A stretch of DNA of 42,545 nt, taken from NCBI GenBank assembly GCA_004124405.1, contig SCKP01000003.1, positions 22,226 to 64,770 on the forward strand, written 5' to 3'. Made by a program: the position numbers and the translations under genes. The notes beneath the pieces were generated by a model. That model saw nothing but the letters and a program-made list of their open reading frames with translations, ran no database searches and had not been told where the DNA came from. Numbering within the stretch: position 1 is the first letter of the stretch; each line of letters starts with the position of its first letter. This DNA comes from Fidelibacterota bacterium. Its GTDB lineage: Bacteria; Fidelibacterota; Marinisomatia; SCGC-AAA003-L08; D37C17. Positions 1 to 42,545 of the stretch are shown piece by piece.

Positions 1-366
1 AAACACATTTTGCCTAAATGCCCCAAAATCCTCAATGTCATGAATAGTTACGAGCCTGAATTCACCACCATTCATTAATATTATCTGATCTTCAATTCCT
101 CTTTGTGACTGGATACCATTTATAAGAAGATAATCTTCTAATTCTTCAGTATTTATTGAGTTTATATTCATCAATTTACCTGGAAATGAGATATTTTCTA
201 ATTTTGTAAATATGGCATATTCCATACCTTCCATAACCGCCAGAGTTAAAGCGACAGTTAAACAGCCAATTATCACACCACCAAACGGAAACAGTAAATT
301 CCAATTGAATTTTCCAGTATTCTGTTTACTCACAATAAATTTAAGTATGAATTTAAGTCTATTCAT
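1..366 (-). CDS. ABC transporter permease, LolC/LolE (FtsX) family-like, C-terminal part cut by window edge
   Basis: An open frame begins at ATG 366 (MNRLKFILKFIVSKQNTG) and stays open for 122 codons to the left edge, so only the N-terminal part is seen. One hydrophobic segment lies at residues about 24-43 (LLFPFGGVIIGCLTVALTL), followed by a soluble stretch. This is the N-terminal layout of FtsX/LolC permeases: short cytoplasmic tail, first membrane helix, then periplasmic domain. The start overlaps the last 8 nt of the upstream permease gene, implying one operon and probably a heterodimeric transporter. By family knowledge such pairs extract lipoproteins from the inner membrane or act in MacB-like export. 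The conserved C-terminal FtsX domain is outside the window and no ATPase gene is visible, so the assignment rests on pairing and topology. Confidence 0.6.
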   Translation of the reverse strand, partial: MNRLKFILKFIVSKQNTGKFNWNLLFPFGGVIIGCLTVALTLAVMEGMEYAIFTKLENISFPGKLMNINSINTEELEDYLLINGIQSQRGIEDQIILMNGGEFRLVTIHDIEDFGAFRQNVF

Positions 367-1576
367 AACGAAGTGCTTCTGAAGGGGTTATTTTACACGC
401 ATGTTTTGCTGGGATATAGGAAAAGAATATAGTTATTAAAAATGTAATTATGGGATAAAGGAAAAAGTAAATTGAAGAGATTTTAACAGGTAAATAATTC
501 ATGAAATAAATATCATTAGGCAACTGAATAATATGATAAACTGATTCCAAATATAAAACAGATAAACTCAGTAATATTCCAAGGATACTACCTGATAAAC
601 CAATAATTGCACCTTCTTTTATTATTATTTCTTTCAATTGTGATTTTGTGAGCCCCATTGATTGAAGAATACCGAATTCTCTGGTCTTTTCGAGAATAAT
701 CATCCATAAGGATGCTCCAATATTGAATACTCCCACAGCAGTAATAAAAAACATTATTAATTTAATTGGAATGTCATAAACATTTAACCAATCCAATAAA
801 CTTGCATGCCTTTCTTTCCACGTTGTTGTAATGTACGGCAGCATTCCTAATGATTCAGATATTATTAAATCTGCATTTTCCACTTCACTGGGATTTTCTA
901 CATTAAGGATTAATCCTGTCATTTGTGATTCCAAACCAAAGTAACTCTGTGCTTTTTCAAGTGGTATAAAGGCCAATAATAGATCATACTCTGGAAAATC
1001 AGTTTGAAATGTATTTACAACCGTGAAATTTTCAGCCTCAAGTAATTGATGGGATGCCATTTTTTCTGGATTTAAAATAATGACATTGTCCTCTTCATTA
1101 ATATCCATTAAAACAGCTAATCTATTTCCCACAATAATGCTATTTTTCTTTTTAAATACAGGTTTAGTGTTGGTAAATTGATTTAATTGGAAAATTTCAT
1201 TTAAGGCTCTCTCTGGCACACCGTATAAAATTATACCTTCAGAATGTGAACCTTTCCTGATAATTGCATGCTTTTCAATATATGGAGTTGTATATTTTAA
1301 ATGGTCATAGGCTGCATGGAAAATAGAATCAAGTTCATGAATATTCTCTTCCTTAATTTCGTTGGTCAAATAGCTATGAATTCTAATATGTCCATCAATT
1401 CCAGATAATTTATTATTAATTACATCATTAAATCCATCTGAAATACATGATATAATTATAAGGGAGGAAATTCCAAGCATAAGACCAAATATACTGAGAA
1501 TAGTAGAAAAAGAGATAAATCCGAAGTTATGTTTTGAAAGAAGGTGCCGGAAAGCAATCCGGGTGGTAAGGTTCAT
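359..1576 (-). CDS. Lipoprotein-releasing system permease (LolC/LolE family)
   Basis: This 405-residue protein has the LolC/LolE layout. The N-terminal segment (MNLTTRIAFRHLLSKH) is followed by a membrane helix at about 20-47 with the family feel LSIFGLMLGISSLIIISCIS. A large periplasmic domain spans about 50-265. Three C-terminal helices lie at about 268-297, 320-345 and 368-392, the FtsX domain. The EKTREFGILQSMGLTKSQ loop after the second helix is characteristic of LolC/E and FtsX permeases. The family works with the LolD ATPase to release outer-membrane lipoproteins; LolD is not in the window. The start ATG at 1576 overlaps the lysS stop as ATGA, so translation is probably coupled to lysS. 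LolC, LolE or a generic FtsX permease cannot be separated by eye. Confidence 0.82.
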   Translation of the reverse strand: MNLTTRIAFRHLLSKHNFGFISFSTILSIFGLMLGISSLIIISCISDGFNDVINNKLSGIDGHIRIHSYLTNEIKEENIHELDSIFHAAYDHLKYTTPYIEKHAIIRKGSHSEGIILYGVPERALNEIFQLNQFTNTKPVFKKKNSIIVGNRLAVLMDINEEDNVIILNPEKMASHQLLEAENFTVVNTFQTDFPEYDLLLAFIPLEKAQSYFGLESQMTGLILNVENPSEVENADLIISESLGMLPYITTTWKERHASLLDWLNVYDIPIKLIMFFITAVGVFNIGASLWMIILEKTREFGILQSMGLTKSQLKEIIIKEGAIIGLSGSILGILLSLSVLYLESVYHIIQLPNDIYFMNYLPVKISSIYFFLYPIITFLITIFFSYIPAKHACKITPSEALRYE

Positions 1577-3069
1577 TTGTCATCGTGGCGCATTGCTGGA
1601 AATAATATAACATCCTTTATTGATTCTTGTTGCGTCAGTAGCATTACAAGCCGGTCAACTCCAATACCAACCCCACCAGTTGGAGGCATACCAATTTCCA
1701 TTGCCTGAAGAAAATTTTCATCAACTATTTGAGCTTCTTCATCTCCAGAATCTCGAAGTTTTGCTTGAGATTCTAAGCGGCTTCTTTGTTCAATTGGATC
1801 ATTTAATTCACTAAACGCATTTGCAAATTCCATTCCTGCAATAAATAACTCAAATCTTTCCACAATGCCCGCTTTACCATTACGGTCTTCCTTTGCAAGC
1901 GGTGAAATAGCTTTTGGATAATCGGTTACAAATATAGGCTCTATTAAGTGCGGTTCCACCAATTCGCCAAATATTTTATCTAAAACCTGACCATAATTCA
2001 TTCCATCACTGATGTCTAAAGATTTAGACTTTGCAAAATCAGTTATTTCATTTTCATCCATTTCAGATAAATCCTTTTTGGTATATTCCTGTAAAAGACC
2101 AAACATTGTGTTTTTAAGAAATGGTTTTTTTAAATTTATGGTATGTCCACCAAATGCAGTGGTGGTATCACCTGTTTCCTCTGCAACTTGTTTAAATAGA
2201 TTCTCAGTAAATTCCATCATTTCATAAATGTCAGAATATGCCTGATAAAACTCCAAGGATGTATATTCAGGGTTATGGATTCTATCCATGCCTTCATTTC
2301 TGAAATTTTTCGCAAGTTCATATACTTTTTCAAATCCACCTATAATTAATCTCTTTAAATACAATTCATCTGCTATTCTCAAATATAGATCTTGTTCAAG
2401 TGTATTGTGAAAGGTGGTAAATGGCCTAGCAGACGCTCCACCATAAATTGGCTGGAGAACAGGCGTTTCTACCTCAATAAAATTATTATCATCCAAATAT
2501 TTTCTAATTGATGAAATAATTTTTGCTCTTTTCTTGAAAACAGATTTTATGTGGGGATTCGCAATTAGGTCTAATTCTCTATGACGATAACGTAATTCTT
2601 TATCCTCGAATGCATTAAATAATTCCCCTTCTTTTTCTTTCATATTTGGCAGAGGGCGAATGTTTTTTGATAGAATGTTTATATTATCTGCTTTTATGGA
2701 TAATTCACCCATTTTGGTAATAAAAAGCTTCCCCGTACATCCAATTATATCACCCAAATCAAGATTGCGGACAATATTATCATAAATATTTTCTGGTAAT
2801 AAATCATTTTTCAAATAGATTTGTATCTTACCACTTTCATCTTGAATATGGGTGAAACTGGCTTTACCCATCTTTCTAAAAGACACCATTCTTCCAGCGG
2901 TCATCACTTTCTCACCAACGCCATTTACACCTTTTTGAGTTAAAGATTCAATTGAATCTTTTTTGTCAAAATTATAGGCGTAAGGATTAATACCTGCATT
3001 TTTAATTTTTTCCAGTTTTTCTAAACGAAATTTAATTATCTCTTGTAAATTTTTGTGTTCAGCTTCCAA
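1573..3069 (-). CDS. lysS: Lysyl-tRNA synthetase, class II
   Basis: It charges tRNA-Lys with lysine in the cytoplasm. The 498-residue length is normal. The N-terminal OB-fold anticodon-binding domain covers about 55-145. The class II catalytic core follows, with motif 2 (FRNEGMDRIHNPEYTSLEFY) near 255 and motif 3 near the C-terminus (GGVGIGVDRLVMLLTQ). The start is a TTG at 3069, one base after the prfB stop; no ATG lies early enough to preserve the conserved N-terminal helix (RLEKLEKIKNAGINPYAY), and a GGA lies about 8 nt upstream. The stop overlaps the next permease start as ATGA. Transcription is shared with prfB, folP and ftsH upstream. The family assignment is essentially certain; only the rare TTG start is inferred. 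Confidence 0.96.
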   Translation of the reverse strand: MEAEHKNLQEIIKFRLEKLEKIKNAGINPYAYNFDKKDSIESLTQKGVNGVGEKVMTAGRMVSFRKMGKASFTHIQDESGKIQIYLKNDLLPENIYDNIVRNLDLGDIIGCTGKLFITKMGELSIKADNINILSKNIRPLPNMKEKEGELFNAFEDKELRYRHRELDLIANPHIKSVFKKRAKIISSIRKYLDDNNFIEVETPVLQPIYGGASARPFTTFHNTLEQDLYLRIADELYLKRLIIGGFEKVYELAKNFRNEGMDRIHNPEYTSLEFYQAYSDIYEMMEFTENLFKQVAEETGDTTTAFGGHTINLKKPFLKNTMFGLLQEYTKKDLSEMDENEITDFAKSKSLDISDGMNYGQVLDKIFGELVEPHLIEPIFVTDYPKAISPLAKEDRNGKAGIVERFELFIAGMEFANAFSELNDPIEQRSRLESQAKLRDSGDEEAQIVDENFLQAMEIGMPPTGGVGIGVDRLVMLLTQQESIKDVILFPAMRHDDK

Positions 3070-4174
3070 TTATTGTTCCAATTTATCTAATAAGTATGCT
3101 CTGATAAAATTATCAATATCTCCATCCATAACAGCTTGAATATTTGACGTTTCATATTTGGTTCGATGGTCTTTTACTAAATTATAGGGATTAAAAACGT
3201 AAGAGCGAATTTGGCTCCCCCATCCAATTTCTTTTTTTTGTTCAGACAGGTGCTCTTGTGAAGCGGCTCTTTCTTCCATTTTCTGCTGGTATAATCTGGC
3301 CTTCATCATTTTTAGGGCTGTATTTTTATTTTTCAACTGACTTCTTTCGTTTTGACATTGAACAACAATTCCACTTTCAATATGAGTAATCCGCACTGCA
3401 GAGTCCGTTTTATTTACATGCTGCCCACCGGCTCCACTTGCTCTATAAGTATCGATTCTAATATCTTTGTCTTCTATAGTTATTTCAACATCGTCATCAA
3501 TTATTGGGAAAATAAATACTGATGCAAATGATGTATGACGTTTAGAGTTGCTGTCAAAGGGAGAAATACGTACCAGACGATGGACACCTCTCTCAGCTTT
3601 CAAATTACCATAAACATAATCTCCTGTTACTTCAATGCTCACATCTTTAATTCCAGCCTCATCACCATCTTGATAATCTAAAATTTTAACTTTGTAACCT
3701 GTTCTTTCACACCACCTTGAATACAAACGAAATAACATTTTTGCCCAATCCTGCGATTCTGTACCCCCAGCACCAGGATGAATAGATAAAATTGCGTTAC
3801 GATGATCATCTCTTCCGTTTAGAAGTTTACGAATCTGAACCTTTTCAACGAATTTTCCAAATGAGTCCAATGCTTGGTCGGCATCTTCTGTGACATCCTC
3901 TCCTTCTTGAAGTAATTCTAAATAAGACTCCACTTCTCCATACTCTACATCCAGCTCCTTCCACATTTTCAATTCATTTTCAAATAAACTGATTTGCTTT
4001 AAAATTTTCTGCGCAGAATGATTGTCATCCCAAAATTTTTGCTGTGTCGTTTTTTCCTGAAGTTTTGCTATAGAATCCTGGATTGTTTTTTTGTCAAAGA
4101 TACCTCCGCATTTCTCGATATTTGGATTTTGATAGGTTAAATATTTCGTTAAATTCTCGTAGATCAAACTTCAT
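3070..4174 (-). CDS. prfB: Peptide chain release factor 2, expressed through a programmed +1 frameshift
   Basis: RF2 ends translation at UGA and UAA. The body carries the anticodon-like tripeptide in RISPFDSNSKRH and the catalytic GGQ in YRASGAGGQHVNKTDSAV; the residue before SGAGGQ is Ala. The reading frame is split. Zero frame starts at ATG 4174 inside the end of folP and encodes 26 codons (MKFDLREFNEIF ... REMRRYL) ending CTT TGA at 4099-4094. A +1 shift at this TGA continues with GAC (4095) for 341 residues, giving about 367 residues in total, the usual RF2 length. A Shine-Dalgarno-like GGAGG lies three bases before CTT. A one-frame call starting at 4167 would give an unrelated N-terminus. 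Low RF2 favours shifting, so the gene should be autoregulated. It overlaps folP by 11 nt. Confidence 0.95.
4093..4108 (-). promoter_or_regulatory. prfB: prfB +1 programmed frameshift signal
   Basis: On the minus strand the site reads CGGAGGTATCTTTGAC. It contains an SD-like GGAGG, a three-base spacer (TAT), the slippery codon CTT and an in-frame TGA followed by C. This closely matches the Escherichia coli element AGGGGGTATCTTTGAC. It lies exactly 26 codons after ATG 4174, and the +1 frame reads straight into the RF2 domain, as expected of the known autoregulatory site. Confidence 0.95.
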
Positions 4175-4994
4175 TAACAGATATTGTCTCATTTACATTC
4201 TTTCTTTGAATTATTCTTGAAATTACAGAAAGCATTTGATAATTTTCTTTCACATCATGAACCCTTATTATATCTGCACCATTTTTAACAGCCAAAGCAG
4301 TTGCGCCCAATGTTGCAGACAATCTATCCTCTGCTCCATCATCATCAATGCTTAAAAAGGATTTTCGTGAGATTCCAATTAAAACCGGAAAACCAAATTG
4401 TTTTAGATCACCCAGATTATTAATAATTGTATCGTTATCGATAATTCGTTTTCCAAATCCAATGCCCGGGTCAATTATAATTTGACTATCCTTCAACCCA
4501 ATATTTTTAGCCAGTTCAATTCTTAATTCAAAGTAGTGTTTCAACTCATCCATTACATCTTCATAAAATGGTTCATTTTGCATTGTTACGGGGTTTCCCT
4601 GCATATGCATAAGAACGATAGGACAATTAAATAATGCTGCGATTTCAAGCATTTTACCACTTTCCCCGCCTGCCGTAATATCATTAATCATATTAAACCC
4701 ATTTTCCAGAGCATATTTGCCAACTTGAGGTTTATAGGTATCTATGGAAAGTGTCTGCTTGAAATTAGATACATTTTTGAGAAAATCATTTAATCTATTG
4801 AGTTCATCAATTTCAGAAATGGGATTTGCTCCAGGTCTTGAAGATTCAAAACCTACATCAACAATATCAGCATGTTTATATTTTTTAAAATCAATTAAAC
4901 TATCATCAACCAATCGACTTTCAGCAAAGAATGAGTCTGGCGTGGCATTTAAAATACCCATAATTTTAGTGTTAATTGGGTGAGGCTCGGACAT
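4164..4994 (-). CDS. folP: Dihydropteroate synthase
   Basis: It condenses p-aminobenzoate with dihydropterin pyrophosphate in folate synthesis and is the sulfonamide target. The 276-residue protein starts with the pterin-binding signature IMGILNATPDSFF at about 11-23. It continues with DVGFESSRPGA (usually DVGGESTRPGA; here Gly-Gly is Gly-Phe and Thr is Ser), SIDTYKPQV, NDITAG and LMHMQGNP, and ends with the DPGIGFGK and ISRKSFL loops, so all core TIM-barrel segments are present. The start ATG at 4994 sits two bases after the ftsH stop. The 3' end overlaps the true start of prfB. The Phe in the DVGFESSRPGA loop is a small departure from the family. Confidence 0.93.
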   Translation of the reverse strand: MSEPHPINTKIMGILNATPDSFFAESRLVDDSLIDFKKYKHADIVDVGFESSRPGANPISEIDELNRLNDFLKNVSNFKQTLSIDTYKPQVGKYALENGFNMINDITAGGESGKMLEIAALFNCPIVLMHMQGNPVTMQNEPFYEDVMDELKHYFELRIELAKNIGLKDSQIIIDPGIGFGKRIIDNDTIINNLGDLKQFGFPVLIGISRKSFLSIDDDGAEDRLSATLGATALAVKNGADIIRVHDVKENYQMLSVISRIIQRKNVNETISVNEV

Positions 4995-4996
4995 AT

Positions 4997-6997
4997 CTAT
5001 GTGGCAGGCTTGGTGATAATTGGTTGAGAACTATCACTATTTTCAGGTACATTTTCTGTCGCTTTTTTCCGACGACGAACCCTTTTCTTTTGTTCTTTAG
5101 GCTCTATTCTAACTATAGGTTCGCCATTAATAACCTGCTTCATTTCGTCACCACTAATGGATTCATATTCAAGCAATGCGTTTGCAATATTTTTTAAATC
5201 ATCCAAATTAGCTTTAAGTATATTTTCAGCATTATCCTCAGCTTTTTTTACAAATAGGGATATTTCTTCATCGATTATTTGAGAAATTTCATCACTGTAA
5301 TCTCTTGAATGTGATATTTCTCTTCCTAAAAATATTTCTTCAGATTTTTTACCAAATGTTAATGGACCAATTCTATCACTCATCCCCCATTCACAAACCA
5401 TTTTACGACTTAAATCAGTTGCTGTGGCGATATCATTTCCTGCTCCTGTAGATGTATCTTTAAATATTATTTTTTCAGCACTTCTGCCTCCCATTAAAAT
5501 GTCCAATCGTCCTAATAGATAATTTTTTTGGTAATTGTGTTTTTCTTCCTCAGGTATCTGTGATGTAATACCCAGCGCCATACCCCTGGGGATAATTGTA
5601 ATTTTATGGACAGGGTCTGCTCCTTCAGTATAATAGGCAACAAGAGCATGCCCGGCTTCATGATAGGCAGTGACTTTCTTTTCTTTAGGAGTAACGATCA
5701 TACTCTTTCTTTCAACTCCCATCATCACTTTGTCTTTAGCATCTTCAATATCACTCATGAAGACTTTTTGCTTATTTTTTCGAGCAGCTAATAAAGCAGC
5801 CTCATTAAGCAGATTTTCCAAATCTGCACCTACAAGACCAGGTGTCCCCCTTGCTAATACCTTTAGATCAACTGTTTTATCCATGGGGATATTTTTTGAG
5901 TGTATTTTAAGAATTGCCTCTCTTCCATCAACGCCAGGGACATCCACAACAATTTGCCTGTCAAATCTTCCAGGTCGAAGTAATGCTTTATCCAAAACAT
6001 CTGGTCTATTGGTTGCAGCCAGAAGAATTACGCTATCATCAGTGTTGAAACCATCCATCTCAACTAATATTTGATTGAGTGTCTGTTCTCGTTCGTCATG
6101 TCCACCTCCTAATCCAGCACCTCTATGCCGCCCTACAGCATCAATTTCATCAATAAATATAATACTGGGGGCATTACGTTTTGCCTGATCAAACAGATCT
6201 CTTACCCTAGAGGCTCCAACTCCAACAAACATTTCTACAAATTCGGCACCACTGATAGAAAAAAATGGTACGTTTGCTTCCCCGGAAACCGCTTTTGCAA
6301 GAAGGGTCTTTCCCGTTCCTGGAGGACCTAACAATAATGCACCCTTAGGAATTTTTGCCCCCAACTTCTTATATTTTCGCGGGTGTTTTAAAAATTCTAC
6401 AATTTCTTGCAGCTCAACTTTGGCTTCATCGCAACCTGCTACTTCTTTAAAGGAAGTTTTGGGTGAATCTGGAGAAATTATTTTGGCTTTGCTTTTAGAA
6501 AAATTAAATATTCCACCCTGTCCCCCGCCACCCTGCATTTTTCTCATGAGGAAAAACCAAAAGAATAATATCAATAACCAAGGTGAAAATTGAATAATAT
6601 AATCAAACAAGCCCAGAGTCCGTTCTTCAAATCTGTAAATTATTCCCTTTTCATTCCATATTTTAGTCATCTCAAAAGTAACTTCAGGGAGAACCGTAGT
6701 AAAACTACTCACTTGTTTTGGTTTATTGATATTACCTGTTTCGATTGTAACCGGTTCCTTCAATGTTCCTTTAAATGTTCTGCCAATTATTCGTCCAGAT
6801 TCAACCATATCTTGATCAATATAGTCCTGGAACTGGGTATAATCAATTGTTTGCGGTTTAAAGTCTGTAGAGAAAAATTGCAATGCGGTGACAGCCATAA
6901 TAATTATTAATACCCAAATTAATAAATTACCCCCAAGCGTTTTCCAAATATTTTGAGGACTGATTTTCCCCTTTTTGTTTTTCTTATTTTTTTTCAC
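4997..6997 (-). CDS. ftsH: ATP-dependent zinc metalloprotease FtsH
   Basis: This membrane-anchored AAA+ protease degrades misfolded membrane proteins and some regulators. The 666 residues run in the standard order: a lysine-rich cytoplasmic tail, a membrane helix at about 24-42, a periplasmic domain, and a second helix at about 137-151. A Gly-rich linker leads to the AAA domain, with Walker A GPPGTGKT at 224-231, Walker [10 protein letters not shown], and the second region of homology around 330-345. The zinc protease motif HEAGH is at 446-450, with a downstream acidic ligand in the [15 protein letters not shown] region. A basic C-terminal tail (KKRVRRRKK) follows. The start is GTG at 6997, three bases after the hpt stop. 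It sits in a tilS-hpt-ftsH-folP order that is widespread in bacteria. Confidence 0.97.
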
Positions 6998-7000
6998 TTT

Positions 7001-7570
7001 TTATTTAGCTTCCTCATTTACTGCATAAATTCCTGGTAATCCTCGATATATTTGTTTTAAATCTAAACCATATCCAACTACAAATCGATCTTCTATGCTG
7101 AATCCTGTCCAATCAATTTCCATTTCCGTTGAAGCAACATCCGGTTTATATAAAAATGTCGCAAATCGTAAGGATTTGGGAGATGCTTCTTCCATTCGAT
7201 GTTTCAAAAATTTTAAAGATAATCCGGTATCTACAATATCTTCCACAATAATTACATGCCTGTCTGTGATATCTGCACTAATATCTTTTAAAAGTCGTAC
7301 TGTTCCCGAGGTTTTTGTACCATCTCCGTATGAGTCAATTTTTATAAAATCTACTTCAAATTGGATGTCAAGATGTCTTACTAAATCAGCCATAAATAGA
7401 AATGCACCGTTTAGTACTCCTATAATAATAGGCACTTCCCCTTGATACTTTTTAGATATTTCCCTACCAATTTCACCAACTCTTTGTTGAACTGAATCAG
7501 GTGAAATAATTTCTTCCAATTTATTTCCAGCATATGGAAATCCTTCGGGTATTATTATGCTGGTATCCAT
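7001..7570 (-). CDS. hpt: Hypoxanthine phosphoribosyltransferase
   Basis: It salvages hypoxanthine (and usually guanine) with PRPP to form IMP or GMP. The 189-residue length is normal. The PRPP loop is seen as VIIVEDIVDTGLSL at about 107-120. Upstream are the IIGVLNGAFLFMADL segment, whose LNGA corresponds to the family LKGA/LNGA loop, and the flexible-loop region DSYGDGTKTSGTV. The C-terminal base-binding part reads EDRFVVGYGLDLKQIYRGLPGI. The start ATG at 7570 overlaps the end of tilS by 16 nt, and ftsH follows three bases after its stop. The adjacency with tilS and ftsH is a classic arrangement. Base preference between hypoxanthine and guanine is inferred from the family. Confidence 0.94.
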   Translation of the reverse strand: MDTSIIIPEGFPYAGNKLEEIISPDSVQQRVGEIGREISKKYQGEVPIIIGVLNGAFLFMADLVRHLDIQFEVDFIKIDSYGDGTKTSGTVRLLKDISADITDRHVIIVEDIVDTGLSLKFLKHRMEEASPKSLRFATFLYKPDVASTEMEIDWTGFSIEDRFVVGYGLDLKQIYRGLPGIYAVNEEAK

Positions 7571-8907
7571 TTTATAACCTTTCTATTACTATAGGGAAAA
7601 CCTCTTGATAATTTAGCATGAGCCAAACCGGGAACCCATACTATATTGTCCATTTTATCAACAACAACAGGCTGTATTAATTTACCTAATTTTGATATTT
7701 TATTATTTATAAATAAATTACTTAATAATATATGTTGTGCAGATGTAGAAGTTAGAATCTTGTCACCCTTTCTCCATCGTCTTAGATATAAGCCGTCTTT
7801 TAAAATGTTTTCTGTGAGGGAAAATTCATATCTATCTTTAGAAAAAATAGGTTTATTGCAATTTTTTATTGTAAATAGTGTGTTAAACCATTTTTTATTG
7901 GGGGTTAGCGCTGTCTTTATTGGTTCTTCTAATAATTGTAAATAATCTGAAATAATAAGTATTTCTCTCCTATTTAAAATACAAGTTAGGAGGCCAATAT
8001 TGTAAATTGATCCGGTTTTAGAGTTTTGTAAATATTTACTAAATTCTATCCAATAATTCCGTGATTTTCCCGGGATCTCAATTTTGAAATAGTTAGATGA
8101 ACACCAATAGATAAATATTTTCAGTTTTTCAATTTCAAATTTTTGGATTTTTTCTAAACTAACTAAAATGAATTGTTTGGATTTTTTTATATTGAATTTA
8201 TTTTTATTAAATTCAGAGATATAGAAATTCATTTTTTGTTGGTAAGCATGAGATTCATTTAATAGCTTGCTTTCCAGCTTAGGGTTTGCCTTGATTGCTT
8301 CTGGCAAAAGAGATTTCCTCACGTAATTTCTTCTAAAAGATAAATCATTATTTGAAGGGTCTTCAACCCATGAAAGGTTTCTCCTAATTGCAATTTTTCT
8401 TATCTCATCTTTTCGCACAGACAATAATGGGCGCCTTATTTTATCTAATCTTTCACGAATTCCTATTTTAGATATCCAATCTGCATTATCCAGCATTTTC
8501 ATAAATAATGTCTCAATTTGATCATCCAGATGGTGAGCAGTACAAATTATATGGCATTTAATTTTTCCTGAAATGGCATTTAGCTCAGAATATCTTTTTT
8601 CCCTCGAAGAAGATTCAAAATTATCACCATGATTAATAAATAAATCTCTATTGTAATAATCAACTTTATATTTAATAGAAAATGACCTGCAGAACTTTTC
8701 CCATAATTTAGCATTTAAATCAGCATTATGATTAAAATGCATTAGGGTTAATTTGAAGCCATATTTTCCCCTTAATTCAATTAAGAGCGAAGCTAAAACT
8801 GTGCTATCAATTCCTCCAGAAAAGGAATGTAAAATAGAGAGCTCTTGTAAAGGGATGTCAAATTCCTTACAGTAAACAGACAGTTTATCTTCTAATAATT
8901 GAAACAT
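7555..8907 (-). CDS. tilS: tRNA(Ile)-lysidine synthetase
   Basis: It converts cytidine 34 of tRNA-Ile(CAU) to lysidine, which changes both charging and codon reading to AUA. The PP-loop ATPase motif is SGGIDS at residues 30-35. It is followed by LMHFNHNA and the ICTAHHLDDQIETLFMKML segment, all diagnostic of TilS. The C-terminal region (LRRWRKGDKI ... KISKLGKLIQPVV) matches the TilS C-terminal substrate domain. The 450-residue length is normal. The start is ATG at 8907 with 33 non-coding bases to the GAPDH-like gene upstream. It overlaps hpt by 16 nt. The gene is markedly AT-rich even by local standards, with many Asn, Ile and Lys residues. Confidence 0.93.
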   Translation of the reverse strand: MFQLLEDKLSVYCKEFDIPLQELSILHSFSGGIDSTVLASLLIELRGKYGFKLTLMHFNHNADLNAKLWEKFCRSFSIKYKVDYYNRDLFINHGDNFESSSREKRYSELNAISGKIKCHIICTAHHLDDQIETLFMKMLDNADWISKIGIRERLDKIRRPLLSVRKDEIRKIAIRRNLSWVEDPSNNDLSFRRNYVRKSLLPEAIKANPKLESKLLNESHAYQQKMNFYISEFNKNKFNIKKSKQFILVSLEKIQKFEIEKLKIFIYWCSSNYFKIEIPGKSRNYWIEFSKYLQNSKTGSIYNIGLLTCILNRREILIISDYLQLLEEPIKTALTPNKKWFNTLFTIKNCNKPIFSKDRYEFSLTENILKDGLYLRRWRKGDKILTSTSAQHILLSNLFINNKISKLGKLIQPVVVDKMDNIVWVPGLAHAKLSRGFPYSNRKVIKWIPA

Positions 8908-8940
8908 TTATTGTAAATAATTTATGTTTTCAGTTTTCCT

Positions 8941-10008
8941 TTAAACCTCATCAAAAAAGAATGGTGCCAAGCATTGAATTTTGCTTTCATAAGAATGAGG
9001 ATACAAAAACCATTCCGTAATGGCAATTGAACTCAGCAGTGAATTACCATCTTGAGGAGTAAAACAAAAACCTGTTATTTCTGTTTCATTGCGAACATTT
9101 AATGAAGGAATTGAAACAACAGTTTGATTTAATATTCTCCCAAAATGGCCATGGTCCCGACCAAAACTAAATACCTCATTTGCGTTTACTTTGTCAGTTG
9201 TTGCAATAAGATCATTGGCATCAAACCTGGCAATAATTTTTTGAATATTTGTTGGTTCCTTCACTTTTAAATGAAAATGTAGAATGTGCATATACTGAGA
9301 ATTTACAATCATCGCAGATGAAAATAAATTGAGGTCTAAATTCAATGTTTTGAAAAGTAAAGCAGCGTCTCTGGCGTGGTGAGTCCCAAATTCATTATCC
9401 TGATGCTTACCCACTTGTGGAGACGGAACAAAGTTAGAAGATTGACTCACATCATTTGATCTTCGGATTAAAATAAATCGTCCTTCAATTAGATTCTCTT
9501 CGCCATCGATAAGTGCTATATTATTTACAATTGAAGAAATATTATGAGTATTACAAGATACAACCTGAATGAATTTATCTTCACCATGAACTAATGCAGA
9601 ATCATTAATTTTGCGGGCGTACATTTTCCCAAATTCAAATTCACTTCCCTGAGCAACAAATCCTACTGTATTATGCAGATATTTTTCATAATAACGATGT
9701 TTATTTGCATGAGCAAAACCTTTAGGAGTACAATCAATTACCACTGATGCTCTATCGATAGCTTCTTCTGTCTGAAATTCTGGTTTTAATCCAATTGCAT
9801 TAAACCCATCAAATTTTTCCTCATGAGTAGTCAGCCTCGCTCCTCTGCTTATGAGGCTCCTCACCTTTGATCTATCTGTGGTTAGAGGTGTATTCTTGTG
9901 AAAACTTACCTCATCTATACCCAGCTCTTCTTTAAAATCACATAAAAGACCAATTAATGGCTCACCTATGGTGCCAGTTCCAACTACATGAACTACTTTT
10001 CTTGACAT
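8941..10008 (-). CDS. Archaeal-type (type II) glyceraldehyde-3-phosphate dehydrogenase
   Basis: This 355-residue protein resembles the archaeal GAPDH family and not the usual bacterial GapA. It shows a dinucleotide-binding start (GTGTIGEPLIGLL, 11-22), VVIDCTPKG at 89-97, FVAQG at 117-121 and the active-site VVSCNTH with Cys152. HHARD at 210-214 matches the archaeal catalytic-His segment HHAKD, and a C-terminal tail with an acidic-aromatic end follows. In the family it interconverts glyceraldehyde-3-phosphate and 1,3-bisphosphoglycerate with NAD or NADP, often in gluconeogenesis. The sequence is diverged, for example CNTH where archaea usually have CNTT, so substrate could differ. It is followed by tilS after 33 bases and preceded by a GCS2-type ligase 16 bases upstream. 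Confidence 0.8.
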   Translation of the reverse strand: MSRKVVHVVGTGTIGEPLIGLLCDFKEELGIDEVSFHKNTPLTTDRSKVRSLISRGARLTTHEEKFDGFNAIGLKPEFQTEEAIDRASVVIDCTPKGFAHANKHRYYEKYLHNTVGFVAQGSEFEFGKMYARKINDSALVHGEDKFIQVVSCNTHNISSIVNNIALIDGEENLIEGRFILIRRSNDVSQSSNFVPSPQVGKHQDNEFGTHHARDAALLFKTLNLDLNLFSSAMIVNSQYMHILHFHLKVKEPTNIQKIIARFDANDLIATTDKVNANEVFSFGRDHGHFGRILNQTVVSIPSLNVRNETEITGFCFTPQDGNSLLSSIAITEWFLYPHSYESKIQCLAPFFFDEV

Positions 10009-10024
10009 TTTACATTTATTCCTT

Positions 10025-11152
10025 TTAATTAAGTTGAAATTCTATATTGTCCATTAAATAACTTTTTAATCCTTCAAATCCAGAATTGCTATAGACCTCA
10101 ATCTGATCATCTCCTTCAGTGCCATTTTCACAAATATGATTCACATATTTTACTATATGAGAGTTATTAAAATATTGTAAGGAATCGTTAGTGTACTCCA
10201 TCATTTGGTCTATTTGTTCCTTTATTGTGCAGACTTCATGAGTTACTGGATCAATTATATTTGCTTCCATCGAGAATCGAGAAGCCTTCCAAAGACCATC
10301 ATAAAGATATTCCATATTAAATGATTCTAAAAGTGTATTTGAGTTATATTCCTCAACCGCTCTATAAACTAATGCTTGAGCTAAAGCTGCTAACATCTCT
10401 ATATTTCTGAGTGAACGCTGTGCATCACATATCCTAAATTCTATAGTTCCAAAATCAATATGTGGTCTGATTTTCCACCATATTTGGCGAGGTTTTGTTA
10501 TAGTATTTGTTTCTAAATATTTATCAATTAACCTACTATACTCCTTAAAATTATTGAATCTTACAGGAATATTTGTTCGTGGGAATACACCAAATTGAAA
10601 AGTCCGGGAAGATCGCAAGCCAGTTAATTCTCCTTCGAAAAATGGTGAATTAGTACTTAATGCTAATAGTGGAGTGATCCACCTCCGTAATGAATTAGCC
10701 ACATGGATTGCACATTCTGCGCCATTTACTGCAACATGAACATGGTTAGCAAATGTAATATTTCTCCTTGCATAGTATCTTAATTGCTCCGCAACCCACC
10801 GGTAGGAATCATTATCAACAAATAATTGATCCTTACAGATGGCAGTGGGATGGGTACCGCTAATTCCTAATCGAAAGCCGCAAGATTCGCCTAATATTTT
10901 TGTATTTCCACGTAAAAAAGTGATTTCCTCTATAGCCTCCGAGACGGTCTTGCAAACGGAAGTATTTATTTCTATTTCTGAAAGTATTAATTCATAACTA
11001 TATCGAGATTTTAAATCACTGTCAATATTATCAATAATTTCATTGGCACGATTTATCAATTCGCCTGTTTCAGGATTGCATAACATATATTCCTCTTCAA
11101 TGCCTATTGTAAAAGGATTGTCATGCTGAAATACACTTTCGGGAGATGTCAT
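10025..11152 (-). CDS. Carboxylate-amine ligase, YbdK / glutamate-cysteine ligase type 2 family
   Basis: The N-terminus carries the family signature FTIGIEEEYMLCNPETGEL at about 14-32. The ATP and metal-binding HVHVAV lies near 137-142, and later GTIEFRICDAQRSLRNIEM matches the GCS2 core. The 375-residue length equals the YbdK subgroup. Family members ligate glutamate to cysteine or another amine using ATP; YbdK itself has weak glutamate-cysteine ligase activity, so the natural product here is not settled. The ATG at 11152 directly follows the TAA of the PHP-domain gene. No glutathione synthetase is nearby, so glutathione synthesis is not implied by context. EgtA-like or other low-molecular-weight thiol roles are alternatives. 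Confidence 0.83.
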   Translation of the reverse strand: MTSPESVFQHDNPFTIGIEEEYMLCNPETGELINRANEIIDNIDSDLKSRYSYELILSEIEINTSVCKTVSEAIEEITFLRGNTKILGESCGFRLGISGTHPTAICKDQLFVDNDSYRWVAEQLRYYARRNITFANHVHVAVNGAECAIHVANSLRRWITPLLALSTNSPFFEGELTGLRSSRTFQFGVFPRTNIPVRFNNFKEYSRLIDKYLETNTITKPRQIWWKIRPHIDFGTIEFRICDAQRSLRNIEMLAALAQALVYRAVEEYNSNTLLESFNMEYLYDGLWKASRFSMEANIIDPVTHEVCTIKEQIDQMMEYTNDSLQYFNNSHIVKYVNHICENGTEGDDQIEVYSNSGFEGLKSYLMDNIEFQLN

Positions 11153-11968
11153 TTAATTTAATTTTTCAATTATGTTATTTAAATAATCTACACCAATACC
11201 AAATGAGCCAACTGATTTTTTATTATCCCAGCCATGGAAGTCAGAGCCCCCAGAAACTAATAAATTATGTTTTTGAGTGTATTCCAAATAATATTGAGTT
11301 TGTTCTTGGCTGTGATCAGGATGATAAACCTCAATTCCATCTAAATCCATTGAGAAAATATTTTCGATTTTAGATAAATTACTATAAACTCCAGGATGAG
11401 CAAGAATGGATATACCTCCGAATTCTCTTATTTTATTTATAACAATTGTGGCTGAGGGTTTATCTTTTTTGATGTAGGCTGGTTTATTAAATCCCAAAAC
11501 CTGATCAAATACCTCATTAAGATTTTTAAAGTATCCTGCTTTAATTAATGCATTGCCAAGATGAGGCCTGCCTGGATTCTTTGTATTTTTAATTATAGCT
11601 TCACAATCAATATCATAACCCAGCTCATTTAATTTTAGACCCATTTTTTGAATTACATTTTTCCGTTCGATATTCATTTTGTTGAAAATATCTGAGAAAT
11701 GGCTCATATCCCCATTTTGATAATATGCAAGTATATGTAGGGATTCACCATTATGTTCACAAGATATTTCAGTTGCAGGGATAAATTGTATTTCAATCCT
11801 TTTACTTTTTATGCAGGCATTAATTATGGGAATATGGTCAATGGTATCATGATCAGATAGTGCGAAGGTCGAAAGCCCCGAATTTACCACTTTATCCAAA
11901 ATTATATCTGGGGGATACTTGCCATCTGAGCAAGTTGAATGCATATGCAGATCAGCAACTATTTCCAT
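11153..11968 (-). CDS. PHP-domain phosphoesterase, YciV / RNase AM-like
   Basis: Metal-binding PHP motifs appear in order: ADLHMHSTCSDG at the N-terminus, ALSDHDTIDH, PATEISCEHNG, HILAYY, a central helical insertion, ILAHPGVY and SGGSDFHG. This is the layout of the YciV/TrpH group, which includes a 5'-3' exoribonuclease and nucleotide phosphatases. I choose ATG 11968 ([11 protein letters not shown]) because it overlaps the upstream mutase stop as TGATG and begins right at the domain. A longer frame to 11992 only adds eight residues inside the mutase gene. The resulting protein has 271 residues. The TAA abuts the start of the YbdK-like gene. The substrate, RNA ends or a small phosphoester, cannot be decided from sequence. 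Confidence 0.85.
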   Translation of the reverse strand: MEIVADLHMHSTCSDGKYPPDIILDKVVNSGLSTFALSDHDTIDHIPIINACIKSKRIEIQFIPATEISCEHNGESLHILAYYQNGDMSHFSDIFNKMNIERKNVIQKMGLKLNELGYDIDCEAIIKNTKNPGRPHLGNALIKAGYFKNLNEVFDQVLGFNKPAYIKKDKPSATIVINKIREFGGISILAHPGVYSNLSKIENIFSMDLDGIEVYHPDHSQEQTQYYLEYTQKHNLLVSGGSDFHGWDNKKSVGSFGIGVDYLNNIIEKLN

Positions 11969-13617
11969 CAGACAATAGCCGTCTCCTGCCATTCACCAAA
12001 GACAACTTTCATTGAAGTAACAAGTTCACCTAAAGTTGCCTGTGACTGTGCAGCATCAATAATTAATGGTATTAAATTTGATTTTGTACGGCATGCTTCT
12101 GTAATGGTTTTGAGTTTTGCATTTATAGCTTGTTCATTTCTTTTTTTTCGTAAAGTTTTTATACTTTCAATTTGTTCAATTTGAACTTCTTTTCTTATTT
12201 CTAATATAGGAATTTCAATTTCTTCATTTGCTTTACTAAATTCATTCACACCAACAACAATCCGCTTTTTTGAATCGACTCTTCTTTGATAATCCGAAGC
12301 TGCTTCCGCTATTTCGCGCTGAAAATATCCCATTTCGATGGCTGGAATCACACCGCCTAATTCATCAATTTTAGAAAAATATTTATATGCTTCCTTTTCC
12401 ATTTTATCCGTGAGCTCTTCAACATACCATGAGCCACCTAACGGGTCTACTACATTTGCTACTCCCGTTTCAAAAGCAATTAATTGTTGAGTTCGCAGGG
12501 CTATTTCAGCGGCATGTTGTGATGGTAAAGCAAGAGTCTCATCCATTGAGTTGGTATGCAGCGATTGTGTGCCTCCTAAAACAGCCGCAAGACCTTGAAA
12601 AGCCGTGCGACTTATATTATTCTGAGGTTGTTGGGCAGTTAAGCTAAAACCGGCGGTTTGGGTATGAAATCGTAGCTTTAATGACCTTTCAGATTTAGCT
12701 CCATATTTTTTCTTCATCACATGAGCCCAAATTCTCCGCGCTGCTCTAAATTTTGCGATTTCCTCAAAGAAATCTAAATGTGAATTAAAAAAAAATGATA
12801 ACCGTGGGGCAAATTCGTCAACATCTAATCCAACATTAATAGCATGGTCTACATAACAAAATCCATCAGCCAAGGTAAAAGCAAGCTCTTGGATAGCGGT
12901 AGAACCCGCTTCACGAATATGATATCCACTTACAGAAATGGTATTATATTTAGGCATTTCCCTGGTACAAAACTGAATCATATCCATAATGATCCGCATT
13001 GATTCAACAGGAGGATAAATCCATTCTTTTTGTGCTATAAATTCTTTCAGAATATCATTTTGCAATGTTCCATTTAATTTTGAAATATCTACCCCTTGAT
13101 TTTTTGCAGCAGCAACATAAAAGGCAAACAATATGACTGCAGGACCATTAATAGTCATAGAAACACTGATTTTAGATAAATCTATACCCTCAAATAATAA
13201 TTCCATATCTTTGAGTGAGCTTATGGCAACACCACACATGCCAACTTCCCCTTCAGAGAATGGGTGGTCTGCATCATAACCCATTAATGTGGGCATATCA
13301 AAAGCAACTGATAATCCGGTTTGCCCTTGTTCAAGGAGATGTTTAAATCGTTGGTTTGTTTCAGCAGGCGTACCAAACCCGGCAAATTGCCTCATCGTCC
13401 ACAATTTACCTCTATATAGATTGGGGTGAATTCCTCGAGTATATGGAAATTGCCCCGGAAAATTTAATTTATCAATATAATTATTTTCATTATCATCAGG
13501 GTAATAAAGTAATTCTACATCTTCTCCGGATGCAGATTTAAAGCTATAATTACGCTGGGAAGAATTTTCTACATCTTCCTTCCATTTATTTTTAGAATTG
13601 GAGAATTTATAATTCAT
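11968..13617 (-). CDS. icmA: Cobalamin-dependent acyl-CoA mutase large subunit, isobutyryl-CoA mutase-like
   Basis: The 549 residues cover the substrate-binding barrel of the methylmalonyl-CoA mutase family and end without a B12-binding domain, so a separate small subunit is required; none is in the window. Family blocks include [50 protein letters not shown] and [10 protein letters not shown]. Counting from the conserved His233, the position of Arg207 in Propionibacterium methylmalonyl-CoA mutase is Gln196. The position of Tyr89 is Phe78 (MRQFAGF). Phe plus Gln is the reported isobutyryl-CoA mutase pair; methylmalonyl-CoA mutases have Tyr and Arg, and 2-hydroxyisobutyryl-CoA mutase has Ile and Gln. 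Automatic annotation would call it methylmalonyl-CoA mutase. The start overlaps the dxs end by 11 nt. Confidence 0.85.
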
Positions 13618-15490
13618 AAACTTCTTCTTCTACTTTTTCACTCTTTAATACTGAAATTATATTCTCAGGACACAAACCAAGTTCAACAAGCAACTCATCC
13701 CTGGTGCCATGATCTACAAATCGATCTGGAATACCTAATCGATGCAATCTATTGCCTAATCCATTATCGTGCAAAAATGTGCTCACAGCAGATCCAAATC
13801 CACCGGATAAAACACCTTCTTCAATTGTGATTATATTCTTATGATTCTGGCATATTTCAAATATTAATTCAGAATCCAAAGGTTTAATAAACCGCGCATT
13901 AATTATAGTTGGGAGAAAACCTAATTCTGAATATAATTCCTTTTTAGCATCTAATATCATGCCAACCATAGACCCTACTGCAAAAATTGCAGTTCCAGAT
14001 CCATTATGAAGAACATCCCATTTCCCAATTTCTAAAATTTCAGCATTATTATTTTCATCAAACTCTCGGCTAGAAGCCTTCGGATAGCGAATGGAAAAGT
14101 TTTTCCCAGACTCTAATGCTGTCGCAATTAAATTTCTCAATTCATTTCCATCTTTAGGAGCTGTAACAATCATACCTGGCAATGTCTGCATAAATGCTAA
14201 GTCGAAAACACCATGATGTGTAGGACCATCAGGACCAACAATACCCGATCTATCCATACAGTAAACCAGAGGGAGCTTTTGGAGTAAAGCATCATGTAAT
14301 ATTTGATCATAAGCCCGCTGCATAAAAGTTGAATAAATTGGTATAATTGGTTTATACCCCTCCGCTGCAAGCCCGGAGGAATATGTTATTGCATGTTCTT
14401 CCGCAATCCCTACATCAACATATCTATCTGGATATTTTTCAATAAAGGGGGTCATGCCTGTACCAATTTCCATGGCGGCAGTAATACAAATAATTTTATC
14501 ATCTTTTTCTGCCAATTGTATAATTGACTTCCCAAATACTTTTGAATAATCAGGAGCAGAATTTGTAACTTTTTGTTTAGCTGTACCTCCAATGCTGTAA
14601 TATTTAACAGCATCTTCTTCAGCTAACTTATTTCCTTTTCCTTTATGGGTATAGACATGAACCAATACCGGAGTATTCATTTCCTTAACTGCCTGAAACG
14701 TTCGAATTAGCTCATCTAAATTATGACCATCAATTGGTCCTATATAACGCAATCCTAATTCTTCAAATAATGCACCAGGAGTTAAGTAGCCCTTAATCCC
14801 TTCTTCGGTTTTTCTCATAAATTTTCGAATATGTCTGGAAAGTGGTAATTTGCCTGAAATTTCCCAAATATCATTTCGAATGCGATTATAGGTTGGATTG
14901 GTAACTACACGTGTTAAATAATGAGATAATGCCCCAACCGATTTTGATATGGAATGTGAATTATCATTTAATACAATTGTTAACTGAGTACGGTGATATC
15001 CAAGATTATTTATTCCCTCATATGCTAATCCCCCGGTCATTGCCCCATCACCTATTATGGCAATAATCTGATCTTTTGTTTTTTTTCGATCTCTTGCATG
15101 AGCAAATCCCAATGCTGCAGAAATAGAAGTACTGGCATGACCAGCTCCAAAAATATCGTGGGGACTCTCATCTCGTTTTAAAAATCCACTAATCCCATTT
15201 TTTTGGCGCATATTTTTAAATTCATCTCGCCTACCAGTAAGAATTTTATGAGCATAGGCCTGATGACCCACATCCCAAATAATTTTATCCGATGGTGAAT
15301 TATAAAGATAATGCAGGGCAATTGTTAAATCCACCACACCCAATGGAGACGAATAATGACCACCTACATTTTCAACAACATCTTGAATATATTGCCCAAC
15401 CTCAGTAGAAAGCTTTCGCAATGCGTTTTTATTCAGTTTTTTGATATCTTCAGGAGAATCAATTTTAGGAAGAAGGGAGAATTTATGCAT
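13607..15490 (-). CDS. dxs: 1-deoxy-D-xylulose-5-phosphate synthase
   Basis: It makes DXP from pyruvate and glyceraldehyde-3-phosphate using thiamine diphosphate, the first step of the MEP isoprenoid route. Diagnostic segments are [18 protein letters not shown], the ThDP/Mg motif [50 protein letters not shown] and [10 protein letters not shown]. The 627-residue length is normal. The start ATG at 15490 overlaps the pdxT end by 8 nt, and the 3' end overlaps the mutase start by 11 nt. ispH, a later MEP enzyme, lies three genes upstream in the same run. Here DXP is needed for isoprenoids and probably thiamine; PLP is made by the DXP-independent pdxST route next door. Confidence 0.97.
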
Positions 15491-16055
15491 TTATTTGTTC
15501 CATTATATATTCGTGTATTCTGACATCAGTACCAATTTCCGGATGAAAGGTGGTGGCAAAGTGCCTCCCATCAGTAATCATTACCGGGTAGTTTTTATAT
15601 GTTGCTAAAATTTTTATTCCTTTTCCTAAATTTGACACTTTAGGTGCCCTGATAAATATAGCTTTGAAATTGTCCGTATTATCAAATTCCAGATGCAAAT
15701 TTCCAGAGAATGAGCTCACTTGTCTTCCATAGGCATTACGTTCGACTTTAAAGTCCATTACACCCAATGGTTTTAAATTATTTGCTTCCTTTGTTGATGA
15801 TAACAAAATCATACCTGCACAGGTGCCCAAAACTGAATTTGTTTTTACGAAATTTATTATTGGCTGACGGAATTTATTTCTATCAATTTGTTTAGAAATT
15901 GCAGTTGATTCTCCTCCGGGGATAATGAGCAAATCACACTTTTCTAATTCTTGGGGATATTGAACCAGAATGTTGTTAATCCCCAATGTATCCAACATCC
16001 TCTTATGTTGGATATAATTTCCCTGCAGAGCTAAAACTCCAACTTTTCTTACCAC
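15483..16055 (-). CDS. pdxT: Pyridoxal 5'-phosphate synthase glutaminase subunit
   Basis: It hydrolyses glutamine and channels ammonia to PdxS. Class I glutaminase motifs are visible: [17 protein letters not shown] at the N-terminus, IPGGESTAI, the nucleophile segment [11 protein letters not shown] with its Cys, IRAPKV, and the C-terminal FHPE of the catalytic triad. The 190-residue length is standard. The start is a GTG at 16055 overlapping the end of pdxS, with a G-rich run just upstream acting as ribosome site. It lies between pdxS and dxs with short overlaps on both sides, so the three genes are almost certainly cotranscribed and translationally coupled. Confidence 0.95.
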
Positions 16056-16930
16056 CCCCTATCCTGAAGCATCTGATCTTCCGGTATTTCAGAAATATCT
16101 AAGCCTTTCATTGCAGATTTCAACCCGGAAGAAGCTATTGCAAGTTTATCTGCATCTTTGTAATGGGTTACTGAATCAACAATGGCTTTTGCCCGTGATG
16201 CCGGGTCTTCTGATTTAAAAATTCCTGAACCAACAAAAACTGATTCAGCTCCTAATTGCATAACTAATGAAGCATCTGCCGGCGTTGCAATACCACCTGC
16301 GCTGAAATTGGGCACAGGTAATTTTTTAATTTTGGCAACCTGTTCTACCAGTGAGAAAGGGGCTTGAAAATCTCTTGCTGTTGCCATGAGCTGATCATGT
16401 CCTAATGTTCCTAGCAGATTAATTTCATTGATTATACTACGCATATGACGGACAGCTTCAACAATATTTCCAGAACCGGCTTCACCCTTTGTTCGAATCA
16501 TTGCTGCACCTTCACCAATTCTTCTTAAAGCTTCTCCTAGATTCCTGGCGCCACATACAAAAGGTATTTTGAAATCATGTTTATAGATATGATTATTATC
16601 ATCTGCAGGAGTCAACACTTCACTTTCATCAATAAAATCCACCTCTAATGCTTCTAAAATCTGCGCTTCCGCAAAGTGGCCAATCCTGCATTTTGCCATT
16701 ACTGGAATTGATACCATTTTCTGAATATCTTTTATCATTAATGGATCAGACATTCTTGCAATGCCGCCATCAGTCCGGATATCAGCAGGTATCCTTTCTA
16801 ATGCCATTACAGCCACTGCACCGGCATCCTCAGCTAATTGCGCTTGTTCAGCCGTTGTGACATCCATAATGACGCCACCTTTTAGCATTTCTGCTAATCC
16901 AACTTTAACTTCGTAGGTTCCTTGTCCCAT
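16049..16930 (-). CDS. pdxS: Pyridoxal 5'-phosphate synthase lyase subunit
   Basis: It forms PLP directly from ribose-5-phosphate, glyceraldehyde-3-phosphate and ammonia in a dodecamer with PdxT. Highly conserved blocks are present: [98 protein letters not shown] and FVGSGIF. The 293-residue length is standard. The start ATG at 16930 lies 37 nt inside the end of ispH; the family N-terminus aligns from this codon, so the long overlap looks real. pdxT follows directly. Confidence 0.97.
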
Positions 16931-17772
16931 AATTTTTCCTTATATATATTTTCTATAGTGTCTTTTACGTCTTTAATAAGATAATCCGGAGTAGATGCTC
17001 CAGCAGAGATTCCAATATTATCTTTATTCTTAAACCATTTAGGTTTTAAATCTTTTGAATCGGTGACTTGAAAAGATTGTGAATTAATAGCTGAAGATAG
17101 TTGCGTTAATCGATTTGAATTTGCGCTGGTAAATGATCCAATAATTATCATTATATCATTTATTTTAGCCATATCTTTGATTTGCTCATGGTTTCTTTTA
17201 GTGGGAAAACATATCGTATTAATAAAATGCAAATCAAATACTTTGGTCATGAGGATATTTATTATGTCCTGAACATTTCCAATGTCTTGTGTGGATTGGC
17301 TAACTACTCCCACTTTTTTCATTTTCTTTAATTTTAAAGCCTCTTTGGGTGAAGATATTACAATTGCATTTTCTACCTGGTTAGAAATGGCAATTACCTC
17401 ATCATGTCCATGGTCGCCAATCACAATGATTTTCCTACCATCTTTTGCCAGTTTTTTAACTTCCTGATGAATTTCGTAAACCAGGGGACAAGTAGCATCA
17501 ATTATATTCATTTTCTTTTCTTTTGCTTCATCCCACAATTTCGGCACAGTACCATGAGCTCTAAATAATATGGGGCTTTCTTTGGGAACATCATCCAATG
17601 ATCTTACAATTTTTGTTCCTGCATTTTTTAAATCTTTTACAACCTGTTCATTATGAACAATGGATCCGAGCATATACACATCCCCATGCTTTTCTGCAGA
17701 GTCATATGCAATATTTACGGCATCTCTTACTCCAAAACAATACCCCGCATCCTTTGCGATTGTAATTTTCAT
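16894..17772 (-). CDS. ispH: 4-hydroxy-3-methylbut-2-enyl diphosphate reductase
   Basis: It makes IPP and DMAPP from HMBPP in the last MEP step, using a 4Fe-4S cluster. The three cluster cysteines are Cys12 (YCFGVRDAV), Cys95 (DATCPLV) and Cys188 ([10 protein letters not shown]). Substrate-binding residues are in IVHNEQV, FRAHG, the acid in GDHGHDE and VSQSTQD. The usual TICDATxxRQ block reads [12 protein letters not shown], a mild divergence. The 292-residue length is normal. The start ATG at 17772 overlaps the dcd stop as ATGA. It belongs to the nrnA-dcd-ispH-pdxS-pdxT-dxs run. Confidence 0.95.
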
Positions 17773-18338
17773 ATGATTGTTTTTTTCATTCGAGGGAGAG
17801 TTATACCGGATTGGTGCTGATATTTTCCTGCTTTATCTTTATAGGATGTGCGGCAATCCTCATCAGATTGAAAAAATAATACTTGGCACAATCCTTCGTT
17901 TGAATAAATTTTTGCCGGTAGTGGAGTACTGTTTGATATTTCCAATGTCACATAACCTTCCCATTCTGGTTCAAATGGAGTGACATTTACAATAATACCG
18001 CATCTGGCATAGGTTGATTTACCTACACATATGGAAAGAATATCTCGAGGTATGCGAAAATACTCAACAGATCTAGCCAATGCAAAGCTATTTGGTGGCA
18101 CTATACACACATCTCCCTTATAATCAACAAATGATGCCGAATCAAAATTCTTTGGGTCAATAATACTATTATTTACATTTGTGAATATTTTATATTCATC
18201 AGAAACACGAATATCATAACCAAATGAAGATAAACCATAGGAGATTTTACCCCCTCTCACCTGCTTTGCTTCAAACGGATCAATCATGCCATATTCAAGA
18301 GACATTTTTTCAATCCAGAAATCACTTTTGATAGCCAT
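17769..18338 (-). CDS. dcd: dCTP deaminase
   Basis: It deaminates dCTP to dUTP for dTMP supply. The trimeric dUTPase-fold blocks are clear: [44 protein letters not shown], the catalytic [31 protein letters not shown] with the Glu in the usual place, and the C-terminal [11 protein letters not shown] lid. I choose ATG 18338 ([12 protein letters not shown]), which matches the typical N-terminus. The frame also extends to a TTG at 18350, which is less likely. That gives 189 residues. It overlaps the end of nrnA by 17 nt and the start of ispH by 4 nt. A bifunctional dCTP deaminase/dUTPase is possible and is not resolved here. Confidence 0.94.
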
Positions 18339-19350
18339 CGAACTCCCCAATAATCTTTTCTGCTAATTTGTTAATAATTTTTAATTCAATTTGCTTGATA
18401 GACATATCATCAACACTGGCTCCAGCAGCATATTTATGACCACCGCCATCAAATGATTGTGCAATATCGTTGATTATATAATTCCCGCTGGATCTGAAAT
18501 TAATACGATGGTTCCCTTTATTTGTTTCCTGAATCATAAAAGATACCTCGACTCTCTCAATGTTACGGATAAATTCTGTAATGCCATCCACATCACCATC
18601 ACCTGCATCAGCTTTTTTTATCATATCTTGGGTAATAATTGACCAAACAACTTGACCATTATCTGAATAATGTAAATTTTGGATTATTATCCCCATCAAC
18701 CTGATTCGCGACAACTTATTTTGTTCATAAATACTTCGCTGAATATCATATCCATCAACACCACTTTCCAATAAATGTGCCGCCATTAGGTGGGTATCAG
18801 GAGTTGTAGATTGGTATTTAAAAGATCCCGTATCTGTTACAACAGCAGCATATAAAGCATTTGCTATTTTTAAAGGAAGGAGTGTTTTAGTTTTGCCTAG
18901 ATATTCCATATATTTCCAGATCATATAACCCGTTGCTGGCGCTTCAGAGTGGACTATATTTAGATCAAAGGGATGCCCTTCTTTTGCAGGATGATGGTCT
19001 AGTGAAATAACCGTGCTGGATTTATATACTTTTTCTCCAATTGGTCCAGTTCTGCGATGGTCCCCAATATCAAAAACGATAGTTAAATCCACTTTACTTA
19101 GCCAGCCATCAAAAGAATTTTCATACACTTCTACAATGAAATCAGGATCGATAATATTCAAGTTGTCTGGTGTTGAAGTTGCATTAATAATTCGACACTC
19201 TTTACCCATATCTTTTAAAAAATAATAAAATGCGATTTCCGAACCTATTCCATCGCCATCACCATTCATGTGGGTGGAAAGTAAAATAAAATTACTCTGT
19301 TCAATATGGGATGTAAGGGAATCCCAATTATTTTTATCTAATTTTGTCAT
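18322..19350 (-). CDS. nrnA: DHH/DHHA1 phosphoesterase, NrnA-like oligoribonuclease / pAp phosphatase
   Basis: The DHH domain shows its Mn-binding motifs: [19 protein letters not shown] (motif I), [17 protein letters not shown] (the DHH triad) and [13 protein letters not shown]. The C-terminal DHHA1 domain ends with the glycine-rich [15 protein letters not shown]. The 342-residue length fits NrnA, which degrades nano-RNAs and dephosphorylates 3'-phosphoadenosine 5'-phosphate. RecJ is much longer, and c-di-NMP phosphodiesterases of the GdpP type carry extra N-terminal domains absent here. Start ATG 19350. It is the first gene of a six-gene run continuing to dxs. A perfect palindrome lies 33-49 bases upstream. 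Confidence 0.88.
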
Positions 19351-19382
19351 GGATTAAGGTGTAATTTACGTCGATAATAAGA

Positions 19383-19399
19383 TGTGAAACAATTTCACA
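19383..19399. promoter_or_regulatory. Perfect 7-bp palindrome upstream of nrnA (possible operator)
   Basis: The minus strand reads TGTGAAATTGTTTCACA, two perfect 7-base arms around a 3-base centre, in the 69-base gap between the UspA gene and nrnA. A TATTAT that could serve as a -10 lies just downstream at 19374-19379. No U-rich tail follows, which argues against a terminator. It resembles the CRP half-sites TGTGA/TCACA but with a 7-base spacer where 6 is usual. Its role is inferred only from position. Confidence 0.35.
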
Positions 19400-19419
19400 A
19401 TATTGCCAAATTAATCAAT

Positions 19420-19861
19420 TTATGGTACAACTAAAACGGGTACACTAGCGTGATTAACAATATAAGCTGCCGTACTTCCCAATAAAATTTTTGAAATTTT
19501 ACTTTTACTACTTTTGCCAAGTACAATTAAGTCTGCATCTAAATTCACAGCTTCTTCACAAATAATTTTATTTGGTTTACCTTTTTTTATTAAGAACTCA
19601 ACATTTATATCTTCAGCATGAAGTGAATGTATTATTCCCTTCATTTCATTTTTAGCGAGTATGGCTGTTTTTTTCAAATACAGCTTGAATAGCCTCAACA
19701 CTCACACGAAGCATTTCCATTTCTTCTTTCTCCATAAATTCATCATGAACATTTAAAATAATGATAGATGAATTAAATTGATGAGCTACCTGTACAGCTT
19801 TTGAAATAGCAGTATCATTTTCTTTACTTAAATCTGTTGCACATAATATTTTGCTAAACAT
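19420..19861 (-). pseudogene. UspA-family universal stress protein, interrupted by a frameshift
   Basis: Two overlapping frames encode the two halves of one UspA domain. The first (19861 to 19652) begins FSKILCATDLSKEN and carries the family core IIILNVHDE, then ends in SHTR and a stop. The second supplies KTAILAKNEMKGIIHSL ... DADLIVLGKSSKSKISKILLGSTAAYIVNHASVPVLVV, the usual C-terminal ATP-binding half with G-x2-S-x9-GS (the second Gly is Ser). The halves join at a run of seven A (plus-strand T run 19668-19674); removing one A restores a normal ~147-residue protein. This is either a true frameshift or a homopolymer sequencing error. A strong Shine-Dalgarno AAGGAG lies about 7 bases before the ATG at 19861, so the gene looks recently functional. 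nhaD-like gene upstream, nrnA downstream. Confidence 0.8.
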
Positions 19862-19871
19862 ATTTTTCTCC

Positions 19872-21290
19872 TTAAATCATTGTGAAACTTACAATTATAA
19901 ATACGGGAATCAATATAAGAATTGACCAGAACATATATCCGAAAAAACTTGGCATTGTAATATCATTTTCTTCAGCAATAGATTTTACCATGAAATTGGG
20001 TGCATTACCTATATACGTCATGGCCCCCATAAATACGGCTCCTAAAGATATAGCCATTAACGTATCGGGAATCCCGTACATGAGATAATCTGCAATTTCC
20101 ATGTTTTCCGGTGCGGATGAACCGGCAATATTAAAAAATACAAGGTAGGTAGGTGCATTATCTAAAAAACTGGATAGTAAACCTGTGAGCCAGAAATACA
20201 TAGTATTAACGGGATTGCCAGCAGTATCAGTTACCAGATTAATAATAACACCCATCACTCCCTTTTGCCCTGCGCGAAGAATAGCAATCGCAGGGATAAT
20301 TGTAATAAATATTCCCGCAAAAAGTTTTGCTACCTCTAAAATTGGAAACCAGGTAAATCCATTTTGGTTGCGTATATTCAAATCTGTAAATCTCCAACTT
20401 ATAAGGGTAAGCAAAACCAATGAAATATCCCGCATAATATTGGGTATTGTCAGATGAATTCCATGTATGGAAATATCACTGATTTCTGGTTTCCAAAATC
20501 CACTCATAAGCACTGAAAGGATCACCCCCACTAAAAGTATGAAATTCCCCTTGCCATCAATACTTAAGGGTTCTTTATATTGGTCTTCATTTACGGAATG
20601 ATTCTCTATTTTGTAATAATAGCTATCTAATAAAAAGTAAGCAATTAATAAAATAAACGAAGTTACCAACATGGGTACAAATAAGGCCTTAGTGGTCCAA
20701 AAGAAGTTGATACCATGTAAAAATCCCAAAAATAACGGTGGGTCACCCAAAGGGGTTAATGAACCTCCAATATTTGCAACGAGGAAAATAAAAAAGAATA
20801 TGGTATGAATTTTATTTTTACGAGTTTTATTCGCTCTCAAAATTGGACGGATAAGCAACATGGCTGCACCGGTAGTTCCCATCCAGGATGCCAGAGCTGT
20901 ACCAATTAACAAAATTAGCGTATTTACCTTTGGAGTCCCAGCTAAATATCCCTTTAAGCGAATCCCTCCTGAAATTGTAAAGAGTGCTAATAAAAGAATG
21001 ATAAAGGGTATATATTCTAATAGAATAACGTGCAGAAACTGATAGAGCGTTTCATCGAAACCTCTCCAGATTATAAAAGGGAGCAGAAAGGATATTGCCC
21101 AGAATGCAGAAATTTTACCAAAATTTCTATGCCAGAATATTGGCGCAACCAGAGGTACAATTGCAATTGACATCAATATTCCAATAAACGGTACTATGGA
21201 AAATAGTGGCAATTCTTCACCAAGGCTTCCTTCGGTCGCAAAGATTGAACTGAAAAGTATGCAAATAAATAATATATATTTAAGTTTCAT
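19872..21290 (-). CDS. Sodium:proton antiporter, NhaD-like (ion transporter superfamily)
   Basis: This 472-residue polytopic membrane protein starts with a signal-like hydrophobic segment (LKYILFICILFSSIFATEG) and has about 11-12 further helices. The conserved NIGGSLTPLGDPPLFLGFLHG loop at about 175-195 and the later SSFLDNAPTYLVFFN and YIGNAPNFMVKSIAEE loops are hallmarks of the NhaD/citrate-transporter group. By family it exchanges Na+ for H+; arsenite or organic-anion transport are alternatives within the superfamily. Sitting next to the Na+-pumping NQR genes, a sodium-cycling role is plausible (inference). Start ATG 21290. The region just upstream holds the oppositely oriented nqrM-like gene, so its promoter must lie inside or near that gene. 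Confidence 0.82.
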   Translation of the reverse strand: MKLKYILFICILFSSIFATEGSLGEELPLFSIVPFIGILMSIAIVPLVAPIFWHRNFGKISAFWAISFLLPFIIWRGFDETLYQFLHVILLEYIPFIILLLALFTISGGIRLKGYLAGTPKVNTLILLIGTALASWMGTTGAAMLLIRPILRANKTRKNKIHTIFFFIFLVANIGGSLTPLGDPPLFLGFLHGINFFWTTKALFVPMLVTSFILLIAYFLLDSYYYKIENHSVNEDQYKEPLSIDGKGNFILLVGVILSVLMSGFWKPEISDISIHGIHLTIPNIMRDISLVLLTLISWRFTDLNIRNQNGFTWFPILEVAKLFAGIFITIIPAIAILRAGQKGVMGVIINLVTDTAGNPVNTMYFWLTGLLSSFLDNAPTYLVFFNIAGSSAPENMEIADYLMYGIPDTLMAISLGAVFMGAMTYIGNAPNFMVKSIAEENDITMPSFFGYMFWSILILIPVFIIVSFTMI

Positions 21291-21357
21291 TTATAAATTA
21301 ATTCCGATTATTTGATGCAATTTTTCTGTTAATATTGAGTTAAATTTACTCATATTT

Positions 21358-21540
21358 ATGGTAACTATATTTCTAACAATTCTTGTATTTGCAATTATAA
21401 TATTTTTATTAAGCATTGGCATAATCTTTTCTAATAAAATTCTCAGAGGATCTTGTGGGGAATCCTGTGATTGCACGATTACTAAGAAAATCAAATGTCA
21501 GTTCAGTCATATAAACTCCATTTCTCATATTAATAATTAA
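21358..21540 (+). CDS. nqrM: NqrM-like (DUF539) Na+-NQR maturation protein, very short
   Basis: This 60-residue frame has one N-terminal membrane helix (about 3-24, VTIFLTILVFAIIIFLLSIG) followed by IFSNKILRGSCGESCDC and a last Cys at 47. Cysteines are at 33, 37, 39 and 47. This fits NqrM, a one-helix protein with a GSCGG plus clustered-Cys motif needed to insert iron into the NqrD/NqrE site. The NqrM tail in proteobacteria has a longer loop between GSCGG and CDC, which is nearly absent here. The ATG 21358 is the first start after an in-frame TGA. Uniquely for this block it is on the plus strand, and its stop overlaps the apbE stop tail-to-tail by 11 nt. Context (nqrA-F, apbE) supports the call; the small size is the main caution. 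Confidence 0.75.
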   Translation: MVTIFLTILVFAIIIFLLSIGIIFSNKILRGSCGESCDCTITKKIKCQFSHINSISHINN

Positions 21541-22534
21541 ATCCACGACTCTTCCCTGTAAGATATTCCCCAGTATCTGATTTTTTCACTAATAAACACT
21601 CTACATTTGACAGAGTGTTTATCCACCTTAACCCATCTTCAAATCCTTTAACCATCACTGCTGTTGCGATGGCATCTGCACTGGCACAATCTGGGGCTAC
21701 TATAGTAGCACTAACCAAATCATGCTGAATAGGGTATCCCGTTTTCGGATTTATAATATGCGAATAGTCAATATTTCTCAGGGTGAAATAGTTATTATAA
21801 CTTCCAGACGTTGCTACGGCTGCATCTGTAATGTGTATTGAAGCATATAATTCTGATGCAATATTTCCTGGCGCCAAAACACCTACAGTCCATTTTGAAT
21901 TAAAATTATTTAGTCCAGAAACTATTATCTCACCACCAATTTCAACCATATAATTTTCAAATCCCTGATTGTCCAAAAATAATGCTACTTGATCAACTCC
22001 CCATCCTTTCCCAATAGCACTGAAATCTATTTGAGTATGCTGATTTATTTTCCGCAAAGAATCATTTGAAAATTCTAATTGTTTAATTCCTGAAATATTC
22101 AATAGCTCCTGTATTTTCTTTTGAGAAGGAATTTGAGAAATTGTAAAATCAGGTCCAAATCCCCATAGTTTAACTAAAGGTAGTACAGTAATATCAAAAC
22201 TTCCCTCAGAACTTATAGAGATATTTACAGCCTTTTCGTACAGATCAGAAAATTCAGGAGAAATTTTGATTGGCATTGTGCTCCAATTGTCATTAAATCG
22301 TGTTAATTCGCTGGTTTCAATATAGGTAGAGAATATTTTATTCACTTGAGTTAATAATGAATCAACTCTCTTTTGTAAAAGAATAGCGTCTACCTTATTT
22401 TTTGAGGGAGTAATGATCGTAATTTGATAAGTTGTCCCCATGGTTTCACCTGATAGCTGGATGGGTTGATTTTTACCACAGTTGAGAGTGAATACAAATA
22501 ATAATAGGGGTATTATTTTAATTAGAGTTGGCAC
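21530..22534 (-). CDS. apbE: FAD:protein FMN transferase (ApbE), lipoprotein
   Basis: ApbE attaches FMN through phosphodiester bonds to Thr in NqrB and NqrC, using FAD. The 334-residue protein starts with a lipoprotein signal (IPLLLFVFTLNC, lipid-anchoring Cys19), so it should act at the outer face of the inner membrane. Family blocks follow: GETMGTTYQITI, STYIETSELTRFN, the FAD-binding DFSAIGKGWGVDQVA, YMVEIGGEIIVSG and the C-terminal YSHIINPKTGYPI with DCASADAIATAVMVKG. The start is GTG at 22534; no earlier ATG or GTG in frame fits. It lies 32 bases after nqrF at the end of the nqr operon, exactly where its substrates are encoded. Confidence 0.94.
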   Translation of the reverse strand: MPTLIKIIPLLLFVFTLNCGKNQPIQLSGETMGTTYQITIITPSKNKVDAILLQKRVDSLLTQVNKIFSTYIETSELTRFNDNWSTMPIKISPEFSDLYEKAVNISISSEGSFDITVLPLVKLWGFGPDFTISQIPSQKKIQELLNISGIKQLEFSNDSLRKINQHTQIDFSAIGKGWGVDQVALFLDNQGFENYMVEIGGEIIVSGLNNFNSKWTVGVLAPGNIASELYASIHITDAAVATSGSYNNYFTLRNIDYSHIINPKTGYPIQHDLVSATIVAPDCASADAIATAVMVKGFEDGLRWINTLSNVECLLVKKSDTGEYLTGKSRGFNY

Positions 22535-22566
22535 AGAAAATTAAAAGGAATTATGTAAACTATAAT

Positions 22567-23790
22567 TTAAAACTTATCGAATGCTATCATTTCGGGTTCA
22601 ACCCCTAAATTGTATAACATATTTTCAGCTGCATCTATCATCATTGGCGGACCACACATATAATATTCAATTTCTGTAGAATCTTCATGATCATCCAAAT
22701 AATTATCGAGAATAACCTGGTGAATAAAGCCTTTATATCCCTCCCAATTATCTCCAGGCATCGGATCAGACAAAGCAACATTGTAAGAGAAGTTGGGATA
22801 TTTCTCTTGCATTGCCTTAAAGTCATCATCATAAAACATTTCTCTTTTGGAACGGGCACCATACCAAAAACTGACTTTTCTACCCGTTTCCAGGGTATGA
22901 AACAGATGGAATAGATGTGAGCGCAGGGGAGCCATCCCCGCACCACCGCCAATATAAACCATTTCCCTAGCTGATTCTTTTATAAAAAATTCTCCGTAGG
23001 GACCAGAAATGGTTACCTTATCTCCAGCCTTTAAATTGAACATATATGAGGACGCTATTCCAGGTGGAACATCATTCCATAAAGCAGGTGGTGGAGTTGC
23101 AATTCGAACATTCAGCATAATAAAATTGCCTTCCGCAGGATGATTGGCCATTGAATATGCTCTGAATTGAGGTTCGGAATTGGTGCATTTTAAATTCCAA
23201 ATATTAAATTTATCCCAGTCTTCATGATATTCATCTTCAATTTCAAATTCTTTAAAATCTAATTTATATTCAGGAATGTCAATCTGAATAAATCCACCAG
23301 CTTGGAAATTGAGATTTTCTCCAGAGGGAAGTTTCAGCACTAATTCTTTAATAAATGTAGCTACATTCTCATTAGATTTCACAGTACATTCCCACTTCTG
23401 AATACTGAATATTTCATCAGGAACGGTGATTTCCATGTCTTCACGTACTTTAACTTGGCAGGCCAAGCGCCAATCATCTTTTGCATCTCTTCTTGATATA
23501 TGATTTAACTCGGTGGGTAAGATTTGACCTCCGCCAGAATGCACCTGGCATATACATTGTGCACATGTTCCGCCGCCGCCGCAGGCAGAGGGGATAAAGA
23601 TGCCTTCAGCTGATAATGCGTTTAATAGAGTCCCTCCAGGGTTCACCATTGGGGACTTATCATCCTTCTGATTAATCAATATTTTCACCTCGCCATGGGG
23701 TAATAATTTTGATTCCGCAAATGTGAGTACTAACACCATTAGAAGAATGATGGATGTAAAAACAATTACACTGGTTAAAGTTATAAGCAT
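22567..23790 (-). CDS. nqrF: Na+-NQR subunit F (NADH- and quinone-linked flavoprotein)
   Basis: NqrF oxidises NADH and passes electrons to the 2Fe-2S cluster and onward in the sodium pump. Residues 4-24 form the membrane anchor. The ferredoxin-like domain carries cluster cysteines at 70, 76, 79 and 111 ([12 protein letters not shown] ... LACQVKV). The FAD-binding [12 protein letters not shown] and the NADH-binding [19 protein letters not shown] and [17 protein letters not shown] blocks follow, ending in the normal YYMCGPPMM and FDKF tail. The 407-residue length is standard. Start ATG 23790, 10 bases after the nqrE stop; apbE follows 32 bases downstream. Confidence 0.97.
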
Positions 23791-23800
23791 AAAAGTTTGT

Positions 23801-24427
23801 TTATAGATTGATTCCTGAAAAGGCTAAATAGGCCATTGAAAGCAGCCCCGTTAGAATCATGGTTATTCCCAGGCCTTTTAATCCGTCTGGGATATTGGAA
23901 TATTTTAGTTTAAATCTAATGGCTGCCATTGAAATAATTGCCAATGCAAATCCCGCTCCGGAACTTACACCAAAAACAGCCGATTCACCAAAATCATATC
24001 CACGTTCACTCATAAATAATGAGGCGCCAAGAATCGAACAATTCACAGCAATAAGCGGTAAAAATATTCCCAATGAATTATACAATGCAGGACTGAACTT
24101 ATCCAAAAGCATTTCTACCAATTGAACCATGGCAGCTATGGTAGCAATAAAAGTGATAAATGAAAGAAAACTAAGATCAACCATCGCTAAAGAAGGGACT
24201 CCAACCCACGACAGGGCGCCTTCATTAAGAAAAAATTCTTTTATTAAATAATTGAGAGGAACAGTAATGCCATTTACAAAGATAACTGCAAATCCAAGGC
24301 CAATTGATGCTTCGATCTTTTTTGAAATTGCCAGAAACGAACACATCCCCAGGAAATAAGAAAGCAGGATATTCTCAATAAATATTGCCTTAGTTGCTAA
24401 ACTTAAATAATGTTCAAGTAATTCCAT
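23801..24427 (-). CDS. nqrE: Na+-NQR subunit E
   Basis: NqrE is a six-helix membrane subunit that, with NqrD, holds an iron centre and forms part of the sodium path. The sequence shows [20 protein letters not shown] near the start with the conserved Cys, and [15 protein letters not shown] in the second half with the matching Cys: the pseudo-symmetric Cys pair of the NqrD/E and RnfA/E family. I choose ATG 24427 ([16 protein letters not shown]), which fits the family and lies one base past the nqrD stop; the longer frame begins at a TTG at 24439 inside nqrD. That gives 208 residues, slightly longer than the common 198. Confidence 0.95.
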
Positions 24428-24428
24428 A

Positions 24429-25055
24429 TCAATTCTCAATATAATGGGTATATGTTCTTTGTACCCATATAATCAGTCCCAAAATGATAAATGCTCCCGG
24501 AGCAAGTAACATCAGACCATTATTCACATACCACCCCCCATTTTCTAAATAGATGGAAGCAGGCATTACAGCATAATTAAACAAAGTCCCACTACCTAAT
24601 AATTCCCTGAATGTTGCAACAATAATGAGTACTGAACCATACCCTATTGCATTGCCCAATCCATCATACATAGCATCCTTATAATTATTTTGCATGGCAA
24701 AAGCTTCGGCTCTACCCATAATTATGCAATTGGTAATAATTAATCCCACAAAAACGGATAACTGTTTACTTATATCGTATAAATATGCTTTCAATATTTC
24801 ATCAATAAGTATCACCAATGAAGCAATAACCGTAAGCTGAACAATAATTCTAATTTTCCCGGGGATACCCTTTCTCAAAAGTGAAATAATTACATTTGAG
24901 CATACCAAAACAAAAGCCAATGCTAATGACATTACCACAGCCTGCTCCATTTTCACCGTTATAGCAAGCGCTGAACAAATACCTAATATTTGTTTAGTAA
25001 TTGGGTTGTTATCAACCATTGGATCAGAAATAATTGCTTTGGCTTTCTTATCCAT
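24429..25055 (-). CDS. nqrD: Na+-NQR subunit D
   Basis: NqrD is the partner of NqrE in the membrane core. The 208-residue, six-helix protein has [24 protein letters not shown] near the N-terminus and [19 protein letters not shown] in the middle, supplying the two cysteines of the family. [25 protein letters not shown] is the typical long loop and fifth helix. The start ATG at 25055 shares its A with the nqrC stop (TGATG), implying coupled translation. nqrE follows after one base. Confidence 0.96.
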
Positions 25056-25789
25056 CAGTTTGTCCTATTATTTTTCATATATGGTTCATATCTCAGCAAA
25101 TCTCTTTTCAAAAAATCAGAAACACCTTTGGAAGTGATAGTTGCACCGCTGATACCATCTACTCCATGATTTAGACCATCGCCAGATAATACATCATTAG
25201 CCTTTCCTTTAACCACTTTAATAGAGACCATCTTGCCTGATTTATCAATTATTTGCTTACCAACAAAATTGTTTTGAAACCATTTCTTTTCTACCTCTCC
25301 CCCTAATCCTGGAGTTTCACCATGCTTATAAAATGTTATCCCCATTACCGTATTTAAATCCTTTTCGAGGGCAAAATAGCCATATAAAGTGCTCCATAAT
25401 CCTTTACCTGAAATTGGAATAATAAATGCTTCAGGTTTTGAGGATTTGTAGGCAGGCAGATATTCAACATTATCTATAAAATAATTTAGCTGTCCAGTTG
25501 ATTTATTTTGTACGGATTCCATATTTTCAGAGGCAATATTGGCAGCAATATCCCCATTGAGCTTAAGAATAACATTGCGGATGTTACTTTTATACTCCTC
25601 CATTATTGCATCAGCATTCATTAGAGTCACATCCTTGCCAATACATTTTAAAATATTCTTCTTTCTATCGAGCTCCACATTGAATTCTTGAAGTTCTTTT
25701 AATTGCGTAGATGCCAATGCCAGTAGCAAACTAGCTACAATGGTTATGATGCCGATAAATTTAAAAGTGTAAAAATTACTATGCTGCAA
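25055..25789 (-). CDS. nqrC: Na+-NQR subunit C (covalent FMN)
   Basis: NqrC carries FMN bound to Thr by a phosphodiester bond; the target motif is [13 protein letters not shown] with Thr217 as the expected attachment site. The N-terminus has one membrane helix (about 9-28). The FMN-binding domain contains [17 protein letters not shown] and [19 protein letters not shown], both family hallmarks. Length is 244 residues. The start appears to be TTG at 25789, overlapping nqrB by 11 nt: no ATG or GTG occurs before the membrane helix and no clear ribosome site is seen, so expression may depend on coupling. apbE at the end of the operon encodes the flavin transferase. Confidence 0.93.
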
Positions 25790-26930
25790 ATCGTTTCAAC
25801 CGTTGTTTAATATGAGATTTCATGACAAAATAATCTATGAGGGGTGAAAATGCATTTGCAAATAAAATCGCCAACATCATTCCCTCAGGATAGGCAGGAT
25901 TTATGGCTCTGATAATAACACACATAAATCCGATTAGTAAACCATAAATCCAGCGGCCCCGGTCTGTTTGGGCGGCAGAGACAGGATCTGTTGCCATGAA
26001 GACCAGTCCGAAAGCAAAACCTCCCATGACCAGGTGAAATTCAGCCGGAAGAAATAACATGGGATTTGAACTGGCTACTGCTTCACCTAAAACATTGGTG
26101 AGTTTAGCTGTTAACACCATGCCCAATAATGTCCCAGCCATTATCCGCCAGTTACCAATCCGGGTGATGAGTAAAAATGCAGCGCCTATTAAAATTGCCA
26201 GGGTGGAAGTTTCCCCAATAGAACCGGGAATAAATCCATAGAACATATCCCACCAATTAAATTGATTTCCTAATAATTCTAATGCCTGGCTGCCCTGTTG
26301 TGAAGATGCTTGCAGTAAGGGTGTGGCCTGTGAAATTCCGTCAACCGTCCAAACTCTGTCCCCTGAAATTGCTCCGGGATAAGCAAAAAAAATGAATGCC
26401 CGTGCCACCAGAGCGGGATTGAATATATTATAGCCTGTCCCCCCAAATATTTCTTTGCCGATAACAACGCCGAACGTAGTGGCAAGGGCTACCATCCATA
26501 ATGGAATTGTGGGGGGCATGATTAAAGGAATCAGCATCCCCGTTACGAGGAACCCTTCATTAATCTCATGTTTTCTAACAACCGCAAAAATCATTTCCCA
26601 GAACCCGCCAACAGTATAGGATACCAATATTATTGGCAATACTATTTTCAATCCTACCAAGAAATTATCCCTCAATTCGCCATTTGGATTCATTTGATAG
26701 CCCACATTGAAAATACCAAATAATAATGCTGGGAGCATGGCAATCACCACAAATGACATCACTCGTTTTAAGTCTACAGCATCACGAATATGCGGTCCAT
26801 TTTTGGTTTTGTCTGCTGGTGTAAACAGAAATGTATCTGCCATTTCATAGAGAGGATAAAATTTGGCATATTTCCCATTACCTATAAAATTGGGCTCAAC
26901 TTTATCTAATAAATTGCGGAGGAATTTCAT
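25779..26930 (-). CDS. nqrB: Na+-NQR subunit B (covalent FMN, riboflavin site)
   Basis: NqrB is the large membrane subunit that couples electron flow to Na+ transfer and binds ubiquinone. It has about ten helices, plus GTGYNIFNPALVARAFIFF and MATDPVSAAQTDRGRW. The flavinylation segment is GSIGETSTLAILIG, with Thr243 (counting from ATG 26930) at the position of the FMN-linked Thr of Vibrio NqrB. I choose ATG 26930 (MKFLRNLLDKVEPNF), which matches the usual start and has an AGGA about 5 bases upstream; the frame could extend to 26951 but only into nqrA. That gives 383 residues. A proline- and glycine-rich loop near 185-220 is typical. Confidence 0.96.
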   Translation of the reverse strand: MKFLRNLLDKVEPNFIGNGKYAKFYPLYEMADTFLFTPADKTKNGPHIRDAVDLKRVMSFVVIAMLPALLFGIFNVGYQMNPNGELRDNFLVGLKIVLPIILVSYTVGGFWEMIFAVVRKHEINEGFLVTGMLIPLIMPPTIPLWMVALATTFGVVIGKEIFGGTGYNIFNPALVARAFIFFAYPGAISGDRVWTVDGISQATPLLQASSQQGSQALELLGNQFNWWDMFYGFIPGSIGETSTLAILIGAAFLLITRIGNWRIMAGTLLGMVLTAKLTNVLGEAVASSNPMLFLPAEFHLVMGGFAFGLVFMATDPVSAAQTDRGRWIYGLLIGFMCVIIRAINPAYPEGMMLAILFANAFSPLIDYFVMKSHIKQRLKRFAA

Positions 26931-26931
26931 T

Positions 26932-28290
26932 TTATCCTTCTGCCTCTGCAAAATCTAAACCATCCTGGATAATTCCAGTAATATCCATTTTTGAAGCATC
27001 CGAAAAAGAGCATAATGCAAAATCCTCAGGATCACATTCATAAATTCCCAATTGCTCCATGGTTTCAATATCATTAGCAATAATGGATTTTATTAACATA
27101 GTGGGAAGAATATTTAAGGGCATCACTTTTTCAATAGCGCCGATGGGTAAAATTGCCCGTTTGCTGCCATTCATAGAAGTGGTGAATACTTGCTCTCTTT
27201 TGGGCAATATTTTAGATAGAAATGTATTGGAAAGAGAATACTTACTAAAACCGGGAGAAATCCACCCCATGAACACTCTTTTCGGCATATTTGGAATTAC
27301 CGTTATGGATTCATGGTAAAACCCTATAGCATTATCCATATTTGAAATAGACCCCGTAAGCACATCTCCGGATATAATACGAGCGCCTGCTTCCAAATTA
27401 TTATTGGAAAGAATCTGCGAAATTATTGTCCCACGATTCACGGTATAGTGTTGTTTTTCCGAGACAGCGCTACCGGCAACCGTTATAATTTTTTTATAAT
27501 CCACTTTACCTGTTAAAAATAATTTTCCAATTGATATTACATCCTGAAGAGAAATATACCAAATGGAATCATCTTTATTTTTAATGGGGTCAATATGAGC
27601 TACATGCACTCCCACGTTACCAGCAGGATGTGGCCCAGAATACGTGTGCCGCTGCACATTGCTTAATTCTACTAATTTGGAATTAGAAATATTTTTAGGG
27701 CTCACCAAATTGATAGCGCCATTGGTCAATGATTGAAGTACATCTATCCCCGCTTGCATAATATCAAGTGGAGTTTGTTCAAGCACTATTTCTACGTCAA
27801 CTGCAAACGACGCTGTGGACATAGTAGAAATAAAAATGGACTTGGGAGGTTTACCAGGTTCAGCAATTTTGGAAAATGGTCGGCGCCTTATAGTCGGCCA
27901 TAGGCCAGATGAACATAAAATAGAAATTATCTTTTCCGCGGCTAACCCTGATAATTCATCTGGAGCGAATGATTCAAATGTGATTTCCTCTGCATTATCA
28001 TCAACAGCAATTTCTACTATTTCAATCCGCCTTCTTTCACCAAAGACAATGTTTTCTACCCTGCCACCGGCAGATGAGGTGAACATGATTTCAGGGTGGT
28101 TTTTATCGAAAAATATGGGAGAACCCTTTTTGACACTATCGCCCTCTTGCACCAACAATTTTGGTTTAACACCGGGGAATTCCACCGGATGGAGCCTCAC
28201 AATGGTGCCATGATTAATAGCGCCTAATTGCTTGGCCGGTTTCCCAACTAATTTTAAATCATGTCCCTTTTTGATGCGGATATCTGCCAT
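26932..28290 (-). CDS. nqrA: Na+-NQR subunit A
   Basis: NqrA is the soluble cytoplasmic subunit of the sodium pump, related to RnfC but without its ferredoxin clusters. The protein starts DIRIKKGHDLKLVGKPA and contains VKPKLLVQEGDSVKKGSPIFFDK, a lipoyl-like half-barrel, then TSSAGGRVENIVFGERRRIEIVEI and the HPAGNVGVHVAHIDPI loop. The C-terminal domain keeps GFYHESITVIP and ends with ECDPEDFALCSFSDASKMDITGIIQDGLDF. The 452-residue length is standard. It opens the nqrABCDEF-apbE run; the thioesterase gene ends 12 bases upstream, so the promoter may lie further up. Confidence 0.96.
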   Translation of the reverse strand: MADIRIKKGHDLKLVGKPAKQLGAINHGTIVRLHPVEFPGVKPKLLVQEGDSVKKGSPIFFDKNHPEIMFTSSAGGRVENIVFGERRRIEIVEIAVDDNAEEITFESFAPDELSGLAAEKIISILCSSGLWPTIRRRPFSKIAEPGKPPKSIFISTMSTASFAVDVEIVLEQTPLDIMQAGIDVLQSLTNGAINLVSPKNISNSKLVELSNVQRHTYSGPHPAGNVGVHVAHIDPIKNKDDSIWYISLQDVISIGKLFLTGKVDYKKIITVAGSAVSEKQHYTVNRGTIISQILSNNNLEAGARIISGDVLTGSISNMDNAIGFYHESITVIPNMPKRVFMGWISPGFSKYSLSNTFLSKILPKREQVFTTSMNGSKRAILPIGAIEKVMPLNILPTMLIKSIIANDIETMEQLGIYECDPEDFALCSFSDASKMDITGIIQDGLDFAEAEG

Positions 28291-28302
28291 AGCCCTCAGC
28301 TA

Positions 28303-28773
28303 TTAACCCTTTTTCAATCGATCCCGGCGCTGATTATAGCGTTGCTCACCTTCATCAAAGCGCCGTTTTTCCACAGCTGTTTCAGGGATCACCATTGGCA
28401 CTCCCTGGGGCTTTCCATTGTCATTTATGGATACAAAGGTGAGGTAGGCAGAGGAGGTGTGGTACATATCTCCGGTTTTCGGATTTTCAGATTCAATCCT
28501 CACTCCAATTTCCATTGAAGATTTTCCAGTATAATTCACTGAGGATTTTAATATCATAATATCGCCCATTTTAGCCGGGGCCAGAAAATCCATTTGATCT
28601 ACACTGGCGGTAACCACTGCGGTACGGGCATGTTTATAGGCCGACATGGCGGCGCACATATCCATGAGGTGCATGACCCTGCCGCCCAGTACATTACCCA
28701 ATAAATTGGTGTCGTTTGGGAGGATCAATTCATGCATTATTACATGGGTATCTTTTACGGTTTTATCATTCAT
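28303..28773 (-). CDS. Acyl-CoA thioesterase, YciA-like hotdog fold
   Basis: The protein keeps the hotdog thioesterase pattern: LILPNDTNLLGNVLGGRVMHLMDMCAA at about 15-41, with the Asn-Gly-Gly-containing loop and the Asp of the central helix, then VTASVDQMDFLAPAKMGDIMILKSSV and GKSSMEIGVRIESENPKTGD. These enzymes hydrolyse acyl-CoA to free acid and CoA. I use ATG 28773, which has AGGTG six bases upstream; the frame extends to a GTG at 28782. That leaves 156 residues. The gene is 12 bases upstream of nqrA, so it may be cotranscribed with the sodium pump, perhaps only by location. Substrate chain length is unknown. Confidence 0.85.
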   Translation of the reverse strand: MNDKTVKDTHVIMHELILPNDTNLLGNVLGGRVMHLMDMCAAMSAYKHARTAVVTASVDQMDFLAPAKMGDIMILKSSVNYTGKSSMEIGVRIESENPKTGDMYHTSSAYLTFVSINDNGKPQGVPMVIPETAVEKRRFDEGEQRYNQRRDRLKKG

Positions 28774-28813
28774 AGAATACACCTGTCTGTGGAGTGATGG
28801 TTAGGTTTACGAT

Positions 28814-29278
28814 TCATTTGATTAATACGGGGATAAATTTTTTAAATAAATCCCAATTATTTTCCCATTCAGGATTCAGAATATTTAACCCAAAACGGCG
28901 CTCCCAATTTGATGTGCCCTGTGCATGATGTTCTATATAGGCTTTTCCACCATCTTTCTTACTCGCAATCCAATATCGTAAACTTTGTATTTTTGAAGGA
29001 GACCCCAACCATACAAAAATAACATATTGATTTTTTACAAACTCAGCCCATGATTCGTTATTCTTTCTCAAATTAAACGATTTTGATCTATCAGGGTGAC
29101 AAGCTTTTACTTGAATATGGTCCAAATGCTTACCGACCTTTGCCCCAATTTGAATATCATCATCTGAAAAGATTTCAGGTAAAAGTGAATTAGGAATACC
29201 GCGTTTAGAAAGTTCTGCGGCAACATTAAGTTCTCCAGCATGACCCCCTAATTTTTTAATCCATTGTGGTGTTCTCAT
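28814..29278 (-). CDS. Uncharacterised protein, possible PD-(D/E)XK nuclease-like fold
   Basis: I do not recognise a named family for this 154-residue protein. Visible features are GELNVAAELSKRGIPNSLLPEIFSDDDIQIG followed by KHLDHIQVKACHPDRSK. The pattern of Glu16 in a first helix, an acidic stretch at 39-41 and Gln-Val-Lys at 56-58 resembles the E...D...(E/Q)xK core of restriction-endonuclease-like folds such as archaeal Holliday-junction resolvase or DUF4365-type proteins. The rest is Trp-, Lys- and Asn-rich with WLGSPSKIQSLRYWIASKKDGGKAY. No methylase, toxin or phage gene is nearby, and it sits between the nqr and nuo operons. The start ATG at 29278 is the first in the frame. Function is unassigned; the nuclease idea is a guess. 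Confidence 0.5.
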   Translation of the reverse strand: MRTPQWIKKLGGHAGELNVAAELSKRGIPNSLLPEIFSDDDIQIGAKVGKHLDHIQVKACHPDRSKSFNLRKNNESWAEFVKNQYVIFVWLGSPSKIQSLRYWIASKKDGGKAYIEHHAQGTSNWERRFGLNILNPEWENNWDLFKKFIPVLIK

Positions 29279-29319
29279 AGATTATATCTCATAAATTTTA
29301 ACCACTACTAAACCAAATA

Positions 29320-30786
29320 TCACCCGCTCCAGAGGTTAATAGATTTTTCAATAAAGCCAATAAGAGGTTCCCAATAAATAAAGAAGAGAATGTTCTGGGC
29401 AGAAAATAATATAATAGACCAATTTACAACCGGGTGAGCTTCAATTTTATTTACCTCACCTTCTACATCGACCAGGTACATACTTTTGATAATTTTAAAA
29501 TAATAGTATAGCGAGACCACTGAATTTAAAATAGCAACCACAGCCAGCCAGTAGAATTGTTGATGTTTAAATAACTCAGCAAAGATATAAAATTTTCCTA
29601 CAAATCCAGCCGTTGGCGGCAAACCGGTAAGGGAAATGAGTGTGAGCGCCATGAAGGCACATAGAACCGGGTTTTTCCTGCTCAGCCCATCCCAATCGTT
29701 AATATGATGGGCATTAAGTTTATTGGAGGCAAATATAGCCATGTAAAAGGCGGAGAGATTCATAAAGAGATAAATAAAAAGGTACAGCATGATAGCGCGT
29801 ACTGCGTCAGGGCTGATTATGGCAAATGCCATCAACATAAAGCCTACATGTGAAATAGTGGAATACGCCAGCAATCTCTTTACATCTTCCTGCTGAACTG
29901 CCAGCAGGTTGCCCAGGGTCATGGTTACGGCTGAGGCTACTGCAATGAGCGTCGGCCAATTTATATTGGTTAGGGGCAAGGTGGCGCTTACGCTGCCTTC
30001 CAGGGTGAACATGGTATAGAATACACGAATCAAAATGGCAAATCCGGCTGCCTTCGGTGCTACCGATAAAAAGGCGGTAATGGGCGTAGGTGCGCCTTCA
30101 TACACGTCCGGTGTCCAGAAATGAAAGGGCACCATGGATATTTTATAGCCAAATCCCACCAGTATTAAAATAAGGGGGAAGTAAATGCTTAAAGGGTATT
30201 CAATGGCTTGCAGTGCGGCGGTAACTACTCCAATATCGGTTGAGCCGGTGATACCATAGAGGATGCTTAGTCCAAACAGCATTAATCCCGAAGCAAAGGA
30301 GCCAAAAATTACATATTTCAGCGATGCTTCATTGGATTCTTTATCATTCTTCAGCATTCCGGCCAGTATATACGATGGAATACTCACCAGCTCAATCGAG
30401 AGATAAATCATTATCAGGTTGATTGAGGATGACATCAGAAACATGCCCAGTAGAACAATTAACAGCAGGGCATTATATTCAGCCGAATAATTACTGTCCA
30501 ACTGTTTTTCATAACGGGAAATTAGGATAATGGAAAATGTACTGAGCAAAAATATCATTTTAAAAAAATGAGAGAAAGGGTCTATACTGATCATTCCCAT
30601 AAACAGGCCATGGGATTCACCATAACTCTGCCAGAGGAAGACACTCGCCAATAATATAGCGCCAAGAGACAGAGGGAAGGTATATTTCTTACAGACCGGG
30701 ATTACATCCAATACTATCACCAGCAAAATGGCTATTATAATAATCAGTTCGGGAATATAAAATGATAGACTGCTGAGGTTCGACAT
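29320..30786 (-). CDS. nuoN: NADH-quinone oxidoreductase subunit N
   Basis: NuoN is one of three antiporter-like proton-pumping subunits of complex I. The 488-residue protein has about 14 membrane helices and the family core SIELVSIPSYILAGMLK with its Glu, GYKISMVPFHFWTPDVYEGAPTPITAFLSVAPKAAGF with the key Lys, and KRLLAYSTISHVGFMLMA with a second Lys-containing loop. Start ATG 30786. It is the last gene of the nuoA-to-N run, with 41 bases to the unknown gene downstream. Confidence 0.97.
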   Translation of the reverse strand: MSNLSSLSFYIPELIIIIAILLVIVLDVIPVCKKYTFPLSLGAILLASVFLWQSYGESHGLFMGMISIDPFSHFFKMIFLLSTFSIILISRYEKQLDSNYSAEYNALLLIVLLGMFLMSSSINLIMIYLSIELVSIPSYILAGMLKNDKESNEASLKYVIFGSFASGLMLFGLSILYGITGSTDIGVVTAALQAIEYPLSIYFPLILILVGFGYKISMVPFHFWTPDVYEGAPTPITAFLSVAPKAAGFAILIRVFYTMFTLEGSVSATLPLTNINWPTLIAVASAVTMTLGNLLAVQQEDVKRLLAYSTISHVGFMLMAFAIISPDAVRAIMLYLFIYLFMNLSAFYMAIFASNKLNAHHINDWDGLSRKNPVLCAFMALTLISLTGLPPTAGFVGKFYIFAELFKHQQFYWLAVVAILNSVVSLYYYFKIIKSMYLVDVEGEVNKIEAHPVVNWSIILFSAQNILFFIYWEPLIGFIEKSINLWSG

Positions 30787-30797
30787 TTCCGTCTCCG

Positions 30798-32369
30798 TTA
30801 AATTACGGACTGCACGATTTTGATAATCCCATCCATTGCCGGGCTAATCATATCCAGTAATGGCGCCGGATAGACACCAAAAAATAAAATGAGCGCTGCT
30901 AATGGAATTATGGTGAACAATTCCCGGTGGGTAATATCCGGTAAATCCTTATAGGTTTCATTCAGTGGCCCCAGGAAAATTCTCTGATAGGCTCGTAAAA
31001 AGTAAATGGCATTCAGGAGAATTCCTAAGGTAGCAATAATAGTTAAGGTGCGGAAGACACTGAAACCACCAATAAAACACATGGCTTCACTGATAAACCC
31101 GGAAAGAGCTGGCAGACCAAGTCCTGCAAAAAATGCAAAGGCTACAAAGCCAGTATAAACCGGAACCTTGGCGCCCAAACCGCCAAATCCCTGCTGGCCG
31201 GCTAATTCCGGCTTTTCATAATCATTGGGGAATACTATCCAACGATGATGGGTTCTGTCATATAACATGCCAACCAGCAAAAACAACATTGCCGTGATGG
31301 TTCCATGGTTAAACATCTGCATGAGAGCGCCATTCATTCCAGCCTGGGCACCGGCAGGGCTGTCACTGATGGCAGCAGCAATTCCCAATAGCACATAACC
31401 CATATGACTAACCGATGAATAGGCTACCATCTTCTTCAAGTCAATTTGGGCGATAGCATTGGTAGCACCCCAGATAATGTTTATTACTCCCAGCACAGCC
31501 AGGATATAGGCAAAGTTTACCATCTCACCTGGCAGTAAGGGGTAACTGATTCGCAGGAATCCATAGGTACCCATTTTCAACAGCACACCCGCAAGAATAA
31601 CCGAAACGGCTGTGGGCGCCTCCACATGTGCCAGGGGCAGCCAGGTATGAAAGGGAACAATGGGTACTTTTATAGCAAAACCTATAAATAGGGCCATCCA
31701 AATGAGGTATTTAACGCTTAATCCCCAGAGGGTTGCATCAATACTGCCCACCGTTTGAATGAGCGTGATAAGGCTGAACGTATGTGGATCAGAGTAATAA
31801 TACAATGCCAGTAGTGCCAGCAGCATGAATACAGATCCAAATAATGTATAGAGGAAGAATTTAATGGCAGCGTACATTCGCTGTGGTCCGCCCCAGATAC
31901 CAATGAGAAAATACATGGGCAGCAGCATGACTTCCCAGAATATGTAGAAGAGGAAGAAATCCATGGATAAAAACACACCCATCATTCCGGCATCCAATAG
32001 GAGGAAAAGAGAAAAGTAGCCTAAGGCTTGTTTTTCAATTTTCCAGCTGGAAATGATGCAGATAAAAGATAGGAGAGCAGTTAATAAAACCATGGGGATG
32101 CTTAAACCATCTACGCCTAAAAAGTACTGGATGTTAAAATGCGTAATCCAATTCAATTGTACGGTAAATGGTGATTCTGTGATGCTTAAAGCCGGATCAA
32201 AATTAAGATATAAAATTCCAGCCAGGACCAGCTGAATACCGGTTGTAATTGCAGCAATCCATTTATAATAATGGGCGTTTTCTTTTCCGTACAACATAGC
32301 AAAAAACAGCATTAAAACTGCTCCGGCTACAGGTACAAATATCAACAGGGTGAGTATTGACGATTCCAT
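30798..32369 (-). CDS. nuoM: NADH-quinone oxidoreductase subunit M
   Basis: NuoM is an antiporter-like proton-pumping subunit. The 523-residue protein has FFLFYIFWEVMLLPMYFLIGIWGG with the conserved Glu, FAIKVPIVPFHTWLPLAHVEAPTAVSVILAGVLLKMGTYG with its Lys, and KKMVAYSSVSHMGYVLLGI. About 14 membrane helices are evident. Start ATG 32369, 12 bases after the nuoL stop. nuoN follows 11 bases downstream. The composition is visibly richer in G and C than the housekeeping genes on the left side of the window. Confidence 0.97.
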   Translation of the reverse strand: MESSILTLLIFVPVAGAVLMLFFAMLYGKENAHYYKWIAAITTGIQLVLAGILYLNFDPALSITESPFTVQLNWITHFNIQYFLGVDGLSIPMVLLTALLSFICIISSWKIEKQALGYFSLFLLLDAGMMGVFLSMDFFLFYIFWEVMLLPMYFLIGIWGGPQRMYAAIKFFLYTLFGSVFMLLALLALYYYSDPHTFSLITLIQTVGSIDATLWGLSVKYLIWMALFIGFAIKVPIVPFHTWLPLAHVEAPTAVSVILAGVLLKMGTYGFLRISYPLLPGEMVNFAYILAVLGVINIIWGATNAIAQIDLKKMVAYSSVSHMGYVLLGIAAAISDSPAGAQAGMNGALMQMFNHGTITAMLFLLVGMLYDRTHHRWIVFPNDYEKPELAGQQGFGGLGAKVPVYTGFVAFAFFAGLGLPALSGFISEAMCFIGGFSVFRTLTIIATLGILLNAIYFLRAYQRIFLGPLNETYKDLPDITHRELFTIIPLAALILFFGVYPAPLLDMISPAMDGIIKIVQSVI

Positions 32370-32381
32370 ATTATCCTCTAA

Positions 32382-34442
32382 TTAAAATTGTTGAATTAAA
32401 ATAATGAGCAGCAAAACTCCCAACATACCGCCAAGGAGGTAGTTCTGCACCACACCATTCTGGGTTGATTGCAAAGTCTTGCCAAAATACTGGGTTATTT
32501 TCCCAAAGCCATCCACCACTTTTTGATCCAGCCAGTTATAATCTACTTCGCCGGATTTATCAGAAAGCTTGATGGTGAGCCAACCCCAGCCATCTATAAA
32601 TTTCTGATCATAAATATCCCAATCAAGTTTTGAACATAACCAGGATAATGCCAAAAAGGGTTTGTAAATAATTATATTGTAGATTTCATCAATATAGAAT
32701 TTGTTGAAGGAAAGATTGTAGAGCTTTAATTTATTTGCCATGCCCGCTACTTTAGCCGCATCCACTTTTCTTAAGAGATAAAAGAGAACAGCCAGAAAAA
32801 TACCAATGGCAGCCACCATCAATGAAATACCCATAGCAGTATAGTGGGCATGATGAATTCCCTCTTCTACCACATGCATATCTAGTCCGGCTGCATTTTC
32901 TATCATGGGGACCGCCTCAGTAAACCAACCATGGTTATCAATAGGATTAACCGAAAGGGGCAGGGTGAAAAATAGGGCAAAACTCAATCCTGCCAGTAGA
33001 ATTAGAGGAAATGTCATCTGAATTGGTGATTCATGGATATGGGCATAAACTTTATCATTGGCAGGCTTCCCAAAGAAAGTGAGGAAAATCAAGCGGAACA
33101 TATAAAAAGCCGTTATGACGGCTGCGCCAAATCCGGCAATGGGCAGAAAGAGCGTCCATCCATGATGAAGATGGTAATAGGATAAAGTGCCAGCCAAGAT
33201 TGCATCCTTAGACAAAAATCCGGAGAAGAAGGGCACCCCGGAAATAGCCAGAGTGGCTATAAGCATAGTCCAGAAGGTTATAGGCATTTTATCCCGCAAA
33301 CCGCCCATATTTCTCATATCTTGAGGATCGGTATCATGATCTTTCAATTCATGAAGTGCATGGTGCATGGCATGGATTACGGAGCCACTGCATAAAAAGA
33401 GGCAGGCTTTAAACATGGCATGGGTAGTTAAATGGAAGAATCCAGCTTGATAAGCCCCGACCCCAAGAGCCATAATCATATAGCCCAACTGACTTACGGT
33501 GGAGTATGCCAATACCCGTTTAATATCATTCTGGGTGATAGCAATAATAGCAGCCATGATTGCGGTAATCCCGCCAACAACCGCAATAAATTCTAATGCC
33601 CCTGGTGTCAGTATTGGGAAAATCCGCACCAGCATATACACCCCGGCTGCCACCATAGTTGCCGCATGGATGAGAGCGCTTACCGGAGTGGGGCCCTCCA
33701 TGGCATCCGGCAGCCAAATATGCAGGGGGAACTGGGCAGATTTACCCACAGCGCCCATAAATACCAAAATTCCTGCAATGGTCAAGAGACCCATATTCCC
33801 GGCAAAGGCGCCATTGTGAACGCCATCAATTAATCCGTTAATCTGGAAAGTGCCTATGCTGAGGAAAAGAATCATGATGCCGATGAACATGCCGATATCT
33901 CCCACCCTATTAGTGAGGAAGGCTTTTTTACAGGCATCAGCGGCGCTCTCCTTTTCAAACCAGAAGCCAATGAGAAGATAGGAACTTAAGCCAACTAATT
34001 CCCAGAATATGTACATCATAAGGAGATTATCGGCCAGTACAATCCCATTCATAGAAAAGGTAAATATTCCCAAATAGGCAAAATAGCGGGAATAACGAGG
34101 ATCACCTTTCATGTAGGCTACAGAATAAAAATGTACCAGAAAGGAAATTAGAGCGACAACAAGGAGCATAATTGCCGCTTCATTATTAATAAGAAAACCT
34201 AGATTCACGCTGAAACTTCCGGTACTAAACCAGGGGACAGACGTTTCTAAAATTGGCCCGCCTGTATCTACGAATACATTTGCGAAAAAACTAACCGCTA
34301 TACCCAGCGAACTGCCAATCAGGGTTAAAGCTACCCAATGGGCAGAATTGCCAATTTTCTTTCCAAAAAATATGAGAATCACAAAGGATAGAAGCGGTAA
34401 AAATAAATTAAGTAAAGCCAGGATTGTAGAATAATTTTCCAT
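32382..34442 (-). CDS. nuoL: NADH-quinone oxidoreductase subunit L
   Basis: NuoL is the distal antiporter-like subunit with a long C-terminal lateral helix. The 686-residue protein shows LLMMYIFWELVGLSSYLLIGFWFEK, the GKSAQFPLHIWLPDAMEGPTPVSALIHAATMVAAG channel segment with its Lys and His residues, and IKRVLAYSTVSQLGYMIMA. The C-terminal region has a His-rich periplasmic loop (NAAGLDMHVVEEGIHHAHY) and the expected long amphipathic helix near the end, closing with a last membrane anchor (LLGGMLGVLLLIILIQ). Start ATG 34442, two bases after the nuoK stop. Confidence 0.97.
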   Translation of the reverse strand: MENYSTILALLNLFLPLLSFVILIFFGKKIGNSAHWVALTLIGSSLGIAVSFFANVFVDTGGPILETSVPWFSTGSFSVNLGFLINNEAAIMLLVVALISFLVHFYSVAYMKGDPRYSRYFAYLGIFTFSMNGIVLADNLLMMYIFWELVGLSSYLLIGFWFEKESAADACKKAFLTNRVGDIGMFIGIMILFLSIGTFQINGLIDGVHNGAFAGNMGLLTIAGILVFMGAVGKSAQFPLHIWLPDAMEGPTPVSALIHAATMVAAGVYMLVRIFPILTPGALEFIAVVGGITAIMAAIIAITQNDIKRVLAYSTVSQLGYMIMALGVGAYQAGFFHLTTHAMFKACLFLCSGSVIHAMHHALHELKDHDTDPQDMRNMGGLRDKMPITFWTMLIATLAISGVPFFSGFLSKDAILAGTLSYYHLHHGWTLFLPIAGFGAAVITAFYMFRLIFLTFFGKPANDKVYAHIHESPIQMTFPLILLAGLSFALFFTLPLSVNPIDNHGWFTEAVPMIENAAGLDMHVVEEGIHHAHYTAMGISLMVAAIGIFLAVLFYLLRKVDAAKVAGMANKLKLYNLSFNKFYIDEIYNIIIYKPFLALSWLCSKLDWDIYDQKFIDGWGWLTIKLSDKSGEVDYNWLDQKVVDGFGKITQYFGKTLQSTQNGVVQNYLLGGMLGVLLLIILIQQF

Positions 34443-34444
34443 AT

Positions 34445-34753
34445 TTAGCCCTGTAGGAGATCAGCATCATCTACATCCACGCTGCCTATATTTTTAAATA
34501 GATTGATAACAATTGCTAGGGCTACTGCCGCTTCAGCTGCCGCTAATACAATTACAAATATGCTGAACACATGACCATCTAAATTTTCCATTCCGCCAAA
34601 ACGGTTAAATGCGATAAAATTGATATTGGCAGAATTGAGAATCAGCTCAATCCCCATAAGGATAGCCACTGCATTTTTTCGGGTAATGACACCGTATATT
34701 CCCATGGAAAATAAAATTGCTGCAATAATGAGATAGGATTGCAGGGAATCCAT
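34445..34753 (-). CDS. nuoK: NADH-quinone oxidoreductase subunit K
   Basis: NuoK is a small three-helix membrane subunit of the proton path. The 102 residues contain the conserved GIYGVITRKNAVAILMGIELILNSANINFIAF, including Glu in helix 2, and the third helix FSIFVIVLAAAEAAVALAIVINLF with its Glu. Length is the family standard. The ATG at 34753 shares its A with the nuoJ stop (TAATG), and nuoL begins two bases after its own stop. Confidence 0.97.
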   Translation of the reverse strand: MDSLQSYLIIAAILFSMGIYGVITRKNAVAILMGIELILNSANINFIAFNRFGGMENLDGHVFSIFVIVLAAAEAAVALAIVINLFKNIGSVDVDDADLLQG

Positions 34754-35238
34754 TAGGTTCTCCTGGATAATAACGCCGCACCCATAAGGGCTGCCAACAG
34801 TAAAATTGAAATAATTTCAAAGGGAAGCAGGTACTCATTTAAAAGGAGGTTGCCAATACTGGCTACGGTGGAATCACGACTTTGCTCAGTGCCAATATGC
34901 CAAGGGGTATTAAATATAACAGCCACCTGTATGACAAAAATTGTTAATGCCCCCATACCGCCAATAAACTGGTTTTTACTGCTGGCTGCTATGCTGGGGG
35001 TATCAATGCTATTGGTGAGCATTACACCAAAAATTATTAAGACCAGAATACCGCCTACATAAATCACAACCTGGGTAGCAGCAATAAAATCTGCGTAGAG
35101 AAAAATATATAATCCGGCGGTACTAAAGAGGGTGAAAATTAATGATACAGCAGAATGAATTAAATTTGGTGAGAATACAACCCAGAATGCAGATGCAATA
35201 ACCAAAGCGGCGATGATTATAAATAGGTTCTCAGCCAT
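34753..35238 (-). CDS. nuoJ: NADH-quinone oxidoreductase subunit J
   Basis: NuoJ is a five-helix membrane subunit near the quinone end of the proton path. The 161-residue protein contains SAVSLIFTLFSTAGLYIFLYADFIAATQVVIYVGGILVLIIFGVML, the diagnostic TM3 region, and ends with EIISILLLAALMGAALLSRR. The start ATG 35238 overlaps the nuoI stop by one base, and the stop overlaps nuoK. Confidence 0.95.
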   Translation of the reverse strand: MAENLFIIIAALVIASAFWVVFSPNLIHSAVSLIFTLFSTAGLYIFLYADFIAATQVVIYVGGILVLIIFGVMLTNSIDTPSIAASSKNQFIGGMGALTIFVIQVAVIFNTPWHIGTEQSRDSTVASIGNLLLNEYLLPFEIISILLLAALMGAALLSRRT

Positions 35239-36695
35239 TAGTTTCCACTTTCCAGATTATTGAGAATTGCAGCTGTAGCATCATCCAGCTTTCCAGCCTC
35301 TGTTAAACCTGCCCGAAGATCAGCAATGACTTCTGCCCTGCTTTTGTCAGCTCTTTTTCCCGCCATAAAGATTTTCTTGGCCATGCCTCGGGTCATCTTA
35401 TCATCAATACCATTCAGTTCAGCAATCTCAAATAGAGGTAAATCTCCAGCCGGCTCTGCTGCAGCCTCTGCAGTAGATTTAGCTAGCTTTTCTGCATCAA
35501 CAGATCCGGAAGGTTCTGAGGCAGCGCTGGTAAATGAATTCAGCAATTCTTCAGCAGCGGAATCCAATTTTCCCGCATCAGAAAGAGCTTTATGGACAGC
35601 CTCCACTTTATTCTCACCAGAACGTTTAGCAGCAAGGAAAGCTTTTTTAGCAGTACCTCTTGCCATCTTATCTTCAATGACATTTAAATCTTTGATATCA
35701 AACTCTTTCTCATCTGCTATCGGTGGAGCTTCAGAAAAACTTTCCGCTTTAACAACTCCCCCTGCTTCCACTGCCGGTGCAACCGCTGCTGAAGCAGGTG
35801 CAGATAATCCATCTAAGATGGATTGAATTTCTTCAGTCATTTTTCCCGAATCACTAAGGGCCTGGGCCACATCAGCCAGGATAGCAGTTGTATCTTTATC
35901 GGAACGCTTGGCTGCCATAAATGCTTTTTTAGCAATTCCTCTACACATTTTATCAGCAATATCGTTGAAGGATTTGATTTCCAACTCACCACTGGCCGGT
36001 TTTATCGTAGCAGCGGGTTTAGCGGTTTCAGTTTTTGTTTCAACCGCAGTTGCGGCTCCCGGAGCGGGAGTCACTTCTGGCACAATCCCCATTAATTCTA
36101 CACCTTCAGAATTCATTTTTAACTTTGCATCCCGCTTTTCCAGCCATTTATCACCACCGGCATCACGGATCATATCATCCGTGGCATCGGCAAATTCAAA
36201 TATCATCCCATCCCGCTTATATTGGCTGAATTCGTAATCAATTTCATGTTTTTCTGCATTAGGGCCGCCCACCATATAAATGCATTCTTCCGGGCAGGGA
36301 AATACACAGAGATTGCAGTACATGCACTCTGACATGTCAATGGTGAAACGACTCACAATCATTTTTTTCTGAGTATCATTTGAGGTGATACCGCAATCCA
36401 CACCACTATCTTTGGGAGGCTTTATGAAATCAATTTTGATACAATCTACCGGGCAGAATTTTTCACATTGCATGCAGGCGATACAGTCATCAATATCAAC
36501 GTGCAACCGGGAACGGATGAGATTATACTCTGAATGATCAAATCCAATATTACGTTCTGGAATAGGCCACTTTTCATGGGGATACTGTAACGTTGCAACC
36601 CGTTCCTTTTTATTATTAAAATGATTCAGAGTAAGTTTCATTCCAGTAAGGAATGATTTTACTCCATATACAATATTGCTAAAATATTCACTCAT
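35238..36695 (-). CDS. nuoI: NADH-quinone oxidoreductase subunit I with a long repeat-bearing C-terminal extension
   Basis: The first ~190 residues are ordinary NuoI, the hydrophilic arm subunit with two 4Fe-4S clusters: CIACMQCEKFCPVDC at 71-85 and CMYCNLCVFPCPEEC at 124-138. NuoI normally ends near 160-190 residues; this protein is 485. From about 205 on it is Ala-, Pro- and Glu-rich and holds three repeats of about 60 residues at roughly 236-298, 330-390 and 419-483. Each has the core I-x-DKM-x-RG-x-AKKAF(or IF)MA-x-KR, followed by a helical AL-x-(D/E)-x-GK(L/M) motif. The linkers (APGAATAVETKTE, PASAAVAPAVEAGG) look like flexible tethers. The gene starts at ATG 36695, directly after the nuoH region, and its stop overlaps nuoJ. 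The frame is continuous, with no sign of frameshift. The repeat function is unknown. Confidence 0.92.
   Translation of the reverse strand: MSEYFSNIVYGVKSFLTGMKLTLNHFNNKKERVATLQYPHEKWPIPERNIGFDHSEYNLIRSRLHVDIDDCIACMQCEKFCPVDCIKIDFIKPPKDSGVDCGITSNDTQKKMIVSRFTIDMSECMYCNLCVFPCPEECIYMVGGPNAEKHEIDYEFSQYKRDGMIFEFADATDDMIRDAGGDKWLEKRDAKLKMNSEGVELMGIVPEVTPAPGAATAVETKTETAKPAATIKPASGELEIKSFNDIADKMCRGIAKKAFMAAKRSDKDTTAILADVAQALSDSGKMTEEIQSILDGLSAPASAAVAPAVEAGGVVKAESFSEAPPIADEKEFDIKDLNVIEDKMARGTAKKAFLAAKRSGENKVEAVHKALSDAGKLDSAAEELLNSFTSAASEPSGSVDAEKLAKSTAEAAAEPAGDLPLFEIAELNGIDDKMTRGMAKKIFMAGKRADKSRAEVIADLRAGLTEAGKLDDATAAILNNLESGN
35247..35990 (-). repeat. nuoI: Three tandem ~60-residue protein repeats in NuoI
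   Basis: Copy 1 spans about 35802-35990, copy 2 about 35526-35708 and copy 3 about 35247-35441. Each copy encodes the core DKM-x-RG-x-AKKAF (IF in copy 3) and a (S/T)(D/E)(S/A)GK turn followed by an acidic helix. Protein-level identity is clear by eye; the DNA copies differ, so this is an old duplication and not a recent tandem. Linkers of about 30 residues separate the copies. Confidence 0.85.
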
Positions 36696-37796
36696 TTAAA
36701 AAATCAGCTCCCATAAACTAACAAATAATAAATTGACCAATGCAAATGGAATAAAGATCTTCCAGCAGAGATACATGAGCTGGTCTACCCTTAAACGGGG
36801 AAATGTCCAGCGAATCCACATCATGATAAAAATAAGAATAACTGCCTTAAATAAAATCCAGAACAAGCCCATTGCCGGTCCATCTAAAATAAGCCATGAG
36901 TCGGGGAATATATTGAATATTTGCAAGGGAGATAGCCAGCCTCCAAGGAATACGATTGAAGCTACAATGCTAACTATCAGCATATTTGCATATTCGCTTA
37001 AAAAGAAAAGTGCCCAACGGAATCCGGAATATTCTGTCATCCAGCCGGCAACCAATTCAGATTCAGCTTCCGGTATATCAAAAGGAGTACGGTTGGTCTC
37101 CGCAATTGTTGAAATATAGAAAATAAAAAAAGCTAAAAAGGTGAAAGGACTGTGAAAAATAAACCAGCGATGATCAGCCTGCCATTGAACAATATCACCT
37201 AAATGTAAACTTCCAGTTACAAGCACAACTAAAAGCAAAGACAAACCAATTGGAATTTCATAACTAATAATCTGAGCCGCCGCCCGCATAGATCCATACA
37301 AGGACCATTTATTATTGGAAGACCATCCAGCAAGAATGACACCGATAACACCAATGGAACTCATGGCAAAAATATAAAATATACCTATATTAAAATCTGA
37401 AATAACAATATTTTGTGCAAAAGGAACGCCAATAAAGGTAAGAAATGCTCCTGTGAAAATAATAAATGGGGCAAGAATCATTAAGAATTTGTCTGCATTA
37501 TTGGGGAGAATATCTTCCTTCACCAATAACTTAATGGCATCAGCAAGCGTTTGACCAATGCCGCCCCAAAATTTCTTTCCACCCTTAAAGCCGAATATTC
37601 CCACTTCCATGGGACCTAATCTATCCTGCATGAAGGCGGATATTTTTCGTTCAAAATAGACAGCTACGAGAGCATTCACAGCCATAATTAAAAATATTAC
37701 GGTACCGCCTATTAGGGTAACAACTGGTAGTATTACTGCTATATCCAGATTAAAGGATGAAAAAGATTTTACCAATGAATCGAGAATGGATGTCAT
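36696..37796 (-). CDS. nuoH: NADH-quinone oxidoreductase subunit H
   Basis: NuoH is the membrane subunit forming much of the quinone chamber and the link to the hydrophilic arm. The 366-residue protein has about eight helices. Conserved segments are FERKISAFMQDRLGPMEVG, GIGQTLADAIKLLVKEDILP, FIFYISTIAETNRTPFDIPEAESELVAGWMTEYSG and WIRWTFPRLRVDQLMYLCWK. Start ATG 37796 overlaps the nuoD stop as ATGA. Its stop is at 36696-36698, immediately before the nuoI ATG. Confidence 0.97.
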   Translation of the reverse strand: MTSILDSLVKSFSSFNLDIAVILPVVTLIGGTVIFLIMAVNALVAVYFERKISAFMQDRLGPMEVGIFGFKGGKKFWGGIGQTLADAIKLLVKEDILPNNADKFLMILAPFIIFTGAFLTFIGVPFAQNIVISDFNIGIFYIFAMSSIGVIGVILAGWSSNNKWSLYGSMRAAAQIISYEIPIGLSLLLVVLVTGSLHLGDIVQWQADHRWFIFHSPFTFLAFFIFYISTIAETNRTPFDIPEAESELVAGWMTEYSGFRWALFFLSEYANMLIVSIVASIVFLGGWLSPLQIFNIFPDSWLILDGPAMGLFWILFKAVILIFIMMWIRWTFPRLRVDQLMYLCWKIFIPFALVNLLFVSLWELIF

Positions 37797-38932
37797 CTGT
37801 CAATCTCTCCCAGTACAATATCCAGGCTGCCTAAAATGGCAATAACATCTGAGATCATCCATCCCTCAGCAATTTCACTTAGGACTGCCAGATTGGAAAA
37901 AGCCGGAGAGCGCATTTTAACCCGAAGTGGAATATTTTTCCCATTACTGATAATGTAAAAACCTACATCTCCACGAGCTGATTCGTATCTGCCATAAACT
38001 TCGCCCACCGCAGGCCGTATCTTTTTTGGTATTGCCTCATGCACATCTCCATCAGGAAGCTGGGCACAGGCCTGGCGGATAATTTTACCTGACTCCCGCA
38101 TCTCCAGCACTCGAACATAATAACGATCCCAAGTATCCCCTATTGTACCCATTGTGCCCTTACCCAGCGGCACATCAAAATCTAATTTATCATAAATGGA
38201 ATATGGCTCATTTTTACGCAGATCAAAATTAACGCCACTGCCACGGAGACTGGGGCCAGTAACACCAAAATTTATCCCCACTTCCGCTGGAAGGACACCC
38301 ACATCTGCGGTGCGTTCAATAAATATTTTATTGTTGCTCAACAGGTTATTAAATTCATCCATCTGAGGATCAAAGTAATCCAGGAATTCCAAAGTTCTCT
38401 CTACAAATTTAGGTGGTAAATCATGGGATACACCGCCGGGCCAGATATAATTGTATAACAGGCGGGCACCGCAGAGGGCTTCAAATAAATCCAGGACTCT
38501 TTCCCGGTCACGGATGGCCCAGGTAAAGGGGGTTATTGCGCCCACATCCAATCCAAATGTTCCCAGAGCCACCAAGTGGCTGGCTATGCGCTGTAATTCT
38601 GCAATGATTACACGGATATATTCCACTCGTTCTGGAATTTCAATATCCAGCAGTTTTTCAACCGTAATAGAAAAGGCATGGTCCATGTGCATGGAGGCCA
38701 GATAGTCACAGCGGTCAACAAAGGGAACAATTTGCTCATATGATAACTTTTCACAGTGTTTTTCAAAACATCTGTGCAGATATCCGATGACTGGTTCTAT
38801 TTTGGATACGATTTCTCCATCGGTGTGAATTTTCAAACGCAATACACCATGAGTACTGGGATGCTGAGGTCCCATATTCAGGATCATTTCACCAGTTTCC
38901 AAAACTGATTTATCTATGGCTTGCTCCTCCAT
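37793..38932 (-). CDS. nuoD: NADH-quinone oxidoreductase subunit D
   Basis: NuoD forms the quinone-binding pocket with NuoB and descends from the [NiFe] hydrogenase large subunit. Key blocks are MGPQHPSTHGVLRLKI, GYLHRCFEKHCEKLSYEQIVPFVDRCDYLASM, TGPSLRGSGVNFDLRK and VYGRYESARGDVGFYI. The metal-binding Cys pairs of hydrogenases are absent, as expected for complex I. I choose ATG 38932, which shares its A with the nuoC stop (TAATG); the open frame reaches a TTG at 38941 within nuoC. That gives 379 residues. C and D are separate genes, unlike the fused nuoCD of Escherichia coli. Confidence 0.97.
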   Translation of the reverse strand: MEEQAIDKSVLETGEMILNMGPQHPSTHGVLRLKIHTDGEIVSKIEPVIGYLHRCFEKHCEKLSYEQIVPFVDRCDYLASMHMDHAFSITVEKLLDIEIPERVEYIRVIIAELQRIASHLVALGTFGLDVGAITPFTWAIRDRERVLDLFEALCGARLLYNYIWPGGVSHDLPPKFVERTLEFLDYFDPQMDEFNNLLSNNKIFIERTADVGVLPAEVGINFGVTGPSLRGSGVNFDLRKNEPYSIYDKLDFDVPLGKGTMGTIGDTWDRYYVRVLEMRESGKIIRQACAQLPDGDVHEAIPKKIRPAVGEVYGRYESARGDVGFYIISNGKNIPLRVKMRSPAFSNLAVLSEIAEGWMISDVIAILGSLDIVLGEIDR

Positions 38933-39417
38933 TAATCCCAATATGTTTTATCTTTAGGTACAGGCATACCGTGATAGTAATCAGGCTCTTTGTAATCTTT
39001 CCGCAGGGGATAGCCTTCCCAATCTTCGGATAATAAAATCCGTTTTAAATTGGGATGGCCTTCGAAAATAATTCCCATCATATCAAAGGCTTCACGCTCA
39101 TGCCAGTCCGCAGTCTGCCAGAGGGAAGTTACTGAGGGGATTGCTGTGCCATCTTCAGTTTCCACCCTCACTTCAAGGTAATGCTGCTTAATCAGGGAAT
39201 AGAAATTGTAAGCTGCGCCATAGGTCTTATTATCACCCTTATCATAGGAGGAGATACACATAAGATAATCAAAATCCAGCTCGGATTCATTTTTTAGTAA
39301 TGTGGAAACTTCACTCCAATTATCAGGTGAGACCAGGATAACTTCTTTCCCTTCAATTGTTGAGGATTTACCAGCAGCCTTCGATTCAACATATTTTATA
39401 ATATCATCAAAAGTCAT
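38932..39417 (-). CDS. nuoC: NADH-quinone oxidoreductase subunit C
   Basis: NuoC is a small subunit of the hydrophilic arm. The family signature appears as WHEREAFDMMGIIFEGHPNLKRILLSEDWEGYPLRKDY at about 108-145. The N-terminal half has the usual alpha-beta fold (DFDYLMCISSYDKGDNKTYGAAYNFYS). The 161-residue length is typical of unfused NuoC. Start ATG 39417 lies one base beyond the nuoB stop; it is translationally linked to nuoD. Confidence 0.95.
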   Translation of the reverse strand: MTFDDIIKYVESKAAGKSSTIEGKEVILVSPDNWSEVSTLLKNESELDFDYLMCISSYDKGDNKTYGAAYNFYSLIKQHYLEVRVETEDGTAIPSVTSLWQTADWHEREAFDMMGIIFEGHPNLKRILLSEDWEGYPLRKDYKEPDYYHGMPVPKDKTYWD

Positions 39418-39418
39418 A

Positions 39419-39913
39419 TTAGGCCTGTTTCCTCAGGGGAGTTTCAGTTTTGATTTTTTTCTGGAGCTCCAATAATCCTTGTAAAAGGGCTTCAGGCCGG
39501 GGTGGACAACCGGGAACATACACATCAACAGGCACCACCAGGTCTACACCCTTGAGCACATGGTAGCCATACTGCCAGTAGGGGCCGCCGCTATTAGAGC
39601 AGCTTCCCATTGAGATAACATACTTAGGATCGGCCATCTGTTCAAATAATCGTTTTACCCGTTCTGCCATTTTCAAGGTTACTGTGCCGGCTACGATCAT
39701 CACATCAGACTGCCGGGGTGTTGCCCGGGGCATAGCGCCAAACCGTTCCAAATCATGACGGGGGGCAGCCGTTGCCATCATTTCAATGGCACAGCATGCC
39801 AAGCCAAACTGGAAATACCACTGTGAATTAGCGCGAGACCAATTAATAAGGGTATCCAGTTTTTCTACCACAATATTATCTTTGTCAAAGCGTTCTAATA
39901 ATGTCGCATCCAT
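39419..39913 (-). CDS. nuoB: NADH-quinone oxidoreductase subunit B
   Basis: NuoB holds the terminal 4Fe-4S cluster N2 that reduces quinone. Cluster cysteines are Cys40 and Cys41 ([10 protein letters not shown]), Cys105 ([10 protein letters not shown]) and Cys136 ([12 protein letters not shown]). The 164-residue length is normal. The ATG at 39913 overlaps the nuoA stop as TGATG. Confidence 0.97.
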
Positions 39914-40335
39914 CAGCTTGTTTCTCCTTTAGATTGTAGATTGGCATAGCGCCCTTTACCGTAGCGGACATTCATTTTTACCCAGTCAAGATCACCTTTA
40001 GCCCAGACATAAACATAGCCAACCAGCAGTATAAGTACAAAAATGAATGCTTCAATAAAAGCCAGCAAGCCTAAGTCCTGGAAAACAACTGCCCAGGGAA
40101 AAAGGAATACAATTTCAACATCAAATATGAGGAAGACGAGGGCTATGACATAAAAACGGATGTTGAATTTAACCCAGGCTGAGCCTTCAGGAAGTTCGCC
40201 ACATTCATAGGAGATAAGTTTATCTCCGCCTTTATTTTTTCTTGGGGAAAGGAGGTGTTGCAGGCCAAGCGGTACCCCAATCAGTACGGCTGCTAAAACG
40301 ATGAATATTATTATAGGTAGAAAGTCCTGATACAC
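39913..40335 (-). CDS. nuoA: NADH-quinone oxidoreductase subunit A
   Basis: NuoA is a three-helix membrane subunit at the quinone end. The family signature is [45 protein letters not shown] at about 41-84, with conserved Cys, Glu and Asp. The 140-residue length is in range. The start is a GTG at 40335 ([15 protein letters not shown]); no upstream ATG preserves the family N-terminus and no strong Shine-Dalgarno is seen. It is the first gene of the nuo operon, and a candidate promoter with an inverted repeat lies just upstream. Confidence 0.93.
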
Positions 40336-40343
40336 AAATATAT

Positions 40344-40377
40344 CTGTCTAATACAGTGTTAAATTTAGACAGTTCAA
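40344..40377 (-). promoter_or_regulatory. Candidate nuo promoter overlapped by an 8-bp inverted repeat
   Basis: Reading the minus strand, TTGAAC (40377-40372) could be a -35 and TATTAG (40353-40348) a -10, with an 18-base spacer, about 12 bases before the nuoA GTG. Perfect 8-base arms CTGTCTAA and TTAGACAG (40372-40365 and 40351-40344) span the spacer with a 13-base loop, so a dimeric regulator bound here would cover the promoter. The boxes match consensus only partly and the transcription start is unknown. The near-leaderless spacing is a caution. Confidence 0.4.
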
Positions 40378-40465
40378 AAAACACCAAACAACCCCTATTC
40401 ATAAATGTTGCTGAGATATTTTTCATTTTTGGATATTCATAGAAATACCTGATAATTTTATACAG

Positions 40466-41374
40466 ATGATTAAAAGCATAATTAACCAATTCATAATTAA
40501 AATAACCCCTTTCCTTCCCCGCTGGATCGTCTGGAAAATTGCCGGAAGATATGTAGCAGGAGAAACCATCACTAAATCATTAGAGGTCGTTCGTCAGTTA
40601 AATGAAAAGGGGTTTTCTGCAACAGTTGATATTTTAGGAGAGCATACTAAATCGGAAGCTGAAGCTGATGAAATCACCCGCGATTATTTAAAAATTTATG
40701 ACAAGATTTTTCAACAGGGTCTGGACTGCAATATCTCCATAAAGCCCAGCCATATTGGTCTGGATATCAGTAATGAAATTCTCCAAAGAAATTTGGATAA
40801 ACTCCTCAGCAAAGCAGAGGAGACTCATAATTTTTTACGCATCGATATGGAAAGCTCAGTTATAACAGATGTGACTATTTCCCTCTTTAAAAGATGTTAT
40901 GAAAAATATCAAAAAGTGGGAACCGTTTTTCAGGCATATCTGTATCGAACCCAAACAGATTTGGAAGATCTCTCTCAAAATGGTAGTTTTAATTTCCGTC
41001 TGTGCAAAGGAATTTACAAAGAACCTCCTGCAATTGCCATCCAGAGGCGGCGGAAGATTAACAGTAATTTTATTAAACTTTTACGCTTCGCCTTTGAAAA
41101 AGGGATTTATGTTGGCATAGCCACTCATGATTTAGAACTATTGGAATCAGCCTATGCCCTCATTAGAGAACTCAATATTTCTGCTGATAAATTTGAATTC
41201 CAGGTTTTATACGGCGTACCCATGTCTGGCTGGCTGGAAAAACACTTAAAGAATAACTTTAAAGTACGAGTGTATGTCCCTTTTGGAAAAGACTGGTATG
41301 CCTATTCTATTCGCCGCTTAAAAGAGAACCCTAATATTGCCGGCTATATTTTGAAGGATTTGTTTAGGAGGTAG
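40466..41374 (+). CDS. Proline dehydrogenase (monofunctional)
   Basis: It oxidises proline to pyrroline-5-carboxylate with FAD and passes electrons to quinone. The 302-residue protein is a single PRODH barrel without the P5C dehydrogenase domain of long PutA. Typical blocks are VDILGEHTKSEAEAD, NISIKPSHIGLDIS, FLRIDMESS, RLCKGIYKEP, YVGIATHD, KFEFQVLYGVP and the C-terminal VRVYVPFGKDWYAYSIRRLKENP with the substrate-binding Arg pair. An amphipathic N-terminus (IINQFIIKITPFLPRWIVW) could help membrane association. The start ATG 40466 is divergent from nuoA across a 130-base gap; proline electrons could feed the same quinone pool. An AT-rich GATAAT 9 bases before the ATG is a weak promoter candidate. 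Confidence 0.9.
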   Translation: MIKSIINQFIIKITPFLPRWIVWKIAGRYVAGETITKSLEVVRQLNEKGFSATVDILGEHTKSEAEADEITRDYLKIYDKIFQQGLDCNISIKPSHIGLDISNEILQRNLDKLLSKAEETHNFLRIDMESSVITDVTISLFKRCYEKYQKVGTVFQAYLYRTQTDLEDLSQNGSFNFRLCKGIYKEPPAIAIQRRRKINSNFIKLLRFAFEKGIYVGIATHDLELLESAYALIRELNISADKFEFQVLYGVPMSGWLEKHLKNNFKVRVYVPFGKDWYAYSIRRLKENPNIAGYILKDLFRR

Positions 41375-41419
41375 ATTCCCAAGCCTTTCAAAAACTTGAA
41401 GTATTTGATGGATATAATA

Positions 41420-41453
41420 GAAAAGGGGATCCTGTTACCAGAATCCCCTTTTC
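41420..41453. terminator. Bidirectional hairpin terminator between convergent genes
   Basis: Arms GAAAAGGGGAT and ATCCCCTTTTC (11 perfect pairs) enclose CTG-TTAC-CAG, which extends the stem by three pairs past one mismatch. The hairpin lies in the 129-base gap between the proline dehydrogenase stop and the stop of the fadN-like gene. The TTTT/AAAA ends of the stem give a short U-run in either direction, fitting termination of both convergent transcripts. Confidence 0.8.
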
Positions 41454-41503
41454 GGAGAAAAACAATAAACTATGTTAAGTTCATTGTTTTGGGCTAATTT
41501 GTT

Positions 41504-42545
41504 TTAGTTTCTCAGCGGCTTACCTTTTTTCAGCATATATTCAATGCGGTCAATTGACTTTTGTTCCCCAGCCAGTGAAACGAATACTTCCCGCTCAATA
41601 TCCAATAAATATTGTTCGTCAACTGCTGTAAATGGTCCGCCCTTATCACCGCCTGTGAGGACATGCCCCAGCTTGCGACCGATGAGTGCATCATGCTCGC
41701 TGATCTTGCCAGATTTTACAAAGCCTTTCAGCGTACCCTCTAATACTAAACGGCCAGATTTACCAGGAAGTTTAAAAGTTTCCACTTCCGGAACGGTATA
41801 TCCTTCGGCCATATCTAAGACTTCCTGCTTGGCTTCCGCCAATATATAATCACGGTTCACTACAATTCTATCTTCTTTTTGAAGATAGCCAATAGCCTGA
41901 GCTTCTTTAGCGGATGTAGCTACTTTTGCAAATCCAATCGTCTCAAAAGCTTTTTGAATAATGGGGAATGCTCCCGGCATAGCGGTCTTGATTTTCTTAC
42001 TCAAATTTGAGATCATCCGCAAATTACCACCGGCACCGGGAATAAGTCCCACCCCCACTTCTACTAGACCAATATAGGATTCACCGGCTGCTACAATTCT
42101 ATCACAGGCTCCAATCACTTCAAATCCACCACCTAATACTAAGCCAAATGGCGCTGCGACAACGGGAAATGGTGCAAATCGTAATCCTTGTAGAATATCC
42201 TGCATGGTTTTTACGGTTCGATCTAATTCATCCCAATCCTTGCGGTAAGCAGAATTGAGAATCATATTTAGATTGGCACCGGCGCAAAAATTGGCTCCAT
42301 CACCAGAAATAACCAATCCCTTATAGCCATTATCTTTAACCCATTTCTGGGATAGATACAGAGTCTGCAAAATTGAACCGTCAATGGGGTTTAATTGGGC
42401 CTGTAAAACTGAATGAAAATTTACTCCTGCAACACCATCACCCAAGTCAATTAACGACGCTGACCAATGATTTTCAATGAGGCTGCCATTATATTTAAAA
42501 TTAGAAAACCTCAGTTCTTTTTGTGAAGTGGGAATGGGAAGATAA
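41504..42545 (-). CDS. fadN: 3-hydroxyacyl-CoA dehydrogenase / enoyl-CoA hydratase, FadN-like, C-terminal part
   Basis: The frame is open to the right edge (from 42544), so the 5' part is outside the window. What is seen is an enoyl-CoA hydratase domain: SLIDLGDGVAGVNFHSV, LVISGDGANFCAGANLNM (oxyanion hole), FGLVLGGGFEVIGACDRIVA and EVGVGLIPGAGGNLRM, then a helical tail ending MLKKGKPLRN. The order, hydratase domain at the C-terminus, and this exact style of tail match FadN of Bacillus, where the 3-hydroxyacyl-CoA dehydrogenase domain is N-terminal; FadB and FadJ have the reverse order. The role is beta-oxidation of fatty acids. A frame start at TTG 42445 would be a mis-call. A thiolase partner is expected outside this window. 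Confidence 0.88.
   Translation of the reverse strand, partial: YLPIPTSQKELRFSNFKYNGSLIENHWSASLIDLGDGVAGVNFHSVLQAQLNPIDGSILQTLYLSQKWVKDNGYKGLVISGDGANFCAGANLNMILNSAYRKDWDELDRTVKTMQDILQGLRFAPFPVVAAPFGLVLGGGFEVIGACDRIVAAGESYIGLVEVGVGLIPGAGGNLRMISNLSKKIKTAMPGAFPIIQKAFETIGFAKVATSAKEAQAIGYLQKEDRIVVNRDYILAEAKQEVLDMAEGYTVPEVETFKLPGKSGRLVLEGTLKGFVKSGKISEHDALIGRKLGHVLTGGDKGGPFTAVDEQYLLDIEREVFVSLAGEQKSIDRIEYMLKKGKPLRN

Follow-up and report, generated by a model that had tools for sequence, protein, structure and literature searches.

What does a long C-terminal tail do on NuoI, a subunit of complex I with electron-entry clusters, when the complex has no NuoE, NuoF, or NuoG?

The tailed NuoI and its operon

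The question is raised by the window, the whole 42,545-nucleotide stretch of DNA analyzed here, in which an ORF with an ATG start at positions 35238-36695 of the minus strand encodes a 485-amino acid NuoI. The first-pass annotation had described this protein as a NuoI with a three-repeat C-terminal extension of about 290 residues, encoded in an operon lacking nuoE, nuoF, and nuoG, and both descriptions held: the ORF is real, its tail comprises ~295 residues with three repeats of ~60 residues each, and the operon is a contiguous run of 11 genes (Table 1). Its assignment to the 11-subunit, NuoEFG-less type uses this contiguity together with NuoF scored genome-wide and NuoE and NuoG scored at the operon; a profile search found NuoF nowhere in the genome of the window (1.66 Mb, 92% complete).

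The core of the protein is that of the 23-kDa subunit of complex I, with two 4Fe-4S motifs, a ferredoxin-like core, and a place in a nuo operon. It matches Pfam Fer4 (6.3e-9) and the NuoI model TIGR01971 (1.2e-18), the NCBIfam NuoI models scoring under their curated cut-offs, and all eight cluster cysteines are invariant in an alignment of 14 homologues. The hairpin between the two clusters, whose equivalent in cyanobacterial NdhI binds ferredoxin (PMC6992706), exceeds that of solved NuoI homologues by 12 to 14 residues in phmmer alignments. Downstream of nuoN lie genes for a Na+-NQR, which can provide a separate NADH route. Between nuoN and a thioesterase gene there is also a 154-amino acid ORF (28814-29278, minus strand) with no Pfam match, whose IQVKACHPD stretch we presume to resemble restriction-type nucleases.

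It is already known that the 11-subunit complex exists and that this phylum has lost the NADH module, and alternative donors have been proposed before. In the accessible text of Getz et al. 2018 (PMC6143742), a Marinimicrobia complex I without NADH-oxidizing subunits, "nNDH," is of the same operon type as that of the window, and donors such as flavodoxin are proposed for it; that text makes no mention of a tail, of repeats, of copies on NuoC or SRPBCC proteins, or of a flavodoxin fusion. The repeat domain, its occurrence on three different proteins, and a NuoI-flavodoxin fusion were likewise not found in the databases and the mostly non-subscription literature searched, and we regard the novelty of the domain and the fusion as provisional.

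Table 1. Features of the tailed NuoI, its operon and neighborhood, and the flavodoxin fusion of a relative. Coordinates are those of the window unless a locus is named.
Feature	Coordinates	Strand	Basis
11-subunit complex I operon nuoA-B-C-D-H-I-J-K-L-M-N, contiguous, without nuoE/F/G	29320..40335	-	ORF list and profile matches
Na+-NQR genes (NqrA, B, C and two Rnf-Nqr membrane subunits), downstream of nuoN	23801..28290	-	gene matches
NuoI core, residues 1-190, two 4Fe-4S clusters (C71/74/77/81 and C124/127/130/134)	36126..36695	-	Pfam/NCBIfam matches, cysteine alignment
Extended inter-cluster hairpin of NuoI, residues ~91-117	36345..36425	-	phmmer alignment gaps versus 8qby_I, 7ar7_I
Linker 0, residues 191-236, Ala/Pro/Glu-rich, disordered	35988..36125	-	pLDDT <50 over 200-236; pairwise identity 0.42; omega 0.35-0.70
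Repeat 1, residues 237-298, predicted four-helix domain	35802..35987	-	repeat alignment, models, omega
Linker 1, residues 299-329, 58% Ala/Glu/Pro	35709..35801	-	composition, omega, pLDDT
Repeat 2, residues 330-390, predicted four-helix domain	35526..35708	-	repeat alignment, model, omega
Linker 2, residues 391-419	35439..35525	-	composition, omega, pLDDT
Repeat 3, residues 420-485, predicted four-helix domain, single-repeat model	35241..35438	-	pLDDT 97
NuoI with two tandem flavodoxins	L045:7914-9962 (= G007:C33, L022, L176)		PF00258 1.2e-43

Conservation, fold, and relatives of the repeat

The same tail occurs in independent genomes, at 70 to 87% identity over the full length of NuoI, which rules out a misassembly or frame artefact as its origin. 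It is found throughout the order of the window, in families f1, f3, f4, and f5 of Candidatus Marinimicrobia, with one to five copies of the repeat, so the extension is indeed conserved among related genomes. Most of the relatives that carry a name in the collection belong to Candidatus Marinimicrobia/Neomarinimicrobiota, and outside the phylum the search consisted of one pattern scan with the whole NuoI protein. NuoI is short (about 195 residues) in other families of the class, and in family f30 (L053 and L054, 300-368 residues) it carries a different Ala/Glu-rich C-terminal extension without repeats. A NuoI 89% identical to that of the window also appears in a genome of family f8 (contig G123:C113), where it is probably contamination of the assembly.

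The repeats begin near residues 237, 330, and 420 and share ~46-47% mutual identity. An AlphaFold model of one repeat, built from 57 related repeats, predicts four helices with a mean pLDDT of 97, and in a model of full-length NuoI the repeats are ordered (pLDDT about 75-91) and the linkers fall below 50; the latter model predicts the NuoI core poorly (pTM 0.29, shallow alignment) and was used only for the pattern of order and disorder in the tail. The models thus bear out the earlier description of helix-forming repeats on Ala/Pro/Glu tethers. Within the genus, mean identity is 79 to 84% in the repeats versus 40 to 42% in the linkers, and omega is about 0.06-0.2 in the repeats versus about 0.3-0.7 in the linkers. 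The repeats are under strong purifying selection and the linkers are not, which indicates that it is the folded modules that selection preserves. This difference in constraint between repeats and linkers, together with the retention of the tail across the order and the recurrence of the module on NuoC, makes it improbable that the tail is a dispensable or assembly- and stability-related appendage with no specific ligand, even though NuoI may carry anywhere from one to five copies and two genomes (G024 and G007) lack the repeats.

No named domain matches the repeat in Pfam or NCBIfam, the best scores (0.014 and 0.008, respectively) lying far under the cut-offs; the PDB entries matched by sequence were designed helical proteins, whose scores were weak and repetitive, and a Foldseek search of the repeat model against the PDB and viral libraries gave nothing at E 0.001, with the best match at about E 1. 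The first-pass annotation knew of no named domain with this core, and these searches agree. The core it gave, DKM-x-RG-x-AKK, is present but is a local version of the general form I-x-D-K/R-x-x-R-x-x-A-K. Its description of the repeats as basic did not survive, as repeats 1 to 3 have pI values of 4.9, 6.8, and 5.3 and net charges of -2, 0, and -1, and the Lys/Arg-rich part is helix 2 alone (KMTRGMAKKIFMAGKR in repeat 3). The first-pass annotation had likened the tail to tethered lipoyl domains, and the lipoyl and peripheral-subunit-binding arrays of E2 enzymes are likewise small folded domains on flexible Ala/Pro-rich tethers; the tail repeats differ in that their model is all-helical, no lipoyl domain was matched in Pfam, no similarity to these arrays was found, and no evidence of cofactor attachment was seen.

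One distant relationship is suggestive only, and it is drawn from profile comparison: in hhalign the repeat profile aligns with the C-terminal helical segment of GatB at a probability of 88.7% over 53 columns, sharing a weak AK-x-x-F pattern, while 37 control slices reach at most 0.7%. With the Lys/Arg-rich helix 2, this raises the idea that the repeat descends from a GatB tail and is a nucleic acid-binding domain, with tRNA or the ribosome as possible targets, that would position either synthesis or the complex close to the membrane. We consider this a long shot, since the GatB_Yqey domain (PF02637) has no match to the repeats at E values up to 10, GatB is absent among the Foldseek PDB matches listed for the repeat model (none of which falls below E 1), the related A3 module has no resemblance to GatB, there is no GatB context, the net charge of the repeats is near zero or negative, and the restriction of the repeats to NuoEFG-less complexes would be left unexplained.

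Tailed complexes, fused flavodoxins, and donor supply

Whether the tail tracks with the loss of nuoEFG depends on the unit of comparison. Per genome it fails to, as genomes of family f4 have both the tail and NuoF, and a per-complex test was used instead. The correlation per genome is loose because the same genomes hold two complex I operons, often adjacent, one an 11-subunit operon with the tail and the other a NuoF-bearing 14-subunit operon without it, and these two types match the nNDH and cNDH complexes in the accessible text of Getz et al. (PMC6143742). When the copies of NuoC and NuoI were compared operon by operon, 10 of the 13 11-subunit operons in the set proved to carry repeats, compared with none of the 14-subunit operons at 15 loci (Fisher p 2e-5, a value uncorrected for phylogeny that overstates independence, as the loci are related). 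The expected link thus holds in that repeats occur only on NuoEFG-less complexes, but not in the converse, as both NuoI and NuoC are repeat-free in some 11-subunit complexes (f7, f9, f10-f12, part of f8, and G024 of the same order as the window), and such a complex can therefore do without the tail.

A direct genetic pointer to the donor, in one lineage, is a relative from the same family as the window (G007), whose 683-amino acid NuoI carries two long-chain flavodoxins in place of the repeats. Both flavodoxin domains are complete and contain the phosphate-loop motif, they are identical to each other at 133 of 172 residues, and in the PDB they match E. coli-type flavodoxins best (2e-43). The 11-subunit operon around the fusion is intact on a 53-kb contig, and the genome additionally encodes a free flavodoxin; the fusion is known from this one genome, with an identical contig in both collections. 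In the genus of the window, PF00258 flavodoxin was not found, ruling out flavodoxin as the partner of the tail there, so the evidence of this swap would extend to ferredoxin only by analogy. The genome of the window does encode an alpha/beta pair of a 2-oxoacid:acceptor (ferredoxin) oxidoreductase, on contig G000:C14, and an acidic two-cluster ferredoxin (103-amino acid ORF), on contig G000:C40.

Our preferred reading, held tentatively and with a little less than even confidence, is that the tail consists of docking domains through which a soluble donor of low potential would reach a complex I that works without NADH. The three small helical domains may form a flexible array on the subunit that carries the electron-entry clusters, and this array could recruit and concentrate the donor beside the clusters of NuoI, such that tethered docking would do by proximity the job that NuoEFG does in the canonical enzyme. 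The donor here would be ferredoxin reduced by the 2-oxoacid:ferredoxin oxidoreductase, and in some relatives it might be flavodoxin. We favor this reading because predicted four-helix repeats (pLDDT 97) that are themselves constrained sit on linkers with pLDDT below 50, because two flavodoxins replace the repeats in G007 (L045), because among the compared operons the repeats are restricted to 11-subunit complexes, because the genome supplies both oxidoreductase and ferredoxin while the adjoining Na+-NQR can handle NADH, and because analogous precedents exist in the NdhI-ferredoxin pair and in Campylobacter. The first-pass proposal that the repeats dock a donor or a substitute input module gains from two of these points, the flavodoxins in the same position and the restriction to NuoEFG-less complexes, and from them we infer the docking itself. 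Counting against donor docking are the occurrence of the fusion in one genome, the existence of repeat-free 11-subunit complexes, the presence of the repeat on an SRPBCC protein without a redox domain, and the fact that the domain is not basic overall.

As far as their accessible texts go, the two precedents are instructive for both likeness and difference. Cyanobacterial NDH-1 also lacks NuoEFG, and ferredoxin binds the inter-cluster hairpin of NdhI, its NuoI-type subunit, and delivers electrons there; docking uses this hairpin and NdhH, and a repeat tail on NdhI is not described in the portion available (PMC6992706). Campylobacter complex I lacks NuoEF, and its electrons are thought to come from flavodoxin or ferredoxin, but there separate proteins, NuoXY, replace NuoEF, with no NuoI tail in the account available (Weerakoon and Olson 2008, cited in PMC6682613). 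Both the fusion and the tail bear on which protein directly feeds electrons to the widespread 11-subunit complex I, for which an attempt to find a shared donor protein failed, as discussed in PMC11238625. The tail repeats offer a small expressible bait with which to identify the donor in these marine bacteria, most of what is known about which comes from metagenomes.

Copies of the repeat on other proteins

In the genome of the window, the repeat is found only on NuoI. A related core motif (98% in hhalign, over 32 columns) occurs on two other proteins in sister families. About 50 genomes of families f8, f13, and f20 have one or two copies of it at the N terminus of NuoC (L079:5274-5999, L139, L141, L143, and others). 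Two to four C-terminal copies are carried by a protein of 370 to 510 residues that begins with a hydrophobic segment and contains an SRPBCC (Polyketide_cyc2-like) domain, in families f7, f8, f9, and f13 (L058, L074, L077, L083, L085, L089, and others). In the tailed order the SRPBCC protein is missing apart from one marginal match (G035, E 9e-4), and across 60 genomes it and the NuoI tail never occur together.

This distribution feeds the main rival to donor docking, in which the repeat serves as an all-purpose scaffold or adaptor and brings complex I together with further components of the membrane, such as a supercomplex, a microdomain, or a quinone- or lipid-handling partner, and does not touch the donor. 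The same core on NuoC and on a protein with a hydrophobic segment and a lipid-transport type domain speaks for such a role, as does the mutual exclusion of the SRPBCC protein and the NuoI tail, as if the two were interchangeable. We nevertheless rate it as rather unlikely, as it explains neither why the repeat avoids the 14-subunit complex in the same cell nor why flavodoxins replace it. Homotypic clustering of different repeat-bearing proteins is also unlikely in the tailed order, where most genomes have no second one.

If donor docking is retained and the copies on NuoC and the SRPBCC protein are equivalent to those on NuoI, as we infer, a broader and more doubtful extension follows, in which an undescribed mobile helical adaptor would recruit soluble carriers to the NADH-independent complex I of Marinimicrobia via NuoI, via NuoC, or in trans via the membrane SRPBCC protein, and one lineage would use permanently tethered flavodoxins instead (a "carrier-tethering" complex I).

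The repeat profile also matched close to the ends of three contigs (G005:C27, G021:C38, G017:C18); these matches resemble broken or stray NuoI tails and were rejected as new proteins. Finally, a congener genome encodes a 233-amino acid Cys-rich protein of unassigned family with one repeat of the NuoI type (L057:3037-3735, G005:C82).
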